A DNA stretch of 64,000 nt from Topomyia yanbarensis. Lineage: Eukaryota > Arthropoda > Insecta > Diptera > Culicidae. Each line of letters starts with the position of its first letter. The stretch's first letter is position 1. The stretch spans positions 2,976,001 to 3,040,000 of the forward strand of contig NC_080672.1 in assembly GCF_030247195.1 (NCBI RefSeq). Direction: 5' to 3'. Below, one piece after another: positions 1 through 64,000 of this stretch. The notes under the pieces are model-generated. The model was given only the letters and a program-made list of their open reading frames with translations. It did not search any database and was not told the DNA's origin. The position numbers were made by a program, and so were the translations under genes.

Positions 1-978
1 AATACAAACAATCAAAAAATCCGAATCTGATGTCTGCCGTTCGCTGCTTGTTCGCATCGTTGTTTGTTGAATTTAGCCATTCATGCAATGTTCATCTTCA
101 CGCATCGTTCGGATCGGCACACGAATGGCTTAGGTGATAATCGCCACTAGCCATTCTTCGCTAAGGATTCTTCGTTCTTCATTTCTCCTGCATTGCGACC
201 AAGAAAAACAAATTTCTTGTTCATTGATGGAAGGGTCAGAGCTTCATGACTGACTGGTGCAGAAATGCTTGCTATGTTCGGAATACGATGACTTTTGCTA
301 TAAACAACAATTAGTAGTACATAATGATTATTTGCTGATGTTTTTTATCATATTTGAAACGGGAAGCTGCGTAAGCAAAGCAAAACAAATCAATTACATT
401 TGTAAATCTGCGGATGTCTCGCGGGCGTAAACCGAATCAACACAATTATGAATCTACATACTAGACTATTGGTACTTCAAATAACTTTTTTTCTAATGAT
501 GAATTAACACTGGGTGATAGTTTCCTTGAATCTACGTTTAATGACAACAAATAGCAACCTTAAGACGATATACTCTTATATAATATAATTTCTATATCTA
601 TAGAAGTATAATCAAGCCACAAGTTTTTGACAAATCGATGCATTCCGATTTCAACCAAACTTAGCAAATATTAAACTTTTTGCCAAAACTGAACCGGTTA
701 GTCTTATATCCTAGTATCAATTGAGGTTTCATCGTACTTTTATAGCCACTCATAACATTTAAATTGCACTTGTAGGGTGCTATAGAACTTCAGTTGTTGC
801 TTGTAAACATAAAATTTTGTACCATTCTTTAGCTTAAATAGCAGCTAATATGGTTTTAATTTCAGCAAAATCTAGCATGTTTTCAATAAAGTTGTACAAC
901 AAAGCATTACAGAAAAAATGCTGAATATGTATATCTCACTTGACATGACATCAAGAAATAAAATTTGGATATATTCTA
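1..978. other. AT-rich sequence, nothing recognised
   Basis: No coding pattern, RNA gene or clear repeat boundary was recognised. The first 200 bases are rich in TTCGTTC-like words but form no clean tandem array. Confidence 0.4.
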
Positions 979-1372
979 TTAAGAGGCTACACCACTGTAG
1001 AGCACGCCAAACATGTCATGAAAATCGACACAAAATTAATTTAAAAAGCTAAGCAATAAAAAAATCCTACGTACGTCGCTGGAGAAATCAATTTTGAATA
1101 TACTGTGAAAATTTCCAAGCATTCAAAAATCATTTGTTCGAGTTACATTTGCGGCCGGCTCAAAAAAGTGGCTTCGAGAAAAACGCGGTTAAAGTTTTCA
1201 GTACACACGAGATATACATAAGAGGCATTGCGGTAGAATTGAAAATCTGAATATTTATGTATTGTTTTCGTCTTCCATGTTTTGGGATATGATTTTGAAC
1301 ATTCTAAAGCCATTTTTGACTAATAAATTGAAAATCGACTTTTTTTTATTCTACAGTGCTGTGACACTTTAA
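979..1372. mobile_element. TTAA-flanked MITE, family W, copy 1
   Basis: A 394-bp segment has TTAA at both ends and imperfect terminal inverted repeats. The left end contains GGCTACACCACTGTAGAG and the right end contains CTACAGTGCTGTGACAC. Its interior is clearly related to 62993-63970, where the same phrases occur (GAGAAAAACGCGGTTA; TTTATGTATT.TTTTCGTCTT). TTAA duplication is the hallmark of piggyBac-type transposition, so a piggyBac-mobilised MITE is the likely class. No coding capacity is seen. Confidence 0.7.
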
Positions 1373-2480
1373 AACCGTTTTAAGATAAATTTAGTAATTA
1401 TTATTTAACATAAATGTAATCTCTGGACGTATTAAAAATATTTTAGAGCGCATGAGATGTTTAAGGACACCAACCGCTAAACTATTTTCATTTGAAAGTT
1501 ATAAGAACTTCGTCATCTTCGAATAAAGTGCCTGACTGTTTTTTTTTCATAAAGAATATACGACTTTTTAGAAAAAAATGGCCTGAAAATGCCAAAACAA
1601 TTTTTTTAAATGTTGCAATATTCATTCAAAATCCTATATAAAAAGTGTTCATAATTTTTTCACGGAACAAACTAGAGTCTAGGGAATCAATATGTCAAGA
1701 CATATCAATCCTCTAGGCCAGATTTTTAAAGGCAAAAGTTTTGTTCGAAAACTTCAAAATTTCTTTTGTGGAGAAGCGCCTAAATAATATGAGAAATGGA
1801 CGTTAAAAATATCAATATTTTCCAATATCGCTCAAGTGTTGACATACTATGAAGTTGAACGGAAATAAGCTTTGCTTGCCATAATCTACTGCTACTGGAA
1901 TATTAAACAGAAATATTTTTAATGAAAAAGTGTTCATAACAGTTTCATAAATAAATTCAAAATGTCTAGCGTGAAAATGCGTTCCGCGAAATGCTTCTTT
2001 TTGAATCGATTAATTTTGATCAGAAATGTGTTGATTATCTTGAAGCTTGAGTTACTAAATTTGATCAAGTTGTTTATTTTAAGTGGGCGAATCTTAAATG
2101 TAAGATTGATTGGAACTTGGTACTTCTAGCATATTTCGAAAATGTACGTAAATTTAATTGCTCCGACGATAGAGTAGGGGAACATGGGGAGACTTGACTA
2201 AGTGTAAGATTCTACATTTGGCTATAACGTATTCTATTTGGTTTTTAATTTTTTTAAAATATTTTTATGCTTGTTTCGATCCCTTAAGGTAATTATAAAT
2301 GTTTGAAATGAAAAATCCTTTCATCATAGAAAATATTCTGCTCGGGGCCGCCGTACACTAATTACGTAATGCTTTTTTAGAACTATTCAACCTCCCTCCA
2401 GATAAGAGTTCGTATGATTTTGGTGAACTCCCTCTCCCCTTATTGAATTATTAAAAGAGAACTCAGGACAAAATTTAACT
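1373..2480. other. AT-rich sequence with a short TE-like scrap
   Basis: No gene is visible. Around 2341-2450 there is a scrap with CTAATTACGTAATGC followed by C-rich CCTCCCTCC. The same style of sequence recurs near 3540-3640, 41560-41650, 42185-42285, 57205-57255 and 58150-58260, and is probably a terminal remnant of a mosquito repeat family. Confidence 0.35.
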
Positions 2481-2791
2481 ACACACCAAAAAATTGACGT
2501 AATTGTAAACATGACACAATTTAACAAACTGTAATTCACGAAATGACTAAACATTAAACATCACCGTGTTCCATTTAATTTTACATGAAACATATTTTCC
2601 ATGCGCAATGACATAAAATTACACTTACTGTCATTCAGAACAAACGCCTTATGTGGAGTAAAATTACATGATTTACGAAATTCAATGTCTTGTAAAATTA
2701 AAATCAAACGTAAAACTAAGTCATTTTTGATGCTCGTATATGTCAGGATCAGGAGACGTAAATTTATACGATTTTTTCTAAGTGTGTGTAT
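2481..2791. mobile_element. Possible MITE with imperfect inverted ends
   Basis: The left edge reads ACACCAAAAAATTGACGTAA. The right edge, reverse-complemented, reads ACACTTAGAAAAAATCGTAT and then AAATTTACGT. The interior is rich in AAATTACA and GTAAAATTA words. No target-site duplication could be settled, so the class is open. The ORFs on both strands here are chance products of the AT-rich palindromic sequence. Confidence 0.35.
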
Positions 2792-2799
2792 AATCATCT

Positions 2800-3300
2800 G
2801 CAGAAATTTCATTTGTATCCTAATCTCGCCCAGTAGTAATTTCAGAATAAATTTTGGGAGATATTCAGAAACTCCAATTTGTTCCACATAATTTGCTTCG
2901 CTAATTTCCACTTCCTTTGAATCTATTTCTTTGTGGTGTAGAACTCAAAAGAATTTATAACCTCTTCTGGTGTGAATTTGTTCGGAGTTTCAACTATAAC
3001 GCTTATCGTACGCATAGTTCCGACATGGCTATCTTCGAATTTTCTTGAAGTAAAATACAGTTCACACTCTGGAACTATACGGCCAACAAGTTCTTTGACA
3101 ATCACATGACAGAAAATTTTTCATATACCTTGCGGGTTTGAAGCGAAAGTTTGAAAAGAAGGATGTTGGCCTAACAACACGAAGGGTCTCAACACTTCTT
3201 AACTTGTAAAGCAGATTGTGACTCCAGTTCCCGATCAGAACAATGTACCACAAAGAGTCAAGAAATTTCTGTAACTGCTCCAAAACCATCGACAATTAAG
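2800..3300 (-). pseudogene. Decayed coding fragment of unknown origin
   Basis: Minus-strand translation gives protein-like sequence in two frames. One open stretch (3105-2923) contains ELVGRIVPECELYFTSRKF and ends in EFYTTKK. A frame shift near 2925 continues into KEVEISEANYVEQIGVSEYL. The composition looks like real protein, but I do not recognise the family. Both pieces are short and broken by stops and are cut off at the MITE-like sequence below 2791. A transposase or other TE relic is the most probable origin. Confidence 0.25.
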
Positions 3301-4620
3301 CCGCCCCTTACGTTGGCAACAATAAATTCCATAACTAATTTAACAATCATATTCTGTCGCTGCAAAACACTTCAATTTGGGGTCTGCGTTTCCATGACCA
3401 TGATGTACAGTATGAGCTCATTTTGTTTGATATATAAAATGTTCATGGCACAAATAAGAAATAGTTTCTTTTCTTATGAGAAGAATGTTTTTCTTATCGA
3501 TTTCATTTTTCATGCATGTTTTATGATATTACTTAAGAAAGGACAAACCTTCCCTCCCCCAGGTGAGAATTGGTAAGATATTTTGAAACACCCACTCCCC
3601 CCATATGTGCTTACGTATTTAGTGTATGACCCCTAATTAATAAATTTGCGTTAAATGATGTATTTTTTATCAAACTGTGGTACCTACTGTTAATGTTAAC
3701 CACGTCACAAAAAATCTCACCTTACACATCAATCTATCTTTATAGCACTAGTTAACAAAGTTAGCAGTCATGGTTGAATTCGTGAGATGTGCACATGCAA
3801 TGTAATCATTATAGCTAATCCCTAGAAGGGAATGCATTAAAAATCGAAATTCAACCATTTTATATTTTTTGTTGGTATCTAAGGATCTCGACAATATGGA
3901 GTAAAATAATTACAGCACGTTTTTTATGCCAAGTCTTTCCCGATGGGGGAACAAGAAGTAATATTTGTATTACACCCACAACACACTGTTCATTCTACAG
4001 CTAATTTATTTGTAAACAACCGTGCTGATTAAGCGATTTCGTCGTGATACTAGCAAAACATGCGCAATAGGTTAAATTATTGTGATATAACACCATGTGC
4101 AGATTAAAATCAAAACTTCATCAGAATTTTGTTTTGCTTATTCCGAGTTTTATCACCAAACATGGGTTCAATCTCCTTTGAATACTTGACACACAAGGCT
4201 TCTATTAAGATTGTACTATATTTAACAAATATTGCCTTGATTCGGCTGTTAATTTAACCCATAGTTTTGTACTGAAGAGCCAGTAGCGCATTGGCTTGTT
4301 CCGAACAGTACAACGCATCAGAATAAAAATATATTTCTTCGCGAGCCATCATTCTGCGAAGATAAAATTGAAGTCATCTTCGCCAATAGTTGTAAGCGAT
4401 CATCGCTATGGTGAGGAATGGTTTGCTGATTCGTTTATTCGTCATTCACTTCATAGCTTCCTCGTGCAGTTCATTCGGTCGTTCGATGAGTAGCAAGGCA
4501 AGAACGTATGGATAAGGCATTCGGATAAACACGGATTGGCGGTCGGCTTCATTCGTGGATGAATATCAACAGCAAGTTGAATATAACAGCGAGGAACGAT
4601 GTGGGACGAATGCAGGTGAT
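3301..4620. other. Non-coding, no gene recognised
   Basis: AT-rich sequence. About 3540-3640 is C-rich and looks like a repeat end (TACGTATTTAGTGTATGACC). The stretch 4264-4620, adjoining the broken retrotransposon, is richer in CG and TTCG words, but I could assign no element or gene. Confidence 0.35.
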
Positions 4621-4626
4621 TCATAT

Positions 4627-5706
4627 TCACCGTGCTTCGTCGCGATGAAGATTCTGAAGCAACATTGCCAATAACTGCGTTTGTTTGGCTTTCATTAAAC
4701 TCTTCATTCGCCTTTCTAACGACGTGTACTGTTGATAGCTAGCAGGTAACCCGTCTTCCCGGAAGGCCTTATATGCAGTGGACTTCACCGCGTACAGCTC
4801 TGAGCACTCTTTGTCCCACCACAGGGTGGGAGACCGTCCATGGGTATTCGTGCTGGGTACTGGAATAGTCTGAGCTTGATTCGCACTGTCGAGCCAAAAA
4901 CCTGTACTCTTCCTCCGGAGGAGGCTCTTGAGTGGATTCGATTTTAACGGATATCGCGGTCGCGTAACTCTTCCAATCAATGTACCGTGTGAGGTCATAC
5001 GAGACATTGATTGTTTCCGATGGTCTTGAACCGTTAGCAATTGAAATTACGATAGGCAAATGATCGCTACCGTGGGGATCAGGGATCACCTTCCACATGC
5101 AGTCAAACTGTAGCGATGTCGAGCAAAGCGATAAATCCAACGCGCTTGCGCGTGCTGGTGGAGTAGGAATCCTTGTAATTTCTCCCGTGTTTAAGATGGT
5201 CATGTTGAAATTGTCGCAAAGATTAATATTGATCAATCATCATCATGAAGACAGCCCCATACCGTACCGTGCGAGTTAAAGTCTTCTAGAACTAGCCGCG
5301 GTGCCGATAAGGATTCCGTGATATTACAAAGCGTTCGATGCCCTACCGAGGCTCTAGGAGGAATGTAGATGGAAGCAATGCAAAGGTCTTTGCCTTTGAT
5401 TAGAACTTGACAAGCGACAATTTCAATACCTGGTGTCGAAGGGAGGTTAATTCGATTGAAAGAATAGCACTTTTTAATCCTCAAAAGTACTCCTCCATAT
5501 GGGTTTTCTCGATCTTGACGAATTATATTAAAGTCGTGGAAGTTGATATTTATATCGGAAGTTACTCAAGTTTCACATAATGCGAAAGCATCACATTTTA
5601 AACTATTTAGTAAAAATTTAAAGGAATCGAATTTTGGGAGGATACTTCTGCTGTTCCACTGTAGAACAGTGATCGAATCGGTGACCTCGTTCAATGACTT
5701 AGCCAT
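4627..5706 (-). pseudogene. Non-LTR retrotransposon ORF2: endonuclease domain, RT missing
   Basis: Minus-strand ORF2 starts near 5704 and encodes an APE-type endonuclease. The motifs in order are VLQWNSRSI, an ALCET stretch (catalytic Glu region) followed by an in-frame stop, NPYGGVLLRI, IYIPPRA, DFNSHGTVWG and HGSDHLPIVI with the terminal catalytic His. A linker with WWDKECSEL and a Lys-rich helix follows, and the sequence then breaks off near 4627 before any reverse transcriptase. Frames change near 5236 and 5040. The order is that of Jockey/I-group elements. Losing the 3' half is unusual, because target-primed insertion normally truncates the 5' end; a later deletion or rearrangement is likely. 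It cannot encode a working enzyme. Confidence 0.85.
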
Positions 5707-5749
5707 CGAAGGATGCGATCGCTGCAAGGAGGGGCCATTTAGTAGTCAA

Positions 5750-6980
5750 CTACTTGAAAAATGTTTGCACTATAGAGAGAAAACGAATCAGAAGGCTCTT
5801 AAAAGGATATGTTACATTGAATTCTGCAAAAATTAAGTCCACGATGTCAGAAAATTTCATTAGTCCGTTACTGGACTGAGTGTCTGTTTGAATAAAGGAG
5901 ACAATTGGGATTTCTGGTGTCCCTGGAAGTGGTGGGTACTCCTTGTTAAAATTAAAATTTCCAAGTCCTGGAGAAACTTGCTTCGGCTTTAGGGCAGCAC
6001 TTCCGTTGAATGTATTAGATGTTGTTGGCGCACTCTCAGAGTAGGACATCTTGGGACCCTTACGAGGTAGTCTAGGGGAGGCAAGAGGATCATCAGATTC
6101 TTGCTCAACGTTAGCCAAATCAGCAAAGGGATTTTCGGACAGGAGAAATGGCGAAGCATTCTTTAGCATTTCTGCAGAAGAACGCCTCGAATGTTTCTTA
6201 AGGGAGCGCTTAATTTGATCTCCGTGCTGCTTGTACGCAGGGCATGATTTAAGAGCATGGGAAGGACCCCCACAGCGAATATACTTTTCAGTTTCTTTGT
6301 CGCAAGAGTCATCCCCATGCTCTCCCTCGCACTTGCTGCATCGTTTTTTATTTCCACAATAGGTGCCTGTGTCACTCAACTGTTTGCAATTGCTGCAGCT
6401 CATGACCCGCGGTACAAACAGACGAACAGGTAGAAGAACTGTGTCAGGGAGGATGTAGTTGGGAAGAGAAAACCCGGCGAATGTCACCCGAAGCGAGTCT
6501 GATAGAGAGTAGGTAGTCTTACCTCCCTTGGTGTTTGCGGTATACAATTGTTTGCATTCCAAGATCTTAATCTGTTGGAGTGAGGGGTTCTTAAAGCAGC
6601 CAACCCCGTGCTCCAACAGTTCTTCGCACTTCAGGCCAGTTCTGACACAACCCCATCGATTTCTACGGCCATACAAGGCACGCACGCTTTAAATTCCCGC
6701 AGCGCTCACAGCGAGCAATCTTGTTTGCCTGACCGAGATCATTCACTAAAACTCGTATCTTGTTTGCCCGAACACGTGTGATCTGAGTTACCGCCGGGAA
6801 CTGAGTAGTCCAGTCCAGAGGAAGTTTCAATATATTAACCGCTTTCTTCCCGGTCAGAAAGTACACAACCCATGGCCCAGAGGAATCTAGTGGGAACTGT
6901 TTTATACGAGGGGCAATGCGCATGTTAGTGGTATCAGGGACTTCCATGATAACATCAAATGGAATTTTGCCCTCGACCAT
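5750..6980 (-). pseudogene. Non-LTR retrotransposon ORF1 (gag-like, zinc knuckles)
   Basis: Minus-strand ORF1 lies directly 5' of the endonuclease ORF. It begins at 6980 with MVEGKIPFDVIMEVP and runs through an RRM-like region (FPLDSSGPWVVYFLTGKKAV). It shifts frame near 6680, inside the cysteine pair CERCGN, and continues to 5750. The second part holds three Cys-rich knuckles (CSNCKQL, CSKCEGEHGDDSC, IRCGGPSHALKSCP) followed by a Ser/Pro-rich tail with NKEYPPLP. This arrangement is typical of ORF1 nucleic-acid chaperones of Jockey/I/Loa-type elements. The frame shift disables it. It overlaps the start of ORF2 slightly, as is usual for such elements. Confidence 0.85.
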
Positions 6981-7440
6981 TTAAGCACGAGGGCAGAGCG
7001 TTGTATAAACGGGGATGTTTCTTATTATTTGATTGCAAGGTAGAGTAAAAGGAGGGAAAAGGAAAGAAAGCAAACGAGGGAAAAGAACAAACAAAACTTA
7101 TCTGCAAGAACGTCGATTGTTCCGCACTAGAGAAAACAATGTACTGGATTTGTGACCGGAACCAGCAGAACGGCGGCCAAAGAACGAACAAAGGCTAAAC
7201 TTCACTGACTAAGATTTACACACCGAACACCACTGTGAAGTATAACGATCTGCGCCGTTCAAAGGCTTAGAAATAACTGATGAAGTAAGTCTCACTTGAT
7301 CAAAATTACCCGGTGGTCAAAAATACCTCGGTACAAAGGACGCCAAACAAAGCAACCGCGCTTACATCCAACGATTTTTGCACGAGACGAGCGTACAATA
7401 ACGAATCATACGAATCAAAGTAGACCCTGACGCAATGAAA
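6981..7440 (-). mobile_element. Probable 5' UTR of the non-LTR element
   Basis: About 450 bases upstream (in minus sense) of ORF1 are GC-richer than the flanks and show no other identity. The sequence has words such as TTAGTCAGTGAAG that would suit an internal promoter. The element therefore seems to keep its 5' end. The exact boundary near 7440 is not marked by a duplication I can see. Confidence 0.4.
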
Positions 7441-8001
7441 GCGATATTCATTAATGTTTCATATGTTTTTCAACATTTGAAAACATTTACATAGTTATTT
7501 ACTGAAATGAATACATTTTCGATATTCGCATGGTCGTTATAGGCAAGGGATTTGTGAAGTCTCTTTTGCCGGCGTCGGTGGTAAAACATGATGCTGAGTT
7601 ATGTTCTATCATTGACTATGCGGTAGATGTGGATGCAACTCCTACTTAACAGAAGGCAAAGGATTCTTCACATTTCCTTTCGATCATGTCCACATGAGCC
7701 TGCCTAGTCCTAGTTTTCCGTTCTAAGTTTATAACTGATTCACTCTAGAATACCTGTCCGTCTTTCAATTTCATTGCTTTCATTTCTCTTAGTCTTAAAT
7801 TTGCCGAAAATAGCCAACAAAATCGATACAGATATTCAATTGAATGAGTCACACAGACTGTTAATTGAATATTTGTTCCATTCTGTACCATTCGCATCAG
7901 TTTCATTCTTAGCAGTCAAAAAATCTTCGATTTTTTTACAAATATGGCGTCAACTCATCAGACAAATACTCTTTGACTGATTTCTTCTATTTGTTCTCCA
8001 G
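7441..8001. other. Region upstream of the OBP exon; signal-peptide exon not found
   Basis: A Plus-C OBP needs a 5' exon coding for a secretion signal. I searched this interval on the plus strand. The only candidates (the ATG near 7436 giving MKAIFINVSYVF, and a non-ATG frame from 7774) lack a convincing signal peptide with a donor in phase. The exon may lie further upstream, beyond the retrotransposon. Confidence 0.4.
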
Positions 8002-8541
8002 AACCCAGCCGAATGCTGCGACACCCCAATGCTTATGGATAAGGAAATCATGATGGACTGCTACAAAAAGTACGGCGAACAAACTAAACGACAGATGAAG
8101 ATGGAAGGAATTCCTCGGGGTTGCGTAAGTATAGACACATTCCATGTTCGAATAAATTCAAATCTAACCATTAACAAATTACAGTGCATTGCCGAGTGCG
8201 GACTGAACGCAACCGGACTCTACTCGAACGGTATGATCCACCGGGAGGACATGACCAAAATGTTCATGGACTCGGTCAAGGATATGCCCCAGTGGCAGCC
8301 GCTGGTTCGGGACACCCTGGACGAATGCTTCAAGATGGCCGAATCGATGATGGATCAAATCGAGGCCGGTGCCAAGCTGGAGCCCAGTTTCGAGGGGGAA
8401 CAAATCTGCCATCCCATCTCCGGGACGATTCTACGCTGCATGGGAATGAACATGTTCGCGAAATGTCCAGCCGGAATATTCAAGGAAGGTGACGAATGCA
8501 ACCAGCTGCGGGAGTATTCCAAGATGTGTCCAATCATGTAA
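8002..8541 (+). CDS. Plus-C odorant-binding protein, two 3' exons (5' partial)
   Basis: A secreted carrier of small hydrophobic ligands, typically in sensory lymph. Exon A is 8002-8124, after the acceptor TTGTTCTCCAG. Exon B is 8185-8541 and ends in TAA. A 60-bp intron (GTAAGT...TTACAG) lies between them in phase 0. The visible 159 residues hold twelve cysteines: an AECC motif at the start, a CC pair formed exactly at the splice junction followed by IAEC, then DEC, IC, RC, KCP, DEC and MCP. The CC-x-x-EC block and the Pro after a late Cys identify the Plus-C class. An in-frame stop at 7978 shows that the upstream sequence is intron. The signal peptide exon is missing from view. The 60-bp intron is a multiple of three with no in-frame stop, so retention would insert 20 residues. 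A possible polyadenylation signal AATAAA is at 8840-8845. Confidence 0.88.
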   Translation, partial: NPAECCDTPMLMDKEIMMDCYKKYGEQTKRQMKMEGIPRGCVSIDTFHVRINSNLTINKLQCIAECGLNATGLYSNGMIHREDMTKMFMDSVKDMPQWQPLVRDTLDECFKMAESMMDQIEAGAKLEPSFEGEQICHPISGTILRCMGMNMFAKCPAGIFKEGDECNQLREYSKMCPIM

Positions 8542-8839
8542 TTCGGAAGCTAGATCCGATGATCTCGTTTGTTAGTCTTGTAGCGGAAACTCTAAGGGGA
8601 TGTGTTCCTTTCGATTTTGCCAATACATAATTTCTTTGTTGTTGCATCATTTGATTGTTTGATTTCATAAATAAGCGTTAATTTACATTCCTCTGATTAA
8701 AGAGAAGAACAAGTGGTAACTTATGCTATACAATCATATTTTCAATATAGGGAAGAAGCCAAAGGATGGTTAATTCATAATTTTATCGTGCTCGATCGCT
8801 TCACTTCCGAGAACATGCATTATGCTAGTGCAATTATTC

Positions 8840-8845
8840 AATAAA
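8840..8845 (+). terminator. Candidate poly(A) signal of the OBP gene
   Basis: AATAAA lies about 300 bases after the stop codon. AT-rich sequence nearby offers alternatives, so this is a plausible rather than a proven site. Confidence 0.35.
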
Positions 8846-8849
8846 ATAA

Positions 8850-9600
8850 GAGTTGTTAACCAACAACCACAATGGAAAGAGCATTTAATTGACTCATCCA
8901 GTAAAGTCTGGAACCAGAAGGAAGAAAAACAGGAAGCTAATTGAACTAACCCATCAAAAAGATAACACGCTGAAGTCGCATTACGCTTCCCGCCCTGACA
9001 AATCGTAAATCATACTCACGTTTACGTTACTCAAGGAATTCTGCAGAAACTATGTACCCCACATGTCATCGAACGCAGTTCCACACGGCGGATTCGTTCG
9101 GGTTGCCTCTTATCAGAACACCTGGCGGGTGTTGTCGCAACAAGCAATCCCACAAACAAGGCCGGCGTTACGGATTGGAACAGGTGTTCGACTGGACCTG
9201 AATACTGAACATATCAATGGGCGCGATGATTACTACTTTAGATAAGGCTTAAGAGGCCAATTGAGTTGATTTGTGGTTTCGTACCTCCGGAATCAAAGAC
9301 GTACGAGGAGGTGGAGATGGGGGGAATGAAAGTTTTCGACCGAATTTTATGTAATTTGAACAGAACTACTTTTTCATATAATTATAAAATTAACACAATA
9401 TCTAACTTTAGTAAAGATAAATTTCCCCCGAAAAAAATAATCAACCCAATTGAGACAATGTGAAAAATTCAGTCAAAATAAAAGAAAATGGTTAAAAATT
9501 ACGACGAAAATTATTGGAAATAAAAACAAACTCATTGCTCGGTATGACCCTTTTTATCGCGAGCTACCGGCAATGTGCCTTATAGATATGATTCTCATCG
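8850..9600. other. Intergenic spacer between OBP and PLC genes
   Basis: No gene was recognised. The 60-65-codon ORFs here have no domain, no signal peptide and no splice context. Confidence 0.4.
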
Positions 9601-9674
9601 CTGTCCCGGTTTTTTTTTAAATTGTACTAATCTTCACGAATGCAGTCATGCAATAAGACGCGCGACCATCTGCG

Positions 9675-9690
9675 ATTCGGTCAGTGTTGG
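9675..9690 (+). promoter_or_regulatory. Possible initiator of the PI-PLC gene
   Basis: TCGGTCAGTGTTGG includes TCAGT, the core of the arthropod initiator, about 100 bases before the ATG at 9787. No TATA box is evident. This is a motif match only. Confidence 0.25.
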
Positions 9691-9786
9691 CATAGAGCTT
9701 GAACCCGTTAGACGTACCGAACGGAACTGACAAATTTTGTTAATAGTCGGTTTTAAGACATAAGTGATTCGTAAGTGAGTTTAACA

Positions 9787-10768
9787 ATGATAAAACTCGG
9801 AAGCGTTTCTGTTCGTTCTATTTCATTAGTGATCTTAAGTTTATCGTACGTTCTAAGTGATACCTGTCCAGTTTATTTGACCCTATCGTCACTCTCGAGA
9901 CACATAGAGAACGCTTCAGTGGTCATAAACTGGGGTCCCGATTGTGAAAGTCCACCCGATTGGATAGGACTCTACACGGAAAACCCAGCGATATCCAATG
10001 ATCCTCCCACAGTTAAAGTGATCGTCAATGGACAAACGTCCGGAGAAGTCATCACTGAACAAAAATTTGGAAAACAACGTTTACCGGGAGGGTGGAATTT
10101 CGAAGAAGTCCTCAGACACATCCCGAAACGTCGGGCCAAACCATTATGCTTCGGTTTCTATCTAGTAAGCTACGACAAAAACAACGAACTGCAAACATTT
10201 GAATGTCTGAAAATTCAACCAAACTGGATGTTCACCGAAGGCAACATCGGAAACGTATCGCTGAAGGATCTTTTCCTCCCGGGAACCCACTGTTCAGCCT
10301 GTTATCAGACTAAAGCCAATGTGAATAACGTCTTCCTCAAACGAGCTGGCTACCGGCAGGATCTAGACATATGGACTCAACTAGTCTTCGGAATCCGATA
10401 TCTGGACTTTTCAATCGGTTATCATCCGTCTCATAATGGAACCCGAAATTTCTGGATTATGAACGAAAGCTACCGAGTGGGATCGATCATTCCCATTCTA
10501 CAGGACATACGCCGCTTCGTCATCCTATCGGAGGAATCAGTTTTCCTAGATTTCCGACGTTTCCCGCTTGGCTTCCATAACCATCCCGAGCAGCATGCCG
10601 AATTCCTCCAAATTTTAGATCAAGAACTGGGTGACCTCATCTACCGTCGGCCCAACTTTGGCAACGAAGAGAAGGACGAAAGGCAATCCCATCATCTGAC
10701 GATGGCACAGATGCGCCAGGAGGGAAAGTATATTCTTGTCACGTACAGTCACGCGGCCAGTCTGAATG
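9787..10768 (+). CDS. Secreted PI-PLC X-domain protein, coding exon 1
   Basis: The protein starts at the ATG at 9787, which opens a signal peptide (MIKLGSVSVRSISLVILSLS, then YVLSDTC). An upstream in-frame GTG at 9775 is not a credible start. An N-terminal beta-rich domain (INWGPDCESPPDWIGLY) precedes the PI-PLC X domain. The first catalytic region is LFLPGTHCSAC with its His, followed by GIRYLDFSIGYH and VFLDFRRFPLGF. The second His normally found in the family is not seen: NFWIMNESYRV stands where it is expected. The exon ends at 10768 in phase 1 with donor GGTAAGT. Reading on gives only a (GCG)n alanine tail and a stop, so this is intron. It joins in phase to 38125-38567, giving 453 residues in all. 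The intron holds the alpha-L-fucosidase gene on the other strand. Confidence 0.88.
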
Positions 10769-10781
10769 GTAAGTACAAGTT

Positions 10782-10803
10782 AGCGGCGGCGGCGGCGGCG
10801 GTC
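10782..10803. repeat. (GGC)n microsatellite just inside intron 1
   Basis: Seven or so GGC/GCG units sit about 15 bases after the splice donor. Read as coding they give a false poly-Ala tail. Confidence 0.8.
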
Positions 10804-11289
10804 GCAAACTGCAGCTTTCAATCTTCAAACTAATCAAGATCGCCGTTATTATCTAATTTATGACCCCGGCGCGCGAGAGTGTGGTTTTATTATGTTAACT
10901 GATCTGTTCCTTGTACAGTATGAGAGCCGGAATTGTCGTCACCGAAATTTGCCTCCCGTAGTGCAATTTGATACCTACATACCATCAAGGCAATACATAA
11001 CCTCCAACTTGGCCTGCTTTGGCTGAATTGCACCTTCTTCAAAGACATCAAATTTCGATTAGATTTACGATAGATACTCAAAAATAGAATTCTTTTGATT
11101 CATTTACTGCTGCTGGATTTGTTCTTGCAGTAATTTAACATTTGGTTAAAATAAGTTATTATCTTAAAATTCAAATAAATATATCAAAAATCTGAAAAAT
11201 TCACTACTTACAAAACGTAGAGGTTTCAGATCGGTTCCGACAGCATGAAGTTCAAAGTAACTTTACGCTCGTCCGGACATGCCGCACAC

Positions 11290-12077
11290 TAGACTGGTTC
11301 AATTTTTGACTTTTGGCTACACCAAGCTCTACTGATTCCTTTTATGGCCCTTAGTAATTATGCAAATTTTGGTACCGATCGGTTGTGTCTACGGACCCTC
11401 CAAAAATTTCAAAGTTCATATGGAAGTTTGTATGGAAAATCGGTTAACATTTAAAATAAATTCTTAAAAAATCACCTTATCACTCAATTAATCAGAACAC
11501 TACATATTTCTAAAGGTATTCTTCTACTGAACACATTCGTGGAACATTAAAAGTTTATGAAAATTCGCTGAGAAAAGTTATTAACTAAAGACGCAGCATG
11601 ACTTCAAAACAAGTGGATTTTATTATTAATCATAGCAACCCTGATTGAATAGCTGTATCTGCCATACGCGAGCGATGGGTGGCAAGTCTAGTTTACACTG
11701 GTATAATGATGTAGCTATTCAAACAGGGTTGCTATGGTTACTAATAAAATCCACTTGTTTTGAAGTCATACTGCTTCTTTAGTTAATAACTTTTCTCAAC
11801 GAATTTTCATGAACTTGCAATGTTCCCCGAATGTGTTCAGTAGAAGAATACCTTTAGAAATATATAGTGTTCTGATTAATTGAATGATAAGGTGATTTTT
11901 TAAGAATTTATTTTCAATGTTAACCGATTTTCCATACAAACTTCCATATGAACTTTGAAATTTTTGGAGGGTCCGTAGACACAATCAATCGGTACCAAAA
12001 TTTGCACAATTGCTAAGGGCCATGCAAGGAATCAGTAGAGCCTGGTGGAGCTAAAAGTCAAAAATTGAACCAGTCTA
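11290..12077. mobile_element. 788-bp foldback element, family U, copy 1 (intact)
   Basis: Two arms of about 370 bp are inverted around a loop of roughly 55 bp (11655-11712). The ends are TAGACTGGTTCAATTTTTGA and its complement. The flanks carry an 8-bp target-site duplication, CCGCACAC, at 11282-11289 and 12078-12085. Arm landmarks are GTGTCTACGGACCCTCC and CAAAACAAGTGGATTTTATT. There is no open reading frame of note. Partial copies lie at 53329-53697 and 62112-62730. The 8-bp duplication suits a hAT-type mobiliser, but the terminal sequence is not the usual CAG type. Confidence 0.88.
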
Positions 12078-12678
12078 CCGCACACTCAGGTGATTCGCAA
12101 CAAAGGGTTAAGGTGCCGGGAAACTCTAAGCTTGCTCATATGACCCTATTCCACGCTTTTCTAAACTTTCTTCCTTCAACTCCTTGCTGCAACTGCGATT
12201 TCTAGATACGTCATTGAGTTGACATCTTGGATAATCCAGTCGAAATACCGAAATTCTACTTCAGCTATCCGCTGTGGACAGTGTCTATTTTGAAAACGGG
12301 CGCTCTTGGATTCTCTCCTTCCCTGTCACCGTACGACCAAATATAACATCGGAGTTAGCGAGGAGATATGACAGAATTTCATTTTTCCAATCCGAGAATT
12401 TTTAAATTGAACATCCGGAAATCGGGAATTTAAAATTTGGAAAACAAGAATTTTTGGAATTATGACATCCCAAACCGGCCCAAACCAGAATATATACAAT
12501 TGAAAGCCCCGACCGGAATCCGAGGTATATTATATAATGAATCACGATCCAAACTCTCGATGATTCTGAATTTAAGGAGACCTCTGGTGTAGTGGGCAAA
12601 AAAATCGATTTCTTTTTTTATCCGCTTAATTGATTGTGTTGAACCTCTAGAATAGTTTCCCGCGATCTCGGTGGCAAC

Positions 12679-13079
12679 CAGAGTTAAAAATAATCGAAGC
12701 TCTTTGTTGACGGCCTGAACCTGATGCGACTCGCGGTGAATAGAAAAAATATTCATTCAAATATCCACGTTATTCATTCAGTTGAATATCGTACAATATA
12801 TTCATTTAGCTATTTATCTAGGAAAATGTTTTCAAACGCCGGTAAAGCATTATGAAACAACAATCATCATCGCTTACATTGTGCCATGGCCTACTTTGAT
12901 GTGTTTGATTCGTTGCTGCACGGGCGCTTCGTGTAATAATCGGAGACGAATGAAAATCTGCATGGATGAATGGGCGGTTTGTTCGTTTGACGTTTTCAGC
13001 TGCGTCACTGAATATTGAGAATGAATGCGGCTGAATATGATAAATTTTCATTCAATGAATTTGAATATTTTTAACTCTG
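12679..13079. mobile_element. hAT-like non-autonomous element (401 bp)
   Basis: The terminal inverted repeat is CAGAGTTAAAAATA, and the flanks carry a perfect 8-bp duplication GTGGCAAC at 12671-12678 and 13080-13087. Both properties are diagnostic of the hAT superfamily. The interior contains ATTCATTCA and GAATATT words and no transposase. It sits inside MITE family Z. Confidence 0.88.
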
Positions 13080-13584
13080 GTGGCAACGCTGAACTTCTGC
13101 TGTTTTAAACAGCCATGCATTTCTCGCGCGTATTTGCAAAAAACTGACAGCGATAAAAATACAGTGTAAACAATACAGTCTAAACTACTTCTACCCTAGA
13201 TAAAATACCCAATGGGTTATTTTCTACAGCGTTTTCTTCGTGATGGAATTTAATGTGGGACACCCTTTAATAGCGTTTTTGTCGAAACCGCGTTTATCAA
13301 ATTGGCGAACACGATAACTCAAAAACTAATCAACGATTTGACTTGATAGCCTGTCGATTAACCACAGAACACTGAATAAAAAATCTCCCTATTCTTTTGA
13401 AGAAAAATGAGAATTTTACAGTAAAATATGAGATTTTTCGGTTTTGATGAAGCCATCTTCCAAAACTCAAATTTTGTTCGATTTTTGTTGGTTCATTGAG
13501 TATCCACAATTCAAAGCTTTACAAATCTTATTGACACAGGAGTGTCAGACAATTTCTTCAAGAGTTATCGTGTTCGCCGCGGCG

Positions 13585-14029
13585 CACAGAGGAGTAACTA
13601 GAACAAATTCCTGGCCAATAACCAAAATATTTTTTTTTCGATTTTCTATTTCGTTATATTTTTTCTACATATTTAAAAGCCTACAGTATAACGTGGCAAA
13701 ATTAGGTACACCGAAATGCTGTAGTGCCAAATACTATGTTTGCCAAAATGTATCTCCATGAAAACATGCACAGGCGTCCCTTTTCTTCTCCCTTTTCAAC
13801 TGATCAACTGTTTGTGCAGCTGAAAAACAAATGTATTTACAATGATCAACTCGAAATTACTAGTATTCGAAAGGATAAAGAAAATTGACCTCTGCACTGG
13901 TAGGTGAATAGATGCCAAATTATTCAAAAAACTAGTTATTGTCTATTTTTAGTTCATTTAAGGCATTATAACAGTAATAGTAGCAGTAAATAATTTTGGC
14001 GAGGATTCGACCCAAGTTACTCCTTTGTG
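13585..14029. mobile_element. 445-bp inserted element with inverted ends
   Basis: It starts CACAGAGGAGTAACT and ends AGTTACTCCTTTGTG, a 15-bp imperfect inverted repeat. CGGCG is duplicated on each side (13580-13584 and 14030-14034). The uninterrupted homologous site near 34270 reads GCCGCGGCGCTCCTC, which confirms a clean insertion. There is no coding region. Confidence 0.78.
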
Positions 14030-14145
14030 CGGCGCTCCTCGACGTGGAAATGGTTGGACGTCTACTCTTGGAACGCTCGTAAGTGTTGCTCAACGTGACT
14101 GAAAACATTTTTTTTTCGTGCACAATGAATGTATAAATAAATCTT

Positions 14146-16415
14146 CAAGCATATTTGAGCAAACAACTGCTTTAAGATGGTTATTGCGTTACGCCTCGAT
14201 AGTAGTGCATCGAGGAGACCGAGAGGGCTTATGTGCCTTTTTAATGTTTTGTGTTATTTCATACTCTGCACCAGCCCAAACTAACAGTCAGCTAAGAGCC
14301 TGTGCACACTGGCGTGGCCGATTGGCGGGTCGCCGGTGACTTTTTCTGTGGGCTGTGTTTGCAGACATTGTTCAACAGCTTAACGGCTGTCTTTTTGAGC
14401 ACGGCTCGCAGTGGGAGTCAATGTGTGTCGATTTATCGGTCGACCTCGTCAACGTGCACAGGAGCATTAAAAAAATAACAGTTGAACCCTATTAGTTGTG
14501 TTGTGTTGTAATAATTGTAGTTTTTAGTACTAGTGTAAAATTTTTATGTGCTAGTCGTATGTCTATCTGTGTATGTGTTCGTCTGAGTATTTGTGACATA
14601 TGGGTCAGGGAATGGATGCAGAACTGGCTTATATGATAGAATAGTGGGTAATCCTTCTTGGGACCACTTTTTACCGGTGTTCAATTCGTGCATTCGAATC
14701 GATTCATTCGGATTGGATAAATGAAGGTACGATTAATTTACCGACGCACGTCAATCATCCATTCCCGGTCAGCATAGCATGAGAAACTTCTAACGGAATG
14801 CAATTGTTGTTAATGATAAATATATAACATTTTCTGGCATTTAGAAGATACCAAGTAGTTTTATTGCATGTTACATGTGTGTTGTTCAATTAATACTCAA
14901 TAACAATACTAACTCTTCTCCGTGGGCTTGGCGGTGGACTCCAGACTGCAAAATTTTATGCTTAGGGATTTGTAGCTTAGAGACCTTGGATTCTGTTGGT
15001 CCCTAGAATCTAATAGCAACACGGCGCGTGATTCATTTAGTGAATAGAAGCGAAGGAATACCCTGACGACTGGAAGATTGAATTATTTTTGCTATCTATT
15101 CAACTAGATCCAGACCGATGCAGTATCCTATAGTTGATGGTTCACATATAATCTAAATAAAATATCATTCAATTTGCACAATGCATTAAAACTTAAGACA
15201 ATTAGCCAAAGTACTCGAACCATACCAATTTAAACCCAAATCTAAAGTAAACATCATTCAATTGCACAAAGTATTGAATTTAAAATTTAAGTGAACTATC
15301 CAAAGTATTGGGATCATATCAAGTCAAATGTTCAAGATGTGCCTAGTAATTTTGAAGAACCATGAATGTAGTAAAAGTAATGAAGTAGAAGAAAAGAACT
15401 CCCGTTCTTTTTTTCTACTTCATTTGTCTGTTTTTGTTTTTCTTCTATTAGTTTGCTTTTCCACTACTCAGGTAAACCAAAAAAATCAGTCAATTTATAC
15501 GCTTCTACTTAATGTCTTCATTTTTTTTCTTTTAATTCGGCATGTTCTTTTTCCTTTTATCACTATATCTTAATTTAGATTCATTATAACACTCACTAAC
15601 ACAATCAATTGCATATTCTCTCATATACACTTATAATATCTCATTCAAAACGTACAAACGCCGCTAGCCTGCGCGATAACACAAACCGGGTCACAAATGC
15701 GAACGTGCAATTGTAATCATCCACACATACTCGCTATCTCGCCAATAACCCACCGCTCGCGCGATCATGAGTCGGTCGCGTTAGTATGTCCCTGCCTTCG
15801 TTCTTAACAGCCTAGATTCATGTCTTCAGTTGGAACAATAAAAAAATGAGGCTTATATTCATTAGACAACACATTCCATGAAAACGTGACAGGGAACTCT
15901 AGTGTTATGGGAGAATTATCTTCTAGTACCTGAACCGTACACTAAAAACTAAGCAAAAAACTCACGGTCAGCGCGATCATTCAAGAACACACGCGAATAT
16001 GCATATGGCCACAAAATAAAGTGGCATACGCGACAAACACGTGAACATACAAGCGCTTGAGCCTTTCGCGATTTTCCACGCACATCTACGGTCGCGGTCT
16101 CACAAAATTGATAAATTGGCATCACATAATCACAAAATACATTAGCTAGCAAACCTTATGGAGAAACATATTGTATTTATTTATGAACAGCTAACAGTAG
16201 TACTGTTCAATGCACTTTTTCATCACATTCTGCAGCGCAATTATTCGTCAAGTTTACATCAATCCATTAACCCTACCCCAACCCACACCCTGTTCCTCTC
16301 CCATGGCGTTTTGGTGGTCCGCATAGACTATTCTGCCATTACCCCTCCTATCATCGGCCTTGGCGCTCTCATTGCCCCACCAAACGCTGCAAAATGAAAT
16401 GAAAATGAAAATTAA
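14146..16415 (+). mobile_element. 2.27-kb retroelement-like insertion without RT
   Basis: A near-perfect 24-bp duplication flanks the segment (14122-14145 and 16416-16439; AATGAATGTATAA core). The right end carries an A-rich tail (GAAATGAAAATGAAAATT). A long variable duplication plus an A-rich 3' end point to target-primed reverse transcription, in plus orientation. The interior has no RT, endonuclease or gag pattern, so it may be a non-autonomous or 3'-UTR-only copy. A short reading frame, 16158-16397, ends just before the tail; I assign it no function. A small inverted repeat (CCTGTGCAC...GTGCACAGG) lies at 14298-14466. Confidence 0.65.
14298..14466. repeat. Short inverted-repeat segment, possible MITE
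   Basis: GAGCCTGTGCACACTGGC at the left is matched by the complement of GTCAACGTGCACAGGAGC at the right. The duplication is too short to settle, so this is tentative. Confidence 0.35.
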
Positions 16416-16534
16416 ACAATGAATGTATAATTAAATCTTAACATTACACAAAAGATCCATTATTTCTTGGCCTTCAAACTCGAACAACAAAATAACTTTC
16501 GGTTTGAGCACTTAACACCAGACGCTCCCCTTAA

Positions 16535-17285
16535 AAACTTAATCCTCTAACTTCTAGAAACCATTTCACAATTTATCCATAATTTTTTCAGAAATATTCG
16601 TAAATAAAATTGAAATGTGAACTCCATTCGCTGTGCGTCCATTTTATAAAAGCCTATGTCAAAGTGAAAAATTGGTGAGTGGCATGTGGCTCAACATAAA
16701 TTTCTTCATTTCTTCTATTGATCTTCAATTTCAAAAAACAACTTCCGCAAGATATTGCGAAGTGGACTGAATCAAATTAGCTTACAATTGTCTCCTCTTT
16801 TGATAGTCTTTCATTATGACATCCTCGCTTTGATTTACTGTAGCCTGGTTTCACGGATTCAAGCACCGACAGCGGCCTAAGAATCCTGTTCAAAATGAAA
16901 TAAGTAACCGAGTGCCATAAACAAGATATTTATAAAATATGTCGGTTGTCACGGTAAAGATGGACTTGTCCCTCTATACCAGAACACATGCTAGTGAACT
17001 CGGGTGATTCGTAGTTATGCCGCCTAAACACGACCCTCATTAGCAGAAGACAAAAGTTAAGCCCGTATGATATTAAACCTGTTCCAATCACATTTTACTT
17101 TCGAGTTCTGCGCGAATAAAACTTCGAATAAACTGAATAAATTATGCAAAATCAAGAAAACAAATTAAATTTTAAAATCAATGAAGTAAAAAAAATATAA
17201 AAAGTTATATATACGCGAACGGAGGTCTTAGTGGAATGTACGTAATGTTTCAAAGATTTTCTTCCATTTAATTCCACTATGTTTT
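16535..17285. other. AT-rich intronic sequence, nothing recognised
   Basis: No coding or repeat structure was identified. Confidence 0.4.
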
Positions 17286-17309
17286 TATAGTTAGATGCAC
17301 TTGCACTTC

Positions 17310-17372
17310 ACTATTTAACAGATACCGGTATTTCGATTACTACTTGTAATCTTCTTCAGTGTTTGTATCAGT
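17310..17372 (-). other. Penelope-type hammerhead-like palindrome
   Basis: The minus strand reads AACACTGAAGAAGATTAC, loop AAGTA, GTAATCGAAATACCGG. This resembles a hammerhead core (CUGAAGA, stem GATTAC/GTAATC, GAAA), but one extra A separates the core from the stem. Sequence of this type is known from Penelope-like elements, which fits the RT relic that follows. The orientation is opposite to that RT, so the piece may be an inverted fragment. Activity is doubtful. Confidence 0.4.
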
Positions 17373-17689
17373 CTATAGGAAATTACGGGATTGTAAAGTC
17401 GTTTTATCTAGGGAAGCGGGTAGGCTGTGGTCAGTGGGTACCTAGGTGCATGAAGCTGACCGTTTTTTTGCATGTAGGTAAAATTTCGAAGAGCCATGAA
17501 TATCCGTTACCTTGGTCTCGATTTAATAAGAAAGGAGACGAATGTTTGAAAATTTCCAGGCTTTCAGCTACGTCTAATTTCCAAGGATTAGAGACTTGAC
17601 GCTGAATTTTAATATCTTCTATAGTTATGTTTTTCTGAAAAAGCGTGTTCCGCTATCTTGGATTTGAAGTGGAATGGTAAATCTTTAGC

Positions 17690-18165
17690 AGATTCTCTAG
17701 AAGCTCTAGCAACATCCATAAAAATATCAATTTTACACATGAAGAAGAGAAAGATAACAATTTGCCCTTCTTGGATGTGCTTGTAAAAAGAGAGGGGGGT
17801 CCTTGACTTTCGAAATATATAGGAAACCTACAAATACTGAGAGAATTATACCAAATACTTCAAACCATTCACATCAGCATAAAATGGCCGCTTTTCACCA
17901 CATGGTCCATAGAATGCGTACTCTACCATTAGGGGAAGAAGCAAAAACTAAAGAAACTGAATCAGGTAAGCTCAACGGGTATCCAGAGCAAACCATCCAA
18001 TCAATAATTAATAAAAAATCTAGAATACTTCATAAGCAAAACCTCACAACCTTAACTCCAACAACTGAAAATTTGAAAAGGATAGCAGTAGATTTCAATC
18101 AGAATACAGCTTATCCACTTAGGAAAAAATTAAAAAAGTTTGGTGTTGAAAAAATAAAAAGTTAG
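17690..18165 (+). pseudogene. Penelope-like element RT fragment
   Basis: The plus strand reads EEEKDNNLPFLDVLVKREGG, shifts frame near 17805, and continues LTFEIYRKPTNTERIIPN, then NHSHQHKMAAFHHMVHRM. The FLDVLV block followed by Y-R-K-P-T-x-T and S-H-x-x-x-H-K is the C-terminal part of Penelope-like reverse transcriptases. The usual GIY-YIG endonuclease is absent. The frame ends at 18165 and AT-rich sequence follows. It is a dead fragment. Confidence 0.75.
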
Positions 18166-18374
18166 CTAATTCAAAAAATGTGTAGAATAATTAAAACCAA
18201 ATTAATAAAAAGAATAAATCAAATTAGTTCAACTCGTTAAATAGAAAATTAGACAATATTTAAAAACGTTATGAAATTAATAGAAAAAAAAAACAAATTT
18301 TCAAACTAAAAAAAAAATAAATGAATAAAAATAATTAAAATAAAAAGGACATAGAGAAGCACCCTTTCGTACAG

Positions 18375-18847
18375 GCCCTTGAAGCCTACCGCGATCAACT
18401 CTTGTCCATCTGCTGGGTTCCAGACCACAGCAGAATAAAAGGGAATGTTGACGCAAATCGATTGGCCTCCCTCGGTAGGCGGACATGCGCCCAACTCTCG
18501 GCTGAAACACCAACAACCGACATCATTCGAAAATTCAACGCAAGCATCCAAACCAAATTTCACCAACCCGACGTATGGATCGACCACAACAACCAGATAG
18601 AGCAGAAGATCCTCTTCCGGCTTCGCTTCGGCCACACCAGATTGACCCACGCGCATATGATAGCCAACAACCAGATTCCACGCGCCTGACCGACGATCAC
18701 ATACTGTGCAACTGTGAGGAACTCGAAAATCTACGACAACAATACAACATGCCGCGATCGATCAGAGACATCCTATCGAACGACCCTGCCCAGGAGCAAG
18801 CATTGCTATCCTTCATCAAGGATGCCGAACCACGCGACGGCATTTAA
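18375..18847 (+). pseudogene. Non-LTR retrotransposon RNase H / C-terminal domain
   Basis: The frame beginning near 18375 has CWVPDHSRIKGNVDANRLAS, the C-terminal motif of the RNase H domain with its conserved His, Gly-Asn and Asp. It is followed by KILFRLRFGHTRLTHAHMI. A frame shift near 18690 leads to DDHILCNCEELENLRQQYNM and a stop at 18847. The Cys-His block after RNase H is usual in I/Loa-type elements. The 5' part (endonuclease, RT) is gone. The remaining sequence to about 19080 is 3' UTR. Confidence 0.8.
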
Positions 18848-19079
18848 CGACGCGGCAAACCAGACGAAAACCGAACGAGGCCTTCCGCCAAACTCCGCCG
18901 AGTTGTGGGGGGATTTCCCGTAGCCCATCCAATAACCAACCATGCGCAAATATCACGATAGCATCTGACGGAACTCCGGAGAACACCTAGAAACAAGAAA
19001 CAACATAATCTCATTACAAATTTAAACCTTTTATCAGCGAATGACCAGCCGTCGTTAAAGCTGCAATAAACAACTAACT

Positions 19080-19745
19080 AGCTAAATAAAATAAATGAAA
19101 TGAATAAAATAAATAAAATATATAAAACGAATAAAATGAAAAATAAAAAAACGAATAAAATGAAAATTATAAATAAAAAGTTAAATGAAAAGATAAAATA
19201 AATAATATGGATAACATTAACACTATCAATAAAATTAATTGAATGAATAAAGTAAAAAAATGAAAAGAAATTTTTTTTAAAAAAACAGAATGTAAGAAGT
19301 AAACGATTAAAATGAAAATTGAAAGGTATTAAACTAGTTTTACAATTAATAGAATAAATTAATTATGTCAATAATAATTTAGAGAAATTATTAAAGTGTT
19401 TCAGTCATCCACTTTAATAATTTCTCTAGTAATAGTAAGATTATTGAAATGAAGAAAATGAATAAAATGTATGAACTGAAAAAAGAATAAAATGCATACA
19501 ATAAAAACAGTGAACAAAACAAATTAAATGAAATATATGATCAAAATGAATCCAAAGAATGAGACGAACAAAATAGATACAATGTACCCAAATGAAGAAA
19601 ATAAAAAAAAAAATGCTGAATATAAGAAATGATTTCAATGAAATGATCATATATTCAAAATCACCCAAATATTCAAAATGAATAAAATAAATGAATAAAC
19701 TGAAAAATGAATATATTGAATGAAATTAAAAAAATAATATTTAAA
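19080..19745 (+). repeat. Long degenerate (AATAAAATGAAT)n tail
   Basis: About 660 bases of A-rich low-complexity sequence composed of AATAAA, ATGAATAA and AAATGAA words follow directly on the RNase H element. It looks like a grossly expanded retrotransposon tail. A small dyad at 19380-19437 (AGAGAAATTATTAAAGTG against CACTTTAATAATTTCTCT) interrupts it. Confidence 0.6.
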
Positions 19746-19754
19746 CAAAATAAA

Positions 19755-20022
19755 TTCTATGCTATATTTCACCCTAAGGCGGAAAATTTGGTAAAAACCA
19801 AAATTTCTCACTAGGGTGAAAATTTGTTGGTAAAACCAGTCTTTGCACGAGGGCACAAATCCTTATTTCATACTCAGTTGTGTTTTGGCTTCGCCTCATC
19901 AGAAACCGACACTAATTTATTTTCGGGATGGATTAACGCCGGCTGGAACAAACAAATTTTTACCCTAGTGAGAAATTTTAGTTTTTACCAAATTTTCCTC
20001 CTTAGGGTGAAATATAGCATAG
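19755..20022. mobile_element. Foldback MITE with about 75-bp arms
   Basis: The left arm begins TATGCTATATTTCACCCTAA and continues GGAAAATTTGGTAAAAACC. The right arm ends with the complementary TTAGGGTGAAATATAGCATA. The loop includes the inverted, decayed hammerhead copy. A related sequence is present at 48400-48515 (CCCTAAGGAGAAATATTGGG; GGGCACAAATCCT). Confidence 0.7.
19876..19950 (-). ncRNA. Decayed hammerhead ribozyme copy
   Basis: The minus strand repeats the sequence of the ribozyme at 20157-20231: CCGGCGTTAA, TTAGTGTCGGTTT, CTGATGA and GGCGAAGCC are all present. However, the conserved G after stem II is replaced (AAAAC for GAAAC), and the region of the cleavage triplet has lost a base (TTGTTCC for TTGCGTC). 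It is probably inactive. Confidence 0.7.
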
Positions 20023-20156
20023 TGCTTTCGCATAGGCCTAGTAAGCCAAGACAAGTTTCGGCTTCACTGTGTTTCATCGGCATAAACAGAACTTCTGCTC
20101 GAACGTTTGATCAGTCGTTCGATTGAAACACAAAGTGTGTTTTAGTTTTAAGGGAT

Positions 20157-20231
20157 TTGCGTCAAGCCGGCGCTAATCTATTCCGACAATAAGTTAGTGT
20201 CGGTTTCTGATGAGGCGAAGCCGAAACGCAA
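20157..20231 (+). ncRNA. Complete type III hammerhead ribozyme
   Basis: Every element of a hammerhead can be paired by eye. Stem III is TTGCGT (20157-20162) with ACGCAA (20226-20231), 6 bp. The cleavage triplet is GTC, so cleavage would follow C20163. Stem I is AAGCCGGCGCTAA (20164-20176) with TTAGTGTCGGTTT (20194-20206), 13 bp including three G-U pairs, closed by a 17-nt loop. The core CTGATGA is at 20207-20213. Stem II is GGC/GCC with loop GAA (20214-20222). The conserved GAAA is at 20223-20226. Stem III is the open helix, making it type III. An A-rich run (TATAAAATAAATGAATAAAA) follows closely, as in the 3' end of a small retroelement. The structure is seen directly; self-cleavage is inferred. 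Confidence 0.85.
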
Positions 20232-20259
20232 CTGAGTATAAAATAAATGAATAAAACGA

Positions 20260-21035
20260 ATTATGCTAATTTGAAAAACCATTATTTCAAATTATAGAAT
20301 TGTTTGTAAAAAATTAAGTATACAATGCACTTCCTAGTGTTTTCATTCTTTTTTGTTTTCACCTTTTCATGTTCGTTCTTCTTTTCTTGACGGCGTTCAA
20401 GCTTATCTGTGGTGTTTCTACTTTATTGATAGGGTCTAACTGGTTATTCGGAAATCGGAATAGTAAATGATGGTTAGTGCTGCGACACTAATTTCATGTA
20501 TTATACGATATTTTGATACCTTCCAGCCATATGATAAATAAGAAAACTGGTAATTTTTGCACCGTGACCAGTATAAAATAAATTTTACAAAAGAAATCGA
20601 ATTTTCACTAGAATTTTGGGATTCAAAATTAAAGATCCTCCCGATGATGCCACGAGTATAATAGGATATAAATTATGGGAAATTTACTGTCTCGCTACTA
20701 GGTGGATTACTTGGTGATCTGTCTTCATATACCATCGAAGTTCTACCTCACGGCTGAACTCAATGCTTCATCCAAGGGGTAAACATATCAACTATGAAAA
20801 AAATTACTTTGAAGTGAACTTATACATTATTTTGTTTTGAAGTGAATTTACATATTAATTTTGAAAAAATAGTTCATTTCTTATTGAGTAAAGCCACAAA
20901 ATATCTTCGGAATCTTGTGGATGTGTTTTCATGCACCTATATTCGAAATCGGTTTAGTTTTACCCCTAAAACACCAGTAAGGTATTGAAAATGGGTAAGT
21001 GAAGAATAAAAATATAAAATGTTTAATATCTCCGC
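20260..21035. other. AT-rich intronic sequence, nothing recognised
   Basis: No coding signal was seen. Confidence 0.4.
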
Positions 21036-21039
21036 CGTT

Positions 21040-22815
21040 CGTGAACGTTCATATCGGTTTAAATCGAAGTTTTCTATATGACCGCTCGCCACATCCCATA
21101 ACTCCGGAACCGAAAGTCGGATCGGAATGAAATTTGATAGCCACGTAAATGCAATACCTTTCATTTGAGACTAAGATTGGTCAAATCGGTCTAGCAATCT
21201 CCGAAAAACCGATGTGACTATTATCCTGAATTTGTATACTTCCGCCGCGACTTCCGGAACCGATGAATGTGGACAAAGAGGCTTTGGATGGTTGTTAGTG
21301 ACTTAGTACTGCAAATCCAAGCAGTTGTGGACACATTTTGGAAAAATGTCTACCTTTTTACATTCATCGTAGAATTCGTTAAAATCGGGATTCGCTGCGT
21401 GATCGTACTCATCACCCTGTAACTTCGAACCTGGAAGTCGGATCCATTGGAAATTCAATAGCAGCCGGTGGGAACGTTGTACCTTTCATTTGAGATTAAG
21501 TTTGTGGAAATCGGTTCTACCATCACTGAGAAAAGTCAGTGGAATTTTTGGTCACATACACACAGGAGACATTTGCCGTACTTGACGAACTAAATCAAAT
21601 TGTATATAGCAATCGGCCCTCGGTTACAAAGTCAATTTTCAGAGCATTTGCTAACCTTTCTATCAAGAAAGGCTAAAAGGTGCAAAAAGCAGTTTCGTCA
21701 AATTTTTTTCGAGATTGCATCATAACTCGACGTTTCATGCATTTTAAATATATTTGGCACCAAAAATACGAATTCGAATTCCGAAATTTTCTGTGGTCCC
21801 CTCATCGAAAAAAATGGCTCCAGCTTATATGGTAATTTCATATATTCCCGGACCCACATAACCGATCCGTGCGAAATTTTGTGAAAATCGGCCAAACCAA
21901 CCCCGACAAACTGATGTGAGTTTAGTAATTTGGAAAGATGGTCATTTTTCCCAGAACTTCCGGAACCTTATATTGTGGTCAATGTGGCCAACAAGACATC
22001 GAAAAAGGTGACAGCGGGCGCAGGGTTGATGGGAGGTGCAACCAACCGAATTTTACACCTTCCATTTGATACTCGGTTAGTAAAAATCTTTTCACCGAAT
22101 AACCGGTGTGACTTTAATTCAGGTATAAACCTGAATCGAGACATCTGTAATTGCCGATAGTGGACAATAACTCTTTGATTGGCCATCAGTGAACGAGATC
22201 TGCAAATCGAAGTACTTTGATGTCAATTTCAGCAGATTTTTTACCCCTGGTGTATTACGATTCTAACGGTTTATATGGGAAATCACTGTGTAACCGTATC
22301 AACCAACCTTTAACTCCGCAACCAAAAGTCAGATTTGAAGAAAATTGAACATCAAATCAAGTTTGTAAAAATCGGTGGAAAAGTCGTTGAACAGTAGATG
22401 ATCCATTAACTTAGGAATTTGTCTAGTTCTCCGGGGTCATCAAGAACCACCATAGGCGGCCAATGTTTTCAAAGCTACTTCGATACGTCATTAGTGGTCT
22501 AGACCTGCAAATCGAAGTAATATTGCATATACATATTGCATCATTTGGACATCATGGTGGTACCAGTTTAAATGGGTATTTACTGAGTAACCGCACTCTT
22601 CAACCCATAACTCCGGAACCGAAAGTTCGATCAATAAAAATAAATCAGCTCAATAGCAGCCGATGGGACGACTGCACCTTTCGTTTGAGACTAAGTTCAT
22701 TCAAATCTGTTCATCTATCTTTGAGATACAGAGGTGGCATTATATGCCACATACACACAGACATTTTCCGATCTCGTCGTACTGAGTCGAATGATACATG
22801 AGACACGGGCCTCGG
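21040..22815. repeat. Dispersed mosquito repeat with internal tandem units
   Basis: It carries repeated modules containing TAACTCCGGAACCGAAAGTC, CCTTTCATTTGAGACTAAG and AAATCGGT, near 21100, 21420, 22310 and 22605. One copy ends near 21680 with CTTTCTATCAAGAAAGGC. The same modules make up the element at 32124-32884. The last copy is interrupted at 22816 by the 4.3-kb foldback element. Short ORFs on both strands here are repeat artefacts. Confidence 0.7.
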
Positions 22816-23310
22816 TTAACCTTTACAGTACCAAGTTAAAAATTTTCTGAAAATTTTGTTTAAATTTTGCTCTCATTTCGTCAAATTTTGACCGAATTGG
22901 ATGGAACCGGCTGTAAAAGATCTGGAATTTAGTCCAGTTTCCATATACCGAGTAGCGTTCAAATCCGTGGACCGGTTCCGGAATTAATCCGAATTCCCTT
23001 GGGGTGTACCCGGCATCCCAGTGGGGTGACGGACGAGTTTTGAAGAAACATCCCATAAATTTAAGTAATTGTATTTTGAAATGTGCTACATATGACTATT
23101 TCCCATTGATCCTTCACAATAGACATGAATTGGACCAATCTTGGCCACTGGAGAACTGTTCCGGGAGAACCTAAGAAAATGTATACATTTTTCTATCATT
23201 CTAGCGATTTGGGTTCACAGCTTTATACGAAATGCGAAGTTCTTCCAATCATACGGTTCTACAGCTCCCTGAAGGCCATTCTGGCACCGGTTCCGTACGG
23301 ATGGACATTT

Positions 23311-24100
23311 GACGCCATTTTGAAAACCAAAATGGCGGCTTTCGGTTACCACAAAACAGTGAAAACCACCATCAATATGGGTGTTATTTGAAAGAGAACG
23401 GTCAGCAAAAGCCGGAAATTGATAATTGACACCATTTTGAAAAGCAAAATGGCGATTTCCGGTTACCACAAAACAGTGAAAAGCATCATCAATATGGGTG
23501 TCATTCGAAAGGGAGTGGTCAATAGAAGACAGAAATTGATTTTTGGCGCCATTTTCAATACCAAGATGGCGGTTTCCGGTTATCACAGTGCAGTGCAAAC
23601 CACCACCAATAATGGCGTCATTGTAAAGCGCTAGCAATCAACAAAAGCCGGAAATTGCTTTTTGACGCCAATTCGAAAACCAAAATGGCGGGTTCATGTT
23701 CCTAAGAAACAGTGAAAACCGTCATCAATATGGGTGTCATTTGAAAGGGGTGTGTCAGCAGGAGACGGAAATTGATGATTGACGCCATTTTGAAACCCAA
23801 GATGGCAGCTGCCGGTTTCCAAAAAACAGTGAAAACTTCCATCAATATAGGTGTCATTTGAAAGGGATTGGTGAGAAGAAGTACGAAATTGATTATTTAT
23901 GCAGTTTTGAAAACCAAGTTTGCGGTTTCCTGTTACTGCAAAACGGCGAAAACTATCATCAGTATAGGTATCAGAAAGGGGTAGTCATAAAGTGATTTTT
24001 GACGCCATTTTCGAAAACCAATATGGTGGCTTCCGGTTACTACAAACAACAGTGAAAACCATACTAAGTATGGGTGTCATTTGAAAGGGGGTGGTCAGTA
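23311..24100. repeat. 117-bp tandem repeat, left arm (about 7 units)
   Basis: Units start near 23311, 23428, 23546, 23663, 23781, 23900 and 24001. Each holds the dyad GCCATTTTGAAAACCAAAATGGC-like core, then CGGTTACCACAAAACAGTG and ATCAATATGGGTGTCATTTG. Confidence 0.85.
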
Positions 24101-24486
24101 GATGTAGTGGTGGCGGTGGTACTACCACCTTTGTAGCAGGAACACTCTTCATAGCACTGAGCAATCTTTACACGACAAGCATGACGTGTTCAAGCATTAC
24201 TCTCTGACCATACTCAGCATGCTACTGTACGAAGGGCCAAAAAGGAATTGCGTGGTCGGAAAGTGACTTCGCTTACATGTACTACGGAAGCTTGCTGCCA
24301 ATAACAAGACCATATAAGCCAATTACAATGCATTGTTATAAAAAGTAGCCTCAATAGGTGGGGAGAAAATCCTGCGCCATGTTCACGAAATGTTAGCAAC
24401 AAGAATCTGGCTACTCCACTCTTCCTGTTCAAATCGTTTTAATCAGATGGCTTGATGGTCCCTCTCAATTCCCATGTATTCTATGT

Positions 24487-24835
24487 AAGGGTCATTCCAC
24501 GCGCAGTGATCAAGGCACGTGTAATCGACCTTCACGGATTTGAATCAAATTTGGAGGAATTGTTCATCTAGGGCCAATATATAAAAACCCAAATTTTTGT
24601 GTCTATTCAATCACCGCTCGGGCCATGGGAGGCCCCCCCCGTTTTGGCAAATTGTCAAAATCCTTGATTTCCTTTTGAACATATTTCCGCTTCTGTTTAC
24701 TCTAGAACCAAACCGTAAGATGGGTTTTGAAGAAAATTGTTCAAGGAGTTTAGAAAAAATATTAGTTATTGGCGGCAGTGCTGCCAACTATCCGATTTTT
24801 TCAGCAAAATGGCAAATCAGCGATATTTTGAAGCA
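24487..24835. mobile_element. Partial foldback MITE, family V
   Basis: It begins GGTCATTCCACGCGCAGTGATCAAGG and follows the left half of the complete element at 32992-33461 (GGAGGAATTGTTCATCTAGG; TTTACTCTAGAACCAAACCG) up to CAGTGCTGCCAACTA. The right half is missing. Confidence 0.7.
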
Positions 24836-25544
24836 AAAAAACGCTATTTCCCATATAAAATCGCAGGCGCACAACAATAAAAAACCAACTTGAGGATTCT
24901 GAGTTCACACATAATTTATTGTGAAGTAGACGAGAAATTATGAAAAACTACGTTTTTGGTTTCTTTTTAGCAGATCAGGGTCAATTTTCCGTTGCCGTCG
25001 TTCCCCCAGCACATTATTCGGCAGCGGCTCACGAGTCAAAACTTCTTGATATCATCCACTGCTTTAATTGAGGCCAGCAATCACTCCGTAAACGATGAAG
25101 GCATCGAAGAAGCCCCACACACATGCACGTATACCACTATGAAGCCGACACCGACACCAACCACGAACGCGTGAATCAACAAATACATCTCCAATGCAAC
25201 GCACGATCACGATCCGCAGTATTGAACGAGGAAAATACACATGTCCAAATCGAAAATTATCATTATAATAATATTGCCGATTGACAGTCCATGTGAACAT
25301 CGGCTAGAATCAACTAATCTTGTTGAGATCTGCGTTCAACATATTGACAACAATATGATTTAATTCGGTTATTCTCGCATCGTAATGACTACGAAACGGG
25401 AGCAAGTTTTAAAAGTTTCGCTTAACTATATTGCAAATCAGTCTAAATCTGTACCTTTTGAGTCACGAAGAAACTTAGTTGTCTGTCACAACAGCACATA
25501 CTTATTGTTGGTGTGAAATAGTTGTTGAAATAAAAATTGCTACT

Positions 25545-26640
25545 TGGGTGACCGTTCATTTCTAAATAAAACCCATACCGATGATGATTTTGACTATTTT
25601 GTGGTACCACCATCTTGCTTTCCAACATGGCGTCAATCAATATCCGTATCTGCCGACCATCCACTCGCAAATGATTTCCATATTGCTGACAGTCTTCACT
25701 GTTTTGTGGAAACCGGAAGCCGCCATCTTGGTTTTCAAAATGGCGTCAATCATCAATTCCTGTCTTCTACTGATCACCCCGTTTCAAATGCCACCCATAC
25801 TGACTATGGTTTTCATTGTTTCCTTGGAACAGGAAGCCACCATCTTGGTTTTCAAAATGGCGTAAACAACCAATTTTCGTCTTTTGCTGACCACCCGCTT
25901 TACAATGACACCATTATTGACGGTGGTTTTCACTGCTTTGTGGAAACCGGAAGCCGCTATCTTTGCTTAGAAAATGGCGAAAAAATCAATTTCTGTCTTC
26001 TATTGACCCCCCCTTTTGAATGACACCCATATTGACAATACTTTTGACTGTTGTGGTAACCGGAAACCGCCATCTTGGTTTTGAAAATGGCGTCAATTAT
26101 AAATTTCCTCTTTCAAATAAAACCCATATTGATGGTTGTTTTTACTGTTTTGTGGTAACCGGAAGCCGCCATCTCGGTTTTCAAGTGATCATTTCTTTTC
26201 TAATGACACCCATATTGATGACGTTTTTCACTGTTTCTTTGGAACAGGAACCCGCCATTTTGGTTTTCGAATTGGCGTCAAAAACCATTTTTCGGCTTTT
26301 GCTGATCGCTAGCGCTTTACAATGACGCCATTATTGGTGGCGATTAGCACTGCTCTGTGATAACCGAAAACCGCCATCTTGGTTTTGAAAATGGCGTCAA
26401 AAATCAATTTCTGTCTTCTATTGACCACTCCCTTTCGAATGACACCCATATTGATGATGCTTTTCACTGTTTTGTGGTAACCGGAAATCGCCATTTTGCT
26501 TTTCAAAATGGCGTCATTTATCAATTTCCGGCTTTTGCTGACCGTTCGCATTCAAATAACACCCATATTGATGGTGGTTTTCACTGTTTTGTGGTAACCG
26601 AAAGCCGCCATCTTGGTTTTCAAAATGGCGTCAAATGTCC
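25545..26640. repeat. 117-bp tandem repeat, right arm (about 10 units, inverted)
   Basis: This is the complement of the left-arm array. The phrase CGCCATCTTGGTTTTCAAAATGG recurs near 25617, 25723, 25840, 25957, 26070, 26170, 26257, 26376, 26493 and 26610. Because 117 is a multiple of three, reading frames run through it with a 39-residue period (ETGSRHLGFQNGV). This is not evidence of a gene. Confidence 0.85.
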
Positions 26641-27129
26641 ATCCGTACGGAACCGGTGCCAGAATGGCCTTCAGGGAGCTGTAGAACCGTATGATTGGAA
26701 GAACTTCGCATTTCGTATAAAGCTATGAACCCAAATCGCTGGAATGATAGAAAAATGTATACATTTTCTTAGGTTCTCCCGGAACAGTTCTCCAGTGGCC
26801 AAGATTGGTCCAATTCATGTCTATTGTGAAGGATCAATGGGAAATAGTCATATGTAGCACATTTCAAAATACAATTACTTAAATTTATGGGATGTTTCTT
26901 CAAAACTCGTCCGTCACCCCACTGGGATGCCGGATACACTCCAAGGGAATTCGGATTAATTCCGAAACCGGTCCACGGATTTGAACGCTACTCGGTATAT
27001 GGAAACTGGACTAAATTCCAGATCTTTTAAAGCCGGTTCCATCCAATTCGGTCAAAAATTGACGAAATGAGAGCAAAATTTAAACAAAATTTTCAGAAAA
27101 ATTTTAACTTGGTACTGTAAAGGTTAACA

Positions 27130-27837
27130 ACAGCCTTTTTTTCTTTTTTGCTCAGTTAATCTACCCCAAGTTACATGTTTTCCGTAAGCCGGAAATATGT
27201 TTTTTCTGTTCTTTCGACTGAGAAACACACTTTTTGCGGTGAAATAAAAATTTGGGCAGTAAAGGGTTCTATCTTCCATCTAATGGAACATCGGCACTAT
27301 GATTTCGTTCGTTCGCAAAAAGTTATCGTCATGCATCGCCCTGACTCTTCTTTCCTATCGTCAAAAATAAATTCTTATTCTCCTTCTCGTTAATTACGCA
27401 ATAAAAATCTGTCCAAAACAGCTCATCATCGTACAGATTATGTTAAATTCGGCCAACTAAGCCAGATGATGGCTGTTTATAACGAGAAATTGTGAAATTA
27501 TTGACCAAAACATGATCCGAGCACATTTGAAACAATATTAAATCTCTTTGCGATATTTTAGTGTAAAAATCAAAATATTCGTGTAATGTATTCTACGATT
27601 AATTGACGAATAAATAAATTGATAAAAAGAATAAAAATTACGGTTGCCCTTGCTCTTCTGACAATGCACACAAGATACACGCAATTGTTTTTGTCGTTTA
27701 CTTTGCGCTGGCTCGCGCAGAAGCAGAAAGCATTTGAGGCAGTTGAACATCGTATGAAATCTGTTTTTTACTCATTTAGGAAAACAATAAACACTAAGCT
27801 TTATAATTGACATATATTGTTCTGAATAGTTGATGCA
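27130..27837. other. 3' flank of the fucosidase gene
   Basis: AT-rich. No canonical poly(A) signal for the minus-strand gene was found close to its stop codon. No other gene was recognised. Confidence 0.35.
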
Positions 27838-29527
27838 TTATTGCTTGCTTGAGGACAGCACAATCTTCAACGTCCAGGCAAGTTTAAGCTGGAGCCGATC
27901 AATCTCATTTTTGGGCGGAAATTCCACCTGAATACCCTTATCTGTTGGTTTCCACTGAAAAAAAAAAATATTGTCACACATCGAACGTTAAACCGAATTT
28001 ACCCGAATATTGCTTACCCTTAAACTGGTGTTAAACCCTAGCATTGAAATCTGCACAACATTTGCATACATTTCACCGAAGGCTCCCAATTGCACATTAT
28101 TAGATTTATAAGGGTAGTTCAGCACCATAGCGTAGACGTTGCTAAAACCTACTTCACTCTCGTAAGCTGATGAACTCTTCGTAGTATACCAAACATCCGA
28201 TGTCAGTGTGTCGTTCTGATACACCCACGGTTTAGACTTGTAAATTGCTTCCCCATTAGTTTTAAGCCACCTAAAAAGTATACTTATCGATGCAACAGTA
28301 GATTAAAACCAATCACTTCACCTTACCTGCCCATATCAGTCAAACGCTCGGCAAATATCGGATCAATCGTCCCGTACTTGGTAGGACCCACATTGATAAG
28401 AATATTACCCCCGCAACTCACAGTACTAGCAATCTCAGCAATCAATTCCGAAGAGCTCATAAAATCTTCCAACTTCGCATTCTGACGGTGGCCCCAGCTC
28501 ATCTTATCGATTGTCATGGCATTCTCCCATTTGTGCGTCTGAAGAACCCCTATCGAATGCATTCAGTGTCAATCAAATGCAAAAAATAGAAATTATTAGA
28601 TAACACTCGTACCCGGATTGTAACGATCGGAGCAAGTGTAAAAGTCTCCATGCAAACACAGCGTCCCAATTCCCCAGCGATCGTTCGTCACCACGGTATC
28701 CCTGACGGGTGATTCGTTGTACAGCCAGGTGAAGAATTCCTTTGCCTTCCAATAGCCATCCGGTGCCTCCCAATCGCCGTCACTCCAAAGAACCTCCGGT
28801 TTGTACGAATTGATCAGTTCCTTCAACTCTGGCCATACCTTGCTGTCAACGTAGTCATGCTTGAGAAAAGCGTGCAACTTATCGTCGTGATAGAGCCGAT
28901 TGAACCATTCAAATAATGAGTAGTAAACGCCAAAGGTGAGATTTGAGTTCTTTCGAATAGCAGTCGAAAGTTCGCCGATAATATCCCGGTGTGGTCCTAC
29001 GTCCACTGAATTCCAACTGTAGGTGTACTTTGAAGGCCAAAGAGTGTACCCCTCATGATGTTTACTGGTTAACACTACGTACCGAGCTCCGGATTGGGCA
29101 AACAGTTCAGCCCATTCGGTGGCGTTGAATAATTCCGCAGTGAAATCCCGTGCAAAATCTTGATAGGTGAAGTCCGGCTTGTAGTTATTGGCCATATAGT
29201 TTACGTAGGCGTCGTACTTATAACCTAAAGAAAATCGTTTTACTTTAATTGAAATACAGGATGAGTTTTGTCACCTTTCCAATTGATCCAAAACCACTCG
29301 GATCCATAGCTAGGCACCGCGTAGACTCCCCAATGAATGAAAATACCAATTTTCGCATCGTCATACCACTTCGGAAGAGGTCGCGAATCCAAACTAGCCC
29401 ATGTCGGTTCATATTTGTCTACTTTCTTCTCCTTCGTTAAGCGATTATTACGCCTCACAGAACTACCGATAGTCAACTGAATCCATATCACTAGAAAAAA
29501 TAACAAATGTCTCAAACGCACCGCCAT
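27838..29527 (-). CDS. Alpha-L-fucosidase (GH29), five exons, complete
   Basis: A secreted or lysosomal glycoside hydrolase removing alpha-L-fucose from glycans. The minus-strand exons are 29527-29275, 29224-28613, 28549-28327, 28270-28018 and 27954-27838. All junctions are GT-AG and all phases agree, giving 1458 nt and 485 residues, the usual family length. The start at 29527 opens a signal peptide ([20 protein letters not shown]); an ATG upstream at 29695 in the same frame lacks one. GH29 landmarks are [44 protein letters not shown] with the expected nucleophile Asp, [20 protein letters not shown] and [11 protein letters not shown]. The C-terminal beta domain follows and the protein ends LSSSKQ. 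The gene lies wholly inside the large intron of the plus-strand PI-PLC gene. The introns are short (50-65 bp). Confidence 0.95.
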
Positions 29528-29554
29528 TTCTGCGTTGATTGAGCGCTGGACAAT

Positions 29555-29567
29555 GACTGATAACTGA
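29555..29567 (-). promoter_or_regulatory. Candidate initiators of the fucosidase gene
   Basis: The minus strand reads TCAGTTATCAGTC, two overlapping-style matches to the arthropod initiator TCAGTY. They would give a 5' UTR of about 30-40 nt before the ATG at 29527, which has a good context (CAGAAATGG). Confidence 0.35.
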
Positions 29568-29699
29568 ACTGGATGACACCGAGGATGGAACTGTACTGAA
29601 GATTGATTCTGTGTGCAGTCGCGCTTGAGATTGATCTGTTGAAGGCAATTCTGGAAGATTACTGGGGTGGATCTCTCATTCAATGCGAAATGCATGCTG

Positions 29700-30780
29700 A
29701 AGAGGAACTCTTGAACTGGATTGTCTAATTTTCAACGTATTGTATTGACATTAAATTAAAAGAATTTCAAAGTAATAATTTTAAAAAATTGATGACTAAA
29801 AAGTGTAATTATTGCAATCTATTATTGTTGTATAAACAAGAAGTTACGGAATGAGTATTTTTTCAACACGAGTTTTACAGATTTATCATGCTATATAAAT
29901 ACGACGAGAACAAAAAGAATCGAGCTTTGCAATTTTTTTGGAATTACAAAAAATATTCTATCATTAGTAACTATGTGCATTAACCAATCAGAATATTCCA
30001 GATTCCTGAAGGTTATCCATGCCTACAACCAAAACTTTTTGATCCAAGTAGGCTTTGAAATGACTGTTTTAATTTTTCTAGCTTCCACCAGAATATGTCC
30101 ATACTAGGAAACCTCAGGAATTATTCCGGATGAGTGATTTCAAATTAGTTTCGTCTAATGACATTATTATTTTGCATAAAAGTACATTCCAATACAATTA
30201 TGCTTTTTCAATCATATCATTCCAAAACAGGTATTCCTAATTCAATAGAGATACGAAAATTTTAAAAAGCGCTCGTGGGATGCCTCTCTTTAAAATTTTC
30301 CTCTTCAAACATCCATATTACCCAATTGGAGATACCCAAGAATATCCTTAATTATAGTAGGAAAGACTGAGGAGACTTGATCCCTGGGGAGTCTTGATCC
30401 CATCATCGTAACGCAAAGTCGGATTAGAAAACATTAATCGAATATACTAGAAAGTTGCGCAGTTTTATCTAAATATACAAAAAAATTGAAAATGTTCAAC
30501 AAAATTTTAACCGATATAAAAAGAAGAACAGAACATACGAAAATTTATTTTCTAAATTTTCGAACTTTCATAGAATTGATAAAATGGAAAACTACAATCG
30601 GGCGCTCCAATTATAGCACTAGCATCTGAGCCAATGCCTTGAGCAAAGATAACAGATGCTGTTTTAACCTAAGGCTTCAAATGGGTAGGGTGATAATAGA
30701 AACAGGGCAAAAATAGACTCATTACATTCAACCAATTTCATAGCCCAAAAAATGAGACGAATTTTATTATTTTTATATTT
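29700..30780. other. Intronic AT-rich sequence
   Basis: No coding potential is recognised. GACTTGATCCCTGGGGAGTC near 30370 resembles a repeat scrap near 2190 (GGGGAGACTTGACTAAG). Confidence 0.35.
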
Positions 30781-30834
30781 ATTAAGGTTTTAACCACTAA
30801 GAAGATGCTGAAACAAATTATTACGATACAATCA

Positions 30835-31290
30835 TACACGTCATGTTTGGTCATGCCATATCACACGACATGCGGAGAAAAAGCAGAAAGAGGTAATACG
30901 TGTTCGTTCTGTGATCAGACTGCACATTACGTGCATAGGAACTGTTAATCACAACTTATCTACGGCCATCCAATACGACACACAGTCAGTATTACAATCA
31001 TCTGGACCAAAAACTGTTCATAGAGTTGTGATTGCAGTTCAGGCAATAATCACAACTGCAAAAGCTGCACCCAGTATCTTCAAATCGACAGACAATACTA
31101 CTTGCGAAGAAACTGATACCGAAGATGGCGGATTCACACTTCTGACCCGTAAGTTGAAAACATAAGGAAGAATATCTGATCACGACCACCATGCCAGCAT
31201 TAACGATGTTGAAATCGGCACCGAGAGTGAAGTGAATGACCCCAAGATAGAGTAGGCAAAGAAGTACAAGTTTTTTCGGAGGCAAAAGAA
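30835..31290 (+). pseudogene. Relic of non-LTR ORF1 (zinc-knuckle region)
   Basis: The plus strand has a frame with NTCSFCDQTAHYVHRNC, a CCHC-like knuckle. A second frame (to 31165) is rich in Thr/Ala and ends EDGGFTLLTRKLKT, a tail typical of ORF1 proteins just before ORF2. Frames change within the short stretch. It is related in kind to the relics at 40980-41510 and 42440-42980. It is decayed. Confidence 0.45.
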
Positions 31291-32123
31291 TAGTTTACAC
31301 GATTAGAACTTTGCAATTTGTCAATGGAATTTACTTGTTAAGTGCCAACCAATTCAGAAACGTCTGTCTTGAATATTGTTAACAATTTTAGTTTATGTAC
31401 TATACTCAAGCAACGTATTGTGTTGCGAAAAAATGTTTACAACTAATAATATAACCAACTCGCGTGTAATAATCCAACTACGGTGAACATACTCTCAACT
31501 GTTTCATCACCAAAAAAGTCTCAAGGCGAAGTCTACTTGCAATAAGTCATGGGAACGTAGAACGTACGCTGTATTTTGCAAATCTATTCTGCAACCTAGT
31601 TTCAAATCGAGTTCAATTATGTTTGGAAAATGTTTGGTGTTGGAATAATACGATGTTATTTTGGCAAGAAAATATTGAACATTTAACCCATTCATGCCCA
31701 TGTTGTTTGTGGACAACAACGTTTTTAAACAGCTATAACTTTTGATTGAGGCAAGACTTCCTCACAAAAACAAGTAAGGCTAATAAATGTGACTATTGGC
31801 TTTCATTTAAGTATTAACAGTTGCAAGGATCAGCTCTAGAACTGAAGTTATTGCAATTAGTTTGATTGAATTCCGATGGAGCAGTGCTGCCAGGGACAGT
31901 TTACGTTGATAACGGAAAATGAATTTTTCATATAACTTCGTTATGATGCAATATTAGTGAAAATTGATAAAACTTATCAATTTAGACTATTTTTGGCTAC
32001 GTTTTCCAAGCAATTGGACTATTGTGAATATTCTAGGAGGATTGTAGTGAGCATTGGAAGGTAAAAATTGAGCAGCTTCTAGCACTGCAAGAGAAGCGCC
32101 TACCTTTATGAAAAACCTATTTT

Positions 32124-32884
32124 AATCCACCTAGCGGTGCAATTGTGCCTTTCTCAATCATGAATCACGAGAATGTGTGCGTTTTTGTTGCTTTCATCGG
32201 AGTATCGGTTTGAATCACAATTTGCTATGTGATCGCACGCCACAACCTGTAACTCCGGAACCGGAAGTCGGATCGGGATGAAATTAAATAGTCATTTACG
32301 GGGACGCAATACCTTTCATTTGAGGCCAAGTTTAGTCGAATCGGTCTAGCCATCTCCGAGAAACCGATGTGACTGTTATTCTGAATTTAGATACTTCCGC
32401 CGGGGCTTCCGGAACCGATGATGGTGGCCAATGTGGCCAAATAGACTTTGAATGGATGTTAGTGACCTAATACTACAAATCGAAGCAGTTGTGGTCATAT
32501 TTTGGAAAAATTTTCACCTTTATACATTCATTGCAGAATTTATTAAAATCGACATTTTCTGCGTGTTCGTACTCATGACCCTGTAATTCCGGAACCGGAA
32601 GTCGGATCCATTAGAAATTCAATAGCAGGCTATGGGAACGTTGCACCTTTCATTTGAGACTAAGTTTGTCAAAATCGGTTCAGCCATCTCTGAGAAAAAT
32701 GAGTGACATTTTGGTCACATACACACACATACGCACATACACACATATATACATACACACACAGACATTTGCCGAACTCGACGAACTGAATCGAATGGTA
32801 TATGTCACTCGGCCCTCCGGGCCTCCGTTAAAAAGTCGGTTTTCAGAGCAATTGCAATACCTTTCTATTGAGAAAGGCAAAAAG
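32124..32884. mobile_element. Dispersed repeat element nested in MITE A
   Basis: It starts TAATCCACCTAGCGGTGCAA followed by TTGTGCCTTTCTCAATC, and ends CCTTTCTATTGAGAAAGGC, so the ends are partly inverted. Inside are two modules of AACTCCGGAACCGGAAGTCG and CCTTTCATTTGAG, and an ACACATA microsatellite at 32718-32762. The empty site is visible at the matching point of MITE A copy 2 (near 45025). Its end alone also occurs near 35795-35830. Confidence 0.75.
32718..32763. repeat. ACACATA-type microsatellite
   Basis: Alternating ACACAC and ATAC(G)CAC units over about 45 bases, inside the nested repeat element. Confidence 0.8.
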
Positions 32885-32991
32885 TTTTTTTCCAGTTTCT
32901 TGATCCCACCGTTTTCAAGACAAAATAGTTTTGAAACCCTACGTGCACTAAAAAAAAGTTGGGCATGAAAGGGTTAAAAGCAAGTATATGA

Positions 32992-33461
32992 GTCATTCCA
33001 CGCGAAGTGATCAAGGCACGTGTAATCGACCTCCATTGATTTGAACCAAATTTGGAGGAATTGTTTATTTAGGGCCAATACATAGAAACCCGAATTTTTG
33101 TGTCAATTTAACCACCCCTCGGGTCATTGGAGCACCCCCCGTTTCAGCAATTTGCCAAAAGCCTTGGTTTCCTTTTGATCATATCTCCGGGTCTTTTTAC
33201 TCTAGAATCAAACCGCAAGATGGCTTTTGAAGAAAATTGTTCAAGGAGTCTAGAAAAATATTAATTTTTGGTGTCAGTGCTGCCAACTAGGCAATTTTTT
33301 CAGCTAGGGGGTGCTCCCATGACCCAAGGGGAGGTTCAATTGACACAAAAATTTGTGTTTTTATATATTGGTCCTAAATGAACAATTCCTCTAAATTTGG
33401 TTCAAATCCGTGGAGGTCGATTTCAAGTTTGCATCTTTTTTGATCACTTCGCGTGGAATGA
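32992..33461. mobile_element. Foldback MITE, family V, complete
   Basis: The ends are TCATTCCACGCGAAGTGATC and the complement GATCACTTCGCGTGGAATGA. The arms run about 180 bp and match internally (GAGGAATTGTTTATTTAGG against CCTAAATGAACAATTCCTC). A half copy is at 24487-24835. Confidence 0.85.
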
Positions 33462-33701
33462 AGATTAATCTCTTCTATACTTAAATTTCACCATCGCATC
33501 TAGATTGATTATATTTTATAAAATCAGAAATAAATTAAAACTAAATAAATAGATGAAGCACACCAATCAAATGATGCAATTTTCGATTGCACCTAACAAA
33601 ATGCAATTCGAATATAACACAACAATTTATGAAAGCATCATGGCTGCCTTCTCGTTGTGGCTGATTCGTTGGCAGAAGAAAAACAACCAATAAAAATACA
33701 T

Positions 33702-34474
33702 CGGCGTCTGGTGTCTGGTGTAGAGGGCAAAAATAATCGACTAAATATAGATTTCAATCTATCGGCTACAATTTTCGATAAACTGATACCGATAACAATA
33801 CAGTGTGAACAATACGCTCTAAGCTACTTCTACCCAAATTTTCAAGAGAATATACTCACTGGGTCATTTTCTACAGCGTTTTTTCCGTTATGCAATTTGA
33901 TGTGGGACACCCTTTAATAGCATTTTTCTCGAAACAGCATTTTCAATTTTTTTTCAAATTGGCGAACACGATATCTCAAAAACTAATCAATGAATTAACT
34001 TGATTTTTTACGAGGATGTCCAATATGTGTAGCCTGTCGATGAACCACAGAAAACTGAATAGAAAAAATTTCTCCCTATTATTTTGAATAAAGATGAGCG
34101 AATTTTACAGTAAAATTTGAGATTTTTCGGTTTTTTTGAAGCCATTTTCCGAAACTCGATTTTTTTTCTACTGTTTGTGGTTCATCGACTATCTACAAGT
34201 CTAAGCTTTACAAAACTTATCGATTTTCTCATATCAGATAATTATATCAAGAGTTATCGTGTTCGCCGCGGCGCTCCTCAACTTGAAAATGGTTGGACGT
34301 CTGCTCTTGGAACGCTCGTATATGTGGCTCTGTGTGACCGAAAATATTTTTTCCCGTACAAAATGAATGAATAAAGCAATCCTAATATTACACAAAAGAT
34401 CTATTGTTGCCTTTCCTTCAAAAACGTAAAACAAAATATATTTCTTTTTGAGCACTTTACATCAGACGCTCCCC
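33702..34474. mobile_element. MITE family Z, copy 2 (uninterrupted)
   Basis: The left end has GCGTCTGGTGT and the right end ACATCAGACGCTCCCC, which are inverted repeats. The body matches 12572-16534 without the three insertions and serves as its empty-site reference. No TTAA is preserved at its ends. Confidence 0.75.
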
Positions 34475-35080
34475 TAAAGTATCGGCAAGTATTTCAGAAG
34501 TTTGCAAGTATTTTGTTCTTTATATGATACTTATTGCAAACAACTACTGACAGCTGAGAAATTCCACGAAGATCCGTCCGAAAATCTCTAAAATCGTGAC
34601 CGACCATCTTAGATTCCGATGAAACTTTACAGGCTTCACTGGCATGCTAGACTAACCATTTTCCACAGCCAATAAGATTATTTTGACTCAAGAGCAATTT
34701 TTCAAAAGGGCGTAAACGTTTCTACGTGCATTAATTTCAGTTTTTTTATTCGATTGCTCTATTTTATACAGCAAAACTATCTGAGAATGAGTTAAAGGGA
34801 ATAAATACTTCTTCACGAAAAAATATACGCTGAATAAAATATAACTTGTCACAAATACAAAAATTTATGTTTAAAATTTAAATTGCAAAAAAACCTATTT
34901 TTTTAATTTTTTATATTTTGTCAACGAAAACCTAAGGAGAAAAGAAACATTTTGAATGTGATTGCAGGATGGAGAACTTATCGTTAAAAAAGTTTTTCTA
35001 ACAATAACTTTATACATATTTTGCCCTTCTCATATAGAAAGCTTATGCAATCACTCGGAACATGACCAACATAATCCCGA
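34475..35080. other. AT-rich intronic sequence, nothing recognised
   Basis: No gene or repeat boundary is visible. Confidence 0.4.
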
Positions 35081-35104
35081 CTTTTTTTGGGTTATGCGAT
35101 GAGG

Positions 35105-35345
35105 GATCGCCCCCCCCCCCCTTCTCCAAACATTACACAACACCCTTCCCTAAACACCCCCCCTCAAGTCCCCCCCCCCCCATCAAAGCTCTACAACAGA
35201 TGTCCCTCAAACAACCACCTCATTCACCCTCTTCAGACCCACCCCTCTCTCATCCCAGTCACCTTCAACCAGCAGGCATACCAAGATAGGCTGGGGGGTG
35301 GTTCAGTTGTGGGTTATTCATCCCCTTCAGACACACACCCCCCTC
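35105..35345. repeat. C-rich strand-asymmetric tract
   Basis: About 240 bases contain long C runs (11-12 Cs near 35111 and 35172) with very little G on the plus strand, then GGGGGGTGG near 35294. The open frames across it are low-complexity Pro/Ser/His and not believable proteins. Confidence 0.7.
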
Positions 35346-35423
35346 ATGATAAAATAAGTTAGCCGAAAGACGACATTGAGTTAATGCTGATTAAGCTAAT
35401 TAAATATTAAATATTTTTGTTTC

Positions 35424-35660
35424 CAGCTGGGGCGGATCCAGAATAAAATTTCCTATTGGGTTTGAAATTTCGATTTTGAAATGAACACATTACATAATAC
35501 GCAATAACCGCATTTATTAAAAACCAATGAAAATTTTGGTTTGAAATGATTTTGAGGTTGAAACTACTTTAAAATTGAAACTAATTTAAAAAAATTTTAA
35601 CAAGTTGAAAATTTTCAGCGGGGCTCTGATCCCCGGACCCTCCTCCTGGGTCCGCCTCTG
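35424..35660. mobile_element. 237-bp MITE with CAG ends
   Basis: The left end is CAGCTGGGGCGGATCCAG. The right end is CTGGGTCCGCCTCTG. GTTTC is duplicated on each side (35419-35423 and 35661-35665). The interior is AT-rich. The terminal GGGCGGAYCCAG word is common in insect DNA transposons. Confidence 0.7.
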
Positions 35661-35665
35661 GTTTC

Positions 35666-37440
35666 AAGTGTTTCTGCGTCGACACATAGCATCTCAAGTT
35701 CGTGGCTGTCGTGGCTCCATTGTATGTATGTGAATATTCAATATACATTTTCACCATCATATTGAGCATGACCAGCCATGAATTCATAGTTTAGGCAAAT
35801 GAGAAAGGCACAATTGCACGACTAGGTGGATTAAAGCAGGTTTTTAAATTTCATACTAATTGACACGCAAAACTATAATTTTATTACAGAATATAATTCT
35901 AAGTCTCATTTTAAATCAAAATGCATTTAATAAAAATCTTCCAAAATGCGAATTAATTCGCGTAATTATGCCCTTTTTAAATGTTATTCGCGTTACCCCA
36001 TCATAAAATGTCATAATTATTTATGTTCGTTCCTTCGCGTTTTTCATGGTCATTGCCAAGTAATTCACTATTATAATCTTCGCCAGGTTACCTGTTGTCT
36101 CGGCCCAACCGGAGGTTTAAACCACCATAAATATTGGTGCAATAATAATGCAACTTGGGACACGAGAAACGATGAGTAAATTCGGCTATCATGAGGCATT
36201 TCTATTGGTAGACCTTCGCCCAATCTCAACATAGTGCTCCCTTGAGCACTTTATAGGTTGGTGCATTAATACGTTCAATACCAACTTTTTTGCTTTATTT
36301 TTTTCGGTGAAAAAAATCAATAAACCGAATACACAATGTTGGTGATTGTTCCCGATAAAATTAAGATGGTAGCAATTATGCATTCTGTTTTGCAGTTAGT
36401 GGCCATACGGAAAGTGCGCGTTCGAATCGGTCTATATAGTGAGGAAAGAGGTCTGTTAGTTTGTCCTTGATGTTAGACAACGCTCAAGCCACGGAACTCC
36501 GTGATCTTGTTTACGTTGGAAGTCCATACCCCCGAAAGTAGTATTTTGGAGCGTAGGCGGATGGATGATTCTGGCTTTCTGGATACTGGTGAGATCGTGC
36601 TATCTGTGTATACAAACTTTGCGTTTCAACCAAATTCCAGATCGCTCGCATTGATTTTTATTTAACAGTCCGTTTTCAGGTCAGCAAATTATTTGAAAGT
36701 AGGCGACATCCAAGTTTTGAGTATTGTATGTTTGCGTTGTATCCTGATCAATTGAATTCCTGGGCGAGTAAAGGCGCTTTAACCTAGGCCTATTAGCCAT
36801 GACAAGGTGTAAATACCTCTGCTCCATCCCAAAGGCCCAAAGGAGTTACATTAACCATCTTAGCAAAGTCACTCCCAACGATTTATTATATCCCCTCAAA
36901 CTGAAACGGTCGGTACGGTCGTCCTCGTTGCTTCCTCCTTTAAGATTCAAAACAATTCATTAATTAAATTATTCATTAAATGAACGATTTAATTCCCGTT
37001 TAAGTTTGAAACATCTTCAAATCAAACTCTGCACAGTAGGCCTGGTCGCTTTAATATTTGCGACATATGAAAATATGCTTCAAATATTAATGTTGACAAG
37101 AAAAACGCTACAGAATAACTTCATCGTTTTCCAGGATGCTTTTCAATACTGGTTGTGTAAGGGTTAGAGTAGAATAGAATAGAATAGAAATATCATACAG
37201 TTTGGTCCACTTGCTAGCGGTATGAGCAGCAGACATAGTAAAACTATGAGACATCGAACATTGTTGTTCGTTTTATAAGGAACAGTGTGATGTCTGGACA
37301 GAAAACTAAAATTGTGCTGAGCACCAAAAATACATTATAGAGCCAGAAATAGTTTACAAAACAAGATTCTGCGAATCAGTCACACTTTCATGATCCAGTT
37401 CATATTGTCACGCAACTCCGTGTTAAAAATCCTATAGTAA
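35666..37440. other. Intronic sequence with scraps only
   Basis: A solo end of the repeat seen at 32124 lies near 35795-35830 (GAGAAAGGCACAATTGCACG). A short (TAGAA)n run is near 37166-37190. Nothing else is recognised. Confidence 0.4.
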
Positions 37441-37454
37441 CCTAAAAAGGCGGA

Positions 37455-37845
37455 GAGAAATTACGAATATCGTGATAAAACTGATACCCATGAACATGAG
37501 TCACATCAATCCACGTATCAAATCCGAAAGTAAGCTTAAGAATAAAGTATCACGACAGCGTGCATAAAAATTACGAAAATCGTGACTAAAATCCTGAAAT
37601 CATGAACATAAATCACTCTACTCGAGACAAAGCTATCAAAAATCGTGATTGGGATCCTTAAAACTTGAACATGAATCATGATAACGTGAATAGTAATTAC
37701 GAAAATCGCGACAAAATCCTGAAATCATGAACATGAATCACGCTACTCTACCAGAAAAATCCGATAGTAAACTCAGACTAAAATATCACGGTAATGTGAT
37801 GAGAAACTACGAAAATCACGATTAAGCTCCTGGAATAATTCACAT
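37455..37845. repeat. Degenerate tandem repeat rich in CGTGAT/ATCACG
   Basis: Five units of ATTACGAAAATCGTGA followed by CCTGAAATCATGAACATGA and ATCAC start near 37462, 37569, 37634, 37695 and 37806. Between them are small dyads (ATCACGACAGCGTG; ATCATGATAACGTG; ATCACGGTAATGTG). The spacing alternates between about 62 and 108 bases. Confidence 0.7.
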
Positions 37846-38124
37846 CGTTTAACTGTCGACTATTTTAGTTGATATTTATACAAACCACGGTATCCTCAAA
37901 TGAACATGCCACTAAAATTTTCAGTTTCACATTGTATACCTAATCGTCGTAAATTATCACTCTAGAAATTGTATTCTGATCAAAGTTTGAAATCTGTTAT
38001 ACTATGCAATACGAACCCATCCAACTTGAATGCAACCTTGCAAACAACTAAATTGAATTCATTCAAGTATAGATGTCTCCACAATGCTACTTTTAGTGAT
38101 GCTTAATACCTCTTTCTCTTTCAG

Positions 38125-38567
38125 AATCCGATCTGATATGGGCACCGTGGAAGAAACATTCCAGCTCGTTTTTGAAACACACCGAACTCGGCGAGTTCAT
38201 GAAAAATTTATTCTCTCAAAAACATCCGGATGCCCCGAAAGATATCAGCTGGAGCTTCTACGGTGTTCAAGGATTACAAAGTAGCTACGTATGTCCAAAC
38301 CAAATTATATGATTGCATCGAAACATGATACTAACCATTATCTCTTTGTAGAGTCCCGACGAGAGCTATATGCTGCCAAAGGAACGCGCAAATTTAATCA
38401 ACCCAAAGCTGATGACAATGCTCGGAGGGCCATGGAGCCTGCGAGCCAACGCCGTTCTCTTGGACTATTTTACCAACACTAATCTGATTGACATGGCCGT
38501 TCACACAAATCGTTACAAAACACTCAAGAGCTTAGGCGACGAGGCTGTCGTGTTGGATATTCAGTAG
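38125..38567 (+). CDS. Secreted PI-PLC X-domain protein, coding exons 2 and 3
   Basis: Exon 2 (38125-38288) follows the acceptor CTCTTTCTCTTTCAG. Its first two bases complete the split Glu codon left by exon 1 at 10768 and give SDLIWAPWKKHSSSFL. It ends in phase 0 at a GTATGT donor. Exon 3 (38352-38567) follows TCTCTTTGTAG, reads SPDESYMLPKERANLINPKL and ends GDEAVVLDIQ, stop at 38565-38567. Together they form the C-terminal third of the PI-PLC X protein. The exact phase match and total of 1362 nt (454 codons) support joining across the 27-kb intron. An unseen middle exon is possible but not required. Confidence 0.8.
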
Positions 38568-38687
38568 TTAAATGCGACTTTTTGTTTTAAATTATCTTTC
38601 AATATCTTAATTCCTGTTTAGTCGAATAATGGAAGTATTACGATGATCATCATTATAAATTAAGCAACTATATAATATTAATGCGGG

Positions 38688-38693
38688 AATAAA
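38688..38693 (+). terminator. Candidate poly(A) signal of the PI-PLC gene
   Basis: AATAAA lies 121 bases after the stop codon in AT-rich sequence. Confidence 0.45.
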
Positions 38694-38829
38694 ACTCGGA
38701 ATACATTTTGTTCTAAGCTTCAAATAAGGAATACATTTATAAATTAGAAAGTATACAGCAATTGGCATTCTTGAACTGCGACAATCTAATATATTTAAGT
38801 CATATATGTTCATTACAACAACTATATAT

Positions 38830-40750
38830 CAGACGTCACTGTAACTAGATACAACTACCCGTTCTCCGCTGATTGAACAACCAGAACAACCCAACCGCAG
38901 TATTTTCCCACAATTTTATTTTTATCCGGCTTCTTCCCATCGATCATGAATATTTCTACATCCACAACCCAGGTAGTAGGCACTGCAAAAACCTCTTACT
39001 AATCACAACACACCGTTCGTCTCCACCGGCGCCATGTTGGGAGTGGAGTACCCTTTCACTCGGGTGGTGGCAGCAAGCCATAACAATTCATTATCCATTC
39101 ATCCGGGTGCCATTTAATGAGCGATCCATACCTACCTACCTACATGAGTCTCGTCGCCCGGTTGGGTTGAACTACGGGAGAGCCCGTCACATCGCCGATA
39201 TGATGTGTGCTCGCTGTGCAACAAATATAATCGTTTAAGCTGGGATAACCATCCACTGCTTAAGGGTAGGAGGCAAATAAATTGGATTTACCGTTAGATG
39301 ATTTTTTCCCACTCTAAAGGCCTGCAGCAGGAAAAGTTGTTGGTATTCACTATTTAAGGCTTGCTGCATGCAGCCTTTCGATTGTGGTTATTAATGCATC
39401 TGACAGCGATATATCATACATTCATTCATTTATTCGTCCCAACCGACGACTGCATGCTGGGGATTCGTGGTAAGGAGACAGTTCCAATCTCGGCGATGGT
39501 ATTAGCGAACGGTGATTGTTTGATGTTATGTAAGATCATAAATCAGTGGAGTTTGTTGGTGAATGGCGCTCCGAAGCTGGTTGAACTGCAGATGTTGATG
39601 CTGAGCGATCGTGCCTCGCTTAGGGACCCCGTGAATCACGACTAAAATCGGTACAGTTTGGGAAGATTTAAACTTAATACATATCTCGAATATTCCAGGA
39701 TGTAAACAAGGGTCCTTTCTGGACCTTATTTGCACAATTTGCTTTAATAAAAACAAAGCAACTATATTATTATACAAATCAGGAAGAGAAAAACTCCCTG
39801 ACTGATCAGTCGCACCTACAACCCTACCCACAGCTTACAATGCGCCTCTGCTGTCGTAGCTCTGGCTCCAGTGTACACGTTCAAACATTACCCTCTAGTA
39901 CCGTACAGCAGTGGCTTTCGTCGCTTGTATGTGCTAGCAAACAATCGCCATTCAACGATCGACAATGCAACTTCATGAGTCGGCGTCTGTCGCCAGCACT
40001 CGATATAAATAGGTGTAGGTACGTATGATAAAGCCATAAACGAATGGAGAACCACATTCCAACCGAGGCCGTCTAGGTTGTACACTTACCTTTATACCGG
40101 CTTACAGTCAGCATTAGTCAGGCTTAGAACACGCTCTGAAACGAAATACAAGATAGGGGGTTCTCAGCAGTTTCTAGTTAGTAGAAACTCTAAAGCAGAG
40201 GTAGGTCTGATGAAAGGGGTTACACTATACTAAAATACTGCAGCTGAAAATGATTTCGGAGCTGTAATGCGTAAATACAGTCATTGATAATATGCCAATT
40301 AGACACGTTTTTGTATTTTCCATTTGAGGTCGTCATACAAGACCATACTGAAAGTATCAAGGGGCGCCAGTTCCGGAAGACAGAATATATACAGTTGAAA
40401 AACACGGAGACTTGCTCAACTTCACCCACTTGGAAATGATTATGACGAACTACAAACACATGCAGAATTTACAGATGTTGAACAAACTAATTACTTTTCT
40501 GAGTAAAGCTTTGATTTGATACAATTTGCATCTCATTATTTTTGAGCAAATCGAAATTCGTTCGAAAATCGAGAAATTTGCGTTTCGATTTAGTCTCATT
40601 AGTATCTGATACTATCTTAGCGCCAAAGAGAGGCCAAAATAAATAAAGAAAAATGTAGGTACAGAAGTGCTGTTTGTTGATGAGAAACATTGAAATGAAA
40701 AAAGGTAGCTCGGGCTAGTGAATCAATGCATAGAACGCCATGATTTAATC
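38830..40750. other. Unique-looking, GC-richer sequence
   Basis: This stretch downstream of the PI-PLC gene lacks visible repeat signatures and is GC-richer than its surroundings (for example CACCGGCGCCATGTTGGGAG). It could hold regulatory sequence. The ORFs here show no domain. Confidence 0.3.
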
Positions 40751-40763
40751 CAATTTTCTGCCA

Positions 40764-40800
40764 GGGGCGGGCATAATGTAGTTGGTAAATCGAGCATTCA
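40764..40800 (+). mobile_element. Truncated tRNA-derived SINE head
   Basis: GGCGGGCATAATGTAGTTGG and then TAAATCGA match the A-box end of the SINE at 58927. The B box is missing. Confidence 0.5.
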
Positions 40801-40979
40801 TTGCTAAAATATTACAGAAGTTTCAGATTGTTGGTTGATGATTTAGAGTTTTTAAATGAATATTCCGTCTGAAACAGACAAGTTGATTTTTGTTCAATGA
40901 AATAAAATAAATAAAATCAAATATTATTCAAATTATGCTATAGCGCGTGGAAATTTTGTTTCACAACAGGGAACCATTC

Positions 40980-41510
40980 GTTTGCTAGCCTACTTCATCT
41001 TGGGGGAACATTCACTTCTCTATTTTCATCCTTTACGTCAGTATCATCATCGATAGATTTCTTATTCTGCATTGTTTCCTGCACTTACAGGTCACAAGTG
41101 CAATCCCGACCGTCATTTGTATTAGCTTCCTCGCTGGTGGGGCTGCTTATTTGGGGGTGCTGGACGCAGACTTGTTGTTGTCATTATGACCTGACAAGCT
41201 GCCACAACTTTGACAACCATTTCTATATCAGATGATGACATTCAATGCTGGCTTTTGGATTTGTGTACAACCGGTTTTGATGCATTCTCCTCAGTATCTT
41301 CCGCACAAGGTATGCCGCCTTAATACAACATGAGCATAAACTAATCTGGCCTCTATAGATGATTAGCCTGGTTTAGGTAATTTTTGTTACGCGTGTGTTG
41401 AATGGTATTGTCAGGTAGAGAGGAATGCGTTTTTTGACACCCCTCTTTACTACATAAACGCTGTTGGGAATTCCCGAGAAGAAGTTTCTCCAAGTATCAG
41501 GTGTAACATG
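40980..41510 (-). pseudogene. Relic of non-LTR ORF1
   Basis: It is similar to 42440-42980 at matching points (GGTGCTGGA.GC; CCTGAC.AGCTGCCACAA; CTCCTCAGTATCTTCCGCACAAGG; TTGTCAGGTAGAGAGG). Both are decayed and in minus orientation. Confidence 0.4.
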
Positions 41511-41599
41511 GTTCGGGTCCGTACACAAATGCTTTTTCAGCTATTTTCGACTCCTTTCTACCCCCTCGTAGCATTTTGTCACAAAATTCTAACCTCCCC

Positions 41600-42440
41600 C
41601 TTGTAAATAACGTAGCACTTCTAAAAAAAACCACCCCCCCCCCCCCTACAACGCGGTCGGGAAGGAAAAAAATAAACATTTTTACAATTCCTTTGCATAC
41701 ATGCCCATACAAAATTTTAGACGGATTTTATCAACATTTTTATTTTAACAGCAAATTGCGTACAAAATAAGCCCATTTCATGACAAATATAATGTTCATA
41801 GTTTTTTTTTAATTTTACATGTCATGAAGCATCAAGAGAAGTTCTTTCAGTTCACAATCCTGCAGCTGACAATGATTCCAAGAAGTATACGATTGACTAA
41901 ATTACCAAATTTAGTTTTGTTGATCCCGAAAGCGAAGAGAAAATTTAATTCAATTAACAAACTAAGTGTACTAGTTAGAAAAATTAGCTAAGTAATGTAG
42001 CAAGTTAAATCCGCATTAAAAATCTCTTCGTTTTTTGCTAGCAATTGCCAAAATCAAAAAACTTACCGCATGAAAAACCGCGTGAAAAGTAATTTGTGTG
42101 AATTATCATTTATTTTTCTTAGGAATGGAGAAATCTTAAATTGTTTTCTCTAATCAATGGGTTTTGAAGCCCGCTAAAAAATTAAACTTAATTGACCCTA
42201 CCGTCCCCCTCGTCACACTTCATCACAAATTTGGTATGCCCCCCCCAGCCGCCAAAAATGCAACGTCATTTATGCATGGCCCCTTGTTATTCCTATTATT
42301 TCGTTTATTTGACACGGTTCATAGCGGTAGCTTTACGGAGCCGTGGATCTTTGATTTGTTTACAATTTAAAAAGATTCAAATTAAAACAAATATTGTTGG
42401 TTATTCGTGGGATCTCGTTCACGCAACTATTTATTGAGCG
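41600..42440. other. AT-rich spacer between the two ORF1 relics
   Basis: It includes a 16-base C run near 41631 and two C-rich repeat scraps. No gene is visible. Confidence 0.35.
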
Positions 42441-42980
42441 CGGATACCATCTTTCGCGGCGGGGAAACATTTTTCTGCTCGCCTACTGCGTCGTGGGGGT
42501 CACTTAATTCTCCCTTGTCTTTCACGTCAAGGTCGTCATTTTGTTATTGACTTCTTAACCGATGTTGCTTACAGTTGATTTTGGAGTGCTGGATGCTACT
42601 TTTGCGTTTGTGATTTTAGCCTGACCAGCTGCCACAAATATGGTAACCGTTTGTGATTCAGGTAATAATATTGAAAACTCTGTTTCGGGTTGGTTTTCCG
42701 TAGATGCGTTGGTAATCGGTTGAGAAGTATTCTCGTCTGCATCTTCCGCGCGAGGTGTGCTGACCAATTACACGTACTTCGACGTACGAGTTTGCCATTC
42801 ACGTGTACCGTGAGTTTTGAGTTTTATTGTCAAGTAGGAGGGAACAGGTATTTCGACCCACAACTTTACCACAAGAAAACCGTTACTAATTGGGAAGGAA
42901 TTTCCCTAAATATCTGGGGTAATAGATTCAACTTTTCCATATTGCGACATGCATTTTTCAGTTAACTCAGGAGGGGTACG
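42440..42980 (-). pseudogene. Relic of non-LTR ORF1 (gag-like)
   Basis: The minus strand gives QYGKVESITPDI, then LWVEIPVPSYLTIKLKTHG, a phrase typical of the region before the zinc knuckles in insect non-LTR ORF1. It continues into a Ser/Thr/Pro-rich tail (VSTPRAEDADENTSQPITNA) that ends at 42555. Several stops and frame shifts break it and the knuckles are lost. Confidence 0.5.
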
Positions 42981-43809
42981 CTGTGGTAGGTCATGTAGCC
43001 TTATCTCTATATAGTCATTTTCTTTATGCATGGGAATCTTAGCCTTGTCACTTTCTACTAAGTGTATACAATACTGCATTGCGAATATAATGATACTGCA
43101 GATAGATGACCTCTGTAAGCCTAAGCTCCATATTCACCTTCAAAATGTATTCCACTTCACGAAAACTCGGTCGTATTGTACAAAATTTAAAGTCAACGAG
43201 GGTCAGAGACGAGCCTTTTCGCCCACTTTTCTTAAGATGGTAAGAATAAATTTGTCCTCAACACTATATAAACTAGATCGAGAAGATATTCACTTGGCTC
43301 GATTGTGGATCTGACTCAGGTAGACATAGAAAGTAGACTGTGAATCCCGTATATCCATCCAAGAAATCGTGGTAGGGAATTACTCTTGTTTGCAGAAAAT
43401 ATATTTTTATAACAAACAAGATGTACAACATACTGTTTCAAATAAAAATTGAATTAACAGTATTTTTCTTGAAACTGCTTCTTCAACTGATTGAGGATCC
43501 CAGGATGATCTAATAAATGGTGCTGGTATGCTGTTCTGAATTCCTAAAATCAATAAAATTTGGTTGTCCCCATTATTTCATAAATATTTGTTGGATGTAG
43601 CCAGAAAAATATAGGATTACATAACATTTTTCTGCATGCTGGCTCGTTGTGGATTTCGATTGGTGTGTAGTAGTTGTTAAGCCAACCGACAAAACCTAAA
43701 CATCTTGTATCTTGCAAACCTTATCCATCCGGGGCAACCGTTAAGTACTGCTTTGTGTTCTTACTTTTTTGTTTTGTGTTAATCGGCATGTTTTTATCCA
43801 TAGCTACTT

Positions 43810-44380
43810 TTCCTTAGTTGCTGTCCAACATTCGCGATACATCTGACATGCTCAGGTCTGCTGCAAATATCGTTACCCGTTGAGACATGAACCGATCCGG
43901 AGGAGTCGACCAAAAGGATTTACATCTGTTTACAGCCCCCTTCACCGGGCTTCTTATCCTTCTTGGTGCTAGTCGTTCCTATTTATCTGCTAGCTGGTGC
44001 TGAGAACTTCTCGGCGGCGGTATTTCACCCGGCGATACCCATTTTCGCGATCCATTTCGCTGTCACTCCAACGGAATAATCATCGGTAGTAAAATTTCTC
44101 TAGACAACGACAACCCGATTTTCTCCAACTTCGTGTTTTTTCCTCCTTAGCTGCCGTTGCTAGCCCGCTGACCGACATCTGCTGTCTGCTCACTACTGTT
44201 GCTAATATCGAAGCTTGTCGAAACGTAAACCGATCCTTCAGAGAAGCCGTCCAACTTGACATAAATCCCTTTCCAGCCAGCCTCGCAAAGTTTCGTCCTT
44301 GGTTTCTTCATTGACTTGTTTCTAGAGTGACCGAACTCAAATGACATTTTATTTGTCAAAACGGTTTGCAGTATATTTTT
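43810..44380 (-). pseudogene. Duplicated ORF1-type relic
   Basis: Two related halves (about 43850-44060 and 44090-44345) share GCTGCAAATATCGTTACCCG against GTTGCTAATATCGAAGCTTG, and CGTAAACCGATCC against CATGAACCGATCC. Minus-strand reading frames are short, with NSSEQTADVGQRASNG in one. It is probably an internally duplicated TE fragment; the family is uncertain. Confidence 0.35.
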
Positions 44381-44592
44381 TTCCTGAACAGGAAGTTAAT
44401 GAAATTTTAAAAGTAATTCAAAACCTTCATGAGGGGGGAGGGGGGTTTGAACCCCCCCCCCCCTTGCACACTGGCCTGATTGCCACCATTGCATACTTAT
44501 AAATTTCGAGAAGTTTGATGTCCTAATCTATAGTGTTTGAATTAATTCAATTTTGTTAGATGACTGCGCTCACCAACCCGATTTTACGGTAT

Positions 44593-45114
44593 TTAACCCA
44601 TTCATACACATGTTGTTTGTGGACAACGTTTTCAAACAGCTATAACTTTTGATTGAGGCAAGAATTGCTCACAAAAATAAGTAAGGCTAATAAATGGGAC
44701 TATTGCCTTTCATTTGAATACTAACAGTTACAATGATCAGCTCTAGTACTGAAGTTATTACAATTAGTCTGATGGGATTCCGATGGAGCAGTGCTGCCAG
44801 GGACAGTTTACGTTGACGACGGAAAAAGATTTTTTCATATATCTTCGTTATGTTGCAATATTATTCAAAACTGATAATACTTATCAATTTAGACTATCTT
44901 TGGCTACGTTCCACGCAATTGGACTATTGTAAATATTCTAAGAGAATTTTATTGAGCATTGGAAGGAAAAAATGGAGCAGCTTCTAGCACTGCAGGGGAA
45001 TCACCTACATCTATGAAAAATGGATTTTCGTGTTTCTTGACCTCACCGTTTTCAAGCAAAAATAGTTTTGAAACCGTACATGCACTAGAAAAAAGTTGGG
45101 CATGAAAGGGTTAA
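44593..45114. mobile_element. TTAA-flanked MITE, family A, copy 2 (intact)
   Basis: It runs TTAA-CCCATTCATACACATG to GTTGGGCATGAAAGGG-TTAA, 522 bp including both TTAAs. It is homologous to 31683-32977 minus the nested repeat. Confidence 0.85.
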
Positions 45115-45304
45115 ACTCCGATATAAAAAGAAATAAGGGGACCTTCTTCTGGATTCGGCGGAAAATCAAAGCAATGTTTGAGATTTTTTTGTGGAAAAAT
45201 GAAAAGACATACGAACTTCTGCTCAGAGTTCCACGAAATAATGACTATCACTTTTCTTCAAAATGTACGTAAAACTTCGGTCACAAATCAAAACGATCGT
45301 CTTT

Positions 45305-47026
45305 AAATTCCGAGAAGTCGACTGACGGATCAAATGTCGATGGGTCCACTGGCTTCGGTATCTTCAGTAATACTATCACCGCTTCATTCAAGCTCAATGA
45401 TCCTGCTTCAGTTTACGTCGCAGAGTTAGCTGCAATTCAGTACACCCTTGGGATCATCGACACTCTGCCCACAGATCACTACTTCATTGTTTCGGACAGC
45501 CTCAGCTCTATCGAGGCTCTTCGTGCGGTGAAGCCCAAAAAGCAATTCCCGCATTTTCTGGGGAAGATACAGGAATCCTTGTGTACGTTATCTGAAAAAT
45601 CTTATCAGATTACCTTTGTTTGGGTCCCCTCTCATTGCTCTATCCCGGGCTATGAAAAGGCCGACTCATTAGCAAAGGTGGACGCATTAAATGGTGACAT
45701 ATACGAAAGACCAATCTGCTTCAACGAATTTTTTAGTATTTGTCGTCAGAGGACGCTCAACAGTTAGCAAACCTCGTGGAGCAATGGGGAACTTGGACGA
45801 TGGCTACATTCGATTATCCCAAATGGATCAACGAAGCCTTGGTTCAGGGGGATGGATATGGGTCGGGATTTTATTCGTGTAATGTCCCGACTTATGTCCA
45901 ATCACTACACCATGGATGCGCATTTGCGGCGTATTGGGCTTGCGGAAAGTAGTCTGTGCGCTTGTGACGAGAGCTATCACGACATCGAGCACGTTGTCTG
46001 GGTATGCCCCGGGTATTGTGACGCCAGGTCTCAGTTAAAGGATTCCCTTCGGGCCCGAGGTAGACCACCCAATGTACCAGTTCGAGATATGCTGGCAACT
46101 CGTGATTTCCCCTATATGTCCCTTATTTATACTTTCATAAAAACGATAAATATCCCAATTTAGCCCCTCTCTTTTTATTTCTCGATTTTAGAGTTTCCTC
46201 CTGCCTTGTGGAACCGATCAGCTCAAGAGTGCCACTATGTAACCGCCGTGCGTCGCCCTTACCACTACGCCATAGAAGGAAACTGAAGCGAGAGCGACTC
46301 GAGGTCCGATGACTTTTGAAGGATTCCCCGCGGGTCCGTTGAATACCATCCGCCAATCCGGTACTCGACGACTTACTAGACTGAGGCGCAAATTTGTTTC
46401 GCTGATCCCCCCCCCCCCTTTTGAGCGAAAGTTGCAAGTTTTGCTCTTCTTTCCCTGTCACCATATGCCTTCTCTCCCCTGTCCTTGATACAACTGCTGC
46501 TACACTGATGCGGAAATAAGCCACCCTCTGAATATCTTGACCAAGCATAAGTTTTCGTTAAAAAAATCAAATTAGTATTCTGTATTCCTAGTTTTAAGAT
46601 AGCTATAATTTTTACTCTTTATTGAAACTCTTGTCCTCCATCTTGTAAATAGAATTGTATCCCTAGTTTTAAGATATCTGTGAAATTTCTCATAAATATT
46701 TGTTCCCCCTTTTGTGTACTAAACTATATTGTTAGTTTTAAGATAACTGTAAAATATTTCGTAAAATACTATTACTCCCCCTCTTGTATATCAAACTGAA
46801 TCCCTTGTTTTAAAATTTTTCATAACAAAATCTTTTGGCCCTCTCTTGTATATTGAATCTTATTTCTAGTCTTAAGATAGCTGTTATCTTTCTTTTCTTT
46901 TGTAAAAAAAAATATTTCAACATTGTAACCTCCTAGTTTTAAGATATCCAAAATGTAAAAACAAAAGAATTTGGCACCGCCAAGCTAACGCATTTGTTCC
47001 TATCAAATAAACGAAATGAATAAAAA
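45305..47026 (+). mobile_element. 5'-truncated non-LTR retrotransposon, RNase H end
   Basis: A perfect 15-bp duplication, AAAACGATCGTCTTT, flanks the insertion (45290-45304 and 47027-47041). The coding part reads TDGSNVDGSTGFGIF, YVAELAAIQYTLG, FIVSDSLSSIEAL and FVWVPSHCSIPGYEKADSLA, the complete RNase H signature with its D-E-D residues and His. A frame change near 45765 leads to CDESYHDIEHVVWVCPGY, the C-terminal Cys-His block, and a stop near 46163. The 3' UTR has tandem units and ends in an A run. RT and endonuclease are lost by 5' truncation. It belongs to the I/R1/Loa group by architecture. Confidence 0.88.
46570..46950 (+). repeat. Tandem repeats in the retrotransposon 3' UTR
   Basis: About six units of roughly 60-80 bases are marked by CCTAGTTTTAAGATAGCT and CTCTTGTATAT. 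Confidence 0.75.
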
Positions 47027-47792
47027 AAAACGATCGTCTTTTTCAGTTGAGAGAACATGAGTACCAACAACAGTGACGAGGGAGAGTGAGAAAAAAATTG
47101 ACAGCACGCAGACAGCATATTCAAGGGAGAAAACGATGCAAATAGGTCTCTTTCCGTTTTGTTTACCTCGCGCTATTTTGCCTACCTCGCAAATTCAACA
47201 AGCTTACTAAATAATCACCTTATATGATTCAATCACCAGCCAGTGTTTATTGACTCTTCGTACTTGCCTTAAACTCGAATTTCAGTAATCATTCATATAT
47301 TGATAGGCGAACTTGGTAGTAATGCATGTTGCTTTTTGGCCTGGTTTACTGTAAAAATATTTATCAACAGATAGAGCGTATTTTTAACTAACTGAACACA
47401 TCAGCATGACCAAAAAGCTAACAATATATTTATTTTGATTTGCTTGCATTTTAACCCTGCCTACTGCGATTGGAAATAGCTTAGGTTTTCTATCTTCTCT
47501 ATGCTCTAGACTGCAATAAACAAAAGCTAGTTTTATGTTATTAGGGAATCCCATAAAATACAGAACGAATAATATATTATTAAATAGTAAATTACACAAA
47601 CAATTACGCGGCGTGGGCGTATTCTGTTATCAAACATCAAATGGTTTTATGAATGAACATGTGCATGTATCTATCACAACTCTTATCAAAACGGCGACGG
47701 AAATTGAAATACAATTTTTCTCAAACAATTTTCGGTTAGCAACCAAACCATTTTTCAATAGGTAATGTATTTGAACAGTAAAATTAAATTCA

Positions 47793-48037
47793 AGACTTCT
47801 CGACAAACTTATTACGGCTTAAAAGCCAACTGTCAAAATTCTCTTTGAAAGGAAATTCCAGACAAACTGTTACTGGTCGAACACGGTTCACAGCAGTTAA
47901 TAAAAGTGAAAACTTTTCTCTTATGTTTACTACCAACATCTGTGATTGGCGAGTAACGATTTGGCCGGAATTTCCTTTCAATGAGAACTTTGACAGTTGG
48001 CTTTTAAGCCTTAATCATATGTTTGTCGAGACTTGCA
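47793..48037. mobile_element. 245-bp foldback MITE
   Basis: About 85-bp arms. The left includes CTCGACAAACTTATTACGGC and GCTTAAAAGCCAACTGTC. The right includes GACAGTTGGCTTTTAAGCC and GTTTGTCGAGACTTGC. The mirrored ORFs on both strands (MKGNS...) are products of the palindrome. Confidence 0.8.
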
Positions 48038-48299
48038 TCGTGCTGAATTTAAATCTTGTCTTGTCAGGCTTAATGACAATAATTTTCGAAACTGACTCTC
48101 ATCGATAAGTTTCAGTCAAAATGAGTGAGCAAAAGAACAAAAAGACAGAAATTTTTTTCGCAAGGGCACTCATGTAGTATGATGATTGACACCACATGTT
48201 GCTGTCTCAGTGTGAGAACTTACACAGAAAGAGAGTCGAATATGAGTGCTTGCGATAGTGTAAGAAGGTTTACTTTTTACAATTACCGAATGCAACACT

Positions 48300-48580
48300 G
48301 CAGTTCTGCTTTTGATCTTTTATTCGTTATTTTCGTTAATCAGAAAATGATTTTTTTTCGAAAATCCAAAATGGCGGCTTCAAAATGACACTATGCATTC
48401 CTTTCCCTAAGGAGAAATATTGGGTAAACACCAGAATTTCTCTCAAAGGCGAAAGGGCACAAATCCTAACTTAACAAAGTCATGGGTCAATTTTCGCCCT
48501 AGGCAGAAATTTTAGATTTTCGAAGAAAATAATCATTTTCTAATTATCGATAAATAACGAATAAAAATTCAAAAGCAGAA
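48300..48580. repeat. Inverted repeat pair
   Basis: GTTCTGCTTTTGATCTTTTA and the following 45 bases near 48302 are inverted near 48505-48577. The loop (48400-48515) resembles the MITE at 19755. Confidence 0.6.
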
Positions 48581-48660
48581 GTTCTTCGTTTTTCCACAAA
48601 AAAAATCTCAAATATTGCTTGATTTTCCGTCGAATCCAGGGGAAGTTCTCTTTACACAGC

Positions 48661-51600
48661 ATTTTTTGGGAATATTACAGGATTTTAGCTTTAGTTTACA
48701 AAATCAATTCAGCCACCTCCGGGAATAGGTTATTACCATTTTGAAACATTGAATCAGGAACAGATTCCGATTAGTAAACCAAGAAGTGGTTTTTGGTTCC
48801 AGTAGTTCTCTAGTTGTGAAAATTAAAAATGCACATGCACATCCGTGGAGGAAAATTTAGTGTATCGTACAATCTCTATAAATCTACTGTAGGACATTCA
48901 CGTTAGTTCATCTTGCAAACCGTGTTTACTGGTTTAGGGTCATAATCGCCAAGATTTGTTGTACAGACAATTCTTTCAAATCACAAGATATGAAATTATA
49001 AATCAAGTACATTTAAATACCATCGGCAAGTGGATTATCCTTCCTTTCGAACTGCCACATGAAACCTTCCTTTGGCATATGTATGCTTCATGCTGCGTTT
49101 TGCTCTTTATCCGAACCATTTTTCTTCGCGTCCCAATTGATCTTTTATTGCTCGCCATAAATCTTCCTGGCTTCAAATGTCTCACCTATTGGCAAGCCAG
49201 GCCCGGCCAGGCCAAGCCAGGAGGCTATCGTTAATTTGGCTTAGAATCTACTCTCCACACCAGTATGCTGTGTAGCCGATGCAAAATCGCGCACACCTTC
49301 TAGGATAATTGCATGTTGGGTGCTATGGCAAAAGCCACTCACGATCTCACCGCCGCATTGGGTCGCATGTAATAATTCCACTTTACTGCAGCGCCAGCGA
49401 GCAAACGTAATTGAACTGCCGCGCCGACTCGATCGAATGGGGTGGGAGAAACCGTGAGAAACAGTTATTTGAACTAAGAATTTTTCAACTACTCCCAGCT
49501 TCAATACTGTTCTATCTGCTGAGATGTCAAGGGGTGCAGGGAGTCATTACCTTAGCCCTGCGGGGGTAATTTGAATATTTGTGTTTCTAGACCGGATGCT
49601 GGCAGCAGCTTGTTTGCTCAATATGAAATATCGTTGAATTTGAGCGTTTTATGTCGATTAGTGCAATCGTTCTCTACAATCAATCTTTGCTAGTTGCTAT
49701 AGCTTTTTTGTTGTTGTAAAGCAATACAAGGAAATTGAAACAGCTCACATTCCTGATAGTTTCATCGCGAGGAATTTTTCTTTATTTCTTCATCTCGCAA
49801 AACAATAATTATCTCCGCGAGAGGCATTGATTACAACGCCCGCCGCCAGTCGCAGACTCCGAGGAGTGCACGTAACTCGCAAGACCCGGAGACTTTGGAT
49901 CGATGGATGGATGACTCATGGCCGGTGCATGCTGTCGCAGTCGCCGCACAAAGTCAAGCGGATTTATTCACTTATTAGTAGAAAAGCGGCAATAGTACAT
50001 CGATAGTGGTAGCATGCACTTATCTATACCCGCGGGTAGTAAGTACCTGTACACGTTGGTCGTGATTGCTGCCGGTGCAAACAGCATTCTTGGCATAGTT
50101 TTTACTATTAGACCACGACTCCTCAACCCAGCAACGAACGACACTTGGATAATGATACGTCGTCGGTGTTGGTCCAAAAATTGCAATATACCATGCGACG
50201 AACAGTCGGGTAGAATGGAATTTTTTTTTTCTGAGACCGCATTCATCGGAAGGACGTTTGGAGGTTGATGATGTTTACACTTCGAATGGATAGGTAATTA
50301 GCGCTACGTTTTTGCTACGACGGTCTATAATAAAAGTGAGGGCATATTGTTATTGATTGTGAATGATAGGGCAGGGCAGATAAGCATTTCCTCAAAACAA
50401 CTTCATCCACCTGGTGTTTGTTGATTTTCGAGACTCGTGCAGTGTGGTTAATTTAAGTTTAAGAAAATTTGGATGCCAGTTATCATTAGAACGAAATCAT
50501 CTGCAACCATGAAAGAGAATTACGTTTTCGATTCACAGAGAAAAGCATTTTCCGGATCCATTCGTTCCTATAATCTTCACAATTGAGTGTGTCCATTGCA
50601 AAGAACGATAGGCTTTTGATGCCACATGAGCAGATCGCTTGCCACACCAACATCAGTAATCATATTCTTTTGAGGTGATCAATCTAATACCTCTTCCCCT
50701 AGCACAGTATTGGGAAACTAACGACCAGGAAGTGAACTGATAAGGGAGCTTGGATAGCTTTGATAAGGTTGACGGATTTTTTCACCCCTTAGACATACGA
50801 CCTGCATCAGTCTATCTTCCCATCTTGTCCTGTACACAAGCTAAAAATCGCACTGCTGTACACTGGTCGCAAACCCAAAAAGACAGTCAAAAGTATTTAC
50901 TAGCTCTAGTTGACGTTTTCGTGCGTAGGTGTCTTCAGCAAAGTTTCTTGAAACGTAATAGCGCATTAAATCAATTTTTGCCCTTACTTTTTAAGAGTGA
51001 TACTTTATACACTGAAAATAAAAATTCTTAAATCTTATGAAAATGATCGTGCCATGCACGAGTTCATTCGTCGTTTTCTGCAACGAAGCATTGCATTGTA
51101 AATAGTAGGTATTGAAAAAATGACCGCTTGATGAACGAAAGTCCGTAAATTTTACATTTTTTGAATTTAGTATGCTTTTAGAATTAAATGAATTAAAAAT
51201 TTGTTATTTTTAGCATTTTCGTAAATTTACTTATTAAAGTAAATAATAAACATCAACATTATTACCATCGAAATAATGCATCTCAGAAAATTCAACAATT
51301 CTTTCTTTGACTCCGTTCAATTATCGGTTTTAATTTTGAAGCAAAATCAGTTTTTTCACCTCGCTTCATATGCAAAAATAATGACTTCGAACCCATTACA
51401 TTGGTGGTGGGGTCATGCTGCGTTAACTATTGAATTTGCAGCGAAATGAAAAGCGATAGGGTTAAAGTGTCAAACAACAAGTTATAGAGAATGTTAAGGG
51501 ACATCAAATGAACAATAGTAACGATAAATTTAGTTGAATAATAATTAGAATAATTACAAAACTCTCCAAAAATGCTAATTTTGAGATTTTTACTAGTAAA

Positions 51601-53320
51601 AAGTTATTCAGTACACTTAACTAAAGGACATTTGCACATACATCGAAAGGAAATTTTCTCAGCTCAGCAGCAGCATAGATTTTAGATTAGAGTATTTTAA
51701 TCACTTGCAAGTCGATTACAGGAAAAGTATAGTAATGAAATTACAAATAAACGAGCAGAGATAGGAATATGATATTGAAGAACAAATTATGAATCGTCCT
51801 AAAACCCAACTTTTGGATAATAGATATTGCTATAATAATAATTCATTATTTTGAGTAAATTAACAAAATCTCATCAAAAACGCCATCTTTTAACCACTTT
51901 ACAACTTAAAGGTAATTAAAACTAATTAACTGAAAGATATGAGAATACCATTCAATAGAAAATTTTCTCACCTTTCCAAGGATTTAAAATACGAAGTATA
52001 CTTTTCAAGTTAGGGGTATTTTAAGATTAATAAGTTTTTTATACAAAAAGTTCAATAACTCTGTAACAGTTGAGATATGATAGTATGTGCCGGTTGATGC
52101 CAATCGAGCTGACATTTCTTTAGACTGAACAAACTAATGTATTTGTTTGATTAGTGTTTATTTGACCAACTAGGAAACGAATCCACTGGATCTTTAATGC
52201 GTGTGGGAAATACGCATGGTCTTGTCTGAGTGAATGACTTTTGAACTATGTATGAGGATAGAGAATTAACAATTCGCAAGACCAATTCCAATCCAATTAC
52301 CAATTTGCGGCAATCATTTCAGCACGAGGAACCTATTTTTTGGGTCATATTTAATGCTTTACTTTTAGCCCATTAACTCATCAGTCGATTATACTGAGCT
52401 AAGAATAAGTACGTAGTATTCGGAAACGGGAGGTGTTTGATTCGTGCATGATGTTAATATCGTTTAGGAACGCAGCATTTATATTTTTTTTTCTTTTTCG
52501 CGTCTTCATTGTAGTATCAGAACGTTTACTCGAACGAGGTGGAAAATTTCAAGTTACGTTCTGCCACCCTGTTAGGAGGAAGAGATATGACGAATTGTGA
52601 CATAAATGGGAGGGTGCTCCGTCATGTGCTTTGACGCAATCGGTCGTTTTACGCACGATTGCGCCATGTATATAGGAAATTCCATAGAACACGAACACTT
52701 TTGCGAGTAGCGGAATAAAAGTGCTACTACAAAATGAAGGAAAAACTAAAAGAATTTGATTCGTATTAGACCAAGGGGCAAAATAATGTGGTAATATGAC
52801 AGATAGTTAATTAGTATTGGGTAATCTTTGCGTGACATAATTTTTGAATGTTACACCATACCACTTTTAAACTCATTGTTTACGGTCCATTTTACATTGT
52901 CGACAACACTCCCGACAGCCGGCTGTACGGAGGTCAAGTTGATTTCGATGAAACAATCTCGATAAACGATTAGGCAGAGTTTAAACGCCTAGAAGATTTA
53001 CGTATCCTACAGTCGATAAACTATTCAAACATGCACGAAAATATATTCAATCCTGACTAACAACCCACCCACTACCCAATCCATGGTACTTATGGAAGTG
53101 TCACTGAGTCGGGGCCTTCCGTTAAGTAAGTAAAACATCAACACTTCCTTTCTCATCCCAAGTTACGGTAATGACGGTCGTGGCTCTCAGGCGAAACACT
53201 CGCTTGGACTGGATCAATTGTTATTCCCAAACAATGCTCCTCAAGTAGTCTGGCTGGAAATGAGAGTCATCAGTGTGCAATCTACGAAGTATACCGTGCT
53301 TACGCAACGCAACGCAACCA
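48661..53320. other. Long stretch without recognisable gene or element
   Basis: Mixed AT-rich sequence. The parts 49190-49480 and 49830-50280 are GC-richer and look single copy (for example GCCAGGCCCGGCCAGGCC), and could be regulatory or conserved non-coding DNA. ORFs of 60-93 codons show no domain, signal or splice pattern. No RNA gene was recognised. Confidence 0.4.
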
Positions 53321-53328
53321 GGCTCTAA

Positions 53329-53697
53329 AAGTGTAATTGTGCAAATTTTGGTACCGATCGGTTGCGTCTACGGACCCTCCAAAAATTTCAAAGTTTATAT
53401 GGAAATTAGTATGGAAAATCGGTTAAAATTGAAAATACATTCTTAAAAAATCACCTCATCAATCAATTCATGAGAACATTGTACATTTCTAAAGGTATTC
53501 TTCTACTGAACACATTCGTGGAACATTGTAAGTTTGTGAAAATTCGCTGAGAAAAGTTATTAACTAAAGAAGCAGCATGAAGCATGACTTCAAAACAAGT
53601 GGATTTTATTATTAATCATAGCAAGCCTGTTGGAATAGCTCCATCGTTATACAAGTGTAAACCAGGCTTACCACTCACCGCTCCCGTATGGCAGATT
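53329..53697. mobile_element. Foldback family U, half copy
   Basis: It matches the left arm and loop of 11290-12077 (GGTACCGATCGGTTGCGTCT; CAAAACAAGTGGATTTTATT; ACAAGTGTAAACC) and stops in the loop at CGTATGGCAGAT. The terminal 60 bp and the other arm are missing. Confidence 0.75.
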
Positions 53698-53699
53698 AA

Positions 53700-54690
53700 T
53701 ATAAACTTTTAATTTCGGGTTAATTGTAAGCGTAGGAACACAATACTGAACATAACAGATAGCTTAAACTGAAAATCTTGAAAACTTTAGCGATTTAAAA
53801 ACCTTTTGTGGTAGAGCTGCTATTTTAACGAACAGCTTTATATCGACTTTCTTCCGAAATGACAGCCATGCTCTGCGAACAATAAGCCAATTATTCCAAA
53901 TAGTGGCACGTTTTACTCTTCGTACTATACGTCACTTACAAAAACATAGAATATTATTGAAGAGTAGAACGTATGGGAGCATTGTACATCAAACTCGAAA
54001 AAATATTAGAGCTGCCATTTTTTCAAACAGCGCTGTATATTAAACATTGCACTTGAAATAACTTTATTTTTTGAACTGGAGAATCTATTTATGATTAATT
54101 CACTAGAAAAGCACTCGTTAAACGTGAGTATAGATTTAGTGTTATAATAGGAAATACGGTGGTACACATTATATGTTGTTGCCCATACACTACCACAATC
54201 AAAACAATCTCTTTACATCCAGCACATAGGGAAGAATCAGCAGTGCGGCCAAACCAAAATATAAACTTGAAAATATATTGTAATGAAATTTCTGGTATTA
54301 ATAATCAATTATTTGTGTGATATGTGCGTTCGTAAATATTTTGTAAGCAGTGCTGAATTTGGTCTCACACAATCATAAGCGGTCGAAGTAGGCGATGGCA
54401 AACCGCAACAAGTTTAAAAATGTTACAGACCCCGCCCCATACAGACGCTAGTACTACGAGATAATGTCCAAAATATTAAAAAAAAATATGTTATTGCCTA
54501 TAGTTTTCGACTACATTGTTTTTCAAACCATCCCGATCAGAATGAAATAACAAGATTATAACAGAACACAATTTTTGTAACATATTGTGTTATAAATTTG
54601 GTCTCGTTAGTAGTTAAAATAACAGAAATTTATAACAAGTAACAAGGTGAGATAAATTTATGAAATATATCTGTTATGTGTTTCTGATCG
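53700..54690. other. AT-rich sequence, nothing recognised
   Basis: No coding or RNA feature is visible. Confidence 0.4.
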
Positions 54691-54699
54691 GGATACTAT

Positions 54700-56400
54700 T
54701 TATTTATTTATTTAATCTTATTTTTCATCTGACCTGTGTTGGTCTACATGAAATGTTTCTAGAATGGGAAAAGCCCATTTCAGGATATACCTCAGAAGCA
54801 ATCCTCAAATGGGCGTAAAAACCCATCATCTTTTCAAATTTTTCACAGTTGATTACAATGATTTTACACTACAATTAAACTTAATCACATAGTACACAGT
54901 ATTGCAAGAACAAAAATTACAAATATTACAAAAATGGAATCTTAAAATCTAAGTCAACCTTCTTAGTCTATTTTTGAAAACATAACAAGATACAGAAAAG
55001 TCAAAATGGTCATAAACACTCTCAGCGTACTCTGTGCGCTGAAATTCCAGTCTTAAGAAGTTAAGCGATCTGAGATTTCTAGGGGGCACATAGATATTTA
55101 TTTGTGAGAGAATATCTGGAGCATCTATTTGACCAGTTAATATCTTCCCAACAAATACTGCTCTAAATGTGTTCCGCCTTTTCGCTAGGGTTTCCATATC
55201 GAGCAGACGACAGCGATCGATGTACGGTGGTAGCTCTGCTGGGTTACGCCATGGGAGAGTTCTAAGAGCAAAACGGAGGAATCTTGCCTGCACTCGGTTG
55301 ATCCAAATGCTCGTATAAGGACACCAAACGGGTGCTGAAGCTTCCAGGATAGATCGAACTAGTGAGAATAGAGTGCCCGTAAACAATATGGATCAGTGAA
55401 TTCTTTGGCGATTCTTATAATGAAGCCGAGGTTTCTATTTGCCTGTGCTATAACATGAGAGTAATGATTTCTGAATGTCAGTTGTGAGTCCAGGAGTACT
55501 CCGAGGTCTCTGATAACTGTCATTCTCTCTAGCGATTCCCCTGAGATGGTGTAGCTCCAGAGTATTGGATTTTTTCTGCGAGTAAAAGATATTATGGAAC
55601 ATTTGGCCACGCTGAGAGCCAGCAAGTTGCGACTACACCAATTACAAAAAGCATCTAAGTGTCGCTGAAGTGCCACGCAATCTTCTATTGACCGCACAAT
55701 GGGAAATAGTTTGAGATCATCAGCGTATATAAATTTACACCCTGGAGGTATAACATAGCAAACGTCATTGAAGAACAACGAAAAAAGCAACGGTCCTAGA
55801 TTGCTCCCTTGAGGCACTCCCGACAAGTTAATGAAGCTGTATGACTCGCTATTTCCTAATTTTACAGATAGAGAACGATTTACGAGATATGATTTAAGCC
55901 ACCCTGTGAAATTTGACGAAGCGCCCAGCCGCTTTATCTTTGCCAGTAGAAGAGAGTGATCTACACGATCGAATGCAGCCTTGAGATCCGTGTATACAGT
56001 ATCGACCTGAGATCCAACTTCAATATTTTTAATACAGAGCGAAGTGAATTGGGCTAGATTAGTAGTTGTCGATCTGCCTGAAAAAAAGCCATGTTGATCT
56101 TTCGATATGTATGCTTTGGTCTCCCGAAACAGCACGTTTCCTACTAATATCTCAAATAACTTTGATCCAGCGCAGAGTGAGGTTATGCCACGATAGTTCG
56201 CAACATTTTGCTTATCACCTTTTTTAAAAACGGGAAACATAACTGATTTTTTCCAACACACGGAAAACGCCGATTGCAACAGTGATTGATTGAAAATTAG
56301 CCTTAAAGGCGCACACAATGCGCTTGCGCATCTTTTCAGTATAATGGAAGGAATACCATCTGGTCCTGCTGATGTTGAAGACTTTAGCTTTCTTATGGCA
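54700..56400 (-). mobile_element. 5'-truncated CR1/T1-like non-LTR retrotransposon
   Basis: A minus-strand copy begins inside the RT near 56400. After the coding part (stop at 54949) a 3' UTR of about 240 bp ends in (TAAA)n at 54700-54715. The microsatellite tail and RT type suggest the CR1 group, to which mosquito T1 and Q elements belong. No clear duplication is visible. Confidence 0.75.
54949..56400 (-). pseudogene. Reverse transcriptase of the CR1/T1-like element
   Basis: The minus strand reads KSSTSAGPDGIPSIILKR near 56390, then VFKKGDKQNVANYRGITSL, KDQHGFFSGRSTTTNL, TDLKAAFDRVDHSLLLAKI, SGVPQGSNLGPLLFSLFFND and KFIYADDLKLF. The polymerase YADD motif is intact and is followed by thumb motifs (LGVLLDSQLTF). 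A frame shift near 55375 separates the RT from the C-terminal part (ILEASAPVWCPYTSIWINRV, then IDRCRLLDMETLAKRR), which ends NRLRRLT. No RNase H domain is present. The endonuclease is lost by 5' truncation, and the frame shift makes the copy inactive. Confidence 0.88.
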
Positions 56401-57200
56401 TATAAAGAAATAAGAAAATAAGAATAAATAGAAATATAAAGAATGACTTTCCGTATATAAGTTTATTAATTGATAATTTAATTTTTATAACTAGTCATTT
56501 GAAAGAGGTGCTTTTTAACATATTTTTTTTACTTTGAATTACATTATTCCACAATTTTCTAGACTGAGCTGGAGCTTGAGAGCTTGTGCGACCACCCCTG
56601 GCTGCTACTCCGCTATCGATCTGGGCTGGCTGAAGTAGCAACTTTTTGAGAAAACTAATTTTTAAAATCATAATTTTTGCTCATATTTTACCTTAAAAGT
56701 GTCGAAAACTAGAAAAAATCTTTTTTAATAGACGTCAAACATCAGTTCTGATAGAACTGTAATGTTGTGAGTGATAAATTTAACGAAAATAAAGCAGATG
56801 TTACGCAAAAACGTGAATTTCAGAAGAATTTTATAATAATCGCTATAACTTTGTTACTTGAAGATATAAAGCTTAACTGTCTTCAACAAACTAACGTATT
56901 TACGAACGTTCTAAAACTTTGCAGAAGACACCAAACCTCTATGATACGAAATAAAGAAGCTAACATCGCAGCGCCACCTATGCGGTGAAAATCTAACCTA
57001 ATTTACATCTTCAAAGTAAGGCGCAGATGAAACCAAGATACTTTGCTGAACATAGCAACTAAAAAAATGCACTCCCAAAGCGCTACAGGTTTTGTCTTAC
57101 TAATTTTCGTTCCCATCCCACTGTGCAGTGATAGGAAGCTAGGCTGGGCCAAAACAGGACGGAACAATTATGTTTCAGCAAAAAAGACAACAAGGGACGA
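56401..57200. other. Spacer with a possible repeat scrap
   Basis: A GC-richer patch (56565-56640) contains GACCACCCCTGGCTGCTACT and CGCTATCGATCTGGGC and may be an element scrap. No gene is visible. Confidence 0.3.
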
Positions 57201-57279
57201 ATCATAAATTACGTAACACTTTAAAGGGAGGGGGAGTGCATCGAAACGTGACATGTTTTGAAACAAAACCATAAATACT

Positions 57280-57966
57280 GTAGTCTACCAATATACCAAC
57301 CGATGTCTCTTATTACCAGCAGATATCTGTCTAAATTTCGTCAGCCGTCAAAAATTTCAAATTGGTGCTGTCGGAATTCTACTAAAATATTGCCGCACTG
57401 GTCCACCTTTATTTCATTTTGTTTTATGATAAAATCCTTCGAACATCTCTTGCCTGTGAAATTTTTCCATCTTGCTGGAAACCCGCGAACATGTTTCAAG
57501 CTCATAAAAAGAAGTAAACAATACATCAATAACTATCATGGAATAACTTCATTGAGCGCTGTCTCGAGCTGGTGATAATAGAACCATTTCAGCGACTAAG
57601 GTGCGTATCTAACATCATACTTGACAGGGACTAATATTATTTATACTAACATATTTGCCGCTTTCGATAGAGTGAACCACGATATAACAATCGCTAAAAT
57701 GGCAAAATTTGGAATCAATGGTCGTTTTGAAGTTGTTTCTATCCTAGCCCACAGATCGAGAGGTGATGGTTGTCATTGGAGATTACCAGGCATCTACATT
57801 TACCTTTACGTCAGGAATAGCCCAGGGAAGTAACTTGGTGCCGGTGATGTTTCTACCTTACTTTAATTACGTGTATTTAGTCGCCGGCCATTTGCAGATT
57901 ATTTTTAAAACATTTCGTCTCATCCACTCAATTGAAGATTGCAGATTTTTCCAACAACAGCTTTAA
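57280..57966 (+). pseudogene. Degenerate non-LTR RT relic
   Basis: The plus strand keeps INNYHGITSLSAVSS, NIFAAFDRVNHDITIAKMAK, SGIAQGSNLVPVMFLPYFN and HSIEDCRFFQQQL in shifting frames. These correspond to RT blocks also seen at 55359-56318 (YRGITSL, KAAFDRVDHSLLLAKI, SGVPQGSNLGPLLFS, RSIEDCVALQRHL). The YADD motif is destroyed. It is an older relative of the CR1/T1-like element on the opposite strand. Confidence 0.75.
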
Positions 57967-58261
57967 ATTTTGGCTTATTGTGGTGTAGCAAGAACCGCGA
58001 TTATGTTAATCTCGGTGTTCAAACTCTCACGAAAGAATTTCTAACAGATCCCTGAGAAGAGTTTCGCCAGGTATGTTTGAGCGAGGGATAATGGGAGGAG
58101 GGACTGTCCTTTCGACTGTCCCGGGTTTTTACTCGCCTGATATGGTCACCCTAACATTACGTAACACGTCTTTACCGAAAAAATGGAAAGTGGTAAAGAA
58201 ATTTGTTACATCGGAGAGTAAATTTTAGACAATTTTTGCATTACGTAATTTATGAAGTTTT

Positions 58262-58600
58262 TTAATTTAAGCGATCTTGCTTCGTTGACATAAATATTTT
58301 GATTAACAGCGTCAGTTGTTTTGTGCAAATCGCCTGCCAAACCAGATTTTTTTTCGGAAAGTTTGACAACTTTATCTGCTTAAACGGATCTTTCATTACG
58401 ACGCAATCTAACTTGGTCAGCAATGCTGTGTACAACTTACTCGTTCTTGCCTTATCCGTGGTGTTTTGCACGCCATCTCGATTGGGTGTCACTGTAACCT
58501 TGAACGTTGACAGCTCGGCTCGTTTGGTAGCTCTTTACACTGCTGTATGTGAGATCCCAAATATGTCACAGACCTCTCTAATAGAAAGGTTAGGAGGCTC
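58262..58600 (-). pseudogene. mariner/Tc1 transposase relic
   Basis: The minus strand has IREVCDIFGISHTAVSKATK (helix-turn-helix style, after reading one stop as Ser/Cys), VTVTPNRDGVQNTTDKAR, LYTALLTKLDCVVMKD, then FKQIKLSNFPKKNLVWQAIC, then a decayed end at 58262. These match the order of catalytic-domain motifs in insect Tc1/mariner transposases. The first catalytic Asp region (VVMKD) is followed by an apparent deletion, and the later Asp/Glu motif is lost. Confidence 0.65.
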
Positions 58601-58926
58601 CCTAAAAAGTGTCACAGGTGTATATATGGCGTCCAAAGGGAGTAACCAACAATTCGTTCGTCCTTGAGCACCGCAACTGAATTGCGGCAAGTTTCTGCAA
58701 CCACATATGTATTAGATAGTTGATGAGGAACCTCAACATGTTTATCTAGAAAGAAATATGGGCTGGAGAAAGGTAATGTAAAAAAAATTAAATTTGGTTA
58801 TATTTTTATGATTTATGATTTCATGATTTAAAAAAAAATCCTGTGCGACTTTATATCTAAACCCTTGGAAAACTAGCGAGAAATCTCGAGTTTCCAGAAG
58901 ACAGAAGACACAACGTATGGTGCCTC

Positions 58927-59089
58927 TCTGGGGGTGGGCGCAGCGTAGTTGGTAAATCGATTGCCTTGTACGCAGCGCACCTGGGTTCGAGTCCCGACCC
59001 CGCACATAGGGTTAGAAATTTTTCAGAAGAGATTTTTCTAACCCGAAGAATAACCTCTATAATCGAAATAAATAAAAAATAATAAGTAG
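58927..59089 (+). mobile_element. tRNA-derived SINE (Feilai-like)
   Basis: The head contains an A box (GGGCGCAGCGTAGTTGG) and a B box (GGTTCGAGTCCCGACC) in tRNA spacing. A unique tail (TTAGAAATTTTTCAGAAGAG) and an A-rich 3' end (AATAAATAAAAAATAATAAG) follow. GGTGCCTC is duplicated on each side (58919-58926 and 59090-59097). The tRNA-like arms are imperfect and a tail follows, so it is a SINE and not a tRNA gene. Transcription would be by RNA polymerase III from the internal boxes. Confidence 0.88.
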
Positions 59090-59149
59090 GGTGCCTCACT
59101 TTTGGACGCCACCTAGTACATACTGGGGTTACTTCCATGGTCAACTTCG

Positions 59150-62100
59150 ATTGCTAATAGCCAAAAAACTAAAATTAATTTTCAAATTTTTCAACTAGGA
59201 GTTTACGTGGAACTATTAGAACTATTGAAAAATGTGAAAATGTCAATTTCGAAAAACTGTGGGTTTCCCTTTTTTGGCATTCAAGTGTCGGACTATCATT
59301 CCTTCCCTTTCATAATAGAACAGCTTGCGGTGTAACGTTATTAACAATTTCAATAAGTATTAAAACTGTGAAACATGCTCAGTGTGAATGATTTGTTTCT
59401 CTCGCAAACATAATTTTGTTAGTTCATTAAGCATTGTCACTTCACTCAGTCAATCACAAAGTGCAACAACGGGCAGTGCAAACTCTTACCTGATTCGATT
59501 AGAAGGATATAATGATGCCTACTGCCAAACTCTGTATTTATAGATATCGAGTTGATCTGCTTCTGAATCGGTTAATAAACCGATGAAATCTATATAAAAC
59601 CCAGATTCAGTGATAATAGGGATGAACCTCCAGCTAGTTTGTTCAATCATGCTTATTCTTAATTCTCCACAGAACAAACATAACACAAAATCTATCGAAA
59701 TATACTAATAGAATAGAAATGGTGGACATGAATAAACCCTTCCAATGCACCCACATCAACAGTTGTACGTAGCTGCAGCTAATCGAACTCAAATCACAGT
59801 CTGACTGTTTTGGCGACATGTCGCCAGATACTTCAACATGCTCAAATATGGTAAACGATCGCGGCTCTCGAATAGGCTAGCCAATGCTATTTAGTTTAGT
59901 CTTGAATTACGAACAATCTACGACAGCTCCAATCCATAATTCTCCGCGACTGCACTGGGTATGGAAAAAGTGTGTCAACTAAGTATCGTTTTCAGCTAAT
60001 AGTGATTACCGTGATGCTACCGTACTCCGTACAATGGGTAATATTTTGAGCACTATAAAATTCTCTGAAATGTTCATACTTTAACTTTAAGTAATCATCC
60101 GTTTGTATAAAATGTCTCCCTAATTTAAAACTAAATTAAAACATAAAACAACAGAGCTATTCAGTTAGTATCTAACTAATTACCTTGCACTTATCTAAGG
60201 CGATTGCATTACTATAGCTCCCATAAAGGCATAATCGTCCCATATGCATTTTTGTCAAAAATGAGTAGTTCATTGGATTAAGTTGTGAATATTTATCACG
60301 AAAATACCAAAACAAGGTTGTCCCTTCCATGAGGCTCAATGAAAAAGTTAATCTTTAGCTGCGTTGCTGTTTTTCATTATGGGACACATACGTTTTTGTT
60401 AGGCAGTATAGTAAAATGAGGCACATGATGGAATTTTGTTTACAAGACTACTGTCGCCGTGCCGGTCAATCGCTTGCTTACTCAGCCACGGAGTGCGCGC
60501 GAGTTCTTGGGAGATTTCTAGCGGGCACCCGCCGACTAAGCGCCCACTTTGCACTTCTCCTGCCCTAATACGGTGTGTCGCGCCGCCAAATGGCCTCCGT
60601 CATTATGTGTATTAGAGTTTAAACGATGGAAATCACCAGCCAATATCGACTGGAAATATATAAAAGTTGTTTGCTTTTCCCATCGATACTGGTTACAGCT
60701 GCAGGGCTACAAATGCCATTGATGACGGTACGGGGCGTAGGGCGCCGATTTGAAAGTGAAAATCTGTGTGCGCATTTTATACTGGCGTCCGAACGCCTGG
60801 CGCACGGAGCAAGGTTCGCGAAAGTTACTTTGTGAGTTGAAGAAGACATCATCACATCCGTCACCAGTACCATGCAGTCCAGACAAGATGCACTATAACC
60901 GCGACGATGACGCCGGCTGGCGCTCTTGCCTCATTGCAGAAAAATGTTAGGTACTTTGCATTTAACGGCTCCACCAAGTCGTGCAATTGTGGGTGACACA
61001 TTTGTTTGGTCTTTCAAACCACATCGGAGAATGGCGTTAACCAGCTTGAGTTATGTTTCCTCTTTTGTTTTATTTATTTGAATTCTAGCCCCTATAAGTG
61101 ATAATTGTTGCTCAGCAATTTGATCTTTGGAACAAGTGATATTTACTCCATGAGTCGACAACAATTCCTATGTTGCAGGAGAAACGCATGTATCTCCTCG
61201 AAAGTACTAATGTCACCTGTTGCCATTGAAATGGATTGCATTTTATTTATACGTAGGTAAGCTTTTACATTTGACGATGTTGTGTAAATCAATTGATATT
61301 GAGTTACGGTCATTTGTCATGGAATTTTAAAATTGTTGCTAATAGTACCCTTCGAGGTATCCGGAACTGCTATTGTATGACCGATAACATTATTTATATA
61401 GTCACATATAATCTCATCGTGAGTGTTGCCCTCTTCCTCCAAAGCTTGTGACTGTCATTGAACAATGTGAATATCTTTAAGTACCATCCATGTTAGACAC
61501 ACAACCCAATGAATTTGTATTCTTGTACAGACAGGGTTTAAATTATTTAGGTATTGACATGTAAATTGGAACAGTGATGAAAGAATAAAATTCTTGCATC
61601 AAAAGAATTAGCTAGTAAGAACTAGTTTTACTATTACTCGGATTATAATTCCAACCTGCCCGACCGACCCTTACTGACAGGGCGGCCTAGGTGCGTCTAC
61701 GAAGAATTTCTGATTCTGATACACATTAAGGAAAAGGACTATATACGTGTGTAGTCACGTTTTTTTTTTTGCATCATGAACAAAAGTTTTGCTTCAATGT
61801 TGTTTTTTCGCCACTAAACGATTGGGATCCCGATTGAAAGCCTCGAATACCTGTACCATTTCAACGATTTGCTACAACAATTTGAAAGTGATGCAATTTG
61901 ATTCCGTACACCCTTTAGAAATCATTGCCAGTAAACGTGACTGTGTGCCAGCCACCCTTTGCTGGTCGAAAGACATCTAAGATAAATCTACGGTTTTACA
62001 AACGATTGTTGGAGGACAGCAGTGAAGAAATTTTCATTTTGAACGGAGCGCAACGACTGCTGTGATTGTCACAACTTTTCAGCGGGTGCGACATGCAGAC
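59150..62100. other. No gene recognised; GC-richer patch at 60440-60940
   Basis: Mostly AT-rich. The patch at 60440-60940 (for example GCCGTGCCGGTCAATCGC and CGGGCACCCGCCGACTAAGC) looks single copy and GC-rich, as promoter or enhancer DNA often does in this genome type, but no exon with splice signals was identified. Confidence 0.35.
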
Positions 62101-62111
62101 GGCATGGCCAA

Positions 62112-62730
62112 TAGACTGGTTCAATTTTTGACTTTTAGCTCCACCAGGCTCTACTGATTCCTTTTATGGTCCTTAGTAATTGTGCAAATTTTGGTACCGA
62201 TTGGTTGTGTCTACGGACCCTCCAAAAATTTCAAAGTTTATATGGAAGTTTGTATGGAAAATCGGTTAACATTGAAAATAAATTCTTAAAAAATCACCTC
62301 ATCATTCAATTATAACACTATATATTTCTAAAGGTATTCTTCTACTGAACACATTCGGGGAACATTGCAAGTTTATGAAAATTCGTTGAGAAAAGTTATT
62401 AACAAATGAAGCAGTATGACTTCAAAACAAGTGGATTTTATTAGTATCCATAGCAACCCTGTTTGAATAGCTACATCGTTATACCAGTGTAAACTAGACT
62501 TGCCACCCACCGCTCGCGTATCCCTCTAAGAACGGTTGGTTTCAAAATCGTCCAATGAAGGTCGTTCGTTGGACCAATTTGGACAACGTCCAAAAAACCG
62601 TTCAACGAACGTCCATCATTGGACCCGTGTTGAACGATTTTGAAACAATTTTTTGGACGTCTCAGTGGGATGGCAGATACAGCTATTCAAACAGGGTTGC
62701 TATGGATACTAATAACATCCACTGGGATTG
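62112..62730. mobile_element. Foldback family U, copy 3 with nested insertion
   Basis: It starts TAGACTGGTTCAATTTTTGA and follows the left arm and loop of 11290-12077. A 150-bp insertion splits the loop at 62521-62670. The right arm is truncated after AACATCCACTGGG near 62725. Confidence 0.82.
62521..62670. mobile_element. 150-bp palindromic insertion without duplication
   Basis: It begins TCCCTCTAAGAACGG and ends with the near complement CGTCTCAGTGGGA. The interior is also inverted (GGTTTCAAAATCGT against ACGATTTTGAAAC) and rich in GTCCAA/TTGGAC. Comparison with the loop of copy 1 (GCGTATGGCAG) shows insertion exactly between A and T with no target duplication. Confidence 0.7.
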
Positions 62731-62992
62731 TTTTCAACCAGGAAACTTCATTAATGTTCGTGAGACCGGTCGCAAAGAACTCAATGGGCTCATCAATGTC
62801 AGAAACTATTGAACCTCCCTCTACTCTTCTTGAACTTCACTTGTCTTCGTTAAGTGCGTTACTTTCTTCATTACAAACCTCATCAGTGATTCCCCATAAA
62901 CGCGTAATCTCTAAACATCCATGCAAAAATTTCCCATATTGAAATTTTTTTGGAATAGACAAAATTTTGGGCATGAGGACACAACACCTAAC

Positions 62993-63970
62993 TTAAGGAG
63001 TTACACCACTGTGGAGCAGGCATTTTTTTAATTCAATAAAGAGGTGAATCGAAAACTGTTTAAATGGGATTTATAAAATAAGTATTGAATCACACAAAAT
63101 ATTTTTTTCGAGCAATTTCATCACAAGATGGCGGCTGTGCAGCATTTTCCTCCATGTGCGTTTTTTTGAAAGGGGTCCACGGCCGGAAAAAAGTGTTTTC
63201 GAGAAAAACGCGGTTACAGTTTTTAGTACACAAGGGATAGACGTAAAAGCAGGGATGCCAACGGTACCGGTAACCTACATTTTTTTCGGTATATTTACAT
63301 TTGCACAAGCCGTACAGCCCGCTACAGCGACGCATCACTACAGCTCTTGCCAGAACGGTAGCCAAACCGAGTACATTTTTCCGTACAGCAGTACTATACA
63401 TTTTTGTTTTGCTGCTGTACACCGACTGCTCGGTGAGAGTCTGGCGTAGTAAAGTTTGTTCTCTCGCTTTGTACACTTTTCTCTGCATAGTCAAAGGGAG
63501 AGGCCCGCACACGAAAGCATTGATGCTGGTCGTGGCGTAAACGAACCGCATTCATTGTCGTCGTTTGTGATTAAAAATATTGAAAAGATTAAAAATATTA
63601 AAAAGTGTGAAATGATGAAAGAGAAACTATACCGCTCACGTCTGGTGGCTGTACTGGGGGCAGTATTTTTTGTCATGTTACTGCTTTGCTTACAGACTGC
63701 CGTACAGCGCTGGGCGTCCTGCACTAGCGAACGACAGGAGCGTCGTATGAGAAATGAGAATGTAGGCAGAAAAAATACAGCCGCAGAAAAGGTAGGCATT
63801 TTGCATCCTTGCGTAAGAGGCGTTGTGGCAGAATAGAAAATTTGAACATTTATGTATTATTTTCGTCTTGCACGTTTTGGGGTATCATTTTTAACATCCT
63901 AAAGCACATTTTAGGCCAATAAATAGAAAATCGTTTTTTTTTATTCTACAATGGTGTAACCCCTTGAACA
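62993..63970. mobile_element. TTAA-flanked MITE, family W, copy 2 with nested hAT-like element
   Basis: It starts TTAA-GGAGTTACACCACTG and ends ACAATGGTGTAACCCCTTGA, where the right TTAA has become TTGA. It is homologous to 979-1372 on both sides of the insertion at 63250-63811. Confidence 0.75.
63250..63811. mobile_element. hAT-like non-autonomous element (562 bp)
   Basis: It starts CAGGGATGC and ends GCATCCTTG. It is flanked by near-identical 8-bp copies, CGTAAAAG (63242-63249) and CGTAAGAG (63812-63819). Repeated CGTACAGC and GCTGTAC words occur inside. ORFs of 100-150 codons crossing it extend into the flanking MITE and are not genes. Confidence 0.8.
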
Positions 63971-64000
63971 TCCAGTTCCCTGTTCCAAACCCTGTCAAGC

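Follow-up and report, generated by a model that had tools for sequence, protein, structure and literature searches.

The motif at positions 20157–20231 of the window (the whole 64,000-nt stretch of Topomyia yanbarensis DNA that was analysed) is, on sequence comparison, a genuine type III hammerhead that belongs to a young and abundant mosquito repeat resembling retrozymes. We favour, with moderate confidence, the reading that it is the ribozyme of a non-autonomous retrozyme-like repeat with a 342-nt tandem unit, inserted through two-ended priming by an enzyme supplied in trans.

The features that define membership among type III hammerheads are present: CUGANGA...GAAA, UH at the cut, three stems and an open stem III. 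The first-pass annotation had described closing stems of 6, 13 and 3 bp, an exact CUGAUGA/GAAA core with a GUC triplet, and type III topology. Base-by-base checking confirmed all pairs, the core at 20207-20213 and 20223-20226, and the triplet at 20161-20163 (U16.1 at 20162, C17 at 20163). Since stem III is the open stem, the hammerhead is of type III, and the position of GUC places the expected cut between 20163 and 20164. Membership in the type III hammerhead family is, in our judgement, nearly certain. The parts of the motif are as follows.

20157..20231, plus strand: hammerhead ribozyme motif, type III (base-by-base pair check)
20157..20162, plus strand: 5' strand of stem III, pairing with 20226-20231 (6 of 6 pairs)
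20164..20176, plus strand: 5' strand of stem I, pairing with 20194-20206 (13 of 13 pairs, 3 of them G-U)
20207..20213, plus strand: core CUGAUGA, exact
20214..20222, plus strand: stem II, GGC-GAA-GCC, 20214-20216 with 20220-20222 (3 of 3 pairs), GAA triloop; covaries in relatives
20223..20226, plus strand: GAAA box, its last A pairing with 20162

Chance assembly of such a motif had been called very unlikely, and simulation agrees. Under a strict descriptor (at least 4 pairs in stem I, 3 in stem II and 4 in stem III), 20157..20231 was the sole match in the 64-kb window on both strands. Order-2 Markov sequence (398 Mb) produced 70 strict matches, none of equal quality. Order-3 Markov sequence (4,889 Mb) produced 1,153, or 0.015 per 64 kb, and a single one of these combined a stem I of at least 10 pairs with a stem III of at least 6. 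We also counted copies with a conserved core across the 1.168-Gb assembly, a check that the annotation had proposed. The pattern CTGATGA-N9-GAAACGC (core, stem II and GAAACGC) occurred 8,729 times, compared with 2 for a reversed-pattern control, and the hammerhead-spanning pattern GCGTC-N25..55-CTGATGA-N9-GAAACGC occurred 4,229 times, compared with 0. The Markov simulation and the genome counts against reversed-pattern controls together exclude chance or a palindrome artefact.

A further check, an Infernal search with Rfam, failed to give a match above threshold. At the gathering threshold there was none in the window and none in 10 further loci with relatives (10 of 60 loci scanned), and a permissive scan returned Hammerhead_3 at 18.7 bits (E 1.4) against a cut-off of 48.5. 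The Rfam gathering score reflects a model and does not define the ribozyme biochemically. We give the missing match little weight, as copies with covarying stems exist by the thousand outside the Rfam model. Alternative folds compete with the predicted hammerhead: under an energy model that has no term for the hammerhead core, minimum free energy was -27.0 versus -26.7 with the hammerhead constrained for 20155-20233 (stem III pair probability 0.47), and -29.8 versus -26.7 for 20150-20240 (0.009).

Copies of the element are numerous and closely similar. A DNA search yielded 965 first-look candidates, 40 of which were scored, with 48 matches listed; among the matches listed, most were 98-99% identical and ended near 20246. 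Excluding 17 of 69 matches that do not span the hammerhead left 52 full hammerhead copies in 40 loci (including the duplicate loci L005 and L006), and because these were drawn from the 40 scored of 965 candidates, the sample favours young copies. The core, GAAA and GUC are retained in 43 of the 52 and all tested features in 40, and 25 of the 52, with the window copy included, are identical over 79 nt. Pieces longer than 150 nt (46 pieces) diverge from the majority by a median of 1.8%. Among the listed hammerhead-spanning matches, the young copies form near-identical groups that differ ahead of the 3' strand of stem I (AATAAG, AATGTG, AATACG), a pattern suggestive of recent amplification in several lineages. 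Relatives may number in the tens of thousands, mostly decayed, by naive scaling of a small and clustered sample: of twenty 10-kb stretches taken at round coordinates, 7 contained the 14 relatives that a motif model detected at E<=1 (worst 0.0042). Searches of viral contigs and of prokaryote contigs, from which records close to the genome of the window may be missing, gave 0 matches.

In the 40 loci, the 342-nt unit runs as hammerhead (u1-85), a region x, a hairpin termed the A-hairpin (about u119-193) and a region y. Cores on the same strand were spaced by 342 nt in 7 of 11 cases and by 684 nt in 1 of 11, with the others at 322, 339 and 532 nt. The unit length (e.g., L012 754-1095) is a multiple of three. 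Read as a circle, the longest open frame of the unit is 106 codons, in one copy, and the family is apparently a non-autonomous, non-coding retrotransposon-like repeat. At the joint of reverse and forward segments in L014 (1252-1305) we observed a hammerhead-like motif whose stem I is strongly shortened (31.2 bits), and a motif resembling it lies at 6633-6673 of L057. A second ribozyme, encoded on the unit's minus strand, was considered and rejected, as the reversed y region (CCGAUGA...GAAAC) has U4 altered and stems II and III that do not close by eye. The y region is taken instead as the predicted pairing partner of the ribozyme core.

Stem pairing has been maintained across diverged relatives. 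Covariation within the young family (52 copies) was not useful, so diverged copies were needed. Identical strings were removed before the tests, and every test given here leaves in the effect of shared ancestry. One comparison of relatives combined 20 sample loci and 3 of the 40 family loci with the window itself (24 sources). Among 27 distinct sequences, 90.8% of cells pair, compared with 83.5% (sd 0.8) when shuffled, and two-sided changes occur in 14 of 22 pairs, compared with 7.4 (sd 1.7). This alignment was fitted to the model, and its covariation score of 0.293 drops to at most 0.104 when partners are slid; a sequence-only alignment gave 87.7% paired and 35 two-sided cells, compared with at most 40.5% and 9 when slid. 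Each stem contributes, with 94.5% paired versus 86.6% shuffled in stem I (0 of 2,000 shuffles as high), 92.5% versus 80.4% in stem II (0 of 2,000) and 82.5% versus 76.3% in stem III (1 of 2,000).

The genome-wide matches show the same tendency. Among 100 listed of the 8,729 matches, the central pair of stem II is A-U 57 times and G-C 32 times and does not form in the remaining 11, and 39 distinct stem II strings among the matches listed form 91 of 117 pairs, compared with 80.9 when shuffled (3 of 5,000 as high). For stem I, the 43 distinct listed hammerhead-spanning strings form 381 of 430 pairs, which 0 of 2,000 shuffles reach. One stem III pair is C-G in 4,229 matches genome-wide and mismatched C-A in 174 (two cells of a 2x2 count), from which we draw no conclusion. 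Compensatory changes in stems I and III, which the annotation had suggested looking for, are present in diverged copies.

We judge the family hammerhead likely to be catalytically active. Stem I is an unbroken 13 bp and stem II a minimal 3 bp with a triloop, so that a contact between loops I and II is not evident by eye and predicted cleavage may be slow. The lack of an evident contact would also suit a hammerhead that no longer cuts, whether retained as a structural signal (e.g., to bind reverse transcriptase) or surviving as a recent fossil. In favour of this account, one insertion end point lies just 3' of the hammerhead, and a tested Aedes hammerhead was inactive in vitro, according to the portion of the report consulted (PMC3088659). 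Against this account, core, GAAA and GUC are unchanged in 43 of 52 copies, and the stems covary while the core stays. Those unpaired letters are required by catalysis, not by hairpin binding, and they speak against a mere signal; we consider this account improbable and an active hammerhead the better reading.

In the window, the hammerhead sits in a head-to-head insertion within an intron of a PI-PLC-like gene. The insertion, its relatives in the window and the flanking exons are as follows.

19757..20246, no single strand: whole head-to-head insertion, reverse plus forward segments, within the PI-PLC intron
19757..19947, minus strand: reverse segment, with broken hammerhead (19863-19947), x and second A-hairpin (19757-19831)
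19948..20161, plus strand: forward segment preceding the hammerhead, with A-hairpin (19948-20022) and y region (20023-20161)
20162..20246, plus strand: H segment, unit positions u1-85; the copy ends at 20246
40576..40638, minus strand: decayed hammerhead relative (model R1, 23.3 bits, E 0.0005)
48405..48520, no strand assigned: decayed relative of A-hairpin and x, no hammerhead seen (blastn pieces, 80-84% identity)
9787..10767, plus strand: PI-PLC X domain-like exon, by homologue names, upstream of the insertion
38115..38564, plus strand: following exon or exons of the same gene, closing the 27-kb intron

The broken reverse hammerhead (19863-19947) is 89% identical, with G12 and the cleavage triplet altered. 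As a whole the insertion contains nested inverted repeats of 85 and 75 nt, the 85-nt inverted copy sitting 214 nt upstream of the hammerhead. Such an arrangement could come from a foldback DNA transposon (MITE) whose inverted repeats resemble a hammerhead by accident. We abandoned this idea after other copies proved to be direct 342-nt tandem units; the chance level, genome counts and covariation also contradict it, and we find it scarcely credible compared with a retrozyme-like repeat. The flanking repeat of the window insertion is only 7 to 9 nt, in AT-rich DNA, and is not decisive. AT-rich DNA at 19380-19428 holds a perfect 19-nt inverted repeat with an 11-nt loop, and by eye a larger inverted repeat (48304-48586) surrounds the A-hairpin relative at 48405-48520.

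The PI-PLC name derives from several homologues titled PI-PLC X domain proteins; the nearest listed relative of the product of exon 9787-10767 is from Malaya genurostris (91% identity), with Sabethes cyaneus at 84%, in support of the mosquito host named in the annotation, probably a sabethine; a Pfam search of this exon returned 0 families. Because the following exon with a match starts at 38115, the hammerhead is placed within a 27-kb intron, in sense orientation; its location in a PI-PLC intron agrees with the first-pass annotation. The same intron holds an alpha-L-fucosidase-like gene on the opposite strand (28596-29731, minus; Pfam PF01120, in two pieces), and an odorant-binding-protein-like gene (OBP47_like, 7981-8538, plus) lies just upstream of the PI-PLC exon. 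Elsewhere in the window are retroelement fragments with reverse transcriptase and RNase H, at 55362-56462 (minus) and 45273-45767 (plus), and a tRNA scan gave 0 hits.

Two parts of the first-pass annotation concerned the relation of the motif to its surroundings. The A-rich end noted beside the motif is target DNA and not the tail of the element, since other copies end at the same unit positions beside unrelated, often non-A-rich DNA. The motif had also been proposed to process transcripts of either a small retroelement or the PI-PLC intron. The small mobile repeat stands, but an intron role is unlikely for the window copy, because in the predicted fold the 85-nt inverted copy captures the ribozyme. 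A transcript of 19750-20260 folds at -222 kcal/mol with reverse and forward hammerhead copies paired. Sense orientation in the 27-kb intron would permit processing of the PI-PLC intron, but the window copy is one among thousands, its inverted copy is transcribed first, and the hammerhead pair probability is 0 in the 19757-20260 fold. We regard processing of the PI-PLC intron as very improbable, and the window copy probably has no host role.

Insertion ends and flanks point to how copies may have been made. We analysed 38 loci, having dropped L005, whose flanks duplicate those of L006, and L016, which the locus edge truncates. At 16 of 38 loci a word of 9 nt or more is common to the left and right flanks, compared with 10 of 1,406 mismatched pairs, which we interpret as probable target duplications at those 16 loci; the other 22 lack a flank repeat of this length. 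The outer ends lie mostly at two unit positions, one directly following the hammerhead (about u78-89) and the other directly following the A-hairpin (about u191-202). By a short-motif end test, 19 of 38 insertions have both ends identified, always one u~81 and one u~193, head to head, while 19 show one end type only and 0 show two alike; this 6-letter test is loose, as random flank windows fire in 101 of 1,947 cases for u193 and 207 of 1,947 for u81. Both orientations occur in 18 of 40 loci (17 when the L005/L006 duplicate is counted once), always reverse then forward and with a variable joint. Several single runs have lengths close to one unit (335, 337, 340, 344, 355 and 357 nt), which is compatible with a circular template, and other runs are longer than one unit (e.g., 518, 620, 652 and 684 nt). 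From these end positions and orientations, priming from both DNA ends seems somewhat more probable than the alternatives taken together.

The same structures could be produced by an ordinary LINE, through target-primed reverse transcription and twin priming on linear multimeric RNA, with neither a Penelope-like enzyme nor circles and with the hammerhead merely trimming the transcript. LINE twin priming also gives reverse-then-forward structures and flank repeats, as found here, and runs exceeding one unit fit a linear multimer. However, twin priming leaves the inner template site variable, whereas half of the 38 insertions end at one fixed site of each kind, and right ends lack an A tail. We therefore consider mobilisation by an ordinary LINE unlikely, though it is the strongest of the competing accounts, and prefer two-ended priming at fixed sites.

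Folded as a circle, the L012 unit reaches -111.0 kcal/mol, compared with -74.7 (sd 5.1) for 60 shuffles, and its ribozyme core pairs with the y region, which would shield the circle from recutting. The minus-strand circle is nearly as stable (-102.1 versus -71.3, sd 4.5), so part of the fold stability is plain self-complementarity. For the life cycle we infer multimer cleavage, a circular RNA and a mobilising enzyme. In multimeric transcripts, each hammerhead would cut between u2 and u3, releasing 342-nt monomers; these would be circularised, and the ribozyme core would then be concealed by y-region pairing. Both target strands would be cut about 10 nt apart by a trans-acting enzyme, for which a Penelope-like reverse transcriptase/endonuclease is the likeliest candidate. 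Both DNA 3' ends would then prime on the RNA just 3' of two stable hairpins, at u~81 after the hammerhead and u~193 after the A-hairpin, and the two cDNAs would join head to head, the window copy being one such event in an intron. We can only tentatively propose that the mobilising enzyme is Penelope-like. The full proposal, an animal retrozyme lineage on a type III hammerhead, with thousands of copies in one mosquito and a 342-nt circular RNA that a Penelope-like enzyme copies at two fixed hairpins, starting from each of the target ends, is more speculative still.

A close parallel is the Penelope-like element PAc. In the sections of its description consulted, it cleaves both strands and extends them, with initiation at a site internal to the template (PMC11167929). 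Tandem copies, a hammerhead, internal start of reverse transcription and the cutting and extension of both DNA strands are shared with the mosquito repeat as we read it. Unlike PAc, which encodes its own enzyme, the 342-nt unit encodes none, being too short for a reverse transcriptase and GIY-YIG endonuclease, and the hammerhead type differs (PMC11167929). If the two-ended reading is true, the insertions themselves record two-ended priming. The family supplies thousands of insertions to read, and if the two-ended pattern holds across all copies, genome data alone would test both hammerhead RNA insertion and the role of a Penelope-like enzyme.

Type III hammerheads have been reported from insects before. 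In the excerpts consulted, most are described from plants and from small infectious RNAs and insects are mentioned only in passing; one review speaks of insect elements with type III hammerheads (PMC7761336). Those already known from flies, termites and HDV-like RNAs, as partly described (PMC7936874), share type III topology, a long helix I and occurrence in insect genomes with our motif. They differ in a pseudoknot formed by a first stem of 5 bp, a GCCR internal loop and a loop II of sequence YGGC, whereas the mosquito motif has an unbroken 13-bp stem I and a 3-bp stem II with a GAA triloop; the termite genomic copies are given as isolated motifs (PMC7936874). The first-pass annotation had called a type III form unusual, which is true for animal retrozymes, but type III hammerheads had already been described from fly genomes (PMC7936874). 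Aedes aegypti hammerheads in interspersed repeats, one of them inactive in vitro, were reported in 2011 (PMC3088659), and these resemble ours in host group, multiple copies and interspersed repeats. A figure legend there has loop III pairing in the dimer, and hence a closed stem III; on this comparison by description, the two families could be kin or identical (PMC3088659). Titles and abstracts of the open-licence literature held no type III retrozyme-like family in mosquitoes, which is weak evidence of absence.

Retrozymes offer the nearest comparison at the level of the whole repeat. Metazoan non-LTR retrozymes are described, in the part of the source consulted, as having type I hammerheads, units of 150-450 bp and demonstrated circles (PMC7229834). 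Like them, the mosquito family has short, low-GC tandem units (342 nt here), each containing a single hammerhead. It also shares with them a high copy number, target duplications of more than 4 bp when present, and a predicted stable circular fold (PMC7229834). Their hammerhead is type I and their circles are shown, whereas here it is type III and the circle is predicted only (PMC7229834); because of the type, we label the family retrozyme-like and not a member. Plant LTR retrozymes, as outlined in the portions available, share the type III hammerhead and non-autonomy but are 1-1.5 kb long with LTRs, a primer-binding site and 4-bp duplications (PMC7229834, PMC11722881). In the mosquito repeat the unit is 342 nt and the flank repeats measure about 9-13 nt, and its order is one of tandem units, not of LTRs and an internal region. 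A very abundant animal type III family with near-identical young copies bridges the type III hammerheads, mostly of plants and small infectious RNAs, and the type I retrozymes of animals.
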